Program-made: the position numbers and the translations under genes
Shown: piece by piece, positions 1 to 64,000 of the stretch
Layout of the letters: the number at the start of each line of letters is the position of its first letter
Numbering within the stretch: the stretch's first letter is position 1
Assembly: GCA_016841745.1 (NCBI GenBank)
Contig: JAENYO010000004.1
Location: forward strand, 208,026 to 272,025
Source of the DNA: Acetomicrobium hydrogeniformans
GTDB lineage: Bacteria > Synergistota > Synergistia > Synergistales > JAFGMB01
DNA: 64,000 nt
Reading direction: 5' to 3'
Notes under the pieces: model-generated
The model's input: only the letters and a program-made list of their open reading frames with translations
What the model was told of the DNA's origin: nothing
Databases searched by the model: none

Positions 1-253
1 AGGGCCCTTTTCATTTCGATAACTACTCCTTTTCCAGGATAATACTATTATAACTTGACATGTGCAGTGAAATTTCAGGTATACAAATTCTGGCCCATTT
101 TCTGTTCTTGTTTAGGCAGAGAATGATTTTTCATGATTTCGACTACTCATTGCCGAATTCAAGTATTGAAAAAAACAGGCCAACGTGGCAAGATAAACCT
201 TAGGAAACAACATACTGGTATCTTATAAAGTTAAAATGAAGGGCGGTGACAGA

Positions 254-1087
254 ATGAAAAAAACTCGAGTGGCTTTTTTGGTATCGTTTCTGGTACTTTT
301 ATCGGTTACCTTTATGATGGGAAATGCCTATGGAGAAATGAATTTCTCAGTATCCGGATTGGAGCTTGGAGAACCTGATGAAGGGGGTAAATTTCTGGTT
401 ACCAGGGTATATGAAGATAGTCCAGCGGAACATGCCGGTATTATGGCAATGGATCTGCTGGTAGAAGTAGATCACCTTTCCATTACGGACAAGTCTGCGT
501 CAGAGGTGGAGAATGCTCTTTCCCGCAGGCTGGGAGAAGGAGGATCTGCGGTACTCACCCTGTTGGGAAATTCAGGCAAGGTAGTCACCTGGCTGAAGCC
601 CGCCAGATACAGTATCGAAAAGAGGGAAACCCTTGATTTCTGCCAGAAGCTTATCTGGCAGAATAATCTTGCCAATGCTCACTGGGAACAGGCCAACCAG
701 CTTTTCAGGGAAGCTATCCTGGGAAATGTTTCCATGGAAACATTTGAAAAGGAAATGCCTCAGATCGCCCAGGGTATTACACAGTCCCGCCTTGCTATTT
801 CAGGATTATCGCTGCCTTTACACACAAGTTTAGATGTTGTAGCCCTGTGTGCTAAAACACGGAATTTATATGCAAATACCCAGTTCCTTAGAAATGACGC
901 AAGGGCAAAGATGCAGGATTACGCGAAAGCAAGATGGGGGGATAAAACCTTCATCCAGAAAAGATGGGATAAGATCGAACCGGCAGTCATGGCTGCAGAT
1001 AAGCGATATAGTCATGGTGACATAATGCTGGATCAGGTCCTGAGATCTATCGGATACGACAGGGGCAGGCTGAGTGTGGAATATTAA
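254..1087 (+). CDS. Exported PDZ-domain protein
   Basis: The protein starts with a clear Sec signal peptide (MKKTRVAFLVSFLVLL, cleavage probably after NAYG), so it acts outside the cytoplasmic membrane. Residues of about 30-115 resemble a PDZ domain: the stretch with YEDSPAEHAGIMAMDLL fits the ligand-groove and helix pattern of the family. The remaining roughly 160 residues are a helical region I do not recognise, with no protease domain, so it is a PDZ scaffold or binding protein rather than an HtrA or Ctp protease. I chose the ATG at 254 because a GGCGGTG Shine-Dalgarno lies just upstream; an in-frame ATG at 236 has none. It stands alone and ends at a bidirectional terminator shared with the convergent MoaD-like gene. 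Confidence 0.75.
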   Translation: MKKTRVAFLVSFLVLLSVTFMMGNAYGEMNFSVSGLELGEPDEGGKFLVTRVYEDSPAEHAGIMAMDLLVEVDHLSITDKSASEVENALSRRLGEGGSAVLTLLGNSGKVVTWLKPARYSIEKRETLDFCQKLIWQNNLANAHWEQANQLFREAILGNVSMETFEKEMPQIAQGITQSRLAISGLSLPLHTSLDVVALCAKTRNLYANTQFLRNDARAKMQDYAKARWGDKTFIQKRWDKIEPAVMAADKRYSHGDIMLDQVLRSIGYDRGRLSVEY

Positions 1088-1129
1088 GTTTTCCTGCACT
1101 GCCTATACATCTTTAATATAAGCTATCCA

Positions 1130-1159
1130 GAAGGGATCCCTTGAAGAGGGGATCCCTTC
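1130..1159. terminator. Bidirectional terminator hairpin
   Basis: Eleven-base perfect inverted repeat (GAAGGGATCCC and GGGATCCCTTC) with an 8-nt loop, placed between two convergent genes. No long T-run follows on either side, so it may be weak or work mainly as a stabilising hairpin. Confidence 0.6.
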
Positions 1160-1160
1160 G

Positions 1161-1445
1161 TTATCCACCAGCAGCGGGAGGGAAAATACTTACCACGTCA
1201 GAGTCATTAAGAGGAGTCTGAAGGTCCTTAAGGTGTAATATATGGTGGCCATTTACCATTATGAGAGTACCTGTAATAAGGGTACGGCCTGATCCTTCAT
1301 CTTTTCTCCATATCCATTTATCAAAGTGTGCCCCGTATTTACGGGACATCAGTTCCAGGAGGGAAGCCACATCGGTTGGCGCTTGAATTTCGAGTTCCCT
1401 TTTCCCAACTTCGTACATCAGAAAAGCAAAAAGACGAACTTTCAA
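1161..1445 (-). CDS. MoaD/ThiS-family ubiquitin-like sulfur carrier
   Basis: Small beta-grasp protein of about 94 residues ending in FPPAAGG. The C-terminal Gly-Gly is the hallmark of MoaD/ThiS carriers, which are adenylated by an E1-like enzyme and then thiocarboxylated for molybdopterin, tungstopterin or thiazole synthesis. The DSDVVSIFPP segment before the tail is typical of the family. I chose the TTG at 1445 because AAGGAG lies 8 bases upstream; the longer GTG start at 1454 overlaps that Shine-Dalgarno. The gene diverges from a ThiF/MoeB-like E1 gene 125 bp away, which is its likely partner. No other molybdopterin or thiamine gene is in the window, so the final sulfur acceptor cannot be assigned. 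Confidence 0.85.
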   Translation of the reverse strand: MKVRLFAFLMYEVGKRELEIQAPTDVASLLELMSRKYGAHFDKWIWRKDEGSGRTLITGTLIMVNGHHILHLKDLQTPLNDSDVVSIFPPAAGG

Positions 1446-1569
1446 AGTCAGCACTCCTTCCCGGGTTGAACTTATACTATTATCGGTTCGGATATCATAG
1501 ATTTCAATAGTAATATTCGTGTTCTCGGAATGACCAGGATTTACTCTTGTTTGAAGGGGGGAAAAGTAT

Positions 1570-2427
1570 TTGGATTCTGTAAGACTGAAAAGGGCGATAG
1601 AGGAAAGGTCTGTTTATGATGGAGAGAGGATCCTCTTATCTATCGAGGATTCCAGAAACCTGGCCATATCCTTCGAAATTCATCCTCTCATTATCGAAAA
1701 ATGCGCTCTTGAGCAAGGCATCATTCCCCGCAGATATGAAAGAAATATTGGTGTCCTTGGGATAGAAGGACAGTTAAGACTCCTTTGTTCTTCAATTGCT
1801 GTTATCGGTTGCGGTGGCCTTGGCGGAGTCATCGTGGAAATACTTTCGAGAGCCGGTATAGGATGCCTGATCCTTGTTGATGGAGATTCCTTCAGCGAAG
1901 ACAACCTTAATCGGCAGCTCCTTTCTTCAGAAGCTTTTGTCGGCAGGCTTAAAGTCGAGGCTGCAGCAGAAAGGATAGCGGCAATTAACAGCGCCGTCAG
2001 GCTAGTTTCCTATCCGGTCATGTTGCAGGCGGATAATATAAGAGATATCCTCAACAATGCAGATATGGCTGTAGATGCCCTTGATAACAATCCCTCACGA
2101 AAAATGCTCTATGAAACATGCTGTGAAATGGGTATTCCTGTTGTACATGGAGCAGTCGGCGGTCTTATGGGGCAGATGGCCCTTTACTATCCAGGAAGCA
2201 GCACACATCTTGGTCTTTTCAGCAGCAGCGGGATGTCTGAAAAAGGAGTGGAGGCTGTCGCCGGAGTCCCTTCCTTTTCACCCTTTGTCATAGCTTCTCT
2301 TCAGGCTGCCCGTTTAATAGAGGAGATCACAGGAATATCAACTGGTCTAAGGGGGAAACTTGTTTTTCTGGACATGTTGACTTTTCATTCTGAAATACTT
2401 GATCTTGAACCCGGCACAGAAGGATAG
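1570..2427 (+). CDS. ThiF/MoeB/HesA-family E1-like adenylyltransferase
   Basis: E1-like enzyme of 285 residues that should adenylate the C-terminal Gly-Gly of a ubiquitin-like carrier. The Rossmann ATP site GCGGLGG is at about residues 80-86, followed by DGD (104-106) and the DNLNRQ motif (111-116) that carries the conserved Asn, Arg and Gln. DALDNNPSRK later in the protein is also typical. The paired CxxC zinc motifs of many MoeB/ThiF proteins are absent, so this is a divergent member. An extra N-terminal segment of about 70 residues precedes the Rossmann fold. The start is a TTG at 1570 behind AAGGGGGGA. It is divergent from the MoaD-like gene and followed 6 bp later by an FxLYD membrane protein, probably in one transcript. 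Confidence 0.88.
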   Translation: MDSVRLKRAIEERSVYDGERILLSIEDSRNLAISFEIHPLIIEKCALEQGIIPRRYERNIGVLGIEGQLRLLCSSIAVIGCGGLGGVIVEILSRAGIGCLILVDGDSFSEDNLNRQLLSSEAFVGRLKVEAAAERIAAINSAVRLVSYPVMLQADNIRDILNNADMAVDALDNNPSRKMLYETCCEMGIPVVHGAVGGLMGQMALYYPGSSTHLGLFSSSGMSEKGVEAVAGVPSFSPFVIASLQAARLIEEITGISTGLRGKLVFLDMLTFHSEILDLEPGTEG

Positions 2428-2433
2428 AAATCT

Positions 2434-2874
2434 ATGAATTCTATGGAAATCAATTTAGCATCCAGACTGGAGAAATCTTCGGGAAAAGCTATGATAGACC
2501 TTTTGATAAACTCTCTTGTTTTCCTGACAATTACTATTCTTTTCTGGGGCATTATCGGTAGCTTGAGCAACTGGAGAACAGAGAGGATAGAAAGTGTTTC
2601 TTCTGTGAATATCCAGGAATATTTTCATGAAAGAGATGGTGTATCCTCCTATATTGCAGGAGAGGTAAAAAATATCACCTACCATAATCTTGCATATGTA
2701 AGGATTGTATTTGCCCTTTATGGAGAGGGTGGCGAATTTCTGGGAACTGCCTTTGATCAAACCTATGATCTGAATTCAGAAGAAACAGCAAAGTTCAAGG
2801 CTCTCTTTCCCCCTGGTCTGAAGATAAGTAAGTACAGCCTTGTATTTGCTGAAGGCTGGGATCCCTGGGAATGA
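2434..2874 (+). CDS. FxLYD-domain membrane-anchored protein
   Basis: One transmembrane segment at about residues 22-44 (LLINSLVFLTITILFWGIIG) is followed by an extracytoplasmic domain with IAGEVKNITYHNLAYVRI and FALYGEGGEFLG. This matches FxLYD domains, beta-sandwich modules of unknown function found on secreted and membrane proteins. It follows the ThiF-like gene by 6 bp and is likely co-transcribed, though no functional link is obvious. A second in-frame ATG three codons downstream is an equally possible start. Confidence 0.72.
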   Translation: MNSMEINLASRLEKSSGKAMIDLLINSLVFLTITILFWGIIGSLSNWRTERIESVSSVNIQEYFHERDGVSSYIAGEVKNITYHNLAYVRIVFALYGEGGEFLGTAFDQTYDLNSEETAKFKALFPPGLKISKYSLVFAEGWDPWE

Positions 2875-3019
2875 TCCTACCCTCCAGATTTCGGGAATTG
2901 ATCAGTTCAGCCCGTAATAATCTGCCCGGGACTCATGTCGGGTTCTTTGAAGGCTCTACACCATGTTCCCTTGCTTAACTGTAAAGACAAGGTCCCTGAA
3001 ACCTTTTGTTGACGGCAGT

Positions 3020-3331
3020 TCATTCGAGGCCTGCTTCTTTCCACCCCGTAACTCCTCCCTTAAGGACTTTGACATTATCAAAACCGAAATCCTCTGTTTT
3101 AAGAGCCATATCGATAGAGACAGCCTCGTTTTCACTATCACAATAAAAAACTATCTCCTTCTTTTTTGACAGGCTGTGCATTCTTGAGGCGAAATCCTGG
3201 AAGGAGAGCGCTTTTTTCAGCCTGTTGTTCTTAAAGTCCCTATCTTCGGGATATGCGCAGACAAGAATAGCATCACCAACTGAGACCCTGCAGTTTATCT
3301 CATGGGGGTTTACCAGTGCTATTTTTCCCAC
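3020..3331 (-). CDS. Rhodanese-like domain protein
   Basis: A single rhodanese domain of about 103 residues. EIVFYCDSENEA supplies the candidate active-site cysteine at the usual position after the central beta strand, and VLKGGVTGWKEAGLE is the typical C-terminal signature. Such domains move sulfane sulfur or bind it for delivery. I chose GTG at 3331, which has GGGAGGA six bases upstream; the ATG at 3349 would place that Shine-Dalgarno inside the coding region. It lies about 20 bp downstream of the cupin gene on the same strand, so the two are probably one operon. Its closeness to a sulfur-carrier pair suggests a role in sulfur transfer, but this is inference. Confidence 0.8.
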   Translation of the reverse strand: MGKIALVNPHEINCRVSVGDAILVCAYPEDRDFKNNRLKKALSFQDFASRMHSLSKKKEIVFYCDSENEAVSIDMALKTEDFGFDNVKVLKGGVTGWKEAGLE

Positions 3332-3352
3332 TATTATTCCTCCCTTCATAAA

Positions 3353-3985
3353 TTAAAGACTTATTGACTCAAGGCTTGGAGATTTCAAAACCAGGACGAG
3401 GAATGTCAGAGTATTCTGGCCCAGATTTTCAATGGAAGACACATCTGATCCATGGCAAAGGACATCCCCTACTTTTACTGTTTTACTTATCTCTCCTAAT
3501 TGCTCATGAATATACCGGATGGTATATGGAGAAAGGGCAAAAAGGATCATCCTGACTCCAGGGTGTGAAGGAAAACGTTCTCTGGGTTTGAGCTTGACTT
3601 TTAATACGCTTACGGCCAGATTATCAAGTTCTATCTGAATATTCATCTTTTCGAGCTGATCCATGAAAGGTACCTGTGTCAGATCATGGGCCTGTCTTTC
3701 TGTATTCTCCATAAGAGAAAAGATAACCATTTCCGCAGTACTCTGCCCCATGTTCCGGACCAGAAAATCTGCATGGTCATGCCAGAGAACGCTTTCGATC
3801 TCCGTGTAAAGGTCCTTGGCCACCGGGGATTCCATGATCTTTAAGTGAGCTTCGGACAGGAAGAATAGTACCCTGTTCCTTCCAGAGTGCAGCAGGATAT
3901 GATCCCCTATCTGGAGAGTGAATTTTCTTACGGAAATAAATCGATTTTCGAAAAGGAGATTGCTTTTGTCTTTTCGATGTTCCAT
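3353..3985 (-). CDS. Cupin-fold protein, probably two cupin domains
   Basis: About 210 residues with two regions that look like cupin beta-barrels: one around HILLHSGRNRVLFFLSEAHLKI and one around LKPRERFPSHPGVRMILFAL followed by VKVGDVLCHGSDVSSIENLG. Metal-ligand histidines are sparse, so catalysis is uncertain. I chose ATG 3985, which has AGAGGA about 10 bases upstream and begins right at the first domain. The frame stays open to a TTG at 4141 without a visible Shine-Dalgarno, which would add 52 residues. The rhodanese gene follows closely on the same strand. Confidence 0.6.
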   Translation of the reverse strand: MEHRKDKSNLLFENRFISVRKFTLQIGDHILLHSGRNRVLFFLSEAHLKIMESPVAKDLYTEIESVLWHDHADFLVRNMGQSTAEMVIFSLMENTERQAHDLTQVPFMDQLEKMNIQIELDNLAVSVLKVKLKPRERFPSHPGVRMILFALSPYTIRYIHEQLGEISKTVKVGDVLCHGSDVSSIENLGQNTLTFLVLVLKSPSLESISL

Positions 3986-4197
3986 TACAGCACCGTCCTC
4001 TAATTGATGGAGAAGAGGAAGAAAATACTGGTATGAAGTCTTTGAGAATAATTCTGAAGGTATTCTCTCGTCAGGATGTCTGAGGCGAGAGTTTAGAAGT
4101 AACTGATGGTATATTGGACAATATCCTGTTTCTCTATGCAATATGATATCACATCATTTCAAAAAAACAATATCCACTTAATATAGTGTGATTATCC

Positions 4198-4227
4198 TTG
4201 ACAAAAGAGATAGTCTGGAGTTAATCT
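4198..4227 (+). promoter_or_regulatory. Candidate promoter for the first riboswitch transcript
   Basis: A perfect -35 hexamer TTGACA lies at 4198-4203, about 40 bases before the aptamer. The -10 region is poor (TAATCT at 4222-4227, 18-base spacing), so the exact promoter is uncertain. Confidence 0.4.
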
Positions 4228-4244
4228 TAGACCAGAAAAGAATT

Positions 4245-4318
4245 GGGCAAAATCGCCGAAAGGCGGTGACGCAAAGCTGCGGGTCTAAAGCCTTATGGTT
4301 ATGACAGCCGGGTTGCCT
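4245..4318 (+). promoter_or_regulatory. Cyclic di-GMP-I (GEMM-I) riboswitch aptamer
   Basis: The sequence follows the GEMM-I consensus: GGGCAAA at the start, a short stem closed by a GAAA tetraloop (CGCC-GAAA-GGCG), GACGCAAAGC, GGGTCTAAAGCC, and the conserved 3' end ATGACAGCCGGGTTGCC. The base before CAAA is G, the identity associated with c-di-GMP rather than the A of cGAMP-type relatives. It precedes a terminator-like hairpin and the exported protein gene at 4391, so c-di-GMP probably sets whether that gene is transcribed. Whether the switch is on or off cannot be read with certainty from sequence. Confidence 0.93.
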
Positions 4319-4334
4319 TACAGGACTTGTTTCT

Positions 4335-4371
4335 AATGTGCCTATGGCTTCCGCCCGTGGTACATTTTTTT
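4335..4371 (+). terminator. Riboswitch expression-platform terminator
   Basis: Hairpin AATGTGCCTATGGC / GCCCGTGGTACATT with a 3-nt internal mismatch and a TTCC loop, followed by a T-run at 4365-4371. It lies between the c-di-GMP aptamer and the Shine-Dalgarno of the next gene, the position expected for a transcription-terminating expression platform. Confidence 0.75.
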
Positions 4372-4390
4372 ATTTAAAGGGGTGGATAAA

Positions 4391-5161
4391 GTGAAAAAAT
4401 TGATCTGTTTAATGCTTGGTTTTCTTTTGTTAGGTTTGTCTGCGGGGTTTGTAATGGCGGATGAAACTACGGAGTCTTTACCTCAAAATGTCCAGAATCA
4501 GCTGGATATAGCAATGATGGCTCTTGAACTCGCAAACACACAGGAGGAAGAAGTAGTTACGACTGATCCTGTAGATACTGAAGAAACTGAAGAGGCTGAG
4601 GATCTTCCCGATCCGGCAAAAATGGAGGCCCTTGCTGAAAGACATGCATTCATAGCTTGGGCTCACTACAATCATGTTCCTGCCAGCCGTAAACTTCAGG
4701 AAGAAATATTTGATAAGACAGTTGAAATGGAGAGAACAGTTACAGAACAGGTGGAAGTCGAGAAAAAAGATGCTGATGGTAATACTGTAACAGATGCAGA
4801 CGGTAATCCTGTATATGAAACCGTTGATGTTGAATCAGTAGTTACAGATACCATGAGTCTATGGGACCAGGTTAAAGGGCAGTTGAAGGCTGGGGAAATT
4901 GATTATGCTGGAATTCTGGAAGGTATTAATACGAGTGTACCCGAAGTCCAGGGTCTGATTAACGGAGAGGTAAACTGGGGACAGTATAAAAAATCTCCCA
5001 AAATGAATACTCTTATGGCCCAGTCAGCATTGAAGACAGTTAATGGTAAAGCCCTTGGCAAAGATAAGGAAAAGGAAGATCATGGAAACAAGGGTGGAAA
5101 TAACGGTGGAAATAACGGCAATAAAGGCGGTAATGGCGGAGGCAAGGACAAAGACAAATAG
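4391..5161 (+). CDS. Exported acidic protein with Gly/Asn/Lys-rich tail, under c-di-GMP riboswitch
   Basis: I do not recognise a family. The N-terminus is a strong Sec signal peptide (KKLICLMLGFLLLGLSAGFVMA, cleaved before DETT). The mature protein has an acidic region at about residues 48-70 (TTDPVDTEETEEAEDLPDP), a helical middle, a short internal repeat (KDADGNTV and TDADGNPV), and a low-complexity C-terminal tail of about 35 residues made of Gly, Asn, Lys and Asp. That charge layout suits a surface or matrix protein. I chose GTG 4391 because AAAGGGG precedes it by 8 bases; a GTG at 4382 overlaps that site. The upstream c-di-GMP riboswitch makes it part of the sessile/motile switch. A strong terminator follows. 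Confidence 0.75.
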   Translation: MKKLICLMLGFLLLGLSAGFVMADETTESLPQNVQNQLDIAMMALELANTQEEEVVTTDPVDTEETEEAEDLPDPAKMEALAERHAFIAWAHYNHVPASRKLQEEIFDKTVEMERTVTEQVEVEKKDADGNTVTDADGNPVYETVDVESVVTDTMSLWDQVKGQLKAGEIDYAGILEGINTSVPEVQGLINGEVNWGQYKKSPKMNTLMAQSALKTVNGKALGKDKEKEDHGNKGGNNGGNNGNKGGNGGGKDKDK

Positions 5162-5210
5162 AATTCCATCCTTAAACTACATCATATGTTCGACAGGCCA
5201 TAGAAAAGAT

Positions 5211-5249
5211 AAAATAGTTACGGGGTTCTGCGTATCCCGTAACTATTTT
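5211..5249 (+). terminator. Intrinsic terminator after the riboswitch-controlled gene
   Basis: Fourteen-base perfect inverted repeat AAAATAGTTACGGG / CCCGTAACTATTTT with an 11-nt loop. The arms end in a short T-tract. It would end the riboswitch transcript before the next gene unless read through. Confidence 0.8.
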
Positions 5250-5349
5250 CATTATGGATATCTGAGTAGTGAAATCTGTTAATATAAGAATGGTCTTTAA
5301 AAGCTGGATTCGATACAGGTTTCAAATTGCTGATCCAGGAGGTGAAAAT

Positions 5350-5817
5350 ATGAAAAGAGTAAGTCAACGTGTTTTCCCGGTGGTTATCCTTAGCATTTTG
5401 TTTGTCATCCTTATTCTACCTTCTGTCTCCCAGGGGGCTGATTTTTTTTCAAATCTCAAACTTACCGAAATATCGATCAAGGGCCATAAACTTCATATCA
5501 AAGGAGAAACCGATCTCCCAAAGGGTTCCATGCTTAATATCCATATCAATCTTGCCGGATTAAATGGAAAGCATGGTAAGAGAGATAAGATAAAAATTCA
5601 TGTGAATTCCCAGAGATTCTTCGTTCAGGTGGATCTTCCAAAAAAAGGTTCCTGGCATGGCAAACTTGCCCAGATCAAGGTTATCTTTAAACCGAATGAA
5701 CAGGGTCCGGATATCCAGGCCAAGGTTGGTAACAGGGGAGAGAAACTGAAAGGGGCAAAGGCGAAAAAGGAAAATGGGAATAAATACCTCGAAGAGAGCA
5801 AGATCATGATCCTGTAA
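5350..5817 (+). CDS. Exported basic protein of unknown function
   Basis: About 155 residues with a signal peptide (MKRVSQRVFPVVILSILFV, cleavage near SQGA). The mature part is rich in Lys and His and predicted to be all-beta: the first module (LTEISIKGHKLHIKGETDLP, then NIHINLAG) resembles an immunoglobulin-like or BsuPI-like sandwich. The last 30 residues (GEKLKGAKAKKENG) are strongly basic. No family is recognised. I chose ATG 5350 because AGGAGGTG precedes it by 6 bases; a GTG-type start at 5269 would add a segment without signal-peptide character. It directly follows the c-di-GMP-controlled acidic exported protein, so the two opposite-charged proteins may interact, though a terminator separates them. 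Confidence 0.7.
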   Translation: MKRVSQRVFPVVILSILFVILILPSVSQGADFFSNLKLTEISIKGHKLHIKGETDLPKGSMLNIHINLAGLNGKHGKRDKIKIHVNSQRFFVQVDLPKKGSWHGKLAQIKVIFKPNEQGPDIQAKVGNRGEKLKGAKAKKENGNKYLEESKIMIL

Positions 5818-5824
5818 TTCCATT

Positions 5825-5865
5825 AAAAAATAAAGAGAGGACAGTTTGTCCTCTCTTTATTTTTT
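5825..5865. terminator. Bidirectional intrinsic terminator
   Basis: Eighteen-base inverted repeat (AAAAAATAAAGAGAGGAC and its complement) with a 5-nt loop and A/T tracts on both sides, between convergent genes ending at 5817 and 5872. It suits termination in both directions. Confidence 0.9.
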
Positions 5866-5871
5866 ATTCAT

Positions 5872-6300
5872 TTATTCCCCGTCAACGGTTTTCTGGTGTT
5901 CTTTCATAATTTCCATATAGGCGAGGCTTAACCCTTTGATCATCTCGGTAAACTGATTCTTCCGAGCTTCCAGAATTGTTATTTCACCATCCCGGGAAAT
6001 GACCATCATACTTACGGGCATTACAATTCCGCCGCCGCCGCCTCCAGATCCAGTGTGCATTTCCATCATTCCCCGGCCTGACCCGAAGCCAAAGGCCATA
6101 CTAACCACGGGAATTATGGTCTTGCCCTGAACGATTACCGGATCTCCCAGAACGTTATTAGCGTCCAGTACGGTGCCTATCTGCTCAACGATGGCCTGGC
6201 TCAGTTCGATATGTCCCTGAACTCCTTCCTGGCTCATTGCCAAAGAAGGTAGCAGGGATATAAAAAGCAGGGTTGCCAAAATGACAATGGATTTTCTCAT
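5872..6300 (-). CDS. GerW (YtfJ)-family protein with signal peptide
   Basis: The core LGDPVIVQGKTIIPVVSM, a Gly-rich stretch (GSGGGGGG) and PVSMMVISRDGEITIL match the GerW/YtfJ family. This family is named for a Bacillus spore-germination protein but is widespread in bacteria that do not sporulate. Unlike classical GerW, this copy has an N-terminal signal peptide (MRKSIVILATLLFISLLPSLAMSQ), so it is exported. Its ATG overlaps the stop of the upstream gene in an ATGA junction, so the two are translationally coupled. Since that gene also begins with a GerW-like region, the pair probably works as one envelope unit. No sporulation gene is in the window. Confidence 0.82.
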   Translation of the reverse strand: MRKSIVILATLLFISLLPSLAMSQEGVQGHIELSQAIVEQIGTVLDANNVLGDPVIVQGKTIIPVVSMAFGFGSGRGMMEMHTGSGGGGGGIVMPVSMMVISRDGEITILEARKNQFTEMIKGLSLAYMEIMKEHQKTVDGE

Positions 6301-7307
6301 TCTGTTTCACTCCTCCTGTTCTTTGATGGCTGATCCATACCTTGACGGGTCATGAGAGTTACAAGTACTCCTCCAAAACCCAGAACCCCGAAGGTCAGCC
6401 ACACTATCCATCCAAACCTGGGAATCATCCTGGCTCCAGCCATAATTGCTCCCCCAAGGAGTATCCATGATGAGGACGGAGTATTTTCTGATCTGATTCC
6501 ACCTGTGACCAGCCAACCCAGAAGGATCCCGATTGCAACTCTCCCCAAAAAGGATCCGATGAGGTAAAAGATTATCAGGATGATCGATATAGGTATTCCA
6601 ACTATTGAAGCGGTCATTACTGCGGAGAAAAATACGAGGATAATTGACCCTGCAATTCCTGCAGTTATGCTAGCAAGAGGTTTTTGTTTCATATTTGCAG
6701 CAATGACCATGGACTGCATGGAAAAAAGCAGGGTGGTGATAAAGGCAAGAATATACCACGCAGATGCGAAGATCAGTTTCTGAACCCACCAGGAAACTAT
6801 TCCAAGGCCGAAAACTTTTTCCGGAACAAGCAAAGCCACTGAAGCGACCATTTCATCGACTGATATTTTTGCGCCGGGGCCATAGCTTACTCTCCTGAAG
6901 ATGGAACTGTTTATCCATTGTATGATCAAAGGGAGTCTTTCGACTATCTGTCCAAACAGTGATTCATGAATGCGGATGAATTCAAACCCCTCCGGAGAAA
7001 GGACAACCAGACCCATGGGACGAATAGATCCTTCTGTCACATTATGGACTGATATCCTGTTTTCCTGACCCTGAAGTTTGTCCCTGACCTCTATCCTGCT
7101 AACAGGTATGATGCGGTATTCACTCACTTCCAGGGGGTCTCCCAGGATGATACCGGGACCGTATTCTTTTTCCAGCCTGATTAGGATGTTTTCAGTTTCC
7201 TGAATTGGATCGCCTGGTTTCTGTGCGGAATATGCAGGGTTGAATAAAATCAGAATAAAGATGAGTATGAGGAAGATCAGAAAAGACCTGTCGAAACGGG
7301 ATATCAA
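6297..7307 (-). CDS. GerW-like domain fused to a multi-spanning membrane domain
   Basis: A signal/anchor segment (FLIFLILIFILILF) is followed by about 100 residues containing GIILGDPLEVSEYRIIPVS, a GerW-like core, and then at least five transmembrane helices between about residues 175 and 325. The first half should be outside and the second in the membrane. I chose TTG 7307 because GGAGG lies just upstream; an ATG six codons earlier overlaps this Shine-Dalgarno. The stop codon overlaps the next gene's ATG, so both proteins are made together. Its role is unknown; a membrane partner of the exported GerW protein is the simplest reading. Confidence 0.72.
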   Translation of the reverse strand: MISRFDRSFLIFLILIFILILFNPAYSAQKPGDPIQETENILIRLEKEYGPGIILGDPLEVSEYRIIPVSRIEVRDKLQGQENRISVHNVTEGSIRPMGLVVLSPEGFEFIRIHESLFGQIVERLPLIIQWINSSIFRRVSYGPGAKISVDEMVASVALLVPEKVFGLGIVSWWVQKLIFASAWYILAFITTLLFSMQSMVIAANMKQKPLASITAGIAGSIILVFFSAVMTASIVGIPISIILIIFYLIGSFLGRVAIGILLGWLVTGGIRSENTPSSSWILLGGAIMAGARMIPRFGWIVWLTFGVLGFGGVLVTLMTRQGMDQPSKNRRSETE

Positions 7308-7468
7308 ACTCTCCCCTCCTTCCATGTATTTCTTCTCTTATTCCAAGGTTAAGAAATATTCTATACCAATTCATTATGCTAACATAGTCAATGAAAGTCA
7401 AGTTGAAGGCTATTCAGAAAAGGATAGTGAGGGAAATAATTTTTCCACTTATGTCCCTGTGGAGTAAG

Positions 7469-7519
7469 AAAAGGCAATGGCTCCCGTTCGCTTATAAGTG
7501 CAGGGTGCCATTGCCTTTT
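7469..7519 (-). terminator. Intrinsic terminator downstream of acyl ligase
   Basis: Thirteen-base perfect inverted repeat AAAAGGCAATGGC / GCCATTGCCTTTT with a 25-nt loop and flanking A/T tracts, just downstream of the stop at 7555 on the minus strand. Confidence 0.75.
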
Positions 7520-7554
7520 CAGGTAAAACATCAATGGAAGACGGTGGAAACAGG

Positions 7555-9030
7555 TTATTCCCGGAGTTCCCTCCGCAATAGTTTGCCGATACTTGAATAA
7601 GGGAGTTCCTTCACGAAATCGACCTTTCGAGGGATCTTGTAATGGGAAAGCTTACCTTTGCAATAGTTGATGATACCTCTTGGGTCATCCAGGTCCGCTC
7701 CTTCACGGAGAACAACAAAGGCCTTTACATATTCTCCGCTTATACCATGACGTATTCCGATAACTCCTGCATCCTGGACATCCGGATGACCTTTTATGAC
7801 AATTTCCACTTCCTGAGGATATACGTTAAACCCTCCAACAATGATCAGGTCTCCAGCTCTATCCAGGATCCTGAGGAGGCCTTTGCTGTCGAAGGTTCCT
7901 ATATCACCGGTATTGAACCAGCCATCGACTATTCTTTCCCGGGTTATTTCAGGGCTCCTGAAATAACCCGACGTCACCGATGGTCCTCTTACCCAGAGTA
8001 CTCCTTCCTCCTGCTGATCGATGATATTGCCCTGCATATCTCTTATCTGGGCTTCGTAGCCGGGTAAAAGAGTACCCACCCATCCTGCTTTTTTCTCCTG
8101 TAAACTCCAGTTAGCTGAAACTATAGGAGAGCATTCTGTAAGTCCGTAGCCTTCAAAGAGTTCTGCTCCGAAAAATTGTTTTGCCCTTTCATCTATCCGG
8201 AGATCGAGCTTATCTCCTCCCGATACCATGAATCGAAGGGTGGATGGGACTGGATGTCCTTTTGCTATTACAGCCATGAAAAGTGAATACATAGTTGGTA
8301 CGGCAGCTATTACAGTAACTTCTGCCTCTATCATGGCATGAAGGGTGGAGGATATGGGCATGAATGTTGGAACCACGGTCTGACGCAATCCGTTCACCAG
8401 GGGAAGGATGGTACACAGGTCGTAGCCGAAGACATGAAAATTAGGCAGTACATTGATCACGTTGTCATCATCTCGAAAGTGTTTGAAGGTTTTATAAACT
8501 CCAAAGGTGTTATCCAGAACATTTGAATGGGAAAGCTGTACTGCCTTTGGCATTCCCGATGTTCCGGAAGTTGCAAATATTACAGCCAGAGAGCTGTCTT
8601 CCGGCTTACACTCCCGGCATTTGAAAGAAGGGAGAGGTCCCTCCAGAGGAGCGATCACCGCGGTCATTCCCTTTGTTTCAAGGGCAGCGGCAGCCTCTTC
8701 CATTCCGGGAAAAAGGATTACAGCGCCTGGTTCAACCAGACGGAGGGTGTTTAGCAGTGTTTCCGGACCCATTTTGGCATTAAGAGGAACGATCGTTCCG
8801 CCAAGCTTCCAGACTGCAATCGAAAGGATGGATATCAGGGGACAGTTCGGCAGCATAGTCGCTATCCTGAACCCTTCCCTGAAACCGCTTTCACGGAGTT
8901 GTTTTATGCATAATTCCACAGCTTCCTCAAGTTCTTTTCTCTGCCACCATTTTCCTTTCCACCAGAGTGTTTTTTCCTCTGGCCCTTCCTTGAATGTCTT
9001 GTAAATATGATCCTCAATTCTCCCCATCAT
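7555..9030 (-). CDS. AMP-forming acyl-CoA synthetase / ligase
   Basis: ANL-superfamily enzyme of 491 residues that activates a carboxylic acid with ATP to an acyl-adenylate, normally then loaded on CoA. Motifs seen in order: FATSGTSGMPKAVQLSH (phosphate-binding loop), GYGLTECSP (A5), GWFNTGDIG (A7 with the conserved Asp) and GKLLRREL at the C-terminus carrying the catalytic Lys. Length and motif spacing suit medium- or long-chain fatty acid ligases, but the exact substrate cannot be told. The ATG at 9030 follows GGGGAGG by 8 bases. It is divergent from an acyl-ACP thioesterase gene with a 228-bp shared promoter region, which suggests free fatty acids released by the thioesterase may be its substrate. 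Confidence 0.88.
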   Translation of the reverse strand: MMGRIEDHIYKTFKEGPEEKTLWWKGKWWQRKELEEAVELCIKQLRESGFREGFRIATMLPNCPLISILSIAVWKLGGTIVPLNAKMGPETLLNTLRLVEPGAVILFPGMEEAAAALETKGMTAVIAPLEGPLPSFKCRECKPEDSSLAVIFATSGTSGMPKAVQLSHSNVLDNTFGVYKTFKHFRDDDNVINVLPNFHVFGYDLCTILPLVNGLRQTVVPTFMPISSTLHAMIEAEVTVIAAVPTMYSLFMAVIAKGHPVPSTLRFMVSGGDKLDLRIDERAKQFFGAELFEGYGLTECSPIVSANWSLQEKKAGWVGTLLPGYEAQIRDMQGNIIDQQEEGVLWVRGPSVTSGYFRSPEITRERIVDGWFNTGDIGTFDSKGLLRILDRAGDLIIVGGFNVYPQEVEIVIKGHPDVQDAGVIGIRHGISGEYVKAFVVLREGADLDDPRGIINYCKGKLSHYKIPRKVDFVKELPYSSIGKLLRRELRE

Positions 9031-9258
9031 CGGACATGCCTCCCCAATGCAATATTTATGACTTCCCGCTTTATGAAAACCCTTATTCCGAATTTTACTG
9101 AATGTAACAGAATCAGGAATGGATATGAAGTAGTATAACCTCCCTTTAAAAGTATTCCAAATTGTCCTGATATTATATACTGGGTTGCCTTCGTTTTCTA
9201 AGCCCCTAAAATAATATGGATATTCTGAAGGATAAATTGTTTTTCACGGAGGGATAAT

Positions 9259-10023
9259 ATGTATTTTAGAGATTATCAGATCAGATATTCAGAATGCGGA
9301 GCCTCGCAGAGGATTAAACTTGTCAATATCTTCCACTACCTTCAGGATGTAGCGGATGAACATGCCCTGGCCATGGGTATATCTGCAGGACAGCTTCAAA
9401 ATCATGGTTATGCATGGATCCTTTATAGATATGGATTGCAAATACACAGGTATCCCTTCCAGGGGGAGACTATAAGAATTCGTACGTGGCCATGGATGCA
9501 AAGGAATCTCTACGAATTGAGGATCCTGGAGGTTAGGGATGAGAGTGGGATGATGCTCTTTGAAGCCAATACATGCTGGCTGATGGTCGATCTTGCAAAG
9601 GGTAACCCTGTACGTCTGAACAGAACTCCCTTTATGGAAATTCTTAGAGGAGAACAGGAGATAATAAACGATCTCCAGAACATTCCATCTCTTACGGAGT
9701 CTGAATCAGAGAGCATATTTAAAGTCAGACTCCATGATCTGGATGCAAATCGGCACGTAAACAACGCAATTTATCCGGAGTGGGCGATCGAAACCATTCC
9801 CCAGTGGGGCAAAAATATGGATATGATGGGGAAATATCAGTGTTATCGTCCTTACAGAATCGAGATAAATTATCAGAATCCGGCCCTCTATGGTGACAGG
9901 GTCCTGTGTCAGACAGCCATGACGAAATCGGTTCCTGATCCGGTCTTTCTCCATAGGATATCCAGAGAGTCCGACAAAAAAGAACTTGCCCGGCTCAGGA
10001 CTACGTGGAAAAATTTTGGCTAA
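9259..10023 (+). CDS. Acyl-ACP thioesterase
   Basis: Double hot-dog thioesterase of 254 residues that hydrolyses acyl-ACP to release free fatty acid. The N-terminal start (YFRDYQIRYSECGASQRIKL) and the second-domain motif HDLDANRHVNNAIYPEW, with the conserved Asn and His, match bacterial relatives of plant FatA/FatB. The ATG follows GGAGG by 7 bases. It faces the acyl ligase across a shared intergenic region. Together the two could form a release and re-activation cycle for fatty acids or supply chains for lipid remodelling; this link is inferred. Confidence 0.9.
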   Translation: MYFRDYQIRYSECGASQRIKLVNIFHYLQDVADEHALAMGISAGQLQNHGYAWILYRYGLQIHRYPFQGETIRIRTWPWMQRNLYELRILEVRDESGMMLFEANTCWLMVDLAKGNPVRLNRTPFMEILRGEQEIINDLQNIPSLTESESESIFKVRLHDLDANRHVNNAIYPEWAIETIPQWGKNMDMMGKYQCYRPYRIEINYQNPALYGDRVLCQTAMTKSVPDPVFLHRISRESDKKELARLRTTWKNFG

Positions 10024-10028
10024 CCCCA

Positions 10029-10053
10029 ATTTTCCCGGGTGTCCCGGGAAAAT
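10029..10053 (+). terminator. Intrinsic terminator after thioesterase gene
   Basis: Eleven-base perfect stem ATTTTCCCGGG / CCCGGGAAAAT with a 3-nt loop and a following GTTTT, 6 bases after the stop codon. Confidence 0.85.
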
Positions 10054-10107
10054 GTTTTCTTTGCTGATCCCGATAAAGGGCTAATTAGAACAGGATAGAT
10101 CTCCAGT

Positions 10108-10566
10108 TTATGCCAGGGATTCCATCCTTTCTCTAATTACAGCCATAAGCTTCTCCATATCCTCAGTTCCAAGGATCAGGCATTTGCCATCCGTAAAATC
10201 TATCCGTATTGCCGGAGAGGAATCAACACCTACAAGCCATCCATTATGGATCTTCTTAATACCTGTAGAGTACCATGGGATCTTCGTTTCGGTCAGTTCC
10301 TGTATGTTCCTGATATCCAGTTTCTTCCGGTATAATCCAGGTCCCATAACTATCTCTATCCTGTCATCTATCACACTTATTTCCATCCAGCTGAGCAGAA
10401 ACATGAAGAATCCCATGATAAGGCCTGCTGCAAGGATCTGCCATAGGGATGAGATTGGATGTCCCCTGGAGACACCCCTGGTGAAAAGGACAATGATAAC
10501 TGTCATGGGAAAGCTTAGTATCATCAGTGCAGTTTTTCCTTTTTGTTTGTTTCTGTAATATTCCAA
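10108..10566 (-). CDS. Membrane protein with PH-like domain
   Basis: Two transmembrane helices within residues 13-62 are followed by a cytoplasmic domain of about 85 residues (ISVIDDRIEIVMGPGLYRKKL through the IRIDFTDGKCLILG strand and a C-terminal helix). The layout matches small bacterial membrane proteins with pleckstrin-homology-like domains, whose function is not known. The start is TTG 10566 with AAGGGA about 10 bases upstream. It stands alone between a terminator and a divergent iron-sulfur protein gene. Confidence 0.68.
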   Translation of the reverse strand: MEYYRNKQKGKTALMILSFPMTVIIVLFTRGVSRGHPISSLWQILAAGLIMGFFMFLLSWMEISVIDDRIEIVMGPGLYRKKLDIRNIQELTETKIPWYSTGIKKIHNGWLVGVDSSPAIRIDFTDGKCLILGTEDMEKLMAVIRERMESLA

Positions 10567-10734
10567 CTCTATGCCGTCCCTTCGTAAAAGTTATTGTGAT
10601 TTGGGTTAACCAAGTTTATCATGAAAGAAAATATTGTATCATTATGGATTTCTGAAAGATCGATAAACCGGAAATAAATGATTATTTAAGGATCTACCGA
10701 ATTAAGGATAGGCTCGACCAGGAGGTAAAAGCAT

Positions 10735-11454
10735 ATGGAACGGCAGAAAATCCGCAAAGCTATTCTTATGATCTCATTTCTATTTCTTCCTGTAACAATG
10801 TTTTACCTTTCGCCAATTCTTATCATACAGGGGGCAAAGAAAGGTATAGTAACGGGAAGTCTGTTTTTTCTGTTTTTTCTTTTTCTGTTTTCTTTTTTCC
10901 AGGGCAGGGCTTTCTGTGGATGGGCCTGTCCTGCAGGAGCCTTTCAGGAATGGGCATTTAATGTTAATAATGCACCTGTCAGGGGGGGAAAGCTTAACTG
11001 GATAAAATACTTGATCTGGGCTCCCTGGTTAATGATGCTTGTCCTTTTCGTTACCAGGGCAGGAGGATTCACTTCCCTTGATATGTTTTACAGGACAAGA
11101 TTCGGGGTATCCCTTGCCGATCCTTCTTCATATATCCTTTACTATGGAGCCATGGGCTTTATTCTCTGTCTTTCTTTTATCCTGGGGAAAAGATCCTTCT
11201 GTCATTATATGTGTATGCTTGCGCCTTTTATGATAATAGGCTGGAATATTTCAAGGAAAGCGAGTCTGCCAGTACTCCGTTTATCCGCAGAAAAAGACAA
11301 ATGCGTGAATTGCGGGATATGCAGCAGAAACTGTCCCATGAGCATTGATGTGAGGAATATGGTTCAAAAAGGATCAATGTACGACCCTGAATGTATATTC
11401 TGCGGGAACTGCATAGATTCTTGCCCCAGGAAGGTTATAAGCTTTTCAAGATAA
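10735..11454 (+). CDS. NapH/CcoG-like membrane polyferredoxin
   Basis: Membrane protein of about 240 residues with four to five transmembrane helices and two C-terminal 4Fe-4S motifs (CVNCGICSRNCP and CIFCGNCIDSCP). The membrane part carries FCGWACPAGAFQEW and FCHYMCMLAP, the CxxxCP-type pairs typical of NapH, RdxA and CcoG proteins that pass electrons between the quinone pool and a redox partner. AGGAGG lies 10 bases before the ATG. No reductase gene is adjacent, so its electron acceptor is unknown. Confidence 0.87.
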   Translation: MERQKIRKAILMISFLFLPVTMFYLSPILIIQGAKKGIVTGSLFFLFFLFLFSFFQGRAFCGWACPAGAFQEWAFNVNNAPVRGGKLNWIKYLIWAPWLMMLVLFVTRAGGFTSLDMFYRTRFGVSLADPSSYILYYGAMGFILCLSFILGKRSFCHYMCMLAPFMIIGWNISRKASLPVLRLSAEKDKCVNCGICSRNCPMSIDVRNMVQKGSMYDPECIFCGNCIDSCPRKVISFSR

Positions 11455-11491
11455 AGGATTGTTTCCTGCAGTTACAAGATAAAATTATTCA

Positions 11492-11529
11492 AGTCCGGAA
11501 ACACCTTATTATGACAGTACCTCCGGACT
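11492..11529. terminator. Possible weak terminator hairpin
   Basis: Eight-base arms AGTCCGGA / TCCGGACT separated by 22 bases, between the convergent NapH-like and aminotransferase genes. No T-run is seen. Confidence 0.35.
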
Positions 11530-11538
11530 ATCTGTTAC

Positions 11539-12933
11539 CTACCAGCCCTGTAAATATCTTATTGCTTCATCGGATACTTTACCGTCAAGAACGTCAACGA
11601 TGGACTCTTCAATTATCCTGAGGGCTTCATCAAGGAGGTCCTGACCTATATTCAGCGGAGGTGCGATCCTGAGGACGTTTCCATGTTTGCCAAAGGTTAT
11701 CATGATAAGGCCCTTTTCCCAGGCTCTCCAGCATATCTTTAGAGCGGTATCCCTGTCCGGGTCTTTCTCTGTACCTTTCCTGACAATATCAACACCAAAC
11801 AGAAGTCCCCTGTATCTGATATCTCCTATGAGGTCGAAGCGTTGGGCCATGGAATCAAACCCGGTTTTGAGATAGTCCCCGTTGTCCAGGGCCTTCTGCA
11901 TTAGATCCTCATCCAGTGTTACTCCTATGGTCTCTATAGCTGCTCCTGTATTCAGCGCATGTCCGAGGTGGGTAAAACAGAAGAGTGGGGGAGGGACACT
12001 GTCCATTACTTCAGCTTTTCCTATTACTGCCGATATGGGTAATCCGCCGCCCAGAGCTTTTCCTGCAACTATTATGTCAGGTTCCACATCGAAAAGTTCT
12101 ATAGCCCACATCTTTCCCGTTCTTCCCATTCCGGACTGTATCTCCTCTGAAATGAAAAGGATCCCTTTTTCTTCACAAAGAAGTTTCAGGTCTTTCATAA
12201 ATCCTGACGGAGGAATGGCAGCTCCGCAGTCCCCCTGTATGGGTTCAATGATTATCCCTGCAACGTTTCCCTGTAATTCGTCGATCTTGGATCTGATTGC
12301 CTGAAGTGTTTTTTCTGAAAGGATTTCCGGTTCCCTGTATCCATCTATTCCCCATGAATTTCTCAGGGGGTCTGGGAATTCCACAAATCCCACCCCATCC
12401 GGGGGATATACACATTTCTTAGTGCTTTCATCGATAATTCCGGTAATGGCAAGAGAACCATAGGTGGTTCCATGATAGGATTCCTTGAAGGAAAGGATGT
12501 ATTTTTTCCCGGTATAGGCCCGGGCAGCCTTCATTGCTGAATCGTTAGCATCCGAACCGGAAAAACCGAAGGTTACCTTTTTTTTAAAGTTTCCTGGAGT
12601 GATCTCTGACAGCAATTTTGCCAGCCGGGCTGGATTTTCCTGGTAGAAATAGCCTGTTATGTAGTTGAATACCTTGTCTGCCTGGTCCTTAACAGCTTTT
12701 ACAACCCGGGGATGGCAATGTCCGATATTATAGACAGCTGCACTGGTGAGAAAATCAATATACCTGTTGCCGTCCCTGTCCCAGACGAGTGAGCCTTCTG
12801 CTCTTTCCACTGCAAGAGGATAATACTTGATGGAAGATCCCCTTGGTATGTATTCTTCGTCCAGAAGAGCAGTGTCAAGATTCTTTCTTATATTCTTCGT
12901 CGTATGTTTCTCTATTCCCTGGAACTTCACCAT
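11539..12933 (-). CDS. Class III pyridoxal-phosphate aminotransferase
   Basis: About 464 residues of the class III (ornithine/GABA/acetylornithine) aminotransferase fold. Visible motifs are [16 protein letters not shown] (cofactor phosphate site), SYHGTTYGS, the [11 protein letters not shown] segment that stacks on the cofactor, and [11 protein letters not shown] with the catalytic Lys. It moves an amino group between an amine or amino acid and a 2-oxo acid; some close relatives are amino-acid racemases, so the substrate is open. ATG 12933 sits behind GGGAG; a GTG two codons earlier is also possible. It lies about 70 bp after the YkvI-like transporter gene on the same strand, which suggests uptake and transamination of the same amino acid. 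Confidence 0.87.
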
Positions 12934-13005
12934 TATCACTCCCTATTGAAGTATGAAAAAGGCCAGGATGCCTCGATGATTCCCTGCACCCTGACCCTTG
13001 TTCAT

Positions 13006-14169
13006 CTATCCCTCAGTTGAATAGGTCGGTTCAGTTTCTTGTGAGGTCTTCTTTTTGTGCATTTTATAAATTCCAATTGTAAAGAGGGCTACACCGTGAA
13101 GGATAAAGAAACCCCAGCTGATGGTACCATAGCCCTTTGCTATAAGTCCAATAAGGCCGTAGGAAGCTACGCCCAGTCCCATGGATGCCATAACTCCTCC
13201 AAGAATACCCCTCTGCATTTTTGAAAGTCCCCTGTTATTCTTTTCGAGGAGGACAGAATTGATCCTTTCATTTACGGCGTGGATAAATCCTGCTCCAGTT
13301 TCAATCATTGTGCCGAAGAGGACCACAAGGAAGATTGGAAGAAGCCAGGGGCTGATCTCCTTGAGGATGTAATATGATGGAACATCTACCGATAAAATAT
13401 CAGGATAGAAACCTATGGTTACAAGATAAACGAAGAAACCTGGAAGCATGGTTATAATGGCAGTGCAGATACCTGAAATTATGGCTTCCTTACGATTCTT
13501 TATGAAATTGAGGCTGAAAAGGACGGCCGGGAAAGTTCCAAGATTGTAGAAGGCGTATTTGAATCCACCCATGGCCCATCCCGGTTTTACTTCGCCAAGG
13601 CTGAGAGTACTGGATATGGAACCTCCAACCTTTGACAGGCCTACAAGGAGAAAGGCCAGGAACACTGCGTAAAGAAGGTAGGACCACCAGGACATTACTA
13701 CTTCCAGGGCACTTGTTCCCCAGTAGGTGAGGAATGCAATACCTATCAGGAAAAGACCTGCTCCTGCCATGAAGGGCATTCCGAAGGATTCCAGGAATAT
13801 CGCTCCTGATGTTGCTGCCACGACTCCAAGGACCAGCAAGAGCAGGACTATATAGCATATCTCGTACAGAACCCATCCTGGTCCCAGGAGGGCCTTGAAA
13901 AATGACCGGTAGTCATAAGCTTGAAAGGTTCGAGCAAATTCGTAACTGACACCGAACACCAGAGCCCAGAGAACGATGGTTACCAGGAACATTCCCATAA
14001 GGCCGCCGAGGGGGCCGTAATTAGCAAAGTATTCGACTAGTTCCCTGCCTGTTCCGTAACCTCCTGCTACAATTACAGATTGAGCTATAATGCCGGGTAA
14101 AATATATTTCTTGTACCAGCTTGAACCCATGAACCAGGAAAAACCGCTTGTTTTCTGTTTCTTTTCCAT
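13006..14169 (-). CDS. YkvI-like membrane transporter
   Basis: Integral membrane protein of about 387 residues with roughly ten transmembrane helices. The first helix carries IIAQSVIVAGGYGTGRELVEYF, a form of the GxGxASGxE-type substrate-site motif of YkvI proteins, a LeuT-fold branch of the amino-acid transporter superfamily. ATG 14169 is preceded by AAGGTGGAG at 6 bases; the longer open frame to 14232 adds residues with no fitting Shine-Dalgarno. The class III aminotransferase follows on the same strand, so the cargo is probably an amino acid. A strong terminator and a 30-codon gene lie directly upstream. Confidence 0.78.
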   Translation of the reverse strand: MEKKQKTSGFSWFMGSSWYKKYILPGIIAQSVIVAGGYGTGRELVEYFANYGPLGGLMGMFLVTIVLWALVFGVSYEFARTFQAYDYRSFFKALLGPGWVLYEICYIVLLLLVLGVVAATSGAIFLESFGMPFMAGAGLFLIGIAFLTYWGTSALEVVMSWWSYLLYAVFLAFLLVGLSKVGGSISSTLSLGEVKPGWAMGGFKYAFYNLGTFPAVLFSLNFIKNRKEAIISGICTAIITMLPGFFVYLVTIGFYPDILSVDVPSYYILKEISPWLLPIFLVVLFGTMIETGAGFIHAVNERINSVLLEKNNRGLSKMQRGILGGVMASMGLGVASYGLIGLIAKGYGTISWGFFILHGVALFTIGIYKMHKKKTSQETEPTYSTEG

Positions 14170-14278
14170 ATGACTCTCCACCTTTCTGATTTGAAATGAA
14201 TGAAGTCTTTTATTGAATCCCTTTGTCCGCAATTATTCCCGGATAGATATCTCCTCCCTTTTTTCGGTTAAAGGATAC

Positions 14279-14313
14279 AAAAAGGGCCGGGTTCCCTTTC
14301 GGAACCCGGCCCT
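14279..14313 (-). terminator. Strong intrinsic terminator (minus strand)
   Basis: Thirteen-base GC-rich perfect stem (AGGGCCGGGTTCC and its complement) with a 5-nt loop and a five-T tract on the minus strand. It ends the short transcript of the 30-codon gene, about 110 bases before the transporter start. It could serve as an attenuator if the transporter shares this promoter. Confidence 0.9.
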
Positions 14314-14335
14314 GTATCTGAATAGTAGAGTAGAG

Positions 14336-14428
14336 TTAACTACCGATCAAACCAGGAGGGGATCCGCAGGAGGCAAAAATAATAAAATATATGGAATACA
14401 CATATAGTCCATTGAAATTCTTTGCCAT
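14336..14428 (-). CDS. 30-residue small hydrophobic peptide gene with own promoter and terminator
   Basis: ATG at 14428, stop TAA at 14336-14338. The Shine-Dalgarno AAGGAGGGA (14434-14442) is near perfect and lies 5 bases from the ATG. The peptide starts MAKNFNGLYVYSIYFIIF, a basic N-terminus followed by an aromatic-rich hydrophobic stretch, and ends ASCGSPPGLIGS with a single Cys. A consensus promoter lies upstream and a strong terminator downstream, so this is a self-contained gene of about 180 nt. No family is recognised. It could be a small membrane protein (perhaps a partner of the adjacent transporter), a leader peptide for attenuation, or a peptide signal precursor; FASC resembles a weak lipobox. 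Confidence 0.7.
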   Translation of the reverse strand: MAKNFNGLYVYSIYFIIFASCGSPPGLIGS

Positions 14429-14467
14429 TGTGATCCCTCCTTGAGTAAATTTTTAGCAGTGCCCAAA

Positions 14468-14496
14468 ATACTAATCTGTTTATTATTTTATGTCAA
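14468..14496 (-). promoter_or_regulatory. Sigma-70-type promoter for the 30-codon gene
   Basis: On the minus strand TTGACA (14491-14496) is separated by exactly 17 bases from TAGTAT (14468-14473). This is one of the best promoter matches in the window. The predicted 5' untranslated region is about 30 nt. Confidence 0.8.
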
Positions 14497-14553
14497 GAAA
14501 CAATATTGTTAAATTTCTGTCTTCTTCAGGGATGAGACTGAGCATCCATACCT

Positions 14554-16945
14554 TTATCTGTAAAGTTCCTGCTGTATCCATGCCAGGCCAAAGACTTTGA
14601 TGTTAATATCAGTGCTTTTGGCACGTATGGGATATTCTTCCGTCGAGTCTCTGTATTTTCCCAGGTTGTCCTTTAATCTTTCAATTTCTTCATACAGGCT
14701 GTTTTCAAGGTCCGATATCCGTTCCTGTAGAAGTTGGGTTCTTTCTCTGGCCCTTTCTACATCCATTTTTTCTTTTCTAAGCCTCCCCGCCCTTGACAGG
14801 GCTGTTCCGAGTCTGTATGTGGAAGTCGCGGTTATGCTTTTTCTGCCCAGTAAAGCTCCCGCAAGAGCTGATCCAAAGGATATTACAGTTTCAATATTCC
14901 TGCTGTTTGCCTGCTCACTCTCTCGTGCAATGGATTGTTCCGCGATTATGAGCTGTTTTTGAAGGGTTTTCATTTTGTTGTCATATTTTTTTCTCAAATC
15001 TTCAATTTCAAGGTCCCTTTTTTCCCCTGAGTGTTTCTTCTATCCTTATCTCAAAATCACCTTTTCTTTCTCCAGGCAGGCCAGTCATTTTTAATGATCT
15101 GTTCCTGAATATAACCAGAGGTTTGTTCTGCCTGATCCATGTGAGGAATTCCTTTTTCCATTTTCTGTAGTTACTGGATTCTGCAAAGGTACTCGGGAGT
15201 TCCAGAAAATCAGCATGAGCCATGGCTTCTGTATGAATATCTTCCGGATTTATTTCCAGGGTAACTGCTTTTCCCCAGTCCAGTCCCTGGCTATTGGAGG
15301 GAGATCCTCTTCCCAGGATGTAGATCATTTTTTCATCAATCCCCATGCTGGAGTGTGAATAGTAAGTTTCTGCGATCCCTAAGAGGCATGGTTTGTGTGT
15401 TACTGAAACTGATCCGCTAGGAGGAGCAATAAAATATTCGTTTATATCAGGAGGGATTACTGATTTGATCGGAGTAATCCGGCTCTTTTCCCTGGATGGT
15501 TCTTTTCTAACCCTGCCCTCTGCGGATTCAGATTCATTTTTCCTGTCTTTCATAAGGGATCGGATCTGTTCCCTTGAAAGAGGTCCCCTGAGGTAAGACA
15601 TGACCCAGCGGGTATTGAAAATTGAAGGGCTATTCTCGTGAACATTGTTAAGAAGGAATTATCTCCTGTTCAGTCCGGATATAGCCTTGTCGAGAAATTC
15701 CCGGTCATATTCTTCGATATCTGCGAGTCTCTCCATCCCTTCAAGAACCCGGTCCTTATCACGTTGAGTCTGAAGTCTTCCTATGAACCAGGTTCCGATA
15801 TTTGAAAGTCCTCTGTAATACAGATCTACAGGGTTCTGGGTAGACAGAACCACGCCTATGCCAAAGGCTCTTGCCTGTTTAAGAAGGGTTAGAAGGGGAC
15901 CTTTGGAGGGCGGTTCTTTAACGGGAGGCATGTATCCGAATACTTCATCGATGTAGAGAATAGCTCTGAGACTTGAAGTTCCGGTCTGGGATCTCATCCA
16001 TGAGATCAATTCGTCAAGAAGCATGGAAAGGAAGAACATCCTCTCATTATCTGAAAGATGAGAAATGGTGAAGATCGAAGCCCGGGGTTTACCTTCCGGG
16101 GTATGAAGAAAATCTCCCATTTCAAGAGGAACTCCTGTCATCCACTGGCTGAAGGAAGACGATGCCAGAACCTGGTTAATGGTCATGGCAAGCTTGAAAC
16201 GCTCGGGCGAAGGATAAAAAGAATCGGTTGGCATTATACCTATTTCATTGAAGGGGGGGGCCCGGATCCTTTTTATTATCAATGGAAGATCTATGTCCCT
16301 GCCTTCTTTCCAGGCATGTTCCAATATTTTTTAAATAAGGAGGTTTTCTTTTCCAGACACCGGATCAGATTCAATATTCAGTAAGGATAGCAGGGTGGAT
16401 GTAGTATTCTGGACCTTTTCGATAAAAATATCATGATCATGGATGATATTTTCCGGGGGACACCGGAAGGATCCCAGCATGTTCACCTTTAACCCTGCAT
16501 CACTTCCTGGGGTAAAAATACTGAAACTGACGGATTTTCTCATTTTAATTATCCTGTCTCGGTCAATTCCCCACCCAGCAAGTCCTTTTTTTCATTTTTC
16601 AGCTTCCCGGAATTCATATTGAGAGGCAGAAAAACCTTCTGACGCAGCATCGTCCAGGTGGATCCAGGGCAGATAGTCCGCTGTCATATGATCTGGGAAG
16701 GAGAGGATGAGATTGGTTATATCACCCTTGGGATCAATTGCAATTATGGGTATATTGTCCAGGAGAGCTTCCTCAAGGAGAGTCATTCCAAGCCCTGTTT
16801 TCCCGCTTCCCGTCATTCCAATTATCATTGCATGGGTTGTAAGATCCTTTGAGTCATAAAGCAGTATATTATCGGTGATTTTTTTCTTCGGGATATCCAT
16901 TTCTTTTCCGAGGTAGAATTTGCCCATCAGTTCAAAGTCTTCCAT
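14554..16945 (-). pseudogene. HerA/DUF853-like ATPase, broken by three stops and a frameshift
   Basis: Full-length copy (about 797 codons) of a bacterial HerA-type ATPase family. In order: N-terminus EDFELMGKFYLGKEMD, Walker A GMTGSGKTGL, DPKGDITNL, FSIFTPGSDAGLKV, EHAWKEGRDIDLP, Walker B RAILYIDEVFGYMPP, LSTQNPVDLYYRGLSN, SYLRGPLSREQI, then a coiled coil and a conserved end. In-frame stops interrupt it at 16592-16594 (TGA), 16331-16333 (TAA) and 15659-15661 (TAA). In each case the family-like sequence resumes in the same frame. A one-base frameshift falls in the A6 run (minus strand) at about 15018-15023. Everything else is well preserved, so inactivation looks recent. The Shine-Dalgarno AGGAGGG is intact before ATG 16945. 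Confidence 0.88.
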
Positions 16946-16997
16946 CATAATCCCTCCTGTTCTGAAATAGCCCTTTACAAATATAATCTTCTCTATC

Positions 16998-18170
16998 CTA
17001 AAAAATAAATGTATTGCAGATGTAAATTACAGCTGCTGTGGAAGGAGCTATCATGAGATTATCCAGAGATCCTCTGAAAAGAGCTTCCGTAAGGGTTGCA
17101 GCAATGGCACCGATTACAACAGAAAAGGGAGAAATGTCATTTCCTCCTGTAAATAGGGAAAATGACAGACCAGCCAATATACAGATAAAGAGACATCCCA
17201 GGCTTCCCTCAACGGTTTTCCCGGATATCCAGGAATGTTGCCCCCATCGATTTCCGGTTAGAACAGCCCATGCATCCCCAAGGGTGAGCATTATCAGCGA
17301 TAAAGGTCCTGTTTCACCAGGGAAGAGGCATGCCAGGGCTGAACCAGCAAGATAGTATGTTGTCCCGGAAATATGGAAGGCTTCTTCTCCCTTGCCTACC
17401 GGGCTGAAGATCTTTCTCAGAATTATGTTAATGCCAGGCAGGACTTTTCTTCCTCCCTCGAGGAGAAGGGCAGCCGCCGCCATTGAAAAGAGTACTATCC
17501 TTAAAACTTGAAGTCCGTAGACCGGATAGATCACCAATGGGAAAACAAGCCCGAAATATCGGTATATCTTTCTTCTGATCAGATGTTCTTCAAGACTATT
17601 CCTGGCAGCCTTTATTTCCGCAGCTATTAAAGATCTGTCCAGGGCAATGGAGCCGAAAAGGATCAGAAAACACAAGGTTATTGTAAGGGGGAGTGAATAT
17701 CCTTTTTTAAGGATCATTAGAAGAACAATAGATACGAATAAGATAATTGAAAGAGATATTAAGGGGCCCAGAGTTAAACTGAAAGTCAGTACTACGGGTA
17801 AAATAACAAGGCATTCCCCTGGAGCCAAAAATAAAATGTACCCCGAAACCATGGCCGGGAAAAAGATCTTTTCGGGATGTCTCCAGGGAACAATAATCCC
17901 GCTTATCACAATAATGAAGAGCATTATCACAAAAAATAGATCAGAAACTGCGGCAGTTCTTACCGTCGTTCCCAAGATAATGCCGCATATAAAGCCAGCA
18001 GAAAGACCTTTAAGCTTGTCTTTTATTTCACCGGGAAACATCCCTTCAGAGAACAAAATCCTTTCCAAAGGGAAATTCCCGGTTATTGCAGAATGTTCCC
18101 AGGGGATAATGCCTAATATTAAAGCTATGATCAAGGATACAATCGCCCCATGAAAATTGCCCTGTATCAT
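16998..18170 (-). CDS. Dolichol/phytol-kinase-like membrane protein
   Basis: About 390 residues with ten or more transmembrane helices. The C-terminal part contains LTLGDAWAVLTGNRWGQ and SGKTVEGSLGCL, the signature of CTP-dependent polyprenol kinases (dolichol kinase, phytol kinase) and related phosphatidate cytidylyltransferases. A likely job is phosphorylation of a lipid alcohol at the membrane. The N-terminal half is an extra hydrophobic region. ATG 18170 follows GGGGAGG by 6 bases; an open frame to 18215 lacks such a site. It lies about 50 bp upstream of the HerA-like pseudogene on the same strand. Confidence 0.75.
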   Translation of the reverse strand: MIQGNFHGAIVSLIIALILGIIPWEHSAITGNFPLERILFSEGMFPGEIKDKLKGLSAGFICGIILGTTVRTAAVSDLFFVIMLFIIVISGIIVPWRHPEKIFFPAMVSGYILFLAPGECLVILPVVLTFSLTLGPLISLSIILFVSIVLLMILKKGYSLPLTITLCFLILFGSIALDRSLIAAEIKAARNSLEEHLIRRKIYRYFGLVFPLVIYPVYGLQVLRIVLFSMAAAALLLEGGRKVLPGINIILRKIFSPVGKGEEAFHISGTTYYLAGSALACLFPGETGPLSLIMLTLGDAWAVLTGNRWGQHSWISGKTVEGSLGCLFICILAGLSFSLFTGGNDISPFSVVIGAIAATLTEALFRGSLDNLMIAPSTAAVIYICNTFIF

Positions 18171-18298
18171 TAAATACCTCCCCAGGTCCAACAAAGAAGG
18201 GAAGCAGGGAAACATCGCCCTGATACAGGAAATCCCTTACTTCCCCTCTTTATCCATCATTGAGGAATGTCCCGAAAAGTGTCTGTACTACGGATTCA

Positions 18299-18985
18299 TC
18301 ACCTGTTCGATTCTCTTTCAATATGGTTGAAGATCCTTCCTTTTTTCCTGTCCCATCCATAGGCACCCATAGTGGAAGTGGGCTGACCATATCCATTGAG
18401 AGAAACATACTGTGAAAGGTTTCTGGATGTTACCGAATATTTCCCCCTGACTGGATGGGCAAAGGGGAGACTGCCAATGATCTTTCCTTCCGGGAGTAAA
18501 AGTCTCTTAATGTCTTTAAGGCTCTCTTTGATTTCCAGGTATTCTTCAGGTGCGGTCATAAATGCATATATCCGTCCCTTACGGGATCTGTAAAGGTCCT
18601 TCAGTATTTCACCAGCAAGATCTTTTCCTTCTGATTCTCCAGTTTCGGCAAGAGAGAGGGCAAGAACGTAAACTGCATCAAGAGCTGCAAGCGATTTTGG
18701 AATAAGTGAGGGATACCAGAATCCAGATACTTCTTCCCATCTTGATACATCGCCGTCGGGAAAAAGGGACTCTATGAGATACATTGCTCGAGAAGCTTTT
18801 TCTCGAGGATCAATGTCCTCCCAAAGTTTTTCCCAGGTTAAAACAAGTTCCTCTTCAGGTGCTTCTGAAATAAGAATTGATCTTAATTCTCCAGTCTGGC
18901 CAAAGGCCTGAGGCATCTGGAAAAGACCGGAAACAAGAAAAAGGGTCATCGCAATAAGCAATATTTTTATGGATGTTCCTTTCAT
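18299..18985 (-). CDS. Exported hypothetical protein
   Basis: About 228 residues with a Sec signal peptide (KILLIAMTLFLVSGLF, cleavage near QAFG). The mature protein is acidic in the first half with EEELVLTWEKLWEDIDP, then contains PFAHPVRGKYSVTSRNL near the end. No family is recognised. GGAGGTGG precedes ATG 18985. It is divergent from the aldolase gene. Confidence 0.7.
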   Translation of the reverse strand: MKGTSIKILLIAMTLFLVSGLFQMPQAFGQTGELRSILISEAPEEELVLTWEKLWEDIDPREKASRAMYLIESLFPDGDVSRWEEVSGFWYPSLIPKSLAALDAVYVLALSLAETGESEGKDLAGEILKDLYRSRKGRIYAFMTAPEEYLEIKESLKDIKRLLLPEGKIIGSLPFAHPVRGKYSVTSRNLSQYVSLNGYGQPTSTMGAYGWDRKKGRIFNHIERESNR

Positions 18986-19168
18986 TTTTACCACCTCCAG
19001 ATCGTGTTGTTCTAAATAGCTATTATATCATCACGTTAAACATAATGAATAGAACCCGAGTTAATTCTTATCGCGTTCATTAAGTATTATGGTAAACTAT
19101 TCCCGTGAAAGGTCTCTTTTTCGACTGTTGATTTCTTATTTTGAGATTAGATTCAGGGGGTGGCTGTT

Positions 19169-20230
19169 TTGGCAATATCTGTTAATGAGGTAAAAAGGCT
19201 CCTGGGGGCTGAAGCCGGGGATCTTCTGGAACATGAATGCAGGACCATTCCGCGTGCTCAGATCCATCTTCCCGGCCCTGATTTTGTAGACAGGATAGTA
19301 ATGGATACGGACAGGCCCAATCCTGTTCTTCGCTCTCTTCAGGCCCTCTTTGAACATGGAAGGCTTTCCGGGACCGGCTATCTTTCTATTCTTCCAGTAG
19401 ACCAGGGAATAGAACATTCTGCAGGGGCAAGTTTTGCGCCCAATCCTATTTATTTTGATCCTGAAAACATAGTCAGACTGGCTATGGAGGCCGGATGCAA
19501 CGGCGTGGCAAGCACTCTTGGTGTCCTCGGAAGTGTTGCCAGGAAATATGCCCACAGAATACCATTTATCCTGAAGTTCAATCATAACGAACTTCTTTCA
19601 TATCCCAGTTCCTATGATCAGATCATTTTTGCATCTATCGAACAGGCAAGGGATATGGGAGCCATTGCTGTTGGCGCTACCATATACTTTGGCAGTGTAG
19701 AGTCCATGAGACAGATCCAGGAAGTTTCAGCTGCCTTTGAAATAGCCCATGAAATGGGTCTGGCTACCATTCTCTGGTGTTATCTCAGGAATCCTTCTTT
19801 CAAATGTGAGGGAATCGACTACCATGCTGCTGCAGACCTTACCGGGCAGGCTAATCATCTCGGTGTGACAATAGAGGCTGATATCATAAAACAGAAACTT
19901 CCTGAAAATAACGGAGGTTTCAGGGCCCTGAACTTCGGGAAAACCAGTGACGCTGTTTATAATGACCTGACCTCGGATAATCCCATTGATCTTTTGCGTT
20001 ACCAGGTTGCCAACTGTTATATGGGAAGAGCGGGTCTGATAAGTTCGGGCGGAGCTTCAGGAGGAAATGATCTCGCTGATGCTTTAAAAACAGCGGTAAT
20101 TAACAAAAGAGGAGGAGGCATGGGACTTATCCTTGGAAGAAAGTCTTTCCAGAAGCCTATGGATGAAGGAATAAGGATAATCCATGCAGTCCAGGATATC
20201 TATCTCAATACTGAAATAACCGTAGCCTGA
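19169..20230 (+). CDS. fbaB: Class I fructose-bisphosphate aldolase (DhnA/FbaB type)
   Basis: About 353 residues of the archaeal-type class I aldolase family, which cleaves fructose 1,6-bisphosphate to two triose phosphates through a lysine Schiff base. Family features seen: [41 protein letters not shown], and the [12 protein letters not shown] phosphate-binding loop near the end. I chose TTG 19169, 8 bases after AGGGGG; a GTG at 19160 overlaps this Shine-Dalgarno. The gene stands alone. In a fermenter without obvious sugar genes nearby, a gluconeogenic role is likely, which is inference. Confidence 0.9.
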
Positions 20231-20404
20231 TCTTTCGGTTCATTTAATATTTACCGGTAATATTGACCAATCCGTAATAGTTTATCTATTACAACCCTGA
20301 ATGAAGTAATAATCTATTCTTCAGGGCCTTCCAGGCGTTGAATGATTCTATAGTAATAAACTGCATGTTTACTGAATTTTCAGAGAGTTGAGAGGAGAGG
20401 AATT

Positions 20405-20926
20405 ATGAAAAAATGGTATAAACCAGAGATCTGTTTGGCCATCTTTCTGCAGATATTATTATTTCTTTTGTTTTCTCCTGAAATTCTTTGTTCGGCAGAA
20501 CCTGTCCAGAAAGGAAACGATGTCATGCTTGAAAAAATCGTAAGGACCGAAGAGGAGTGGAAGAAAATCCTTACCCCGGAACAGTTCTATATTCTACGAG
20601 AAAAAGGCACAGAAAGGGCCTTCAGCGGGAAATATTGGGACAATCATGAAAAAGGTATATATGTTTGCGCCGGCTGCGGCCTTGAACTTTTCAGCTCGGA
20701 AACGAAATTTGATTCCGGTACTGGATGGCCCAGTTTCTGGGCTCCTCTGAAGGATGAGAATGTTGAAACAAGAGAAGACCAGTCTTTCTGGATGACAAGG
20801 ACGGAAGCTATATGTCGCAGGTGCGAAGGGCACCTTGGGCATGTCTTTGAAGATGGGCCTCCGCCTACAGGATTACGATATTGTCTGAATTCCGCAGCCC
20901 TGGAGTTTAAAAAAACAGAAGAATAG
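20405..20926 (+). CDS. msrB: Exported peptide-methionine (R)-S-oxide reductase
   Basis: MsrB reduces methionine-R-sulfoxide in proteins. The catalytic Cys lies in [11 protein letters not shown] and the zinc ligands are CAGC and [15 protein letters not shown] and [10 protein letters not shown] are family hallmarks. A hydrophobic N-terminal segment ([20 protein letters not shown]) targets it to the membrane or beyond, unlike the usual cytoplasmic enzyme, so it probably repairs envelope proteins. GAGAGGAGAGGA precedes the ATG. No MsrA or thioredoxin-like electron donor is adjacent. Confidence 0.93.
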
Positions 20927-20981
20927 TATAATCTTGGTTATACAGTTTCAATTTTCATAGTCTTTATCAGGAGTTGGTTTT

Positions 20982-21248
20982 ATGAATTATCATAATCGAT
21001 CATTCACAGAAAAGGTCAGGTTCTTCTTTCGTCAGATGGCAGAAGGTTCTCAGGAGTTATCTGCCTTTGGGCAGGGTTATGCTCTGGTGATATTCAGGAG
21101 AAACGGTGAATTACTTTACCGGTTGAATGCGGGTATAGCCATATTGATCCTTGCCATTGTCGATCTTCTTTCTCCAGCCATAGTTGTGTTGGGTCTATTA
21201 ACAGGATTTATCCTGGGAATAAGAGCTCGTTTCGAGAGGGTTTATTGA
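20982..21248 (+). CDS. Small membrane protein, DUF4342-like
   Basis: 88 residues. YALVIFRRNGELLYRLNAG followed by a long hydrophobic segment (IAILILAIVDLLSPAIVVLG) and a short charged tail resembles the DUF4342 membrane domain, though the match is only by eye. AGGAGTTGG precedes the ATG. It follows msrB by 55 bp. Its end overlaps the convergent DUF547 gene by 7 bp, so no terminator separates them. Confidence 0.55.
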   Translation: MNYHNRSFTEKVRFFFRQMAEGSQELSAFGQGYALVIFRRNGELLYRLNAGIAILILAIVDLLSPAIVVLGLLTGFILGIRARFERVY

Positions 21249-22021
21249 GCTAAGGGTTCAGGGTAGTCATTAAGGGACCAGTCATAGGGAAGATATTTAA
21301 TTCTTATCCTGTTTCCACTATTCCTTATCATTTCTTTCAGTTCGCAGTGGGCGTATTTCCTTATAAAGCCGATGGGATCATTTCCAAAGTCCTCGCGAAA
21401 CCAGGAAAAGAGCCGGCTAATGTAAAGGGTGTCCCCCCTGAAGTAATTATTCCTTCCATCGTTTATGAATGTTTCAGCGGAATCCGCAAGCTGTCTTTCC
21501 AGTTCTTCCCCCCTATAGGCTTCATGTTTCAAGGGAGGGCAGCTTATGGAGGCACAGTTGATGGCGAAATGAACCCTTGGATCTTTGAAAACCGGTCTGA
21601 GGATCCTGTGTTCAATATAATCCAGGGTGAGGACCTCCCCATTTGTCTTGACCATGGGAATTTTCCACGGAGATCCGTATCCACCCTTTATATCCTTTAT
21701 CGACCTTATTCCCGGATATGAACTCAGGACCAGCTTAAGGGTCCATGCGTTGTAAGCATTTATGTAGAAGGCAAATTTCTCATTTCGGGAAAGAGCGTTT
21801 ATATTCGTCTCTTCAAGGAACTCAAGATAGCCATCCAGTATCGATTCTTCTTTTTTCAGTTTTCTGTAATCAACAAGACCATTCCGGATGTTTCTCGAAA
21901 GCAGTTGATCATAAAGGGAATTCTGATCAGCTGCCCCATCTGCGGAGATTACAACTGGAAACAACAGTACCACCAGTAAAAAAAGTATCTTCAATAGATC
22001 TGCTCCTTTTATCTGAAACAT
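21242..22021 (-). CDS. Exported DUF547 protein
   Basis: About 259 residues with a signal peptide (ILFLLVVLLFPVVISAD). The body carries NEKFAFYINAYNAWTLKLVL, a DYIEHRILRP segment, and HFAINCASISCPPL, all hallmarks of DUF547. This family is widespread but has no settled biochemical role. GGAGGG precedes ATG 22021; the frame stays open to 22054. It converges on the small membrane protein gene with a short overlap. Confidence 0.85.
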   Translation of the reverse strand: MFQIKGADLLKILFLLVVLLFPVVISADGAADQNSLYDQLLSRNIRNGLVDYRKLKKEESILDGYLEFLEETNINALSRNEKFAFYINAYNAWTLKLVLSSYPGIRSIKDIKGGYGSPWKIPMVKTNGEVLTLDYIEHRILRPVFKDPRVHFAINCASISCPPLKHEAYRGEELERQLADSAETFINDGRNNYFRGDTLYISRLFSWFREDFGNDPIGFIRKYAHCELKEMIRNSGNRIRIKYLPYDWSLNDYPEPLAQ

Positions 22022-22190
22022 TTTCACCCTCCATATTAAATAAGATCTTTTCACCAGATCTTCCTCTCTTTGCCGTTGCGATATAGTAAAATGTTATTAT
22101 AAACCATAGATCCGCGGGGTAAAGAAATCCGGAAATGTTAATTGGCAAAAAAGTGAAATTAAATGGTTTCCCTGTCAAGGAGGTTTGAAA

Positions 22191-22598
22191 ATGGGTTATG
22201 TGAAAAGTATTTCTCTTGTCTTTTCGGCAGGCTGTATGGGAGGACTTACTAACAGCCTTGCAGTATGGTTTTTCGGAAAGATCGGTCTTACGGGTGCTTT
22301 AGGTGTGAGTATCGCTCCGGCTCTTAGCCCTGCCTGGCTCTATCCAAGGCTAGTATGGGGCGGTATCTGGGGGTTCCTTTTTCTTATCCCATTTTTAAAG
22401 GGGAAGTTGTATCTTAAAGGGTTTATCTACAGTATTGGTCCTACTCTGGTTCAGCTTTTCATCATTTTTCCTGTCAGGGCGGACAAGGGCATAATGGGTC
22501 TGGACCTCGGAGCTATGACACCTCTTCTTGTCGTGATATTCAATGCCATTTGGGGAATAACGGCATCCTTCTGGCTTTTACTGAGCGACGAACTTTAA
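22191..22598 (+). CDS. Membrane protein of unknown function
   Basis: About 135 residues with three to four hydrophobic helices and a Gly-rich start (FSAGCMGGLTNSLAVWFFG). No family is recognised with confidence. AAGGAGG precedes ATG 22191 by 7 bases; an upstream in-frame TTG at 22185 lies against that site. It is about 100 bp ahead of the copper genes and has no known metal motif. Confidence 0.6.
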   Translation: MGYVKSISLVFSAGCMGGLTNSLAVWFFGKIGLTGALGVSIAPALSPAWLYPRLVWGGIWGFLFLIPFLKGKLYLKGFIYSIGPTLVQLFIIFPVRADKGIMGLDLGAMTPLLVVIFNAIWGITASFWLLLSDEL

Positions 22599-22701
22599 GA
22601 CGGGACTTATCCTCCTTCAGATAGTAAGGGAATGGAGGCATCCGATATAATTATTCTAAATACTACAATAGAGTTATAACTGATGAAAGGAGAGTATTAC
22701 T

Positions 22702-22905
22702 ATGAGCAGGTATATTATCAAAGTTCCGGACATGTCTTGTATGCACTGTGTAAATAGAATAGATAAAGCCCTTTCGGATATGGGATTGACCGATTTCGAA
22801 GTTAACCTTGAAGATAAAACTGTTACACTTGATTCAGAGAAAATAGCAGAAATTCTTGATGTTCTGGATGATGCCGGGTATCCAGCTGTTGTAAGGGAAA
22901 ACTAG
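22702..22905 (+). CDS. copZ: Copper chaperone, heavy-metal-associated domain
   Basis: 67-residue single HMA domain with the metal-binding MSCMHC motif near the N-terminus, which binds Cu(I) through its two Cys residues. The rest fits the beta-alpha-beta-beta-alpha-beta ferredoxin-like fold. AAGGAGAG precedes the ATG. It sits 29 bp before the copper ATPase, its likely delivery partner. Confidence 0.92.
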   Translation: MSRYIIKVPDMSCMHCVNRIDKALSDMGLTDFEVNLEDKTVTLDSEKIAEILDVLDDAGYPAVVREN

Positions 22906-22934
22906 AGTAAGGGATAATAAAACTGGAGGGTTGA

Positions 22935-25094
22935 ATGAAAGAATATCATGGTACTGTTAAACGCAGTTTTCATATAACAGGTATGACCTGTGCCACCTGT
23001 TCCCGTATGGTGGAACGCAGTCTGGGAAAGGTAGAGGGAGTTAAATTCGCGGCAGTGAACCTCGCAACTGAAACAGCCTTTGTGATCCTGGAGAAAGACA
23101 TACCTCAGGAGATACTGGAAGACGCTGTACGGTCTGCAGGTTACAGTGTGTCCTATGAAGCTCCTGAAGATCTTGAAATCAAACGATACAGGGAGGCAAG
23201 GAATAACCTGCTGCTGAGCTGGGGGATAACTCTCCCTCTCATGATCCTGATGTTTTTTCACATGACTGGCCGCCATATACCCTATTTCCTTTTAATGGAA
23301 TTTCTGGGGGGGATAGCAGTTATATTCGGATCAGGGAGGGGCAGTATTAAAGGGGCCTGGATAGCCCTTTCCCATGCCCATGCCAATATGGATGTGCTGG
23401 TTGTTCTGGGTTCTATCGCGGCATGGTTTACGAGTATTATCGCCCTTCTGGACGTTCCTGTAGCCTCCTTTGGAGCTATAGGGTCTATGATAATAGCCCT
23501 TCATATTACGGGCAGGTTCATTGAATCCTGGCTACGGGACAGGGCCTCCAAAGAAATAAAGTCCCTTGTAAAGATTCAGGCAAGGGAGGCAAGAGTAATA
23601 GATCAGGCAGGAGAAGAAATTCTGGTTCCCATAGAGGCCATGAAAAATGATCTTGTTGTAATTATCCGCCCGGGGGAAAGGATCCCGGTTGATGGAGAAG
23701 TGATATCCGGTAAAGCCGCAGTTGACGAATCGATGATATCAGGGGAATCGATCCCGGTCGAGAAAAATGAAGGCGATGAGGTAATTGGAGGTTCTCTCAA
23801 TTTGACAGGCTTATTGCAGGTGAAGGTTACAAAAGTTGGAGAGGATACCTTTCTTTCCCTGATGATATCTCTTATTCAGGAGGCCCAGGGAGCCAAGATC
23901 CCCATACAGGCATTTGCGGACAGGGTAACCAATTACTTTGTTCCGGCTGTGTTTTTGTTAGCCCTTGCAAGCGGTTCCTTCTGGTACTTCGGGATAGGGA
24001 AATTCTTCTTTTTTCTTGACCGCGCAGGTGAACTTCTGCCCTGGGTAACAACAGTCAGAGATCCCCTTTCCATCGGTGTTTTTGCCTTTGTTACCACCAT
24101 TGTCATAGCCTGCCCCTGCGCTCTTGGTCTGGCAACTCCCATGGCCCTGATAACAGGTACCGGTGCTGCCTCCAGAAAAGGAATGATCATAAGGAATGCA
24201 GAGGCTATCCAGACTGCTAGAGATGTTCAGGTTGTGGTCATAGACAAAACAGGAACGATAACCGAGGGTAATCCCATGGTTGTCGAACATGATCTGGAGG
24301 GTAGAGATCTTGCTGTGGTCGCATCCATGGAGAGGAATTCCAATCATCCTCTGGCCAGGGCCATATCGACGGTTTCCCAAGAAGAGATAACTTATTCCTC
24401 TCTTGAGGAAATTGCCGGTGAAGGCGTTAAAGCCTGGATTGAAGGGATAGAATACTTTGTCGGGAGACCCCTGGATCCTTCCCGGTATGCTTCTCAGCAC
24501 TCAATGGGGAGGACAGTTGTTGAATTGAGAAAAGATGGAGAGCTTGCTGGTTACCTGGCAATTGAAGACCCAATAAGGGAAGATGCAACTGATGCAGTAG
24601 CCAGACTCAAGGAAATGGGCATTATGCCAGTGATGGCAACGGGTGATAATGATATCACAGCAAGGGCTATCGCCCTCAGGGCAGGTATAGAAAGAGTCTA
24701 TTCCCAGGTTCGGCCCGAAGAAAAACTCAATATTGTACGCCATTTTCAATCTGAGAACAGCAAAGTGCTCATGGTGGGCGATGGTATGAATGATGCGGCA
24801 GCTCTGAAGGGTGCGGATATCGGATTTGCCATCGGTTCGGGGACTGATCTGGCCATTGATAGTGCCGATGTTGTTATTGTAAAAGGAGGAGTATCGAAAA
24901 TCGCTGATGCAATACAAATCTCCAGAAAGACTTTTTCCATCATAGGTCAGAACCTTTTCTGGGCCTTCGCATATAATGTAATAGTTATTCCTCTTGCTAT
25001 GGCAGCTCTTCTGCATCCGGTGTTAGCTGAAGGGGCAATGACCTTAAGTTCTATCTCTGTGGTCCTGAATTCCATGAGAATAAGGAATTCATAA
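22935..25094 (+). CDS. copA: Copper-translocating P1B-type ATPase
   Basis: 719-residue cation pump with one N-terminal HMA domain (GMTCATCSRMVER, Cys pair), the membrane metal site IACPCALGLATP (CPC motif), the phosphorylation site DKTGTITEG, the HP motif in NSNHPLARAIS, and GDGMNDAAAL in the hinge. These define the Cu(I) export subgroup. GGAGGG precedes the ATG. It forms an operon with copZ; no CopY or CsoR regulator gene is seen nearby. Confidence 0.95.
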   Translation: MKEYHGTVKRSFHITGMTCATCSRMVERSLGKVEGVKFAAVNLATETAFVILEKDIPQEILEDAVRSAGYSVSYEAPEDLEIKRYREARNNLLLSWGITLPLMILMFFHMTGRHIPYFLLMEFLGGIAVIFGSGRGSIKGAWIALSHAHANMDVLVVLGSIAAWFTSIIALLDVPVASFGAIGSMIIALHITGRFIESWLRDRASKEIKSLVKIQAREARVIDQAGEEILVPIEAMKNDLVVIIRPGERIPVDGEVISGKAAVDESMISGESIPVEKNEGDEVIGGSLNLTGLLQVKVTKVGEDTFLSLMISLIQEAQGAKIPIQAFADRVTNYFVPAVFLLALASGSFWYFGIGKFFFFLDRAGELLPWVTTVRDPLSIGVFAFVTTIVIACPCALGLATPMALITGTGAASRKGMIIRNAEAIQTARDVQVVVIDKTGTITEGNPMVVEHDLEGRDLAVVASMERNSNHPLARAISTVSQEEITYSSLEEIAGEGVKAWIEGIEYFVGRPLDPSRYASQHSMGRTVVELRKDGELAGYLAIEDPIREDATDAVARLKEMGIMPVMATGDNDITARAIALRAGIERVYSQVRPEEKLNIVRHFQSENSKVLMVGDGMNDAAALKGADIGFAIGSGTDLAIDSADVVIVKGGVSKIADAIQISRKTFSIIGQNLFWAFAYNVIVIPLAMAALLHPVLAEGAMTLSSISVVLNSMRIRNS

Positions 25095-25234
25095 TAGAAA
25101 AACGATCGTGTATGTACACCTCTATAATGGAGATATCCGGGCCGAAGGCAAAACTGGAGAAGGTGCTGTCTTTTTCTTTACTCTGGTCTTATAGAGTAAA
25201 GGGATTTCTGCTCGGGAAAGGAAGTGTGCCAATC

Positions 25235-27355
25235 ATGGCTGTTTCTATACGGGTGCTAATTGTTGAGGATATGGAAGACGATGTTATCTTACTTATCAGG
25301 GCATTAAAACAGGATGGATACGAACCTGACTATGAAGTGGTGGATAATGGAGAGGATTTTGCTAAAGCCCTTCAGTCTGGAGACTGGGATGTTATCCTGT
25401 CCGATTATTCGATGCTTCGATACAGCGGTCTTGAAGCTCTCGAGAAATGCAGTGATATGGATCTTTCTATCCCCTTTATCTTTGTATCGGGCACTATAGG
25501 GGAGGAAGTTGCTGTAGAGGCAATGAGGGCTGGAGCCCGTGACTACATAATGAAAAGTTCCCTGCAGAGGCTTGGTCCAGTCATAGAAAGGGAACTTAAG
25601 GAGATTGCATTCAAGCGGCATCATCGGGAATCATCCCGGGCTCTCCAAAAAAGTGAGGAGAAATTTGCCAAGGCTTTCCGAACCAGTGCGGATGCCATTG
25701 CCATAGCTAAAGCCTGTAACGGTGAATTTGTAGATATAAACGAAGGTTTCTTGCGGATCTTTGGATATGCACGGGAAGATATCATAGGTCACTCTTCCCG
25801 TGCGCTGAATATCTGGAGAAGCGATGAGGAGAGAGATGCCTTCGTAAAGCCCCTTATTGAAAAGGGAGTAGTTAGAGACAGGGAAGTGCAGTTCGGAACA
25901 AAGACCGGAAAGGTCATTACGGCACTTCTTTCAGGTGAGTTCCTGGATATCGGTGGTGAACAGTGCATCCTGACCTTCACAAAAGATATTACAGAACGTA
26001 AGGAAGCAGTAAGAGCCCTTGAAGAAAGTGAATCCAGGCTCAGAAATATTCTGGAAAATGCCAACCAGATCATATTTACGGTTGACTCTGACGGAAATGT
26101 CACCTTCATATCCCCGGCCTGGGAAAGAATTATGGGTCACAGGAATAGTGACATCCTGAATAAGAATTTCCTGGAATTTGTTCATCCCGAGGATTTAGAA
26201 ACAGGCATCATAGTTCTTGAGTCGATAAAAGAGAAAGGAACACTTTCTGAACCTGTTGTTCTGAGAATGGAAAATGTTACAGGAGAATGGAGATGGCTCA
26301 GAGTTGTAGGTTCTGCCCTTGACAGTTCAGATCCAGGGATGATCCAGTACGGGGGAATAGCAGAGGATATAACTGAAACAAAACGTTCCGAAGATGAATT
26401 GAGAGAAACCTATATCAGGCTTAATACACTTCTTGAAGCCATACCGGACTTAGTGTACATGAAGGACCGCAATGGAAACTTTCTTGAAGTAAACAGAGCC
26501 TATGAAGAGGCAACAGGTGTCCCCAGAGATCAGATGATAGGGTCAAGAGGAGAAACTTTTTTACCCGAGCAAACCTTCAGGCTCAATGTTGAAACTGACA
26601 GGGAATTAGTAGAAACGGGCAGAATCCTTCAGTTTGAAGATGTTTTCGAGACTCCGGAAAATACAAGTTACCATTCAATAACTAAAGTACCCCTGAAAGA
26701 TGGTAATGGATATGTCACAGGTATAGTGGGTATTACTACAGATATTACGACTATTCGCCAGGCAGAGCAGCGATACCGCTCTGCCCTCGAGGGAACTATT
26801 CAGACCATGTCCAAAATAGTGGAGTTGAGGGATCCATATACAGCCGGTCACCAGCATCGTGCTTCCCGTCTTGCTGTTGAGATCGCAAAGGAAATGAACC
26901 TTGACCCGGAACGGATCGAGGGTGTTCGCGTTGCGTCCCTTCTATATGAGATAGGAAAAATAAATGTTCCCAGTGAGATACTGAATAAACCTGGAAAGAT
27001 AACTGAAATGGAGTATGAACTTATTCAAAGCCATCCTCAATCGGCTTACGAAATACTTAAAAATATTGACTTTCCGTGGCCTGTAGCAGACATAATTTAC
27101 CAGCACCATGAAAAAATGGACGGTTCAGGATATCCTGGTAGGCTTAGGGGGGAAGAAATACTTCTGGAAGCAAAGATACTCGCTGTGGCTGATGTGGTGG
27201 AGGCCATATGTTCCCACCGACCGTACCGGGGAAGCCTTGGAATAGAAAAGGCTCTGGAGGAAATAGAGAGCAAAGCGGGGATATTGTATGATGAAAAGGT
27301 GGTGGCCGTGTGCCTGAACCTTTTCAGGGAAAAAGGTTTTATCCTGGGAAATTAG
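25235..27355 (+). CDS. REC-PAS-HD-GYP protein with a degenerate HD dyad
   Basis: About 706 residues: a receiver domain at 1-125 with the phospho-acceptor Asp in VILSDYSM, three PAS domains at about 135-570, and a C-terminal HD-GYP domain. HD-GYP domains hydrolyse c-di-GMP. Most of the motif is intact (HQHR, SHPQSAYEIL, HHEKMDGSGYPG, VADVVEAI), but the HD dyad itself reads LLYEIGKI instead of LLHDIGKI, so both metal ligands are replaced. Catalysis is therefore doubtful and a binding or signalling role is possible. ATG 25235 begins the REC domain; the frame stays open to 25112. It resembles the HD-GYP of the interrupted gene at 29009-31612. Confidence 0.88.
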   Translation: MAVSIRVLIVEDMEDDVILLIRALKQDGYEPDYEVVDNGEDFAKALQSGDWDVILSDYSMLRYSGLEALEKCSDMDLSIPFIFVSGTIGEEVAVEAMRAGARDYIMKSSLQRLGPVIERELKEIAFKRHHRESSRALQKSEEKFAKAFRTSADAIAIAKACNGEFVDINEGFLRIFGYAREDIIGHSSRALNIWRSDEERDAFVKPLIEKGVVRDREVQFGTKTGKVITALLSGEFLDIGGEQCILTFTKDITERKEAVRALEESESRLRNILENANQIIFTVDSDGNVTFISPAWERIMGHRNSDILNKNFLEFVHPEDLETGIIVLESIKEKGTLSEPVVLRMENVTGEWRWLRVVGSALDSSDPGMIQYGGIAEDITETKRSEDELRETYIRLNTLLEAIPDLVYMKDRNGNFLEVNRAYEEATGVPRDQMIGSRGETFLPEQTFRLNVETDRELVETGRILQFEDVFETPENTSYHSITKVPLKDGNGYVTGIVGITTDITTIRQAEQRYRSALEGTIQTMSKIVELRDPYTAGHQHRASRLAVEIAKEMNLDPERIEGVRVASLLYEIGKINVPSEILNKPGKITEMEYELIQSHPQSAYEILKNIDFPWPVADIIYQHHEKMDGSGYPGRLRGEEILLEAKILAVADVVEAICSHRPYRGSLGIEKALEEIESKAGILYDEKVVAVCLNLFREKGFILGN

Positions 27356-27461
27356 GAAGAAAATCAGGGATATACTTATTCAATGTATAGTAAATCCATT
27401 GAAAATATGAAATATCGTTCAAAAATAAGAAATAAACATCTCTAAGTACCTTGTTTTAGTC

Positions 27462-27489
27462 TTGTAGATGTGGTTTTTGTGGTTATAAT
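27462..27489 (+). promoter_or_regulatory. Candidate promoter for the DnaJ-like gene
   Basis: TTGTAG (27462-27467) lies 16 bases before a perfect TATAAT (27484-27489), about 80 bases upstream of the start codon. Confidence 0.5.
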
Positions 27490-27569
27490 AAAGGTTAGTA
27501 TTGGTCAGGGTTAAATCTGCCCATTTCCCATATATCTTTTCCAGGGAGGGAAAGAGGTGTTTTATTCAA

Positions 27570-28523
27570 GTGGAATACAAGGATTATTACAGCATTCTGG
27601 GAGTAAAAAAGACAGCCAGCCAGGATGAAATAAAAAAAATATACCGCAGGCTTGCCAAGAAATATCATCCTGATGTGAATAAGTCTCCAGATGCCGAAAA
27701 GAAATATAAAGATATTAATGAAGCCTATGAAGTTTTGAGAGACCCGGAAAAAAGACAGAAATATGACACCCTGGGTTCAGCCTGGCAGAATGGACAACCC
27801 TTTACCCCTCCTCCAGGTTATGAAGGAAGAGGGATGGATTTTGGGTCTGCCGATTTTGAAGGTTTCAGTGATTTTTTCCGTACAATTTTTGGAGGTATGG
27901 GCAGTAGCCGTATGGGTGGTATGGAGGATGTCTTTTTTGGAGGCCAGGGAAGACAGAAGGTGCGCAAAGGTCAGGATAGCGAAGCTGAAATGGAACTTAC
28001 TCTGGAGGAAGTACTTCAGGGAGGGCAGAAAACAATCTCTCTTGAAAGTTATGCTAGATCTTCAGATGGCAGAATGATTCCTGAGAGAAGGAACCTTAAG
28101 GTGAACCTTCCTGGAGGAATAACTGAGGGTACGAGACTGAAGCTGGCTTGCAAGGGGAGTCCGGGTGTTGCAGGAGGTCCCAGGGGAGACTTATACCTCA
28201 AAATCAGGATCAAAAAGGATCCACGATTCGAGATAAAAGGTTATGATATTCTTTCCGAGGTGAGAGTTTCACCATGGGAAGCAGCGTTGGGTTCCTTAAT
28301 TCCTGTAAAAGGGCTGAATGGAACGGTAAACATGAAATTACCGCCTGGTACACAGAGCGGTCAGAAACTGAGGCTCAAGGGAAAGGGCCTTCCTGGAAAG
28401 GGAGGAAGCTGGGGGGATATGCTCGTTAGTATAAGAATTGTTGTCCCCAAAAAACTTTCAGCGCGGGAAAAAGAACTTTTCCATATGCTATCCGGCGAAT
28501 CTTCCTTCAGGCCCCGGGACTGA
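27570..28523 (+). CDS. DnaJ/CbpA-type J-domain co-chaperone
   Basis: About 317 residues. The J domain at 3-68 has the HPD motif in [10 protein letters not shown] and stimulates the DnaK ATPase. A Gly/Phe-rich linker follows, then two C-terminal substrate-binding domains ([20 protein letters not shown]-like and [12 protein letters not shown]). The zinc-finger CxxCxGxG repeats of DnaJ are absent, so this is a type II, CbpA-like protein. GTG 27570 has AAAGAGGTG about 10 bases upstream; an open frame to 27501 adds residues without a J-domain match. No dnaK or grpE is nearby. Confidence 0.88.
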
Positions 28524-28610
28524 TCTATTCTAAAGAGGTCTTGTGAAAAGCGGTCTGTTACAATATGGCAAAGCATAAATCTTCCCGTTGTATTCTTAAT
28601 ATGGAGGGGA

Positions 28611-28958
28611 ATGATTTTATTGAAAGGCAATCTTTTTAGTCTGCCCGTAGATTTTGACATTTCTGAAGAATTTCTGCAAACCCTGTTTTCCGGAGAGGAT
28701 ATAAGGTTGGAAAGGATAATCTCTACGGGACATACAACTCCCGAAGGACAATGGTATGACCAGGAGAAAGATGAATGGGTACTTCTTCTTGAAGGGAGAG
28801 CAGCGATTCTTTACGAATCCGGTGAAGAAACAGAAATGGTTCCAGGTGACTGGATATTTATTCCAGCTCACAGGAGGCACAGGGTTTCCTTTACGAGTTC
28901 AGAGCCAAGATGTTTCTGGCTGGCTTTGCACGGATCCATAACAATGCCTGGGAGATGA
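28611..28958 (+). CDS. Single-domain cupin protein
   Basis: About 115 residues. GHTTPEGQWYDQEKDEWVLLL, then the GDWIFIPAHRRHRVSF strand pair, match a cupin barrel, with WVLLLEGRAAI as the first beta-strand module. His residues at the usual metal positions are only partly kept (two near HRRHRV). ATG 28611 is only three bases from GGAGGGG, and a TTG at 28620 is the alternative. Substrate unknown. Confidence 0.75.
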   Translation: MILLKGNLFSLPVDFDISEEFLQTLFSGEDIRLERIISTGHTTPEGQWYDQEKDEWVLLLEGRAAILYESGEETEMVPGDWIFIPAHRRHRVSFTSSEPRCFWLALHGSITMPGR

Positions 28959-29008
28959 TAAATAAAAAATAGTCAGGTCGGCTGCTTGATCAATCAGATG
29001 GTCCTTTT

Positions 29009-31612
29009 TTAATTCTTAAACGAAAACCCCTTTTCCTGGAACAGTGTAAGGCAGGCTTGGGTAACTGTCTTATCGAAGAACGTGCCTGTCTTGTCCTGTA
29101 TCTCATCAAGGGCCCTGTTCAGCCCAAGTCCGGGCCTGTAGGGCCTGTCCGAGCTCATGGCCTCCACCACATCAGCCACGGCAAGTATCTTTGCTTCCAG
29201 AAGTATTTCTTCCCCCCTAAGCCCACCAGGATATCCTGAGCCGTCGGTCCTTTCATGGTGCTGTAGAACTGTTTGAGCTATAGGCCATGGAAAATCGATG
29301 TTCTCAAGTATCTCGTAGGCCGAAAGGGGATGATTTTTTATAAGCCTGAATTCAAGTTCTGAAAGCCTGCCGGGTTTGCTCAGGATCTCCGTCGGAATAC
29401 TGATCTTACCAATATCGTGGATCATGGCAGCGAATTTTATGGCATCTTTCCTTTCAGATGGAAGGCCAAGCTCTTGTGCAATAGCATAAGCAAGCTCAGC
29501 CACCCTTACCTGGTGTCCAGCCGTATAGGGATCACGGGTTTCTACCAATTTGGCTATAGTATTGACGGTCCCTTCCATGGCTCTTTCCAGCTGCTGGTAA
29601 CTCTTCTTAAGCTTTTCCTCGGCTTTTTTCCTATCAGTTATATCCCTGTAAATACCATAGATCGAGTACTCTTCACCAACTTTGAAGGGTACTCCCAAAA
29701 TTGAAACAGGTATTTCCGTACCGTCCTTTCTGTTACGGACTGTCTCAATTTGAACAAATTCTCCATTTTTAACCCTTTCTGTTAGCGATACCGCTTCATT
29801 GAATTCGTTCTCGTTATTTGTAACGAGCTCATCAAGAGCTCTGCCAAGCACTTCCTTTCAGGTATATCCGAACAGTTTGCAGAAAGCCCTGTTAACCCTC
29901 ATCACTATCTGATCCTTATCGCAGAGAACGATGCCTTCTGGTGCACCCTCAAAGAGATTGAGAAGATAGTTATGTTCTATGTCCAGAGCTTCTTCTATTT
30001 TTTTTCGGGCAGTGATATCCCTGTATATACCGTATCCGAAGGAGGTCCCGTCACCCATTTTAAGGGGGACTCCCAGTACGGAAACGTTAATGGGTGTTCC
30101 GTCCTTCCTGAAACGGATCGTGTCCAGGGAAATCTTTTCTCCCTCTCGGGCAGAGCGGGAATATTCCCTGGCCTTACTGTAATAACCTTCAGGGCTTGCG
30201 ACAAGGTCATCGATAATCTGGCCCAGAACTTCTTTCTCCTCATAACTGAAAATGTCACTGAAGGTCTTGTTTGCACGTAGAACCCGATCTTCTTCATTGA
30301 AAAGCACTATACCTTCAGGGGCGTTTTCAAAAAGCTGCTGCCAGTAACGTTTTTCCTTCTCGAGGTCCTGGCTGGTCTGTTTCCTTTCTGTTATATCTAC
30401 CCAGTTGGAAAGGTAATATGTGATATCTCCCTGAATTCTGATTGCTTTCGGTGAAAGTTCTACCCAGAAAGGGACCCTATCCTTTGTATAGAAGATCATT
30501 TCATGTTTCCTGGATCCTCCCATGGAATTTTTCAGAAGAGTAAGATGTTGCGAGTGGTTATCTGGCCACCAGGGGAAAGGAGGTTTTAGTCCTGTTAGTT
30601 CCTCTTTGGTGAAGTTGGTCAGTTCTATGAAGGCAGGATTGACATATTTTATGGACAGGTCGGGTTCATAGACAACTATGGGGTGAGGGGCATGTTCCAG
30701 AAGGCTTGAACTGAATTCTTCTTTCTCTTTTATGATATTTTCAGCTTTTTTTCGCTCAGAGATATCTGCATGGGTTCCAATCATTCTAAGGGGGGTGCCC
30801 TCTTCGTCCCGGTTTACCACCCTTCCTTTTCCCAGGATCCAGATCCAGCTATCGTCCTTTTTACGAAGACGGAATTCTATCTCAAAGGTTTCCAAGGCAT
30901 TCTTTTTGTAAAAATTATTTAAGGTAAGGGCTTTTTCCCTGTCTTCGGGGTGGAGAAGTTTTAGCCAGGATTCCAAAAGAGGCGGAAATTCTCCAGGTTC
31001 GTAACCCAGCATAGTGTAATATCTGGGGCTGAAATAGACTTCATCTGTCAAAAGGTTCCAGTCCCAGAGGCCTTCATTGGTTGCTTCTATGGCAATGGAG
31101 AATCTTTTCTGGCTTTCTTTCAGAGATCGTTCTATTTTTTTTCTTCCGCTGATATTCATATAAATTATAAAGACCGCTGTTACTTTCCCTTCGTGCAGTA
31201 TTGGGCCTCCATGGATAATAACCTCAAGAAAAGAGCCGTCTTTATTTTGTCTTATCGCTTCTACTTTATCCAGTTTTGCTTTTGCAAGTTTCCTGAAATT
31301 TGAACGGATCTCCTGTTGAATATGGGAGTCAGGCATGATCTCATGGAGATATCTGCCACTTATATCTTCTTCACAGTATCCGAACATGGCATAAAATGAT
31401 TCATTTCCTCGTAGTATTTTCCCATGAGGGTCAGTTATAAGAACTCCATCCGGAAGTTCTTTCAACAGGGTTTCGAAGTATTCCTCGGTATGATCCGGGT
31501 TGCTGGGATTCGGGGGGATCTTGTGGTTGCATGAAACAGTGCCAGCTGCAGAAGAGCTCGGTTCTGCCGTATAGGAAGAAGGGTTGATTTTTTCATCCAG
31601 GTTCCATTTCAT
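29009..31612 (-). pseudogene. Multi-PAS HD-GYP phosphodiesterase split by an in-frame TGA
   Basis: One reading frame of about 867 codons interrupted by TGA at 29858-29860. The first part (residues 1-584) holds four complete PAS domains (with PAC tails such as YMNISGRKK, HADISERKK and WVDITERKQ) and the start of a fifth. The second part continues that fifth PAS and an intact HD-GYP: FAAMIHDIGKISIP and GSGYPGGLRGEE, so metal ligands are present. The stop falls inside the fifth PAS between FGYT and KEVLG, a place often filled by a polar or aromatic residue. Translation could restart at GTG 29851 behind AAAGGAAG, leaving a free HD-GYP unit. Either a recent nonsense mutation or a sequence error explains it. 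Confidence 0.8.
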
Positions 31613-31756
31613 CGCAGGATGCTCCTTGAAGGTTTGTTTATCTCAACCTATTATTCGGGAATAAGGTATCCACTGGAGGAAAGCAGATTAGACCACAATT
31701 TTCATTCTACCATTACTGTAGGAAATTTGTAGCATGTGTTTAATGTTGATATACAT

Positions 31757-33013
31757 TTATCCAGGGGCTTTTTCCCGAATGTGAACGAACCTTTCCATTA
31801 GTAGAACTGATATTCCCAGGAGCAGGAACATACTTTCCAGGGAGAAATTGTCCGCTATCCACCCTGCAACAGGTGCAGTTAATATGGTTACCACGGATCG
31901 AATCTGGCTGTCCAGAGACAATACAGTGGCTCGCTCCGTCTTCTCCATCCAGTTACCGCATATATCCATGAATATTGGTCTTCGACCGTCCTTCATTACA
32001 TAGAGGATAAAGTAAAGACCTGTTACAGCAATAGTCATTTTATTGGAAATAGAAAAGGAAAGTAAGATGAACATAATTCCAAGCAAGGTAAAGGAAGAGT
32101 TCATGAGGGTACAAGATGATCCTATTCTGTGAAGGCGATAGACATTACGGGAAGCCATGGAACTGAAAATATAAAAAACTCCATAAAGAATTCCAAGATA
32201 TACTTTCACCATTGCTTCATTACCTTCAGGGGAATTATTCATGACTAAAGATGAAAGAAAAAGCAGGATAAGAATGGGCTGAATGTAATCCTTTATTGTC
32301 CTGAAAAGGCCATCGAAAATAGCAGAGCTGAGAAGGATCTTCCTCAGCACAGGCCTTTTAAGGATCGAAAACAGCCTGTCAAAGGTCAGGGATAAGAAGG
32401 AAGAAAAACTGAAACGGGTCTCCTGCCTTTCATCCAGGAAAGCCGGATAAGACCATATGAGAAGGAAGTCCAGAATATAGGGGATGGTGCATACCAGGAA
32501 GATCCACCGAAGGCTGGGGAGTTGAAGGACAAAAATAATAGAAATAAATGCCGACAGGGAAGATCCGATCAGGGAGAATGACCTCGTTCTTCCGTATACA
32601 TAGGTCTTTTCATGGAACCAGCCCTTTCTTTCCAGGTACGAATATATCATGGCCTTGTGTGTGCCGGACCGGAATGCTTCGCCCAGTCCAAAAAATACCA
32701 TGGCCAGGGCAAGTAAGGAAAAACCGGAACCAATAAAAAAGAGAAGGAAAGAAATAATGTAAAAAACAAAGCAGGACATAAGTTCCTCTTTTTTTCCGTA
32801 ATTATCGGCAAGGACTCCGGAAGGTATCTCGAAAAAATATGTTACAGCCTCCCTTATGGAGTAGAGAATGCCTATGGAGAAGAGATCCTGTCCAAGACCC
32901 ATAAGATAGATAAGAAGATAGGGTTCAAAGAGTTTGAGATTTTTCAGGAATCCATAGGCACAGAATTTCCATATCAGAGTATCTTTGACTATCTTTTCCC
33001 TTAGAGGGTTCAA
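31757..33013 (-). CDS. MFS transporter
   Basis: 418 residues with about 12 transmembrane helices. IPSGVLADNYGKKEEL, between helices 2 and 3, is the G-x-L-a-D-r-x-G-r-(k)-type signature of major facilitator proteins. The substrate cannot be told; the family resembles exporters of drugs or small molecules. TTG 33013 follows AAAGGA. It is 25 bp after proA on the same strand, so it is probably the last gene of that operon, which could link it to amino-acid or metabolite export. Confidence 0.85.
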   Translation of the reverse strand: MNPLREKIVKDTLIWKFCAYGFLKNLKLFEPYLLIYLMGLGQDLFSIGILYSIREAVTYFFEIPSGVLADNYGKKEELMSCFVFYIISFLLFFIGSGFSLLALAMVFFGLGEAFRSGTHKAMIYSYLERKGWFHEKTYVYGRTRSFSLIGSSLSAFISIIFVLQLPSLRWIFLVCTIPYILDFLLIWSYPAFLDERQETRFSFSSFLSLTFDRLFSILKRPVLRKILLSSAIFDGLFRTIKDYIQPILILLFLSSLVMNNSPEGNEAMVKVYLGILYGVFYIFSSMASRNVYRLHRIGSSCTLMNSSFTLLGIMFILLSFSISNKMTIAVTGLYFILYVMKDGRRPIFMDICGNWMEKTERATVLSLDSQIRSVVTILTAPVAGWIADNFSLESMFLLLGISVLLMERFVHIREKAPG

Positions 33014-33037
33014 AGTTTTTTCCTTTCCCCTGTCTGT

Positions 33038-34291
33038 TTATCCCCTTATCTGTCCATGTCCCCTGATGATGTATTTTACGGACGTGAGCTGTTCCAGCCC
33101 CATGGGTCCCCTTGCATGGAGTTTCTGGGTACTGATACCCATCTCTGCTCCAAAGCCGAATTCTCCGCCGTCAGTAAAACGGGTGGAGGCATTGACATAG
33201 ACCGCTGCAGCGTCCACAGCCTCAAGAAATCTGGAGGAACTGCTATAATTTTCTGTGACTATGGCTTCGCTATGACCGGTGCCATAGGTGTTGATATGGT
33301 CAACAGCTTCTTCCAGGCCTTTTACAACTTTAACTGACATAATGAGATCAAGATATTCAGTTGCCCAATCCTCCATGGATGCCCTTTTCATCCCAGGCCA
33401 GATGGTCCTTGCTCTTTCATCTCCTCTCAACTCAACGCCCTTTTCTTCTAAAGCTTTTGCGACAGAAGGAAGAAGAGCTTCAGCACATTTTTCGTGTATA
33501 AGCAGTGTTTCTGCGGAATTACAGGTGGATGGTCTGGAGACCTTTGCATTGACTGCTATATTAACTGCCATGGGCATGTCGGCAGTTTCATCTATAAAGA
33601 CATGGCATATTCCCATCCCTGTCATTATTACGGGAACAGTGGCATTCTGTTGAATAGCTTCCTTAAGCCCCTTACCTCCCCTTGGAATAAGGACATCCAG
33701 ATATTCGTTCATTTTCATTAGGATAGCTGTTGATTCCCTGTCTGTACTGTCAATGAACTGGATAGCACCCTCCGGAATACCCCTTGATCTGGCGGCACTG
33801 CTTATGATAGATGCTATTATCCTATTGGAGTTGATGGCTTCCTTCCCCCCCTTGAGTATCACGGAATTACCTGATTTAAGGCATAGCCCTGCAGCATCTG
33901 CAGTAACATTGGGTCTTGACTCATAGACAATTCCTATTACGCCCAGGGGAACCCTGGTCCGGCCGATCTCAAGGCCCTGCCGGTTTTTCCATGCACCAAG
34001 GACCTCGCCTACCGGGTCCTTGAGGTCGGCTGTTTTATCAAGCCCGTAAGCCATTTCGTCTATGCGTTTTTCATTCAGGAGAAGCCTCTCCAGCATTGGT
34101 TCCGGAAGGCCAGTGCTGTGTCCATTTTCAAGATCGAGCCTGTTAGCCGATAATATTTCTCCTTTATTGACCCTGAGGGCTTCGGCCATTGCTATCAAAC
34201 CTTCATTTTTCATTCGGGTTGAAGCCGTTGCCAGAATCCTTGACGCGGTTCTGGCCTTTTTCCCCAGTTCATATATCTGTTCTTTCAACAT
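33038..34291 (-). CDS. proA: Glutamate-5-semialdehyde dehydrogenase (gamma-glutamyl phosphate reductase)
   Basis: 417 residues, second step of proline synthesis: NADPH reduction of gamma-glutamyl phosphate. The active-site Cys lies in NAKVSRPSTCNSAETLL; VPLGVIGIVYESRPNVT, GNSVILKGG and LIPRGG are family hallmarks. It follows proB by about 27 bp on the same strand. Confidence 0.97.
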   Translation of the reverse strand: MLKEQIYELGKKARTASRILATASTRMKNEGLIAMAEALRVNKGEILSANRLDLENGHSTGLPEPMLERLLLNEKRIDEMAYGLDKTADLKDPVGEVLGAWKNRQGLEIGRTRVPLGVIGIVYESRPNVTADAAGLCLKSGNSVILKGGKEAINSNRIIASIISSAARSRGIPEGAIQFIDSTDRESTAILMKMNEYLDVLIPRGGKGLKEAIQQNATVPVIMTGMGICHVFIDETADMPMAVNIAVNAKVSRPSTCNSAETLLIHEKCAEALLPSVAKALEEKGVELRGDERARTIWPGMKRASMEDWATEYLDLIMSVKVVKGLEEAVDHINTYGTGHSEAIVTENYSSSSRFLEAVDAAAVYVNASTRFTDGGEFGFGAEMGISTQKLHARGPMGLEQLTSVKYIIRGHGQIRG

Positions 34292-34317
34292 GATTTACCT
34301 CTCTTTCAGACTGGGTT

Positions 34318-35439
34318 TTACGTAATTGCCAGGTTATCCCTGTGAATTACTTCATCATAATCCTTTGATCCAAGGATACCTTCTATCTCATCAGTCTGCC
34401 TTCCCATTATCAGCCGTATTTCTTCGGAGGAAAAGTTGATTATCCCTCGTGCAATTTCCTTATGTCTGTCCGAGATTACAGATATGATAGTGCCTCTCTC
34501 AAATTCTCCTTCCACGTCAATTATTCCCGAAGGCAGAAGGCTTTTGCCATAATGGACAAGAGCTTCTTGAGCTCCATTATCTACCCTGATGCGACCGTGA
34601 GAAAGGCTCCCGAAGGCTATCCAGTGTTTTCTCGCCTGTATTCTGTCTCCTGGGGGTATGAACATGGTTCCTTTCTTTTCTCCATTTACTATTTTTCTGA
34701 TAATGTCTTTTTCCCTGCTGTTTGCTATTACCGTAGGTATGTCTGAACTCATAGCCATCCTGGCTGCCATCAATTTCGTATACATTCCTCCGGTTGAAAG
34801 GGAACTGCCCTTACTTTTCGAATTGGTTTCCATGTCTTCAGTAATTTCCCTCACCTCGAATAGTAACCTGGCCTCGGGATTGTTCCTGGGATCTGCTTCA
34901 TAGAGTCCCTCTATATCTGAAAGGATTATCAGAAGTTCTGCGTTTACGATACATGCGACCATTGAAGAGAGGGTGTCATTATCTCCAAATCTGAGTTCTT
35001 CTACGGCCACGGTGTCGTTTTCATTGATTATGGGAATTACCCCAAGGTTGAGGAGGGAGAGTAGTGTATTCCTTCCATTGAGGTATCTGAGGCGATCGTC
35101 AAAAACGTCGCGGGTCAGGAGGATCTGGGCGACCTTTTTGCCATATTCAGAAAAGAATTTTTCGTACATATGCATCAATGTGCCCTGTCCGACAGCAGCT
35201 AAAGCCTGTTTGACAGGGAGGGTCTGAACTGGTTCTCTGTAATCCAGGGTGCCTACTCCTGCTCCTACGGCCCCTGAGCTGATAAGGAGCACTTCTATTC
35301 CCCTGTTGTGGAGGTCTGCGATCTCTCTTGCAAGGGTTTCCATTACCATGAGGTTCAACTTTCCCGATTCATGGGTTATGGAACTGGTACCTATCTTTAT
35401 CACCAGTCTTCTGGTTGCCTTGAAGTCCGATCTGTTCAA
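34318..35439 (-). CDS. proB: Glutamate 5-kinase with PUA domain
   Basis: 373 residues: an amino-acid kinase domain (KIGTSSITHESGKL, SSGAVGAG, NENDTVAVEELRFGDND) and a C-terminal PUA domain from about residue 275. It phosphorylates glutamate in the first, feedback-regulated step of proline synthesis. The start is TTG 35439 with GGGAGTGA upstream, a site that overlaps the end of a possible small gene at 35447. Confidence 0.97.
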   Translation of the reverse strand: MNRSDFKATRRLVIKIGTSSITHESGKLNLMVMETLAREIADLHNRGIEVLLISSGAVGAGVGTLDYREPVQTLPVKQALAAVGQGTLMHMYEKFFSEYGKKVAQILLTRDVFDDRLRYLNGRNTLLSLLNLGVIPIINENDTVAVEELRFGDNDTLSSMVACIVNAELLIILSDIEGLYEADPRNNPEARLLFEVREITEDMETNSKSKGSSLSTGGMYTKLMAARMAMSSDIPTVIANSREKDIIRKIVNGEKKGTMFIPPGDRIQARKHWIAFGSLSHGRIRVDNGAQEALVHYGKSLLPSGIIDVEGEFERGTIISVISDRHKEIARGIINFSSEEIRLIMGRQTDEIEGILGSKDYDEVIHRDNLAIT

Positions 35440-35446
35440 GTCTGGC

Positions 35447-35686
35447 TCACTCCCTGGAAGATGGATTTATGAACTGCAAAATGTAAGATGCCATTACCTG
35501 TAGGTCTACTCGGTAACAAGCAGGTTTTGCATTGCATACCGAGTATTTTTTGCAGGATGGACCTTCGTATATCTTCTTAAATGGACATTTTACACCATTT
35601 TCAGGTTTATGTTTTGCTGATCTAGCATGAAGAGCTGCCAGATACCGGAAAATAACAAACAGATATGATCCTGGTTCTCTCCACAT
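35447..35686 (-). CDS. Possible small Cys-rich protein upstream of proB
   Basis: Open frame of up to 79 codons ending 7 bp before proB. Its C-terminal half reads as plausible protein with four spaced Cys: KCPFKKIYEGPSCKKYSV, then CNAKPACYRVD and LQVMASYILQF. The stop overlaps the proB Shine-Dalgarno, which fits translational coupling. The start is unclear, since the ATG at 35686 has AAAGG immediately against it, so the N-terminal third may not be coding. No family is recognised; spaced Cys suggest metal or iron-sulfur binding. Confidence 0.4.
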   Translation of the reverse strand: MWREPGSYLFVIFRYLAALHARSAKHKPENGVKCPFKKIYEGPSCKKYSVCNAKPACYRVDLQVMASYILQFINPSSRE

Positions 35687-35840
35687 CCTTTCTGCCAGGA
35701 AGAAATGTTCATATGGAAGAAGGTATTGGCGGAAGTCACAAAAATATGCTGGAAGTCTGTAGGGAATAAATATGCTAATATATTATAGGTTAACACAATG
35801 AAGAGTCTCAATATTAAGTCTTGAACGGGAGGTGTTTTTG

Positions 35841-36851
35841 ATGAAACTGATCAGAACCTGTATTGGATTGATGCTGGTTCTTCTTTGCTGTGTATCTGCA
35901 TTCGCTGCGTCTGGAGAATTGATAACCTTTGCAGATTATGGCTGGGATCTTGTTCGTTTCCATGACAGGGTTGCGGGGTTTATCATAGAAAATGGTTACG
36001 AAAAGAAGGTGGAACAACTCTTTGTTGAGCATATAGCAGGACTTGTAGGACTGGAGAAGGGTGATATAGACATCTACATGGACCTGTGGCCTAACAACTG
36101 TAAAGAATGGTGGGATAAGGCAAGGGACAGTGGAACTGTTGTAAAGCTTTCCGTGAATTATGACGGCGGGAGTCAGGGCTGGTATGTTCCAACTTATGTT
36201 GTCAAAGGCGATCCTGAGCGCGGAATAGAACCAGTGGCTCCAGGCCTGAGATCAGTCCAGGATCTTGCAAAGTACTGGGAAATCTTCCGGGATCCTGAAG
36301 TGAAGAATAAGGGCCGATTCCTTAATGGTCCTCCCAGCTGGATGGCCTACGGGGTTAACATGGCTAAACTACAGGCATATGGCCTGGATAGGTACTTTGT
36401 GTCTTTCCCGACTGGAGGTACTACAGTACTTATAGGTGAAGTTGTGTCCAATTATAAAAAGGGAAAGCCTGTTCTTTTCTATTTCTGGGATCCCACGTGG
36501 CTAATGGGATTGTACGATTTTACACTGCTGGAGGAGCCTCCCTTTGATATGGACCTATGGAACAAGGAAAGAGGTTACGCCTGTGAATGGGTTAAGGGAA
36601 CATCTTTCGTTGTCGCTAACAGCAGCTTTGTTAAAAAGGAACCTGAAGTCTCATCATTTTTGAGTAACTATTCCACTACCCTAGATCAGAACAGGACAGC
36701 CCTTCTGTTCATACATGATAATGATTCCGATGCAGACCTTGCAGCCAGGTGGTTTCTCAAGAATAACAGGGATCACTGGCACAAATGGATCCCGGCCGAA
36801 CATGCTGCCGTGATCGAGAGAGTTGAAGATGCTCTTGAATCAGGTAAGTAG
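35841..36851 (+). CDS. Glycine-betaine/proline-type ABC substrate-binding protein (OpuAC-like)
   Basis: About 336 residues with a signal peptide (CIGLMLVLLCCVSAFA). The fold and motifs match OpuAC/ProX binding proteins: TFADYGWDLVRFHDRVAGF at the start, then GDIDIYMDLWPNN with aromatic residues typical of a quaternary-amine cage, and FWDPTWLMGLYDF. GGGAGGTG precedes ATG 35841; the longer open frame starts at 35832. No ABC permease or ATPase gene is adjacent, so its transporter is encoded elsewhere. It is divergent from proBA, itself osmoprotectant-related. Confidence 0.88.
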   Translation: MKLIRTCIGLMLVLLCCVSAFAASGELITFADYGWDLVRFHDRVAGFIIENGYEKKVEQLFVEHIAGLVGLEKGDIDIYMDLWPNNCKEWWDKARDSGTVVKLSVNYDGGSQGWYVPTYVVKGDPERGIEPVAPGLRSVQDLAKYWEIFRDPEVKNKGRFLNGPPSWMAYGVNMAKLQAYGLDRYFVSFPTGGTTVLIGEVVSNYKKGKPVLFYFWDPTWLMGLYDFTLLEEPPFDMDLWNKERGYACEWVKGTSFVVANSSFVKKEPEVSSFLSNYSTTLDQNRTALLFIHDNDSDADLAARWFLKNNRDHWHKWIPAEHAAVIERVEDALESGK

Positions 36852-36875
36852 AATTTTTAAAAACTGTAAATATTG

Positions 36876-36921
36876 AAGTACAGAGGAGCCGGCAGGATCA
36901 TCTGCCGGCTCCTCTGTACTT
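36876..36921. terminator. Very stable bidirectional hairpin
   Basis: Perfect 20-base inverted repeat (AAGTACAGAGGAGCCGGCAG and its complement) with a 6-nt loop, between the convergent ends of the OpuAC-like gene and the small exported protein. It lacks a long T-run. Confidence 0.75.
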
Positions 36922-36935
36922 ACGGCTAATGAATC

Positions 36936-37271
36936 TTAGTAGGTCAATACCAGCCCGGGGGAAGAGGGATGAAAGTCAAATTCAACCTGTTCAGGTCTGT
37001 AGTTTTTAAAGGGAAAGAAGGTATTGAACAGATTCTGCGTGAAAAGGTTGGTCTGGTCCTGTATGCTGAGGAAAGGTCTCATGGAAACCGTAAAAAAAGA
37101 TTCATCATAATTGCAGAGGGATCTGCTATTGGATTTTCTTGTTTCTGAATTAATCAGGAAGGCAAGTCTTTCGAACTCAAATCTGTCCGGAGGCAGAGTG
37201 TGGACATAAGTATGCGCAACAAGAGGCATTAGAAGTATTAACAAACAAACAATAAAAAGTGTTTTCTTCAT
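36936..37271 (-). CDS. Small exported protein
   Basis: About 111 residues with a signal peptide (TLFIVCLLILLMPLVAHTYV). The rest includes FEFERLAFLINSETRKSN and a Phe-rich stretch, LFTQNLFNTFFPF. No family is recognised. AGGTGGGTG precedes ATG 37271. It is convergent with the OpuAC-like gene. Confidence 0.6.
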   Translation of the reverse strand: MKKTLFIVCLLILLMPLVAHTYVHTLPPDRFEFERLAFLINSETRKSNSRSLCNYDESFFTVSMRPFLSIQDQTNLFTQNLFNTFFPFKNYRPEQVEFDFHPSSPGLVLTY

Positions 37272-37487
37272 GTCACCCACCTCTTTCACGTACAAAGACA
37301 GTTGATCTCAATAGAATTAGCATTAGAAATATCATTTCATTATATTATATCACTACAATGATGAAGCGTGAATGGCCGGGTCTTTCCTTACCGCGATCAG
37401 CAACCTGAGTGTTATGGTATTATTGATTTTATTGGTCTGAAGTGATGAATCAGGAGCTGGTACCTATGGTGAGGATAGTAATGGAAC

Positions 37488-38132
37488 ATGAATGAGTTAC
37501 TGAAGTTTTTCATGATCAGGGATACCTTTATTTTCACCAGGTTAATGGGGCTTTTCTGGCTTTTTGCCGAAGCCTTCTGCCTTGTTTTTGTAAGATGGGG
37601 ATATTATGACCTTATACCTGTTAAAACCCTGAAGAGCCAGAAACCTTTTATCTTTGTCCTTTCATCAGGTTTCCTGTTTCTTATCCTTCTTACATTTAGC
37701 CAGGATCTCATCCTAACGAAGGTATTTCCCGGGTCTGTTGCGTCATCACAATCCCTTCTTTCCTATTACTATTCTTCCCTTTGGCGCCTGTTCTGCACCT
37801 TCTGGGTTCTTATAGAAGGGGCAATTACAATCTATGTTATCAGGATAGAGAGGTTATTCAGAAAGACGAAAACACCCACAAAAATCAGTATGGATCCCTT
37901 GATGGTCTCATTCATAACAGTCTTTTTTCTGTTCTACATATTTTATGAGGTTTCCTTTTTAAGAGTAGTACTGAACGGTGGCATAGGCTGGAAAGCTGTA
38001 ATGAATATTTCACGCTTTTATATAAAGATATGCGGGTTTTTCTGGATTCTTTTTGAATGGATAGTTGCCCTTCTGGGCTGGAGAATATACAGGTTTTTAA
38101 CAAAATGGGGAAGGGGATCTGGTGATGTTTGA
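37488..38132 (+). CDS. Membrane protein with threefold helix repeat
   Basis: 214 residues with about six transmembrane helices and no recognised family. Three helices share a pattern of FW-x-L-x-E followed by a basic residue: RLMGLFWLFAEAF, RLFCTFWVLIEGA and KICGFFWILFEWI. The repeats are spaced across the protein, suggesting internal triplication of a two-helix unit. The next gene overlaps its 3' end by 8 bases, so the two are co-translated. Confidence 0.62.
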   Translation: MNELLKFFMIRDTFIFTRLMGLFWLFAEAFCLVFVRWGYYDLIPVKTLKSQKPFIFVLSSGFLFLILLTFSQDLILTKVFPGSVASSQSLLSYYYSSLWRLFCTFWVLIEGAITIYVIRIERLFRKTKTPTKISMDPLMVSFITVFFLFYIFYEVSFLRVVLNGGIGWKAVMNISRFYIKICGFFWILFEWIVALLGWRIYRFLTKWGRGSGDV

Positions 38133-38481
38133 AAAACTCATTCTCCTTATAGGAACATCTTTTACAAGGGCTGAATATATCAGGCTAACGGTCGTGCAGG
38201 GTTTAATCTGGAGTGTCGCCGACATTTTTCTTGTTTTCTGTCTATTAAAACTGGCGAACCTGATCCGTCGCCGGAATGGCAAAAGAACCACCTTTATACG
38301 GTATCTGTTACTTGTCCTTTCTGCCCTGCTAACTCCTTTGCTGATCCTTTATCCTGAACCGGGAAGTTTCTTCATGCTCGAATCCATAATATTTGGTATC
38401 CAGTATATGATCCTGCTTTATACCCTTATCATGGATAGCCGAATGGTTATGTCAGAACTGAAAAAAAACATATCAGGGTAA
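38125..38481 (+). CDS. Small membrane protein
   Basis: About 119 residues with three to four hydrophobic segments (QGLIWSVADIFLVFCLLKLAN, YLLLVLSALLTPLLILYP, ESIIFGIQYMILLYTLIM) and short charged loops. No family is recognised. Its ATG lies inside the end of the upstream membrane-protein gene, and AAGGGGA precedes it. Its 3' end overlaps the opposite-strand gene by 9 bases. Confidence 0.6.
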   Translation: MFEKLILLIGTSFTRAEYIRLTVVQGLIWSVADIFLVFCLLKLANLIRRRNGKRTTFIRYLLLVLSALLTPLLILYPEPGSFFMLESIIFGIQYMILLYTLIMDSRMVMSELKKNISG

Positions 38482-39090
38482 ATCCCTGTCTTCCCTTGCA
38501 GGAACAAAACCTCTATGGAAGATCTTCCAGTTATCCCCAATGCATGTCATAAGAAGTTCCTCGAGTCTGGAGGCAAGGAATATATCTCCCCAGCCGTTTT
38601 TATTTTTTATTCCCATATTCCTGTAAAAATAATAGAGCATTTTTTCTTTTGAGAGTACAGATCCTGATTCTTCCCTGGAGCTACCTGACAGATACAAGTA
38701 TGTCTGGACCCGTTCCAGATGGCAGGAAGGAGTCCCTTCAATTGAATCCAGGGTGGCCAGCTCTTTATAAATGCCCTCAAGGATTACATCTTTTCTTTCT
38801 CCTGTAACCTCAGGAGGAAACTTCATGATCTCAATTGCAAGAATAGCAAGTGAAAATTCACAGCAGGCCTGTTCGTCATTCAGATCTATCTCCAGGGTTT
38901 TCCTATGGTCTGAAAAACCGAGGTCAGAATAGTTATCCAGCTCTTCAAGCCATCTGCGTATCTCTTTCCAGTTTTCATTAATATTCAAAAATATTTCCTT
39001 TACGAAAAGATATGCTGCATCCTGTTCCGGTATAGGTTCCTTCTTTAGCGTCATGTAAAGACAGGCCTCCACTTCCAGGGTTTTGACCAT
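38473..39090 (-). CDS. Cytoplasmic hypothetical protein
   Basis: 205 residues, mostly alpha-helical and acidic, with no membrane or signal segments. EACLYMTLKKEPIPEQDA near the start and LSKEKMLYYFYRNMGI near the end look like a helical chaperone-type protein, but I cannot assign a family. ATG 39090 has no clear Shine-Dalgarno; an ATG at 39054 follows GGAGG by 11 bases and is the alternative start. It may be the second gene after the 58-codon gene at 39157-39333 on the same strand. Confidence 0.6.
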   Translation of the reverse strand: MVKTLEVEACLYMTLKKEPIPEQDAAYLFVKEIFLNINENWKEIRRWLEELDNYSDLGFSDHRKTLEIDLNDEQACCEFSLAILAIEIMKFPPEVTGERKDVILEGIYKELATLDSIEGTPSCHLERVQTYLYLSGSSREESGSVLSKEKMLYYFYRNMGIKNKNGWGDIFLASRLEELLMTCIGDNWKIFHRGFVPAREDRDLP

Positions 39091-39156
39091 TACTCTGAAG
39101 TTACATTTAATTTAGCATAAAACAGAGAGAAATACATATTCATATTTTTATCCTCT

Positions 39157-39333
39157 TCAATCACATACACTCTCCCGGTAAAGAGGGCTGTCGTCATGCA
39201 TTTTCATACATGTCACAGGATCCCTTCCTGGATCTACCAGTGGTTCATTCCGGAGATAGCAGGTCACATACGGGCCTTCAGGACCGGTTAGAGTTGCATA
39301 GGTCGAGCAGATAGATGTGGAGTGCCCTGTCAT
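39157..39333 (-). CDS. 58-residue small protein with four Cys
   Basis: ATG 39333, stop TGA 39157-39159. The sequence reads MTGHSTSICSTYATLTGPEG, then PYVTCYLRNEPLVDPGRDPV, then TCMKMHDDSPLYRESVCD: four Cys, many turns, and no low complexity. It looks like a folded zinc- or disulfide-binding mini-protein rather than chance. No clear Shine-Dalgarno precedes the ATG, which is the main doubt. It fills what would otherwise be a 430-bp gap and lies 66 bp ahead of the next minus-strand gene. No family is recognised. Confidence 0.5.
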   Translation of the reverse strand: MTGHSTSICSTYATLTGPEGPYVTCYLRNEPLVDPGRDPVTCMKMHDDSPLYRESVCD

Positions 39334-39522
39334 TAAATGATATTATCGGAGCTGACCATTTCCTTACGTCTCTTCCGGTTAGTCATAGTAATTGATCCCG
39401 TCCCGATCTATCCCATCTCCATTTGTATTAAGGGATATCAGTATCGGCATAGATGTGCTTTGCTGTTCCGGATCGGTTCTGATATTCCCTTCTACAGCAA
39501 GGAGAAAGCAGGTGATCAGCAT

Positions 39523-39951
39523 ATGAATAGAACATGGAAAATGCTTTTAGCAGATACAGTTGCCATGATCCTTTTTTCAACTGCCATGTGTATGATGATA
39601 GAGATCTTTGCAGCCGGAATGACAGTTATGCAGTCACTGGTTGCAAGGGTTGCCGCTGTACCTACGAATCTTCTCACAGGAAGGCTGTATGGCTGTTACA
39701 GGGATATGCTTTTCAGAAGGTTTGATCTGAAGGTTGACTCCCTTATCCAGACTGCACTGGGAGATACTGTGGCATTTATTTCTTTTCAACTGCCCCTTTA
39801 TGTGTTAGTCCTTTTACTGGCCCATGCTTCTGTTAACCAGATCCTTATTTCCACTACAATGATGACCCTTATCTTTGCGGTCGCCGGAAGGCCCTACGGC
39901 ATCTTCATGGATTACTGCCGCAAATTTATCCTTGCAGTTTTCCAGGGTTGA
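39523..39951 (+). CDS. alaE: L-alanine exporter AlaE
   Basis: 142 residues with four transmembrane helices, the size of the AlaE family. FSTAMCMMIEIFAAGMTV, RVAAVPTNLLTGRLYG with the conserved Arg-Pro pair, and AVAGRPYGIFMDYCRKF are family hallmarks. AlaE exports L-alanine, which suits an amino-acid fermenter. CAGGTGAT precedes ATG 39523. The frame is open to 39337 but that part has no membrane-protein character. Confidence 0.88.
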   Translation: MNRTWKMLLADTVAMILFSTAMCMMIEIFAAGMTVMQSLVARVAAVPTNLLTGRLYGCYRDMLFRRFDLKVDSLIQTALGDTVAFISFQLPLYVLVLLLAHASVNQILISTTMMTLIFAVAGRPYGIFMDYCRKFILAVFQG

Positions 39952-39991
39952 GCCATTCTGAAAATCTGGAAAGAATGGGGGAAATGTCTTG

Positions 39992-40360
39992 TTACCTGTT
40001 GCTGAAATCCGGGTCATTCAACAGGCATGAGAGAAGAGACAGGACAGATGGGAAGGAGAGGATCAGGTAGTAGGATTCATCGGGGTAATTACCCCAGAGG
40101 TAGGAATTAAAGGCATAAAAGATCACGATCGAAGTTATGGTGACAAGGCCGCCTATTCCTTCATATTTAAGTGCTAAAAGCAGGCCTATGGATACACCTA
40201 CAGGAAAACAGAGAAAAAGTCCAAGATCATCCATTGAAGGGCTTTGAGGAATATGTCCCTTGCTGAAGGAGATCATCGCTATAAATAAAACAGCGAAAAT
40301 GCTGGAGTACTTTGCCAGAAACTTGATAAAGAGTCCAAGAGTCATTTCTTCGTCATCCAT
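39992..40360 (-). CDS. Small membrane protein
   Basis: 122 residues with about four hydrophobic segments (YSSIFAVLFIAMISF, LGLFLCFPVGVSIGLLLAL, GLVTITSIVIFYAF, LILSFPSVLSLLSCLL). No family is recognised. No strong Shine-Dalgarno precedes ATG 40360; an ATG five codons later is possible. It is convergent with alaE. Confidence 0.55.
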   Translation of the reverse strand: MDDEEMTLGLFIKFLAKYSSIFAVLFIAMISFSKGHIPQSPSMDDLGLFLCFPVGVSIGLLLALKYEGIGGLVTITSIVIFYAFNSYLWGNYPDESYYLILSFPSVLSLLSCLLNDPDFSNR

Positions 40361-40567
40361 GAAATTATTTTAACACAGGATTACCTGTCTGTATCATAGT
40401 GTTGAAGTGTCAGAAAAAAATCCAGTTATCAGGTGGAGTAGTTATTCTGTTTTTACAGGATTTGCAGGGTGTTTCCTGTTTGTATAGAAAACAGTCGGGA
40501 TAAACAGTTAGACTGGAATATCAATGTATAATGGATACTATTTCCAGGAGATAACTGGATGAACCGG

Positions 40568-40595
40568 TTGCAATTCATCAAATTAGAAGTATAAT
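40568..40595 (+). promoter_or_regulatory. Promoter for the orphan riboswitch
   Basis: TTGCAA (40568-40573), 16-base spacer, perfect TATAAT (40590-40595). Transcription would begin a few bases before the aptamer, so this riboswitch is likely expressed. Confidence 0.75.
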
Positions 40596-40602
40596 AAGAT
40601 AC

Positions 40603-40753
40603 TCTTTAAAGATAAGAGCGAAGCCGTCAAAAGACGGTGGCGCAAAGCCACGGGACTACAACGGATTTTATATTCAAAGGAGTTTTACAAGAGTAAAATT
40701 TCTTTGGGTTGAATGTAAAACCGACAGTCAGGCCGGCCGGGCTGCCTTTAAAG
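40603..40753 (+). promoter_or_regulatory. Second cyclic di-GMP-I (GEMM-I) riboswitch, no downstream gene
   Basis: Conserved parts are present: GCGAAGCC at the start with G at the ligand-specificity position, a stem closed by AAAA rather than GAAA (CCGTC-AAAA-GACGG), GGCGCAAAGCCACGGGACTA, and the 3' end CAGGCCGGCCGGGCTGCC. CTTTAAA at the start pairs with TTTAAAG at the end to close the outer stem. The variable arm is much longer than usual (about 70 nt, arms CGGATTTTATATTCAAAG and CTTTGGGTTGAATGTAAAA). A terminator follows at once, and the next plus-strand element is only an AEC-transporter remnant, so it may be a relic or a free-standing RNA. Confidence 0.85.
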
Positions 40754-40757
40754 AATA

Positions 40758-40794
40758 ACATCCCTGGGGGTCCAAGCCCAGGGATGTTTTTTTT
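40758..40794 (+). terminator. Terminator of the orphan riboswitch
   Basis: Eleven-base perfect stem ACATCCCTGGG / CCCAGGGATGT with an 8-nt loop and a run of eight T (40787-40794). It begins only about five bases after the aptamer's closing stem. Confidence 0.92.
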
Positions 40795-40800
40795 CAAGCA

Positions 40801-40841
40801 AAACAAGGAGTTAACCTTTTTCTGGCTAACTCCTTGTTTTC
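40801..40841. terminator. Second hairpin behind the orphan riboswitch
   Basis: AAAACAAGGAGTTAACC and GGCTAACTCCTTGTTTT form a stem with one bulge. A and T tracts lie on both sides, so it can terminate the minus-strand SHOCT gene and also back up the riboswitch terminator. Confidence 0.75.
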
Positions 40842-40882
40842 GAAATGTAACATAATACTTCCCAAAATGCTTTAATGGTGTA

Positions 40883-41185
40883 TTACTTAAAGGTTTTTTT
40901 CATCTCTTCGAATTGTTCCTTTGTTATTTCACCCTGTGCGTAGCGTTTCTTAAGTATTTCCAGAGGTGTATCAGCCCTTGGTGTTTCGCTCTCCTTGCCG
41001 GAGCGGCCCTTCATGAAAAAATAAAGCAGTATGATCACTAGCAATAAGGGTAGGATCATCATAAAACCACCACCTCCCGACCTCCACATCCAGCGGCACC
41101 ATCCCCATGCCCCTGTCCCGTTATCGGCATATGCGGCCAGGGGATTGACTATCAGCAATGCTGTACTGAATAGAATTGTTTTCAC
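40883..41185 (-). CDS. SHOCT-domain membrane protein
   Basis: About 100 residues. A signal/anchor (TILFSTALLIVNPLAAYA), a Trp/Gly-rich linker, a transmembrane helix (MMILPLLLVIILLYFFM) and a C-terminal SHOCT motif (PLEILKKRYAQGEITKEQF). SHOCT is a short two-helix module common at the C-terminus of small membrane proteins, thought to aid oligomerisation. GTG 41185 is 10 bases after GGAGGA; a GTG at 41194 is too close to that site. Confidence 0.85.
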   Translation of the reverse strand: MKTILFSTALLIVNPLAAYADNGTGAWGWCRWMWRSGGGGFMMILPLLLVIILLYFFMKGRSGKESETPRADTPLEILKKRYAQGEITKEQFEEMKKTFK

Positions 41186-41331
41186 TTTGTCCACATCCTC
41201 CCTTTATCTCTCTACTTGTTAATTATAGTTATTATTGACAAGTAGTAAAGGGCGAAAGTGTTGAACTTCCAGGTTCAACAGGAATGTGATCTCCAGGATT
41301 ATTAATATGAAAAACCCCATGGGGGAAAGGT

Positions 41332-41580
41332 ATGGTGTGGCTTACCAGTTTTTTCCGTTCTATCGGATTACCCATCGTGGCCTGGGGTATGCTTGTGCTA
41401 ATGCCTCTCTCTGCTGACCCCCGTCAATAGTGATAATAGTGGCAGTAATTCCTGTCGCTGCAGCAAACCTCGTTTTAAGCCAGTTTTATGGAAGTAATCG
41501 CAACCTTATCAACGGTTTCTTTCTACTGACCCATCTTATGTACCTGATAACTGTACCGACATTACGGAGCTTTATGTTTT
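41332..41580 (+). pseudogene. C-terminal remnant of an AEC-family (auxin efflux carrier) transporter
   Basis: The frame from 41332 to about 41420 reads LTSFFRSIGLPIVAWGMLVL, and a shifted frame to 41580 reads VIPVAAANLVLSQFYGSN, then LINGFFLLTHLMYLITVPTL. Joined, they match the last two or three helices of AEC transporters. The two parts differ by one base at a C5 run (41418-41422); one extra C would restore the frame. The N-terminal two thirds are absent, so this is a relic and not a sequencing error. It is the first plus-strand gene-like piece after the orphan c-di-GMP riboswitch. Confidence 0.7.
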
Positions 41581-41594
41581 AGAAAGATCCATTA

Positions 41595-41650
41595 CTGAAT
41601 ATAATTAAAGGCAATTCCCGGTTAATGGAATTGCCTTTAATTATATTCAG
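41595..41650. terminator. 24-bp perfect inverted repeat, bidirectional terminator
   Basis: CTGAATATAATTAAAGGCAA plus four more bases on each arm, an 8-nt loop, AT-rich ends. It lies between the AEC remnant and the convergent cupin gene and is the longest perfect stem in the window. Confidence 0.8.
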
Positions 41651-41676
41651 CTAATTATGGAGACTAAAGGTCGGTT

Positions 41677-42003
41677 TTATTTCAGAAAATCGTTCCTCTG
41701 CGGACTGAAAATATCTATTATTACTGAGCCATCTTCCAGTGCTTCACAATCATGCTCCACGTTGGCAGGAACAAACAGGCTGTCTCCTTCGTGGATCTCC
41801 ATTTCTTCTTCGCCTATCCTGAAACGGAATGACCCCCTTGAAACATAGGCTATCTGCTCGTGGGGGTGATTATGGATTGGTGCCAGCCCTCCTTTCCTGA
41901 ACTCGCCTTCGGTTAACATCATATTCCCACCCCGGGCAAGAACGGTCTGTCTGAAGCCATCCTTATCAATTCTCGGTTTTTGTTCTTCTCTCCTGTAGAA
42001 CAT
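41677..42003 (-). CDS. Small cupin-domain protein
   Basis: About 108 residues. APIHNHPHEQIAYVSRGSF carries the H-x-H-x(3-4)-E motif of cupin module 1 and GDSLFVPANVEHDC the module 2 motif with its His, so the metal site is intact. AGGAGGG precedes ATG 42003. Substrate unknown; it has no same-strand neighbour. Confidence 0.87.
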   Translation of the reverse strand: MFYRREEQKPRIDKDGFRQTVLARGGNMMLTEGEFRKGGLAPIHNHPHEQIAYVSRGSFRFRIGEEEMEIHEGDSLFVPANVEHDCEALEDGSVIIDIFSPQRNDFLK

Positions 42004-42710
42004 GTAAACCCTCCTGTCTGATGTTATAAGGTTATGGTAATACATTGGTAATTTACCCCTTCTTGCTGGATTAGTGCAAGGATGTTCCTTACAGGCACCA
42101 AAGGACAGTGATTTCCAGGAGACAATGGAAGAGGGGCGTGTATTTTCTGGGCTGGAAATACGTCACTATTCCCTGATGGTTTATGTGTAAATCCTGACCG
42201 GGAGCAGTATCTTCGAAGACCTATGATGGAAGGGGTTCAGAGGACTGTGCATTATATAAGGGGGGCACAGTCTAGTGTAATGTTTATTGAGGATCCTGCA
42301 TTCATAATGGCTTGATAAATAAATCTTTAACTCATGATTCTGACCAGTCAACTACCTATTATATTAAACCTTATACTACCTGTGAAAATATTGGAAATAG
42401 CAGAATTTCCCAGTCATTGTTTTCTCGTTCAGGAGAAGACTTCAGGTTTAGCATTCAGGGGAATTATGGGTATAATACAGGAGGTGATAAGGAAAAGATC
42501 GGTGATTATAATTATCGGTTAATGAGGAATGGATGATTTGGACAGATATTTTATGGGGATTCCCACATCTGACACAGGTAACTGTGCCAGATGCAGTTTT
42601 ACTTTTTGACCTGACCATAGATAGCGATAATTCACATTATTGTTCCCCTGCATTTTCCCTTTAAAGAAGGACAGGTCAACTCATTTATGAAAAGCTGGAG
42701 TGTACGAAAA
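42004..42710. other. 707-bp gap without an assignable gene
   Basis: One frame of the plus strand is free of stops for about 67 codons ending near 42316 (it includes NTSLFPDGLCVNPDREQY and RTVHYIRGAQSSVMFIEDPA), but it has no start codon with a Shine-Dalgarno. Later frames up to 42536 look random. A terminator-like hairpin closes the region at 42566. The whole stretch could be a decayed gene; I cannot name it. Confidence 0.35.
42566..42612 (+). terminator. Terminator-like hairpin in the gap
   Basis: CATCTGACACAG / CTGTGCCAGATG with one mismatch and a 4-nt loop (42566-42593), followed by T-rich CAGTTTTACTTTTTG. It may be the relic end of a lost plus-strand gene. Confidence 0.5.
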
Positions 42711-43442
42711 ATGAAAATAATGTCCTCAAAAATATTACTGACTATCCTCTATGATAACATAGCCGCTGAGAATGACCTTCAGGCAGGATGGGGTTTTTCC
42801 TGTCTCGTCGAAGGGGCTGGGGAAACTATCCTCTTCGATACAGGCGCAAGGGGAGAGGTTCTCCTTTCAAACATGAAAAAACTCGGCATTTCGCCTCGTG
42901 ATATAGATATAGTTGTGCTTTCTCATTTTCATGGCGATCATACGGGTGGGATCGATGCCCTTCTGGAGGAAAACCATGAAGTTTCAGTTTACTTCCCTTC
43001 TTCCTTTTCCAGGGGGTTTCTTGAGAGAATTCTAGCCTCTGGAGCAGGAGTAGTGCCAGTTTCATCGTGTCTAAAGATCATGCCCGGCGTTTCCGTTACT
43101 ACAGAAACGGGGGATATGACCAGGGAAATAGCCATGGTAATCGAGACTGATAGAGGGCTCATCGTAATGACCGGTTGTGCTCATCCCGGGGTGAAAAGTA
43201 TTCTCGAAAAGGTTGAATGTATTTCCCCGGATAAACTACTAATGTTAATTGGAGGTCTTCATCTGGAAGCCCGTTCCAGGTTCGAGATAGAACTTCTAGC
43301 TTCTACACTTGCAAAGAAGGGGCTTTCTCATCCTGCTCCATGTCATTGTAGTGGAGATCTGTCAAAAGAAGTATTCAGGAATCAATTTCCCGGTTACATC
43401 GAAACCGGAGTTGGTCGGAAGATCCGCCTTAAAGATATCTAG
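42711..43442 (+). CDS. Metallo-beta-lactamase-fold hydrolase
   Basis: About 243 residues with HFHGDHTGG, the dinuclear metal motif, and GLIVMTGCAHPGVKSI, which places it among the proteins often annotated as dihydropterin aminobenzene-5'-phosphate synthase-like. Two more ligands are probably in IGGLHLEA and the APCHCSGD segment. The real substrate of this branch is not known. GGAGTG precedes ATG 42711; the frame opens at 42687. A flavodoxin gene follows 64 bp later and may be co-transcribed. Confidence 0.85.
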   Translation: MKIMSSKILLTILYDNIAAENDLQAGWGFSCLVEGAGETILFDTGARGEVLLSNMKKLGISPRDIDIVVLSHFHGDHTGGIDALLEENHEVSVYFPSSFSRGFLERILASGAGVVPVSSCLKIMPGVSVTTETGDMTREIAMVIETDRGLIVMTGCAHPGVKSILEKVECISPDKLLMLIGGLHLEARSRFEIELLASTLAKKGLSHPAPCHCSGDLSKEVFRNQFPGYIETGVGRKIRLKDI

Positions 43443-43506
43443 AGCCAGTTGCCCCTTGGGTGGGGAGTGGAATCATGGTACTAATTAATATGGGAGGTGT
43501 GATGAG

Positions 43507-44001
43507 ATGAAAGTGCTTATTGCATACTATTCCAGAACAGGAAACAGTCAAAGGGTAGGATCGCTTATAAAGGAGACGCTAGAAGAGTTACCTGATGTTG
43601 TCACACAGATAGAATCCATTGTTGACCTTAAGGACAGGAGCGGAGTAGGTGGATATGCTATCGGCGGCAGAGATGCTGCCATGAAGAAGCTAACTGACAT
43701 TAACCCCCCCCTGAATGATGCAAGCAATTTTGATGTGGTCATAATAGGAGGCCCCGTATGGGCATGGACAGTCTGCCCGGCAATAAGGACCTATTGTTCT
43801 GATCAGGGGAGAAAGGCTCGGAAGATCGCTTTTTTCTGTACCATGGGAGGAAGTGGCGATAAACGAGCTTTTTCTGAAATGGAAAGGCTTTGTGGCAAGC
43901 CCCCCCTTTCCGTATTGAGCCTGACCGACGGTATGGTTAAAAAAGATGGGTCAGCTCTCAAGGAAATACTTAAAGAATTTTCCATAAAATGTTTGAAATG
44001 A
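43507..44001 (+). CDS. Flavodoxin-family protein
   Basis: 164 residues. AYYSRTGNSQRVG at the N-terminus is the FMN-phosphate loop, and GGPVWAWTVCPAIRTY with aromatic residues flanks the isoalloxazine ring. Proteins of this size act as one-electron carriers or NAD(P)H:quinone-type reductases. GGGAGGTG precedes the ATG. It may work with the upstream MBL-fold protein, as in flavo-diiron systems, but the MBL protein is not of that type, so this is only a neighbour link. Confidence 0.9.
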   Translation: MKVLIAYYSRTGNSQRVGSLIKETLEELPDVVTQIESIVDLKDRSGVGGYAIGGRDAAMKKLTDINPPLNDASNFDVVIIGGPVWAWTVCPAIRTYCSDQGRKARKIAFFCTMGGSGDKRAFSEMERLCGKPPLSVLSLTDGMVKKDGSALKEILKEFSIKCLK

Positions 44002-44143
44002 ATATTTACCGTTCTTTTTTTCCGAACAGTGGCGTATTTTTCTGCTTCAGATGTCGAGGCTTTCTGAAAAAGGTGTAATATGATTACCGGTTTTAATATC
44101 AAAAGAGTTCAAAAGGATTTTTCATTGAAGGGAGTTACGATGC

Positions 44144-45355
44144 ATGCATAATGACGCGATATTTCAAGAGATCAGAAAAATTTCAGGAGAACTTCATGAA
44201 AGGGTAAAGGCTCACAGGCGTTACTTTCACAGTCACCCTGAGCTTTCAATGGAAGAAGTGGATACCAGCAGGAAGATTGCCGATATCCTTGAGGGTCTCG
44301 GATACGAAAACGTCAGAATAGGTACGGCGGGCAGGCCAACCGGGGTAGTAGCGGACCTTAATTCTGAAAAACCTGGCAGGTGTATCGCATTGCGTGCCGA
44401 TATGGATGCCCTTCCTATAAAGGAAGATACAGGCCTCTCCTTTGCTTCTGAGAACGAGGGAGTAATGCATGCCTGTGGACATGACGCCCATATTGCCATC
44501 CTCCTTGGTGTTGCAGAGTTGATAATGCGGACCAGGGACTCTTTCCCATGGAAGGTGAGGCTTATTTTCCAGCCCTCTGAAGAATCAGGTACCTTTCCCG
44601 GTGCCAAGGCAATGGTAGGAGAAGATGTTCTTAATGGTGTTGATGCAATTACGGGCCTTCATGTCTGGATGGATGTCCCAAGCGGCAAAATAGGCTATCG
44701 CAAGGGCCCCCTTATGGCCTCTGCGGACAAGTGGGAGGTCCGTCTTCAGGGAAAAGGAGGCCATGGAGCATTACCTCATATGGCCATCGATCCTACCCTG
44801 GCGGCTGGCCACCTGATAACAATGATGCAGAGTATAGTCAGCAGGGAAACGGATCCACTGGAAAGCATAGTTGTTTCTGTGGGAAAAATGGAAGCAGGAA
44901 GTGCCTTCAATATTATTCCTGACAGCGTTTATCTCCTTGGAACTACAAGAACATTCAATCCTGAACTCCGGAAGGAACTGCCCGGGAGGATGAAACGGAT
45001 AGTCGAGAGTGTTTCTAATGCCATGAGATGTGAAGCTGAATTTGATTATCATAACAATCTTCCTCCCACCGTAAATGATGCTGATTTTACCGAGCAAGCA
45101 TCAGCGGCAGCAAAGAAGATGTTTGGTGATAACAAGGTTATAGAGATAGAACCTACCATGGCTGCGGAAGACTTCAGTTTTTATCTTGAGCAGATTCCCG
45201 GGAGCTTTTTCTTCCTTGGCATAGGAGATGAGAGTAAGGGAATAACTGCACCTCACCATCACCCTAAATTTCAGGTCGACGAAGATGTCCTGTCTGATGG
45301 AGTAGCCCTGATCGCAGGAGTGGCTGCGAATTATCTGGCTGGGGAAAAGGCCTGA
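44144..45355 (+). CDS. M20-family amidohydrolase (hippurate/IAA-amino-acid hydrolase type)
   Basis: 403 residues. Motifs of the M20D subfamily: RRYFHSHPELSMEE, LRADMDALPI (metal-binding Asp), MHACGHDAHIAILLG with the His and Asp ligands, FQPSEESGTFPGA (Glu-Glu), and a final APHHHPKFQVDE. It should hydrolyse N-acyl amino acids. GGGAG lies 9 bases before ATG 44144. This is a different subfamily from the two M20 proteins at 59667-62079. Confidence 0.93.
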   Translation: MHNDAIFQEIRKISGELHERVKAHRRYFHSHPELSMEEVDTSRKIADILEGLGYENVRIGTAGRPTGVVADLNSEKPGRCIALRADMDALPIKEDTGLSFASENEGVMHACGHDAHIAILLGVAELIMRTRDSFPWKVRLIFQPSEESGTFPGAKAMVGEDVLNGVDAITGLHVWMDVPSGKIGYRKGPLMASADKWEVRLQGKGGHGALPHMAIDPTLAAGHLITMMQSIVSRETDPLESIVVSVGKMEAGSAFNIIPDSVYLLGTTRTFNPELRKELPGRMKRIVESVSNAMRCEAEFDYHNNLPPTVNDADFTEQASAAAKKMFGDNKVIEIEPTMAAEDFSFYLEQIPGSFFFLGIGDESKGITAPHHHPKFQVDEDVLSDGVALIAGVAANYLAGEKA

Positions 45356-45387
45356 TCTGGTAGATGTGAATTTCTCAGGACGCGGCC

Positions 45388-45975
45388 ATGGGGGAGAAGG
45401 GTACCGGTAAATATGTGACCTGCATATGCGAAGGGCCTCATGATGGCCTTCTTCTTCAGAGATTTAAACCTTTTTTCGACTCCTATGGACTTAAAATACG
45501 GATTAAGGTACAGATCGGGATAGATAGTCTGGTCAGGAAGAGTTCCGGGCTTGTCCGGGAATACCATGTCCAGGGTCCTGTCCTTCTTTTCTTCGATGAG
45601 GCGGATCTGAAAAAAGGAGACTTGAAAAAGCTGGAGGAAGCCGCATGGTCCTTTTCCCCAGCCATGGCTGTTCCGGTGGTGAGAAAGATCGAGGCCTGGC
45701 TTATGGCCGATACTGAGGCCTTTTCCGAAGCCACAGGAAGCAGGTACAGCGGGCCGCTGCCGACTGATGTTATTGAAGATCCCAAACGATTTTTCCTGCA
45801 TTATTTCAGGGTTGCTGTAAGGCAGAGGAAAAGAGGCTTTTTAGCAAGGGAAAGAGATTTTTTCAGATCCGTGATCTGGCGATGGGAACTGGAGAGAGCA
45901 AGGGAAAACAATTTATCCCTGGAAAGTTTCTGTTCTCGATTTACACAGAAGATCTCCCAGTGGCGGGTTCACTGA
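45388..45975 (+). CDS. DUF4276-like (TOPRIM-related) protein
   Basis: 195 residues. ICEGPHDGLLLQRF near the start, VLLFFDEADLKK, and VRKIEAWLMADTEAFSEATG resemble the DUF4276/OLD-type TOPRIM fold, with acidic residues (E, D-x-D-like) for metal binding. Such proteins are often nucleases in defence systems, but here no ATPase partner is adjacent. No strong Shine-Dalgarno precedes ATG 45388. It follows the M20 amidohydrolase by 33 bp and ends at a terminator. Confidence 0.5.
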   Translation: MGEKGTGKYVTCICEGPHDGLLLQRFKPFFDSYGLKIRIKVQIGIDSLVRKSSGLVREYHVQGPVLLFFDEADLKKGDLKKLEEAAWSFSPAMAVPVVRKIEAWLMADTEAFSEATGSRYSGPLPTDVIEDPKRFFLHYFRVAVRQRKRGFLARERDFFRSVIWRWELERARENNLSLESFCSRFTQKISQWRVH

Positions 45976-45983
45976 AATGGTAG

Positions 45984-46023
45984 ATAAGAGAAGGAATCGG
46001 AACGGTTCGATTCCTTCTCTTAT
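45984..46023. terminator. Bidirectional terminator
   Basis: Sixteen-base perfect stem ATAAGAGAAGGAATCG / CGATTCCTTCTCTTAT with an 8-nt loop, between convergent genes ending at 45975 and 46045. Confidence 0.85.
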
Positions 46024-46044
46024 TCTATACTGTAAAGATAATGA

Positions 46045-46539
46045 TCAGTCCATATGTCTGAAAACCGAGCCCTTTGCTCCGCAGACAGGGCAGACTTCAG
46101 GAACTTCCTGTGCCACTACGAAGCCGCATACCGGACAGAGATGGTATTCGACCGCTTCGCCCTTTTCAAGGCTTTCAAGTGCTTTCCTGTAAAGCTCTGC
46201 ATGGGCTTTTTCAGCCTCGTTTGCGAAGTTAAAAGAGCGCAATGGAGCCTTGGCACCCTCTTCCTCTGCTTCTTTAATAAATTCCGGGTACATGATGGAG
46301 AATTCGTAGACTTCTCCATCATGGGCTTCTTTCAGGTTCTCTGCGGTGGAGCCTATCCCTCCCATTTCCTTTAAATGGGAATGGGCATGAATGGTTTCAG
46401 CTTCAGCTACAGATCTGAAGAGTTTTGCTACCTGGGGATAACCTTCTGCATCTGCTTTCCTGGCAAAGGCCAGATATTTTCTGTTTGCCTGAGATTCTCC
46501 AGCGAAAGCTGCAGCGAGATTTTTCATGGTTTTTTTCAT
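46045..46539 (-). CDS. rbr: Rubrerythrin
   Basis: 164 residues. The four-helix domain carries di-iron ligands in FAGESQANRKYLAFARKAD and EAETIHAHSHL, and the C-terminus is a rubredoxin-like domain with CPVCGFVV and CPVCGAKG. It reduces hydrogen peroxide in anaerobes. GGGAGGAATAGAA precedes ATG 46539; the frame is open to 46665 without a family match. It stands alone. Confidence 0.96.
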   Translation of the reverse strand: MKKTMKNLAAAFAGESQANRKYLAFARKADAEGYPQVAKLFRSVAEAETIHAHSHLKEMGGIGSTAENLKEAHDGEVYEFSIMYPEFIKEAEEEGAKAPLRSFNFANEAEKAHAELYRKALESLEKGEAVEYHLCPVCGFVVAQEVPEVCPVCGAKGSVFRHMD

Positions 46540-46796
46540 TTCTATTCCTCCCGGTAAACGGTCTAAATTTCCAGCCCATGCTATTACATGATCGAAAAAT
46601 GTCAAGTAAGATAACTTTTTTGGAATGTTTTTCGGAATAGTACAAAAATCTGGTAATATGTCCATGGTTTTCCGCTTTCTTGCATTTACTTACGATTAGT
46701 CAGAGAATGAATAAAAAATATAATAACGCCTTGTTAATAAATTGAGACATCTTGTATCTATGATGCCCTCAATATGTGGGGATGGGAGTGTGAGCC

Positions 46797-48161
46797 TTGA
46801 AGATAGTTGTTGTTGGTGCTGGAGAGGTAGGATATAACGTCTCCAGGGATCTTTCTTCAGAAGGACATGATGTTACAGTTGTTGAACAGGATGACGAAAG
46901 GGCTTCCAAGACAGAAGGAGAACTGGATGTCAGTGTAGTAAGGGGTAATGGATCCAGACCTTCTGTACTTGAAAAAGCAGGAGTGTACCCTGGATGCAAT
47001 ACTGATATCCTGGTAGCCTGTTCCAACAGGGACGAGGTCAATATAATGGCCTGCTGGATCGCCAAGAGATCTGGTGTCTCAAGGGTCATTTCCAGGGCCA
47101 GGGGCATGGAATTCACTGACAGTGATACCTGGGCAAAAGAGTTCGGTATCGATGTAATGTCCACTCCGGAAAGGTCCGTTGCCAAACAGATAGAAGAACT
47201 TCTTCAAGTACATTCCGCGGTCCATACCTCAGAGATCTTTGGAGGCAAGGCCGGTATATATGCATTCAGGGTGGCTCCTGAATCCCCATTGAAGGCTATA
47301 CCTCTCCATCAATTGAGAGAGAAGTATCCCGGACTGAAGAGCATAATGGTCTTTATCGAAAGGAATAACGAAGGTTTTGTCCCATCGGGCGAGACGATCC
47401 TGAAGGAGGGAGATCTTATCTATGTGGTTTCTTTCCGGGAACAGGTCTGGCAGTTGGAGGAACTCTTTCAATGCCGAAAGAGCCGGAGCCTTAAAAGAGT
47501 CATAATTGTCGGAGGTGGCAAGATCGGAACCCGTCTGGCTAAAATTCTGGAAGACAGGTTCAGGAATCTTGAGATCAAACTCATAGACCGTGATAGGGAA
47601 AAATGTGAAAGACTTTCCGGGGAACTTGAACGCACTATTGTTCTTGTAGGCGATGGCGCAGATGACGAACTTCTCAAGTACGAGGGGATCGAAGATGCAG
47701 ATGGTTTCGTAACTACTACAACAAGTGACGAGGCAAATATACTTATGGGAGTGATAGGCAAGGCTCTGGGTGCCAGGAAAAGCATTGCTGTCGTGAGAAG
47801 GGATATCTACAATCGCCTTGACGATTACATTACAGTAGATGCTCTTGTTAATCCCAATGAGGCTCTTGCCTCCATCATTATGAGATACATCCGTTACCCC
47901 TCCGGTGCTGCCTCCCTGTCTATCATTGATAAGATAGGGGCAGAAATGGTTGAAGTAGCCATACCAGGGGAGAGCGTTGTAGTAGGAAAGCGGATCATGG
48001 ATATAGGTCTGCCCAGGGGAGCTCTCCTGGCTCTTATTTCCCGGAATAATGAGCTTATCGTTCCTTACGGTGAAACGGTTATCCAGGGAGGAGACAAGGT
48101 CATAATATTCTCCAATTCGAAGATATTACCCAGGGCTGTTGATATTCTGGGGGTAAAGTAG
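46797..48161 (+). CDS. trkA: Trk potassium uptake system NAD-binding protein TrkA
   Basis: 454 residues with two RCK modules, each a Rossmann NAD-binding domain (IVVVGAGEVGYNVS at the start; IIVGGGKIGTRLAKIL at about residue 235) plus a C-terminal subdomain. It gates the TrkH channel. The start is TTG 46797 behind GGGAG. The stop is 1 bp from the trkH start, a tight operon. Confidence 0.96.
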   Translation: MKIVVVGAGEVGYNVSRDLSSEGHDVTVVEQDDERASKTEGELDVSVVRGNGSRPSVLEKAGVYPGCNTDILVACSNRDEVNIMACWIAKRSGVSRVISRARGMEFTDSDTWAKEFGIDVMSTPERSVAKQIEELLQVHSAVHTSEIFGGKAGIYAFRVAPESPLKAIPLHQLREKYPGLKSIMVFIERNNEGFVPSGETILKEGDLIYVVSFREQVWQLEELFQCRKSRSLKRVIIVGGGKIGTRLAKILEDRFRNLEIKLIDRDREKCERLSGELERTIVLVGDGADDELLKYEGIEDADGFVTTTTSDEANILMGVIGKALGARKSIAVVRRDIYNRLDDYITVDALVNPNEALASIIMRYIRYPSGAASLSIIDKIGAEMVEVAIPGESVVVGKRIMDIGLPRGALLALISRNNELIVPYGETVIQGGDKVIIFSNSKILPRAVDILGVK

Positions 48162-48162
48162 G

Positions 48163-49614
48163 TTGAAACTCAGAATAGTATCAAAGGTTCTTGCCTTACT
48201 TGCCGCGATCATTTCCTTTTCCATGTTATGGCCTCTCTGGTGGGCCTACGTAGATGGAAGCAGAGATTTTGTTCCCATATTGCAGTCCATTGGATGTGGT
48301 CTGGTTTCAGCCGCAGTGCTTTTTTGCATTGGTAGAAGGACTGCATATGATGATCTTGGTATCAAAGAAGCCTTTGCTGTCGTTTCTCTGTCCTGGATCC
48401 TTGCCTCTGTAATTGGAGGTCTTCCTTACCTCTTTAATGGAACTGTTCCAACCTTTACAGATGCATTTTTTGAAGCTATGTCAGGTTTTACTACAACTGG
48501 AGCATCCGTCCTTACAGATATCGAGTCCAATCCCAGGGGGATCCTTTTCTGGAGAGACCTTACCCATTGGCTTGGAGGAATGGGGATCATTGTCCTGAGC
48601 CTGGCTATTTTACCTTTCCTTGGAGTTGGTGGAATGCAGCTCTACAAGGCAGAGGTTCCCGGTCCAATCCCCGAAAAATTGACCCCCAGGGTTCAGCAGA
48701 CAGCCCTTTTGCTCTGGGGTGTCTATGTTATCCTCTCAGCCATGGAAACGGGCTTTCTTATGCTTGGAGGAATGAATCTCTTTGAATCTCTTACCCATAC
48801 CTTTGGAACCATGGCAACTGGTGGTTTTTCTCCATTGAACTCAAGCATTGGCCAGTATAACAGTCCTTATTTTGACTGGGTTATAATAACCTTTATGTTC
48901 CTGGCAGGGGCAAATTTTGCCCTTCACTACTTCGTCCTGAGAGGAAAATTTGGAACCTGGTGGAGAGATGAGGAATTCAGATTCTATTCCTGGGTAATCC
49001 TTTTCAGTATTGCTACGGTGACAGCCTTTCTGGTTTTCAGCGGAACCTACGACAATATTATGGATTCCATTCGTTATGCTGCTTTCCAGGTTGTCAGTAT
49101 CACTACTACAACAGGTTATGTGACAGCTGATTATGAACAATGGCCCTTTTATGCCCAGTATCTTCTCCTGGCCCTTATGTTCATAGGAGGGTGTGCAGGA
49201 TCAACCGGTGGAGGAATAAAGAATCTTAGGATCATGGTTCTGATACGTCATGTGAAGGCTGAACTTTACCGTTTGCTTCATCCCAGGTCAGTGGTTCAGG
49301 TCAAGGTTGGAGGAAATGTGGTCGGAAAGGAAGTTATCGGCTCAGTTACAGCTTTCTTCATCCTTTATATAGGACTTTTCGCCATTTTCACACTTGTCAT
49401 GGCTGGTTTAGGCCTCGATGTTATTTCTGCTCTTGCAAGTGTAGCAGCAACACTTGGAAATATTGGCCCAGGTCTGGGAATAGTGGGACCCGTTAAAAAT
49501 TATGCTACTGTTCCTCTCTTCGGTAAATGGGTTCTTTCACTGTGCATGCTTCTGGGACGTTTGGAGATATACACTGTGATTATGCTGATGCTTCCGGGGA
49601 CATGGCGTCGATGA
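48163..49614 (+). CDS. trkH: Trk potassium uptake channel TrkH
   Basis: 483 residues with about ten to twelve helices. Four selectivity-filter loops with central Gly are seen: SGFTTTGASV, TMATGGFSPLNSS, SITTTTGYVTAD and TLGNIGPGLG. It carries K+ under TrkA control. The start is TTG 48163, 1 bp after trkA, with GGGGGTAAAG upstream inside trkA. Confidence 0.96.
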   Translation: MKLRIVSKVLALLAAIISFSMLWPLWWAYVDGSRDFVPILQSIGCGLVSAAVLFCIGRRTAYDDLGIKEAFAVVSLSWILASVIGGLPYLFNGTVPTFTDAFFEAMSGFTTTGASVLTDIESNPRGILFWRDLTHWLGGMGIIVLSLAILPFLGVGGMQLYKAEVPGPIPEKLTPRVQQTALLLWGVYVILSAMETGFLMLGGMNLFESLTHTFGTMATGGFSPLNSSIGQYNSPYFDWVIITFMFLAGANFALHYFVLRGKFGTWWRDEEFRFYSWVILFSIATVTAFLVFSGTYDNIMDSIRYAAFQVVSITTTTGYVTADYEQWPFYAQYLLLALMFIGGCAGSTGGGIKNLRIMVLIRHVKAELYRLLHPRSVVQVKVGGNVVGKEVIGSVTAFFILYIGLFAIFTLVMAGLGLDVISALASVAATLGNIGPGLGIVGPVKNYATVPLFGKWVLSLCMLLGRLEIYTVIMLMLPGTWRR

Positions 49615-49710
49615 ATTTCATGCTTAAAGGTGAAATGATACCCTGAATAACAACTGAAAGAGAACTTCCCTGAGCTTTGTAATATTGATGGTCTGAGGAC
49701 CTTTTCCGCT

Positions 49711-49744
49711 ATAAGAGGGAGCACTTCAGGGTGCTCCCTCTTAT
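49711..49744. terminator. Bidirectional terminator after trkH
   Basis: Fourteen-base perfect stem ATAAGAGGGAGCAC / GTGCTCCCTCTTAT with a 6-nt loop, between trkH and the convergent hsp20 gene. Confidence 0.85.
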
Positions 49745-49768
49745 AAGTCTGGATTTATGTTCCTGTTC

Positions 49769-50254
49769 TTATTGTTCTATATCAATATTTACTTTAGTTG
49801 AAACGTCTGCTTCCACTATCTCTTTCAGTTCTACTTTCAGGATACCGTTTTTATAAGATCCTTTAACGGAATCAGGATCGATCTCGAAGGGAAGCTGTAT
49901 AGTTCTTGAAACACTTCCATAATATCTTTCAGATCTCAGGTAGTTGTCTTTTTCGACCTTGTTTTCCCTTTTCTTTTCGGCCTTAAGTTCCATTCTGTCC
50001 TTATAGACCTTGAGATCAACTTTTTCCGGATCAATTCCCGGGATTTCGAATTCTGCAATTATCTTACCGTTTTCACGGTAAAAATCACCTCTGGGACGAA
50101 TAACGAATTCTCCCTCGTCATATGGTTTGAGCATGTCTGAAGGCCATGAATTAAATACGCTCAGCACATCATCCATCATCCTGTCCATCGAACTTGTCCA
50201 GAGAGTCAACCCGGGAAAACCATTACTGTCTCTTTTTGCAAGCCAACGTGTCAT
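49769..50254 (-). CDS. Small heat-shock protein, Hsp20/alpha-crystallin
   Basis: 161 residues. The alpha-crystallin domain spans about 50-145 (IIAEFEIPGIDPEKVDLKVY, then SVSRTIQLPFEIDPDSVKGS and YKNGILKVEL, the A-x-x-x-n-G-v-L motif). It holds unfolding proteins for DnaK. GGAGGTG precedes ATG 50254. A 53-bp imperfect palindrome 35-87 bases upstream of the start is a candidate operator. Confidence 0.94.
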   Translation of the reverse strand: MTRWLAKRDSNGFPGLTLWTSSMDRMMDDVLSVFNSWPSDMLKPYDEGEFVIRPRGDFYRENGKIIAEFEIPGIDPEKVDLKVYKDRMELKAEKKRENKVEKDNYLRSERYYGSVSRTIQLPFEIDPDSVKGSYKNGILKVELKEIVEADVSTKVNIDIEQ

Positions 50255-50288
50255 ATTTAAACACCTCCGGAATAATATAGAATATCTA

Positions 50289-50341
50289 CTGACCAATACT
50301 GACCTGTTACAGTGTTTATTGTAATAGTCAACAATGGTCAG
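50289..50341. promoter_or_regulatory. Imperfect palindrome upstream of hsp20, candidate operator
   Basis: Nested concentric inverted repeats: CTGACCA (50289-50295) with TGGTCAG (50335-50341), TGAC with GTCA, and TTACA (50307-50311) with TGTAA (50320-50324), all centred near 50315. It does not match CIRCE. It may bind a heat-shock or redox repressor, or form a hairpin in the transcript. Confidence 0.55.
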
Positions 50342-50556
50342 GCAACCTCGTCTAGTGGCTGAAAACTGTAAATACTATCAAATATTCTTTGTGATGGGGA
50401 GTTATCTGACCAAATCTCACCATTAGTTCTGGTTACTTGTAATATAATTGTGATAGAAGTAGACGATTTATGATAGAAAAGCACAAAAGCATGGGAAGTT
50501 GTTATCCAGAGTGAGTTTTTGATCCCTATATCCTGACATGCGGAGGTAAACAGTCG

Positions 50557-51138
50557 ATGAAAAGATCACTAGGTGCTAAAACTATTCTTTATCCGGCGCC
50601 CGTCCTGGTAATTGGAAGTTATGATAAAGAAGGCAGGGCTAATGCAGCAACAGCAGCATGGGGAGGAATATGTAATTCTGAACCACCTTCTCTTATGGTA
50701 GCCTTGAGGGAATCCCGCTATTCTTTTGAGTCTATTCAGTTCAGAAAAGGTTTTACCGTTAATGTCCCTTCGGAAACCCATATTGCTGAAGCTGATTATT
50801 TTGGTATGGTATCCGGTAGAAAAGTTGATAAGTTTGCTGCAACGGGCCTTGGTTATGAAAGAGCAGAAAATGTAGATGCTCCATTCATAAGGGAATTTCC
50901 ACTGGTTCTCGAATGTCGGCTTTCCAGAAGCATAGACCTGGGTTCCCATTATGAACTGATAGGGGAGATCATGGATATCAAGGTTGATGAGGATATGCTG
51001 GGAGAGAGAGGGTTGCCTGATCCCGAGCTTATGAGGCCCCTGATATTTGCTCCTGTTTTCAGGAAGTATTATGGTATCGGAAATTATCTTGGTGAGGGTT
51101 TTTCTTCTGGGAGAAGATTTATTGAAACTCATGAATAG
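50557..51138 (+). CDS. Flavin reductase-like FMN-binding protein (flavoredoxin type)
   Basis: 193 residues of the split-barrel flavin reductase family. ATAAWGGICNSEPPSLMVAL, RKGFTVNVPSE and FAATGLGYERAENVDAP are typical; the last is the flavin-site segment. It reduces or carries FMN using NAD(P)H or ferredoxin. GGAGGTAAACAG precedes the ATG. It faces hsp20 across 302 bp; apart from the palindrome I see no other feature there. Confidence 0.92.
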   Translation: MKRSLGAKTILYPAPVLVIGSYDKEGRANAATAAWGGICNSEPPSLMVALRESRYSFESIQFRKGFTVNVPSETHIAEADYFGMVSGRKVDKFAATGLGYERAENVDAPFIREFPLVLECRLSRSIDLGSHYELIGEIMDIKVDEDMLGERGLPDPELMRPLIFAPVFRKYYGIGNYLGEGFSSGRRFIETHE

Positions 51139-51173
51139 TGCCGGCGTTAATACATTGACCTTATGTGGCATAA

Positions 51174-51205
51174 AAGAACGGGGTACCTTCGGGTACCCCG
51201 TTCTT
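51174..51205. terminator. UUCG-tetraloop terminator
   Basis: Fourteen-base perfect stem AAGAACGGGGTACC / GGTACCCCGTTCTT with a TTCG tetraloop, between convergent genes ending at 51138 and 51214. Confidence 0.88.
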
Positions 51206-51213
51206 AAGTTAGG

Positions 51214-53082
51214 TTATATACTGACAGTTAAGTCCCGGGGTTTGCCTCTGAAAAGCAGATAGCTTCCCAGAACTGCTGCGATACCGATTCCCTTGATAAG
51301 AAGGACCGGGAAGAAACATAAGAAACCTGCAGCGATAAATATAATTCTCTGCCAGCTGGAAATAGTATTGCGAACGTAAGCCATCATTGCAAAGCCCATG
51401 GCAAAGATGGCTGCAATTCCTCCTGCTACTGCAGCGAGGTTAGAAGTAATTCCGCCGTGCAGGATCACTCCCTGGTCGTACATGAAGGCGTAGGGTACTA
51501 TGAATGCAAGGATCCCCAGTTTCATGGCTGCAAATCCCGTTTTATTAGGTTCCGAACCGGCTATGGAACTCGCGGCATATGCCGCAAGGGCTACCGGTGG
51601 AGTTATGTTGGAAATTATAGCGAAGTAGAAGACGAACATGTGAGAAGCCAGCGGGTCGAAACCGAGTTTGGCAAGAGCTGGTACTCCCAGGGCTGCGGCC
51701 AGAATATATGCTCCTGTTGTCGGAAGTCCCATTCCGAGAACAAGTGAGACGAGCATTATCAGGATAAGAGCAAGGAAAGGAATATCTCCGGCAAGGGTGA
51801 AGACAAGTCCTACGAACTTGAATCCGAATCCTGTAAGGGATACCGAACCTACCACTATTCCGGCAGCGGCACAGGCGATACAGACAACGGGAATATTCTT
51901 GGCACCTGTATATATGGCATCACATATGGCTTTGGGTCCCATCCTGTGATCTTTGTCGAAAAGGGATATGCACCATGCCATTACAACGCCTATTACTGCT
52001 GCAAGCATGGGTGTATATCCGGAAAGAAGCAGGTATACAAGGCCAATTATGGGAAGCATCTTGTAGATATCCTTCAAGGCTTTTTTCTTCGAAGGAAGGT
52101 CTTCCTGGGAAAGTCCTTTCAATCCGTTCTTCAGAGCACCAAGATGGACCATTAGGAGAACAGCCCCGTAATAAAGCAGTGCCGGAAGAATAGCTGCTAT
52201 CATTACTTCCTTATACTGGATACCAAGGAGAGATGCCATTATAAAAGCACCCGCACCCATGATCGGAGGCATTATCTGGCCTCCGGAACTGGCTACAGCT
52301 TCAACTGCTCCGGAAAAGAAAGGAGGATATCCTATCCTTTTCATCAGCGGTATGGTAAAGGTGCCCGTTCCATATACATTTGCAACAGCGGCGCCGGATA
52401 TGGAGCCGAAAAGGGCTGAACTTACCACCGCGATCTTGGCAGGTCCTCCAGGAGCGGTTCCAGTAAAGGCCTGGGCGAATTCCATGAAGTATTCTCCAAT
52501 TCCGCTTTTTTCAAGAAAACCGCCAAAGATAAGGAATATCATAACAAAGGTGGCAGAGACCCCAAGGGGTATGGAGAAAACACCCTCATCTGTAAGGTAG
52601 ATCTCTTCGATGACCTCCGGGAGAGTAAAGGAGAGTCCCCTCATTATGCCGGGCATGAAGTGTCCGAAATACATGTATCCGGCAAAGAACCCTGCAATTA
52701 TTGCAAGGGGCCATCCCACTATACGTCTGGTCGCTTCTAAAAGCACAAAAAGAAGGATAACACCCAGGATCAGCTGGGGAGCAGTAACAGGATCAACCTG
52801 TACTATCCGCATTGTAATATCTTCATAATTGATCATGCCGTAAAGGCCCGGCATAATGGACATTAGCGCAAGTACCCAGTCGTACCAGGGTACAGAACTG
52901 CTTTCAGAGCCTTTTTTAATGGGGTAAAGAACGAAGACCATGGGCAGGACCCATGTGAGGTGGATCATTCTCTGAAGGTACGCTTCAAACGTTCCGAAAA
53001 CAGCTGTGTAGAGATGAAATATCCCCATGGCTAGAACATACAGATAGATAATTTTCTGAATTGGTCCTGTAAACTTTCTCAA
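51214..53082 (-). CDS. TRAP transporter permease, fused 4TM/12TM (DctMQ)
   Basis: 622 residues with about 16 transmembrane helices, the fused small and large membrane subunits found in TAXI-type TRAP transporters. GGQIMPPIMGAGAFIMAS, LVLGMGLPTTGAYILAAALG and SNITPPVALAAYAASSIAGS are signature segments of the large subunit. It drives solute uptake with Na+ or H+. TTG 53082 follows GAGGAGA. The substrate-binding protein gene lies 81 bp upstream on the same strand. Confidence 0.95.
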   Translation of the reverse strand: MRKFTGPIQKIIYLYVLAMGIFHLYTAVFGTFEAYLQRMIHLTWVLPMVFVLYPIKKGSESSSVPWYDWVLALMSIMPGLYGMINYEDITMRIVQVDPVTAPQLILGVILLFVLLEATRRIVGWPLAIIAGFFAGYMYFGHFMPGIMRGLSFTLPEVIEEIYLTDEGVFSIPLGVSATFVMIFLIFGGFLEKSGIGEYFMEFAQAFTGTAPGGPAKIAVVSSALFGSISGAAVANVYGTGTFTIPLMKRIGYPPFFSGAVEAVASSGGQIMPPIMGAGAFIMASLLGIQYKEVMIAAILPALLYYGAVLLMVHLGALKNGLKGLSQEDLPSKKKALKDIYKMLPIIGLVYLLLSGYTPMLAAVIGVVMAWCISLFDKDHRMGPKAICDAIYTGAKNIPVVCIACAAAGIVVGSVSLTGFGFKFVGLVFTLAGDIPFLALILIMLVSLVLGMGLPTTGAYILAAALGVPALAKLGFDPLASHMFVFYFAIISNITPPVALAAYAASSIAGSEPNKTGFAAMKLGILAFIVPYAFMYDQGVILHGGITSNLAAVAGGIAAIFAMGFAMMAYVRNTISSWQRIIFIAAGFLCFFPVLLIKGIGIAAVLGSYLLFRGKPRDLTVSI

Positions 53083-53108
53083 CTCTTATCTCCTCAAATA
53101 CAAAAATG

Positions 53109-53129
53109 GGGCGGTGCATTGCACCACCC
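53109..53129 (-). other. Intercistronic hairpin between TRAP genes
   Basis: GGG-c-GGTGC / GCACC-a-CCC stem with a 3-nt loop and one mismatch, between the binding-protein stop and the permease start. Such hairpins often protect the upstream mRNA and raise the binding protein above the permease. Confidence 0.5.
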
Positions 53130-53163
53130 GCTATTTTATGGCTCTATTCTCTAAAGACTGTTA

Positions 53164-54144
53164 CTATTTTGCTTCTTTCCAGAACCTGACTGCTCCAGGA
53201 TGGGCCGGGGCCGCTACGGGAACAGCTTCCTCAGGATTCAACTCCTGAATTGCTTTCACTGCCTTGACAAGGTCTGCCTTATTTGCCCAGAGTGCCTTAG
53301 CCAGTTCATAAACAAGGTCTTCGGGAAGATCCTTGCGGGCTACTATACAGGTATAGTCGCCAACGGTGGGAACGGGTTTATCAATACTCTTGTATATATC
53401 TGGCTGGATCTCGAAAGTAACAGTTCCCAGAGCCTCGGTCATAGCCTTGAGAGCAGATTCATCTACAGGAAGTATTACTACATCGGTCTGGCTTTCTATC
53501 TTCATGACGATGGAAGCGACGCTGCCAACTGAGAAGGCGAAGCAGTCGATGTGGTTATCAGCAAGAAGGTTGGCGCCATCGGAGTAGGAAGCGAATTCTA
53601 CAGAACCGCCCCAGGATTTGATATCTTTCCAGCCTACACCAAAACCTTTTTCAAAAAGTGAGCGGATTGTGAACTCTGTTGCGGTGCCAGGCTTAAGGGT
53701 GGCAAGGCGGATCGGAAGTTTCTTTGTAATGATATCGCCCATGGTTTTGACTTCATTCTTCTCGGCATAATCTTTGCGCATGATGAAATACGTGTACTGA
53801 CGATAAAGGTTTGCAAGGACCGTTGTGTTTGAAAGCGGCTTCTTGTAAGGTCCTTCTCCCTTGGAAGCAGCTCCAACAAGGGCTGTAACGGAGAATCCCA
53901 TATCTCCCTTGCCCCTGTCGGCATTAATTACGTTAGATACTCCACCCCCGGTTCCGCTTGTAGTAGATGCTACATTCTTGGTCCACATGTCAGCAAGGGC
54001 GCCGCCCAGGGCAAACCAGTTTCCTCCAGGAGGTCCGGCCATGAATCTCAGCTGATCGGGCCAATCCTGTTTTGCCGCAGCAGCAGGACCGATGGCCGCT
54101 ACCGCTACCGTAAGAACAAGTAGTAAAATAACGAGTTTCTTCAT
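53164..54144 (-). CDS. TAXI-family TRAP substrate-binding protein
   Basis: 326 residues with a signal peptide (KKLVILLLVLTVAVAAIGP). The body has RFMAGPPGGNWFALGGALAD, the TAXI-type opening that binds carboxylate substrates, NADRGKGDMGFSVTAL, and VGDYTCIVARKDLPEDL. It captures a carboxylate solute and gives it to the fused permease. GAGGAG precedes ATG 54144; a GTG at 54153 is the longer alternative. Confidence 0.94.
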   Translation of the reverse strand: MKKLVILLLVLTVAVAAIGPAAAAKQDWPDQLRFMAGPPGGNWFALGGALADMWTKNVASTTSGTGGGVSNVINADRGKGDMGFSVTALVGAASKGEGPYKKPLSNTTVLANLYRQYTYFIMRKDYAEKNEVKTMGDIITKKLPIRLATLKPGTATEFTIRSLFEKGFGVGWKDIKSWGGSVEFASYSDGANLLADNHIDCFAFSVGSVASIVMKIESQTDVVILPVDESALKAMTEALGTVTFEIQPDIYKSIDKPVPTVGDYTCIVARKDLPEDLVYELAKALWANKADLVKAVKAIQELNPEEAVPVAAPAHPGAVRFWKEAK

Positions 54145-54326
54145 CCTTTTCACTCCTCTATGAATTTAGTGTGAGATGCATAGTTCTTTTTTGAATATAA
54201 ATATCATTTGTATTTTTATTTATACTCAAAAAAAGAACTGACTGAATTATACAATATACGTTTCTGGGGTCGATTGCAAGAAAAAACAGAATAATCTTAC
54301 ATTCTGGATTCCTGAATTTACAGAGA

Positions 54327-54427
54327 TATTATATCTGATTCAGAAAGGTGAGTTATCAGATATAATACGAGTTCCAGGGCATTATGGAAAAGCGGGTTTC
54401 TTCGGATTTATCATAATGCCCTGGAAC
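54327..54427. repeat. Two adjacent perfect inverted repeats
   Basis: First: TATTATATCTGAT / ATCAGATATAATA (54327-54367, 15-nt spacer). Second: GTTCCAGGGCATTATG / CATAATGCCCTGGAAC (54371-54427, 25-nt spacer). They lie within the 500-bp gap between the TAXI binding protein and pepF. Neither has a T-run, so they could be operators or parts of a structured RNA. The rest of the gap shows no gene. Confidence 0.65.
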
Positions 54428-54643
54428 AGATGGGACTGCTGTTCAGAAATCAAGACAGCTGTGTTACATATATTGAATTATGTTACCCTTAACAGAAAAT
54501 ATGATGTAATGCCAGAGAGTTGAAATATGGAGGGAATACAAAATTAATTACTTTTCCCCCTGTCCCGTACAGTTATCCAGAAGATAGTACTGAAAACTTC
54601 TGAAAATCATATTTTTTAACTTTTACTGAAGGTGGTGCAGAAT

Positions 54644-56488
54644 ATGCCCAAAAAGGTCAAGGAAGATCATGAGAGAATAACAAAAGGGAAACCCCGAAAG
54701 GGTGAACTTCCTGCAAGGGATGAGATAGATAGCCTTTATAAATGGAAACTTGAGAATATTTATCCATCTGTCAAGGAGTGGGAACAGGATTACCATCGGG
54801 TTGAAAGAGGGCTTGAGGAATTTAACAATTACAGAGGTAACCTTGGTTCTTCCATGGAGATAATGGCTGATTGTCTTGGACTGGATGAGGATCTGGGTAT
54901 TTCCATGGGGAAGGTCCTTGTCTTTGCCAACATGAAAAGCCATGAAGATACATCCGTTACAGAATTTCAGGCCCTTGCTGACAGGGCCATGTCCCTGATG
55001 GTAAGATATTCCACTGCCACATCTTTTATAGTTCCCGAGATAAACTGTTTTTCCGAAGAAATAATAAACGGATACATGAACAGCGAAGAACTGGCTGAAT
55101 ATAGTTTTTTCTTTGAAAATATCCTCAGGATGAAGGAACATGTATTGTCCACGGCAGAAGAAGAAATAATTGCCAGGACCGGAGAAATGGCTCATGCTCC
55201 GGAAAATATCTTTTCCATGCTGACAAATGCGGATATGAAATTCCCTATCGTAAGGGATGAAAAGGGTAATAAGGTTGAACTGACGGAGGAACGCTATTTC
55301 TCCCTTATAAAATCAACTGACAGGAAGGTTAGAAAAGAGGCTTTCAGGGCCCTCCATCGAACCTACAGAAAATATGAAAATTCTATTGCTGCCATGTATA
55401 GCTCAAGTGTTAAAACGGATATTTTCAATTCCCGTACAAGGAAGTATTCTTCTTCTCTGGGATCTGCCCTTGATAACAATAATATTCCTGTGGATGTCTA
55501 TTCCAATGTTATCGATACTGTAAATGCGAATCTTGAACCCCTTCATGACTACGTGAATCTGAGAAAAAAGGGGCTGGGTGTAAGCAAACTCCACATGTAT
55601 GATCTTTATGTGCCTATTGTGGAAGAGATCAACATGGATATCCCCTATAAAAAAGCAATGGAGATGGTCCTCGAAGGAGTTGCCCCTCTGGGTGGGGGGT
55701 ATCTCGAACTTATGAAAAAAGGGTTCAATGAAGGCTGGGTAGACATCTACGAAAATCGAGGAAAGCGTAAGGGGGCATATTCCTGGGGAAGTTATGGAAC
55801 CCATCCATATGTTCTCCTTAACTATAACTATACATTGAGGGATGTGTTTACGGTAGCACACGAAATGGGTCACTCTCTTCATTCATGGTTTTCCCATTCC
55901 AGTCAGCCTTATATTTACGGAGACTACACTATTTTTCTTGCCGAGGTGGCGTCAACGACAAATGAAGCACTTCTTATAGAACATCTTCTCTCTCGCAGCA
56001 ATGATGTTGAACAAAAAAAATATCTTCTTAATTACTATCTGGAGCAGATAAGGACAACAGTTTACAGGCAGACTCTTTTCGCTGAATTTGAGAAGAGGAC
56101 CCATGAGCTTGCAGAGAATGGACAGGCCCTTACCAAAGACTTGATGTGCGGTCTCTGGCATGAACTCAACGAGAAATATTATGGTCCCGGTATTGTTGTC
56201 GACGAGGATGTCGATATTGAATGGGCTAGAATACCCCATTTCTATTCTGCTTTTTATGTCTATCAGTATGTTACTGGGTATGCTGCTGCGACCGCATTTT
56301 CCAGAAAGATCCTGTCGGGAGAACCAGGAGTAAGAAAAGGATATCTTGAATTCCTGGAAAAAGGCAGTTCCGATTACTCAATTAATATATTGAAAAAAGC
56401 AGGGGTAGATATGTCAGTGCCTGATCCCCTGGAGCAGACCATTGCTGTCTTCAGGGAAAAACTGGCCGAGCTTGACTCCTTGCTGTAG
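54644..56488 (+). CDS. pepF: Oligoendopeptidase F
   Basis: 614-residue M3B zinc peptidase that cuts short peptides in the cytoplasm. The zinc motif HEMGHSLHSW carries both His and the catalytic Glu, and a downstream Glu lies in ASTTNEALLIE. Length and motif place it in the PepF group. AAGGTGGTG precedes ATG 54644. It ends at a terminator and fits peptide use in an amino-acid fermenter. Confidence 0.96.
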   Translation: MPKKVKEDHERITKGKPRKGELPARDEIDSLYKWKLENIYPSVKEWEQDYHRVERGLEEFNNYRGNLGSSMEIMADCLGLDEDLGISMGKVLVFANMKSHEDTSVTEFQALADRAMSLMVRYSTATSFIVPEINCFSEEIINGYMNSEELAEYSFFFENILRMKEHVLSTAEEEIIARTGEMAHAPENIFSMLTNADMKFPIVRDEKGNKVELTEERYFSLIKSTDRKVRKEAFRALHRTYRKYENSIAAMYSSSVKTDIFNSRTRKYSSSLGSALDNNNIPVDVYSNVIDTVNANLEPLHDYVNLRKKGLGVSKLHMYDLYVPIVEEINMDIPYKKAMEMVLEGVAPLGGGYLELMKKGFNEGWVDIYENRGKRKGAYSWGSYGTHPYVLLNYNYTLRDVFTVAHEMGHSLHSWFSHSSQPYIYGDYTIFLAEVASTTNEALLIEHLLSRSNDVEQKKYLLNYYLEQIRTTVYRQTLFAEFEKRTHELAENGQALTKDLMCGLWHELNEKYYGPGIVVDEDVDIEWARIPHFYSAFYVYQYVTGYAAATAFSRKILSGEPGVRKGYLEFLEKGSSDYSINILKKAGVDMSVPDPLEQTIAVFREKLAELDSLL

Positions 56489-56526
56489 TTCCAGTTCCTC
56501 TTTCTATGATCAATTTTGAAAAAGAC

Positions 56527-56559
56527 AAAAGGAGATCCCCGTTTATGGGATCCCCTTTT
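56527..56559. terminator. Terminator after pepF
   Basis: AAAAGGAGATCCC and GGGATCCCCTTTT pair with one internal mismatch and a short loop, flanked by A and T tracts. It lies between pepF and the convergent hflC. Confidence 0.75.
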
Positions 56560-56592
56560 GCTGGTAGTGTGCTTTGATGTCTTACATCCGAC

Positions 56593-57450
56593 CTATTCTA
56601 TCCCTTTAAGGTATTTTAAAGTACCATCGCCAGGTCTGAGAAGGATGGGTGTTCCAGGGAGTGCTTCCTTATAAAATTCCATAGTCTTCAGGAAAACGTA
56701 CAGTTCTTTCGCCTCTGTTGTCGCCTTAGCGAGGGTTTCCTGGGCAGTCCGGTCTCCTTCTCCCTTTATTTCCTGGGCTTTTCGCTGGGCTTCGGCGATC
56801 ATCTCGATCTGTTTTCTGTCTGCAAGAGATCTTCTGCGAATCGCTTCAGCCTGTCCTTCGGCCCTCAGTTGACCGGCGACCCGGTTTCTTTCCGCCTGCA
56901 TGGAGCGGTAAACTGCCTGTTCATTATCCTCAGGAAGGAATACCCTTTTGTAGGCTACGGATAGTATTTCAACTCCATATTCCCTTGACTGTGCTCTGGC
57001 TATGTTCGTAGATTGTTCAATGGCCAGCTGGCGGCTCTGTCTTACCAGGGCTTCCAGATTAAATCGTCCTGCCACTATCCTGACTGCTGCATATACTGAA
57101 TCGTCCAGCCGCTGTTGGACAGATGCCACCGTTCTTACCCTCCTGTAGAAGGTTTCCGGATCGGAAATACTGAAGAGAGCTATAGTGTCGAAGACAAGGC
57201 TCTTTTTATCACTGGTCACGACGGCAACGGGGTGGGCATCATATTCGATGAGTTTTTTAGTGTACTTCGTAACCTTATCCATGAAGGGGATCTTGAAATA
57301 CAACCCGGGTTCTGTTTTAGATGCAACGACTTTCCCTAGTCGAAGAATTACTGCCTGCTGGTCCTGTCTCAAAAGGTAGAAAGACCCCGTCAACCCCATA
57401 AGGAGGACTATTAATACCAGGTAGAAGATGATCTTCTTGATATCTTTCAT
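56593..57450 (-). CDS. hflC: HflC, SPFH-family membrane protease modulator
   Basis: 285 residues: an N-terminal transmembrane anchor (IIFYLVLIVLLMGLTGSFYLL), the SPFH domain (QQAVILRLGKVVASKTEPGLYFK) and a coiled coil ending in AEAQRKAQEIKGEGDRTAQE. HflC pairs with HflK around FtsH and controls its proteolysis. AAAAGGAGGG precedes the ATG. hflK lies 18 bp upstream in one operon. Confidence 0.94.
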   Translation of the reverse strand: MKDIKKIIFYLVLIVLLMGLTGSFYLLRQDQQAVILRLGKVVASKTEPGLYFKIPFMDKVTKYTKKLIEYDAHPVAVVTSDKKSLVFDTIALFSISDPETFYRRVRTVASVQQRLDDSVYAAVRIVAGRFNLEALVRQSRQLAIEQSTNIARAQSREYGVEILSVAYKRVFLPEDNEQAVYRSMQAERNRVAGQLRAEGQAEAIRRRSLADRKQIEMIAEAQRKAQEIKGEGDRTAQETLAKATTEAKELYVFLKTMEFYKEALPGTPILLRPGDGTLKYLKGIE

Positions 57451-57468
57451 AATTGCACCCTCCTTTTC

Positions 57469-58518
57469 CTAATTTCCCTGCGGGGCTTTTTCGCCCTGCA
57501 TCTGTAGTAACTGCTCGAGGGGAAGTATCTGAAGGGAATTACTTCCTCCGTCCACTATGACTACTTTCAGTTTCGGCCATACCTCCTGCATGTTCTCAAG
57601 CCAGAGGGTTTTAAGGACCAGGTCCGGGTTTTCCCTGTAGACCTTGTTGAGGGATGTTATTCTGGCTGCTTCTCCTTCTGCAAGATTGACCCTGCGGAAT
57701 TTGTAGGCCTCTGCTTCGTTAAGGACCCTCGCGGCTTCGCCTGCGGCTTTTGAGAGTACCTCGTTAGTGTATTTATCGGCTTCAAGAATAAATCTTTCCT
57801 TTTCTGCACGGGCAGAATTTATTTCGCTGAAAGCAGCCTGGACAGCTTGGGGGGGGACTACATCCTGGAACTGTACAGCCACTACAAAAATACCTGTTTT
57901 CAATTCATCCATCTTTTGCTGGATGAGCTGCTTGGCTTCCGTCTGGGAAGCTTCCTTCTCCGTGGTAAGAACATCGTCAAGTTTCCGAGATGCAATTACC
58001 TCCCTGAGGGTCGCTTCGGCTATATCCCGGATCATCTTTATCTGTGCGTCCCTGTCACTTGGAACATTAACCACAAAGGCTGCCGGGTCTCCAGTCTGGA
58101 ACTGGAGTACCCAGTCGATCTCGACTATCTTGTTATCACCCGTAAGCATCTTGGATTCTTCGGGCCTGTCAGTATAACGGGCTGGAGGTCCAACGGAAAC
58201 AGTCCTGTAACCATATTCAAAACGCTGGATCTGTTCAGTGTTAACGATTGTAACCATGTCTATCAGGGGTATCTTGAAATTAACTCCCTGGTCTGCTACC
58301 TTTATCACTTCTCCAAGTCTGAAAACTACGCCTCTTGAACCAGCGGGAACGATATAAAATCCCTGTTTAACAACCATGGCCAATATTATGAGGATAACTA
58401 TATATTTAAGGAATCCTAACTTCATGTTGAAGAATTTTTTCATTTCCTCTTTGTTGAACTTCTTTTTTTCCCCTTTCTCCTCGTCAAAGAATTTGTCGTC
58501 GTCAAAAATGCTTTTCAT
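57469..58518 (-). CDS. hflK: HflK, SPFH-family membrane protease modulator
   Basis: 349 residues: a charged cytoplasmic N-terminus (KFFDEEKGEKKKFNKEEM), one transmembrane helix (FLKYIVILIILAMVVKQGFYI), the SPFH domain and a coiled coil. The Pro/Gly-rich start of many HflK proteins is short here. AGGAGG precedes ATG 58518. It is the first gene of the hflK-hflC operon; ftsH is not in the window. Confidence 0.94.
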   Translation of the reverse strand: MKSIFDDDKFFDEEKGEKKKFNKEEMKKFFNMKLGFLKYIVILIILAMVVKQGFYIVPAGSRGVVFRLGEVIKVADQGVNFKIPLIDMVTIVNTEQIQRFEYGYRTVSVGPPARYTDRPEESKMLTGDNKIVEIDWVLQFQTGDPAAFVVNVPSDRDAQIKMIRDIAEATLREVIASRKLDDVLTTEKEASQTEAKQLIQQKMDELKTGIFVVAVQFQDVVPPQAVQAAFSEINSARAEKERFILEADKYTNEVLSKAAGEAARVLNEAEAYKFRRVNLAEGEAARITSLNKVYRENPDLVLKTLWLENMQEVWPKLKVVIVDGGSNSLQILPLEQLLQMQGEKAPQGN

Positions 58519-58621
58519 TTTATACCTCCTATTTCAATGGAATCATTTAGAATTGTACCTTTTTATAGAGAATAAATCACTTTGCAATGGGAATACAATC
58601 TGAAAATTATCATAAATCGCT

Positions 58622-59530
58622 TTACGTGAGTGTGAGACCGGCCATTTTTTCAAGGATCTTCAGCATTTCCCATCCTGCATAAGTCAGACCCCTGCTGGAA
58701 TGATAAATGGCATCTATCTCCCATGTAAGCCTTTCCCTGTCTTCCAGATTTATCAGGCTGAGAGTTCCTTGTTTTATCTCTTCCGCAACAGCCAGTTTAC
58801 TGGCCAGGGTGACCCCCAGACCCTGAAGGATGAGTTTTTTAGCTATGCCCAGGTCATCCACTTCTATGATATTCGTGGGTCTCAGTTCGTATCTCAAAGT
58901 TAAATCTTTTATGTAAGAATTAAGGTTGTTCCTTTCGGAATAGGTTATAAGAGTTTCTTTTTCAAGTGTTTGGATCTTAACGGTACTGTTTGCGAGTGGA
59001 TGGGTGGAATTTGCGACGAAAACAAGTTCATCCATACCAATGGATTTATAGGTCAGTTGAGGCTCAGTTGCCCAATTCAGGTTTTTCCCGAGAATGACCA
59101 GTTCCAGATTATTGTCATTCAAGTTCTGGAGTATCTCTCGGACTCTTCCTGATATGATCGATACCTTGATCAGTGGGTATTTATGGCGGAAAAAATCCAG
59201 GGCCTGGGGAAGTATGTAAGAACCGGTGAAGTTAGAGCATCCGATCTTCAGTTCTCCAAATTTAAGGTTCTTCAGATCCTTGAATCTTTCTCCCAGGGTC
59301 TCGATCTTTTCGATTATCTGAATTGCAGTAGTGTAGAGTAACCTCCCTTCGGGTGTAAGCCTTATTTTTCTTCCCTGCCTTATGAAAAGCTTGATCTGGA
59401 AGTGTTTTTCAAGGCTGGCCACATGCTGACTGATGGAGGGTTGTGAAATAAACAGTTTCTCAGCTGCGGAACGAAAAGAACCTTCTTCCACGATCTTGCA
59501 GAAAGATTCCAGTTGATAAAAAGTTATCAA
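58622..59530 (-). CDS. LysR-family transcriptional regulator
   Basis: About 302 residues. The N-terminal winged helix (FYQLESFCKIVEEGSFRSAA, then QPSISQHVASLEK) is typical, followed by two effector-binding subdomains. TTG 59530 follows GGAGGGA by 6 bases; the ATG at 59545 is too close to that site. It is divergent from the ygeY-ygeY-thrC-glyA operon and probably regulates it in response to a substrate of that pathway. Confidence 0.93.
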   Translation of the reverse strand: MITFYQLESFCKIVEEGSFRSAAEKLFISQPSISQHVASLEKHFQIKLFIRQGRKIRLTPEGRLLYTTAIQIIEKIETLGERFKDLKNLKFGELKIGCSNFTGSYILPQALDFFRHKYPLIKVSIISGRVREILQNLNDNNLELVILGKNLNWATEPQLTYKSIGMDELVFVANSTHPLANSTVKIQTLEKETLITYSERNNLNSYIKDLTLRYELRPTNIIEVDDLGIAKKLILQGLGVTLASKLAVAEEIKQGTLSLINLEDRERLTWEIDAIYHSSRGLTYAGWEMLKILEKMAGLTLT

Positions 59531-59559
59531 GGCTATTCCCTCCATGACATTAGGAATTT

Positions 59560-59624
59560 ACTATCAATTATATCAGAAAATGTTTATTGAAAATAATACA
59601 TACTCATTTATAATTGTTGATAGT
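59560..59624. promoter_or_regulatory. Inverted repeat in LysR/ygeY intergenic region
   Basis: Eight-base perfect arms ACTATCAA (59560-59567) and TTGATAGT (59617-59624), 49 bases apart, each followed by an AT-rich block. They lie in the 136-bp divergent promoter region and are candidate LysR recognition and activation sites. Confidence 0.55.
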
Positions 59625-59666
59625 ATCGTTTTTTACGTTATGTCACCATATTATGGGAGATAGCTA

Positions 59667-60860
59667 ATGCTGAATCAGAAGAGAGAAGAAGGAATAATTG
59701 GACTATGCCGGGATCTGATAAGATACCCGAGTATTTCCGGCCATGAAAGGAAAGTTGCTTCTTTTGTAAGGGAGACCATGTTCTCCCTTGATTACGATTC
59801 GATTGATGTGGATTATTACGGTAATGTAATTGGTAGAATAACATTTCCTAGACCCGGTAAAACACTTCTTATGGAAGCTCAGATGGATCAGGTGGAGGTA
59901 CGGGATCCTTCCGAATGGGCTTACTATCCTTTTGGTGCATTTCTCGAAAATGGAAGAATCTATGGCAGGGGAGCGTCCGATCAGAAAGGCAGTCTCTCCG
60001 CCATGATCTTTGCCGGAGCGTCGCTCAAGGAGGATCACCGGGACGAAATGGAAGGTGAACTTATTGTTGCGGCAACGGTTCATCAGGAACGTTTTGAGGG
60101 AGTTTCATCTCATCTCATAGCCTCAAAATATTGTCCGGACATGGTAGTTATTGGAGAAGCTTCAGATCTTAAGCTGGAAAGAGGCCAGAGAGGCAGAGCT
60201 GAAATTATTCTGGAGACTCTGGGTAAAATGGCCCACTCAGCCAACCCGGGGTATGGAATTAATGCTGCTATGCACATGGTATCCCTTCTCGCTGCCATTC
60301 AGAAGTACTTCATTCCTCAAAATCACAACTTCCTGGGGGAAGGAATTCTCGAGCTGACAAATCTTCTTTCTTTTCCGGAGCGCAACACTGGAGCCATTCC
60401 CGACAGATGCAGGGCGGTCTTCGATCGCAGGGTTTTATTGAACGATACAAGGGACGGAGTTCTTGCCCAGATAAAAGAAATTATTGAAATTGCTTTGAGG
60501 GAAACCCCGGATATGAAGGTAAATGTCCGGCTTTCAAGGTTTGAGGATTCATGTTATACCGGAGTTCCTATAAAGGGAGAGCACTTTGTTCCAGCATGGC
60601 TTTTTCCTGAAGACCATGATTTTATCAGGACGGCTCTTAAAGGGCTGAAAAATGTGGGACTTGAATCAGTACTCTCGAATAGAGCCGGGTTCGGAACTAA
60701 TGGTTGCTACTATGGGGGAGAAGCCAATATACCGACACTTGCTTTTGGTCCATCCAGAGAAGTCCTTGCCCATATTACAGATGAGTATATTGAAATTGAT
60801 CAGCTCTTGAAAGGATTCCTTGGCTATTACGGTATAGCCAGGGAAGTTCTTTCAAAATAG
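59667..60860 (+). CDS. M20-family YgeY-like protein, likely inactive copy
   Basis: 397 residues of the M20/YgeY type. Compared with the next gene, two key residues differ: the metal-ligand motif GHMDHV reads AQMDQV (His to Gln), and the general-base Glu of VHEECFEG is Gln (VHQERFEG). Other ligands remain: the Asp in GRGASDQKG, the acidic residue in GEASDLKLERG, and the late His in VLAHITDEY. Loss of both a ligand and the base suggests it no longer hydrolyses peptides. The dimer lid (AHSANPGYGINAA) is kept. GGGAGA precedes the ATG. First gene of the operon. Confidence 0.9.
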   Translation: MLNQKREEGIIGLCRDLIRYPSISGHERKVASFVRETMFSLDYDSIDVDYYGNVIGRITFPRPGKTLLMEAQMDQVEVRDPSEWAYYPFGAFLENGRIYGRGASDQKGSLSAMIFAGASLKEDHRDEMEGELIVAATVHQERFEGVSSHLIASKYCPDMVVIGEASDLKLERGQRGRAEIILETLGKMAHSANPGYGINAAMHMVSLLAAIQKYFIPQNHNFLGEGILELTNLLSFPERNTGAIPDRCRAVFDRRVLLNDTRDGVLAQIKEIIEIALRETPDMKVNVRLSRFEDSCYTGVPIKGEHFVPAWLFPEDHDFIRTALKGLKNVGLESVLSNRAGFGTNGCYYGGEANIPTLAFGPSREVLAHITDEYIEIDQLLKGFLGYYGIAREVLSK

Positions 60861-60891
60861 AAAAAATTTTTGCATTGGGGTTGAGTTCATA

Positions 60892-62079
60892 ATGATGACA
60901 CAGGAGAGAAAGGAACAACTTGTTTGCTTTTGCCGGAAAATGATCCAGCAGCCAAGCTTGTCCGGCCAGGAAAAGAATGTAGCAGAACTTGTCCGGTCCA
61001 GAATGGTGGATCTTGGGTTTGATAATGTCGAAGTTGATACCTATGGCAATGTCATAGGCCGGATAACTCTTGGAAGAGGGGGCAGAAAGATCCTTCTGGA
61101 AGGTCATATGGATCACGTTGATATCAGTGATCCTTCTAAATGGAACTATGATCCCTTTGGAGCGGAGGTAGTAGACGGAAGGATATATGGCAGAGCCACT
61201 TCAGACATGAAGGGAAACCTGTCGGCTATGATCCAGGCAGCAGCTTCCCTTAAGGAAGATCATGGAGATGATCTTGATGGTGAAATTATTGTTGCCGGTT
61301 CTGTTCATGAGGAGTGTTTTGAGGGTGTTGCATCGGAGTTGATAGGAGAGCGATATCAGCCTGATCTCGTAATAATCGGAGAGGCTTCCAACCTTACCCT
61401 GAAAAGAGGGCAGAGGGGCAGAGCTGAGGTAGTTCTTGAAACATTGGGCAAGACAGCTCATTCCTCCAACCCTTCTGTAGGTCTTAACGCTGTTAAGAAG
61501 ATGATGAAAGTCCTTTTAGAAATAGAGGAAAAATTTGTTCCAGCATTAAACGAAGTTCTGGGAGAAGGTATCCTGGAGGTAACGGATATCATATCTTCAC
61601 CATATCCGGGTGCCAGTGTAGTTCCTGATCAATGCAGGGTGACTTTTGACAGGAGACTGCTAGTTGGGGAAACCGAAGAGATAGTTCTGCAGCAGGTACA
61701 GCAGATAATTGATGAAGTAGCTCAGTCTGATCCCGAATTGAAGACAAGACTTTATCTCGCAGTGGGCGAAGAAATGTGTTATACAGGAGAACCGATAAAA
61801 GCAACAAGATTTGCGCCCGGCTGGCTCTTTCCGGAAGACCACGAATTTGTACAGACTGCCCTGAAGGGTCTCAGGTCTGCAGGTCAGGATCCTGTTCTTT
61901 CCCATTATTATTTCTGTACTAATGGAAGTTACTACGCAGGAAAGGCTGGAATCCCGACCCTGGGTTACGGTGGTTCTCTTGAAACACTTGCCCATGTCGA
62001 TGATGAATACATAGAAATAGAACAGCTGGTTAAAGCTTGTGAGGGCTATTACGGTATAGTCCGTTCTGTATTTGAGTAG
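60892..62079 (+). CDS. M20-family YgeY-like hydrolase, active-site intact
   Basis: 395 residues, close paralog of the preceding gene with a complete M20 site: EGHMDHVDI (His and Asp), GRATSDMKG (bridging Asp), AGSVHEECFEG (general base and metal Glu), GEASNLTLKRG, and AHVDDEYIEI (last His). YgeY proteins occur in clusters for selenium-dependent anaerobic purine or amino-acid catabolism; substrate not settled. GGGGTTGAG precedes the ATG. It lies 31 bp after the first copy. Confidence 0.93.
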   Translation: MMTQERKEQLVCFCRKMIQQPSLSGQEKNVAELVRSRMVDLGFDNVEVDTYGNVIGRITLGRGGRKILLEGHMDHVDISDPSKWNYDPFGAEVVDGRIYGRATSDMKGNLSAMIQAAASLKEDHGDDLDGEIIVAGSVHEECFEGVASELIGERYQPDLVIIGEASNLTLKRGQRGRAEVVLETLGKTAHSSNPSVGLNAVKKMMKVLLEIEEKFVPALNEVLGEGILEVTDIISSPYPGASVVPDQCRVTFDRRLLVGETEEIVLQQVQQIIDEVAQSDPELKTRLYLAVGEEMCYTGEPIKATRFAPGWLFPEDHEFVQTALKGLRSAGQDPVLSHYYFCTNGSYYAGKAGIPTLGYGGSLETLAHVDDEYIEIEQLVKACEGYYGIVRSVFE

Positions 62080-62096
62080 GCGGGAGGATATTTATA

Positions 62097-63338
62097 GTGG
62101 CAGTTCCCATGATTTTACGATGTGTTCTTTGTGGAAAAGAATATGATCCCGATCAAGTCATATATACATGTCCATCCTGTGGTCTGGATGGAACACTGGA
62201 TGTTCTTTATGATTATGATCAGGATAAGAAGAAGCTTTCAAGGGAGTATTTTTCAAAGCTTCAACAAAGAAGCCTCTGGCGTTACAGTTCTATTCTTCCC
62301 GTTAAAGATGAAAAGAATATTCCTTGCCTGGAAGTGGGTTGGACTCCACTCTATGATAGTCCAAAACTCGCATCAAAATATGGGGTAAGAAGTGTATATG
62401 TTAAGGATGATGGACGTAATCCAACCGGATCGCTTAAGGATAGGGCAAGTGCTGTAGGAGTGGCAAAGGCCCTTGATTTCAACCAACGGATTGTGGCATG
62501 TGCTTCAACAGGGAATGCTGCAAGTTCCCTTTCGGGTTTTTCTGCATGTGCAGGTCTCAGATCCTATATCTTCGTACCGGAAAAAGCTCCTGCAGCCAAA
62601 GTGACTCAGCTCCTTGTTTATGGAGCGCAGGTCATTCTTGTAAAAGGGGATTACGAGGATGCCTTTAACCTGGCTACTGCAGCTATCGATAAATGGGGAT
62701 GGTATAACCGTAACTGTGCTATAAATCCCTATCTTGTTGAGGGCAAGAAGACCTGTGCTCTTGAAATTGGCGAGCAGTTGAACTGGGATGTTCCAGACAG
62801 GATTTTTGTCTCAGTCGGAGATGGATGCATTATCAGCAGTGTGTACAAGGCCTTTTTTGACCTCATCCAGCTTGGGCTTGTGGACAGGATTCCGAGGATC
62901 ACAGGAGTTCAGGCTGAAGGGGCTTCGCCCATATACAACGCGGTTAAGTCGGGAACTGAAGGGGTTACCTTTACCTCTGCAGATACCATTGCTGACAGTA
63001 TTTGTGTAGGTGCTCCCCGAAACTGGGCCAAAGCACTTAGAGCTGTGAGGAAAAGCGGAGGAGATATGATAACCGTTTCCGACCAGGAGATCCTTGAGGC
63101 CATGCCTGAACTGGCAAGAGAAACAGGAGTTTTTGGAGAGCCTGCAGGCGTTACGGGATTTGCCGGTTTTAAAAAAATGGCCCTCCATGGTGATATCAGA
63201 CCCGATGAGAGGATAGCTTTTATTGTAACTGGAAATGGTCTTAAAGATATTGTCAGTGCACAAAAAGCTGTTGGATCTCCTATCCTGGTGGATCCCGATA
63301 TGGAAGATCTTACTTGTAAGCTTGGTGAAATAAATTAG
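62097..63338 (+). CDS. thrC: Threonine synthase-family PLP enzyme
   Basis: 413 residues. An N-terminal zinc ribbon (CVLCGKEYDPDQVIYTCPSC) precedes a fold-type II PLP domain with the cofactor Lys in DGRNPTGSLKDRASAVG, ASTGNAASSLSGFSACAGL, and a late FGEPAGVTGFAG segment. Threonine synthase makes threonine from phosphohomoserine; here it sits with M20 hydrolases and glyA rather than thrB or hom, so a catabolic or different elimination reaction is possible. GTG 62097 follows GGGAGGA. It lies 17 bp after the second ygeY. Confidence 0.9.
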   Translation: MAVPMILRCVLCGKEYDPDQVIYTCPSCGLDGTLDVLYDYDQDKKKLSREYFSKLQQRSLWRYSSILPVKDEKNIPCLEVGWTPLYDSPKLASKYGVRSVYVKDDGRNPTGSLKDRASAVGVAKALDFNQRIVACASTGNAASSLSGFSACAGLRSYIFVPEKAPAAKVTQLLVYGAQVILVKGDYEDAFNLATAAIDKWGWYNRNCAINPYLVEGKKTCALEIGEQLNWDVPDRIFVSVGDGCIISSVYKAFFDLIQLGLVDRIPRITGVQAEGASPIYNAVKSGTEGVTFTSADTIADSICVGAPRNWAKALRAVRKSGGDMITVSDQEILEAMPELARETGVFGEPAGVTGFAGFKKMALHGDIRPDERIAFIVTGNGLKDIVSAQKAVGSPILVDPDMEDLTCKLGEIN

Positions 63339-63374
63339 AGAGAGTCGTTAAATGAAGAGAAAGGTGGAATAAAA

Positions 63375-64000
63375 ATGTTCGGTAAAGCAGGAGAGTGTCT
63401 TAAGGGAATCGACCCGGCCATATTTGAAGTGATCAGTGAAGAACTGGAGAGAGAAAGACACGGGATAGAGCTTATAGCATCGGAGAATGTGGTGACCCCG
63501 GCGGTCCTGGCGGCTATGGGTTCAGTTCTTACCAATAAATATGCAGAAGGCTATCCTCACAAGAGATATTACGGAGGCTGCCAAGTAGTTGATAAGGCCG
63601 AAGATCTTGCCCGGGACAGAGCGAAGGAGCTTTTCGGCTGTGACCATGTCAATGTGCAGCCCCATTCGGGTTCTCAGGCAAACATGGCCGTCTATTTTTC
63701 AGTACTGAAACCTGGGGATACACTACTGGCAATGAATCTTTCCCACGGCGGCCATCTCACCCACGGCAGCCCCGTTAATTTTTCGGGCCAGCTTTACAAC
63801 ATAGTGCCTTACGGAGTTAGCCATGAAACAGAGACCATAGATTTTGAAGAAGTCGAGCGTCTGGCTCTTGAGCATAAACCCAAGATGATCGTCTGCGGTG
63901 CCAGTGCCTATCCCCGGGAGATTGACGCGCAAAAGTTCAGGGAGATAGCGGACAAGGTAGGAGCCTGTTTAATGTTCGACATAGCCCATATAGCAGGGCT
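63375..64000 (+). CDS. glyA: Serine hydroxymethyltransferase, partial at window end
   Basis: ATG 63375 follows AAGGTGG by 7 bases and the frame is open to the window edge (about 208 codons). [79 protein letters not shown] and [10 protein letters not shown] are all SHMT hallmarks. It converts serine and glycine with a one-carbon folate. The PLP Lys lies beyond the window. It follows thrC by 36 bp, so the operon could yield glycine and one-carbon units. Confidence 0.96.

Follow-up and report, generated by a model that had tools for sequence, protein, structure and literature searches.

What becomes of a GEMM-I riboswitch aptamer when no gene lies behind it? The window analysed here, a 64,000-nt stretch of Acetomicrobium hydrogeniformans DNA, carries such an aptamer (RF01051) on its plus strand at 40607..40749, scoring 50.9 bits where the gathering threshold is 35 (E = 5e-7 in a search of the whole window); with its P1 stem and long P3 arm, the complete element spans 40602-40754. 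A sigma-70-type promoter on the same strand (TTGCAA-16-TATAAT, 40568..40595, 10 of 12 matches) lies 7 nt upstream of position 40602, where both the aptamer and the putative transcript begin. An intrinsic terminator follows on the plus strand at 40757..40794, with a 12-bp stem (40757-40788) and a T8 tract (40787-40794); its first base is 2 nt past the end of P1, and no antiterminator is predicted. The locus would therefore form a small transcription unit yielding an aptamer RNA of ~193 nt (40602..40794, plus strand), as judged from the promoter and terminator positions. The promoter, the unusually long aptamer arm, and the T8 terminator within five bases of the aptamer were all described in the original prediction and are confirmed here. 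The small RNA of ~190 nt that it proposed agrees with the layout of the locus, which has a promoter of its own, an uncoupled terminator, and a maintained fold; the transcript itself is a prediction from sequence.

No intact same-strand gene was found close behind the aptamer among the open reading frames and domains of the window. The neighboring gene, which encodes a 103-aa SHOCT-domain membrane protein (40883..41194, minus strand), is convergent with the aptamer transcript. A second hairpin behind the terminator (40800..40840), also noted earlier, lies ~40 nt past the stop codon of this SHOCT gene and is most simply read as its terminator. The only protein-coding trace on the aptamer's own strand is an 83-residue C-terminal remnant of an AEC transporter (PF03547, Pfam E 0.002), split over two frames at 41332..41579 and beginning ~540 nt downstream of the terminator. 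It shares 21-32% identity with AEC-like proteins of the same genome and its relatives. The aptamer is thus an orphan, as had been claimed.

The fold of this strand is far more stable than that of dinucleotide shuffles (z = -8.1; 0 of 200 shuffles equally stable). A 9-bp P1 (40603..40754, plus strand; strands 40603-40611 and 40746-40754) closes the aptamer and contains three compensatory pairs among the three related copies described below. P2 (40624..40637, plus strand) is capped by an AAAA loop where the consensus has GAAA, and the predicted fold and covariation place the extended P3 arm at about 40662..40723 on the same strand. The gap between the CTA and GCCGGG motifs accordingly measures 77 nt, whereas the other GEMM of the window, at 4236, has 19 nt there. 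An AGGCC insert relative to the Rfam consensus (40730..40734, plus strand) sits beside the ligand-contact C (40737) and is common to all three related copies. Rfam columns 11, 38, and 75 are what we take to be positions 20, 47, and 92 of the Vc2 structure; the counterparts of the contact bases A47 and C92 are kept, whereas the position-20 equivalent (column 11; 40617, plus strand) is A instead of the consensus G. Prefix folds further predict a 5′ hairpin (CUCUU/AAGAG, 40602..40618, plus strand) that would compete with P1 and cover the ligand-contact strand; a counterpart can be folded in all three copies. The element exceeds the family threshold and has the P1/P2/P3 three-way junction in both fold and covariation, but it has no gene behind it to regulate in cis. 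We classify it at the level of the GEMM-I aptamer and do not call it a working riboswitch.

The genome carries 19 GEMM-I aptamers above threshold: 18 from the genome search plus the window copy, which was partial in that search and above threshold by cmscan. Seventeen are ordinary, with a short P3 and a same-strand gene behind them, and in most of these either a T-run follows the aptamer by ~36-56 nt or a gene starts at ~+32 to +44. One ordinary copy (C1:18018) has another GEMM as the first element behind it, and another (C14:411753) precedes a GGDEF gene. Eight of the genome's aptamers lie in two dense clusters of four each (G000:C4:227961-237358 and C1:13648-18728), mostly ahead of long secreted-looking proteins. 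The remaining two of the 19 are the window copy and a paralogue in the same genome (G000:C8:269060-269207, minus strand, L018; hereafter C8), which is 76% identical to it. Both share the AAAA P2 loop, a GGGACTA motif, the AGGCC insert, the long P3, and a 9-bp P1 starting just past the promoter. The AAAA loop is not diagnostic, as it also occurs in the ordinary copies C1:13648 and C1:15856.

A covariance model built from the window and C8 copies found a third copy among relatives (G001:C243:641-787, minus strand, L070), in an 86% complete genome (G001) from another genus of the same family. When a model of all three copies (R2) was searched against 188 genomes of the phylum, it returned these three matches at 146-160 bits and the next one at 59 bits; the long-arm subtype therefore comprises three copies in two genomes of one family within this sample. 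When 85,000 species genomes were scanned with a conservative DNA pattern, 14 long-gap matches emerged in other phyla, none like the long-arm subtype and several resembling tandem aptamers read across; this is not an exhaustive negative, because the pattern would miss even the G001 copy.

The two other long-arm copies have a clear gene context. C8 lies directly upstream of a threonine ammonia-lyase gene with a LysO-type exporter gene behind it, and the G001 copy lies directly upstream of a homologous threonine ammonia-lyase, so the two are probably orthologues. Both have TATAAT at a spacing from P1 similar to that in the window copy. In both, a U-tract follows P1 immediately (CTTTAAAGG-CTTTTTTT and CTTAAGGGG-TTTTTT), which suggests that P1 itself serves as the terminator stem. 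The window copy lacks this U-tract and has the separate terminator instead. The predicted upstream pairing of the 5′ arm of that terminator is only 0.02; however, in a shuffled-arm control, the predicted arm pairing of ordinary switches was mostly not above random. Given this noise in the predictions for ordinary switches, our claim for the window copy is limited to the absence of visible coupling; the antiterminator contrast, weakened by the control, is kept as the statement that no partner is predicted. Nor are the copies distinguished by a duplex of the aptamer 5′ strand with sequence farther downstream, since it is predicted in all three.

Although the window copy has diverged, its pairing has not decayed with it. 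Across the three long-arm sequences, eight pairs changed on both sides, and the covariation score exceeded that of all 500 shuffles. The window copy retains 40 of the 43 pairs of a structure derived solely from the two threonine ammonia-lyase copies, whereas neutral substitution to the same distance kept a mean of 30.4 pairs (sd 2.5) and reached 40 in 1 of 2000 simulations. Compensatory pairs among its changes occur in both P1 and the arm. By pairwise identities it is the longest branch of the three, and its fold is more stable than those of its sisters. Together, the retained pairs and the compensatory changes indicate that the pairing of the window copy was selected through most of its history, though not necessarily at present.

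To what extent the locus is shared can be judged from G001, which has collinear homologues (39-78% identity) of the window genes from 35832 to 40360 and of the gene at 42687-43442. The flanking anchors are a DUF7670 gene on the left (39992..40360, minus strand) and a metallo-beta-lactamase-fold gene on the right (42687..43442, plus strand). The interval between them measures 323 bp in G001 and 2,326 bp in the window, and the G001 interval lacks the riboswitch (by the R2 model), the SHOCT gene, any AEC sequence, and the cupin gene (41677..42045, minus strand in the window). The riboswitch segment of ~2.3 kb was either gained in the window genome or lost in G001. A second lineage difference lies beside it, an AlaE-type alanine exporter gene (window 39337-39951) that is absent from the corresponding place in G001. 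Homologues of the AEC and SHOCT genes do exist in G001 (on C135 and C223, respectively); neither shares synteny with the window locus, and the stretches examined around them gave no GEMM. Elsewhere in G001, an AEC transporter gene is closely followed by a molybdenum cofactor riboswitch (L120:4835-4954).

The paralogy, the lost coupling, the empty G001 site, and the retained pairing point to an aptamer RNA that was duplicated and detached while its structure was maintained. Our preferred reading, to which we assign a probability of about 0.6, is that the window copy is a paralogous, detached copy of a family-specific long-arm GEMM-I that no longer switches, ends constitutively, and gives an RNA of ~193 nt. 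In the ancestral form, a threonine ammonia-lyase was probably regulated in cis: ligand binding would close P1, the U-tract right behind P1 would then terminate transcription, and without ligand the 5′ hairpin would take up the P1 strand and let the polymerase pass. The P1-plus-U-tract form is probably ancestral, as suggested by its presence in two copies that are orthologous to each other. In the window copy, both this U-tract and the gene coupling would have been lost, leaving a constitutive stop at the separate terminator. Its RNA may now be either a recently orphaned duplicate or a free-acting ligand-binding RNA.

The original prediction had offered the simpler possibility that decay of the transporter left the riboswitch without its gene, in which case the window copy regulated the AEC gene until recently and its RNA has not yet had time to decay. 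The same-strand position of the remnant ~540 nt downstream, the length of the window branch, and the placement of C8 ahead of genes for amino acid breakdown and export agree with such a history. However, a strong terminator with no predicted antiterminator would have blocked the AEC gene, the fold is fully kept, the sister copies precede a different gene, and in no relative examined is a long-arm riboswitch paired with an AEC gene. The original prediction suggested checking whether relatives keep an intact transporter at this place; G001, the one relative with the syntenic block, has neither transporter nor riboswitch there. We therefore consider a simple relic of AEC regulation somewhat doubtful. 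Tentatively, the RNA might instead be a free-standing functional small RNA that binds a cyclic dinucleotide and serves as a buffer for the messenger or works in trans, as the merRNA of Bdellovibrio exemplifies (PMC3627812). Its complete unit with promoter and terminator, and pairing that is kept across 24% divergence from the paralogue, would suit this role; the deviating position 20 and other core bases, and the lack of an orthologue at the corresponding place in the one comparable genome, argue against it. An evolutionary course in which a cis riboswitch was duplicated, shed both gene and switching terminator, and came under selection as a free-standing small RNA that binds a cyclic dinucleotide seems rather unlikely.

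The identity of the ligand calls for some caution. The original assignment to the GEMM-I class stands, but the c-di-GMP label that came with it is uncertain due to the specificity base: position 20 is A in the window and G001 copies, and this base steers the preference between c-di-GMP and c-AMP-GMP, with A favoring the latter (PMC9481103). The window aptamer could thus be of the 3′,3′-cGAMP (GEMM-Ib) type, which would be compatible with either a relic or a free RNA. Against this, C8 has G at position 20, and the position is described as influencing selectivity without acting as a strict filter (PMC9262584). The Hypr GGDEF signature has Ser in place of the canonical Asp (PMC6456294), and Asp occupies that position in each of the genome's 10 GGDEF domains and in all 8 that are readable in G001; no SMODS cyclase was found either, so that of the two GEMM-Ib hallmarks, the A is present, whereas a cGAMP synthase (Hypr GGDEF or DncV-like) was not found. 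Consequently, c-di-GMP is kept as the likelier ligand with lower confidence, and we consider cGAMP improbable. Predicted binding should also be viewed with caution in light of the AGGCC insert, which is conserved next to the contact C. Two ordinary GEMM-I aptamers (G000:C4:234426 and C4:227961) also have A at position 20.

Compared with known RF01051 c-di-GMP riboswitches, the window copy shares the P1/P2/P3 aptamer and the A47- and C92-equivalent contacts but differs in A20, the AAAA loop, the AGGCC insert, the very long P3, and its gene-less state. It has the same specificity base as the GEMM-Ib cGAMP riboswitches of Geobacter (PMC6456294, PMC8835794), yet no Hypr GGDEF turned up in its genome and it does not precede cytochrome or pilus genes. 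The GEMM-I transcription switches Cd1 and pilM (PMC9262584) also place an intrinsic terminator after the aptamer; they use separate switching strands. In the C8 and G001 copies, by contrast, P1 seems to double as the stem of the terminator, and no coupling is visible in the window copy. A gene-less GEMM-I RNA is already known from Bdellovibrio, whose merRNA is a massively expressed non-coding RNA of 445 nt (PMC3627812). Like merRNA, the window copy would be a gene-less aptamer RNA with its own promoter and terminator, followed by no conserved open reading frame; it differs in being predicted from the DNA alone and in having a cis-regulatory-looking paralogue in the same genome. What is found here is an ordinary-class aptamer in an unusual detached state.

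The presence of attached and detached copies in one genome makes the question of whether a riboswitch can become a free small RNA testable. If the path from duplication to small RNA is true, the evolutionary route from riboswitch to small RNA would be visible in this organism. For the family, the long-arm subtype, in which P1 runs straight into the U-tract, would amount to a very compact transcription switch that would tie cyclic-dinucleotide sensing to threonine breakdown.
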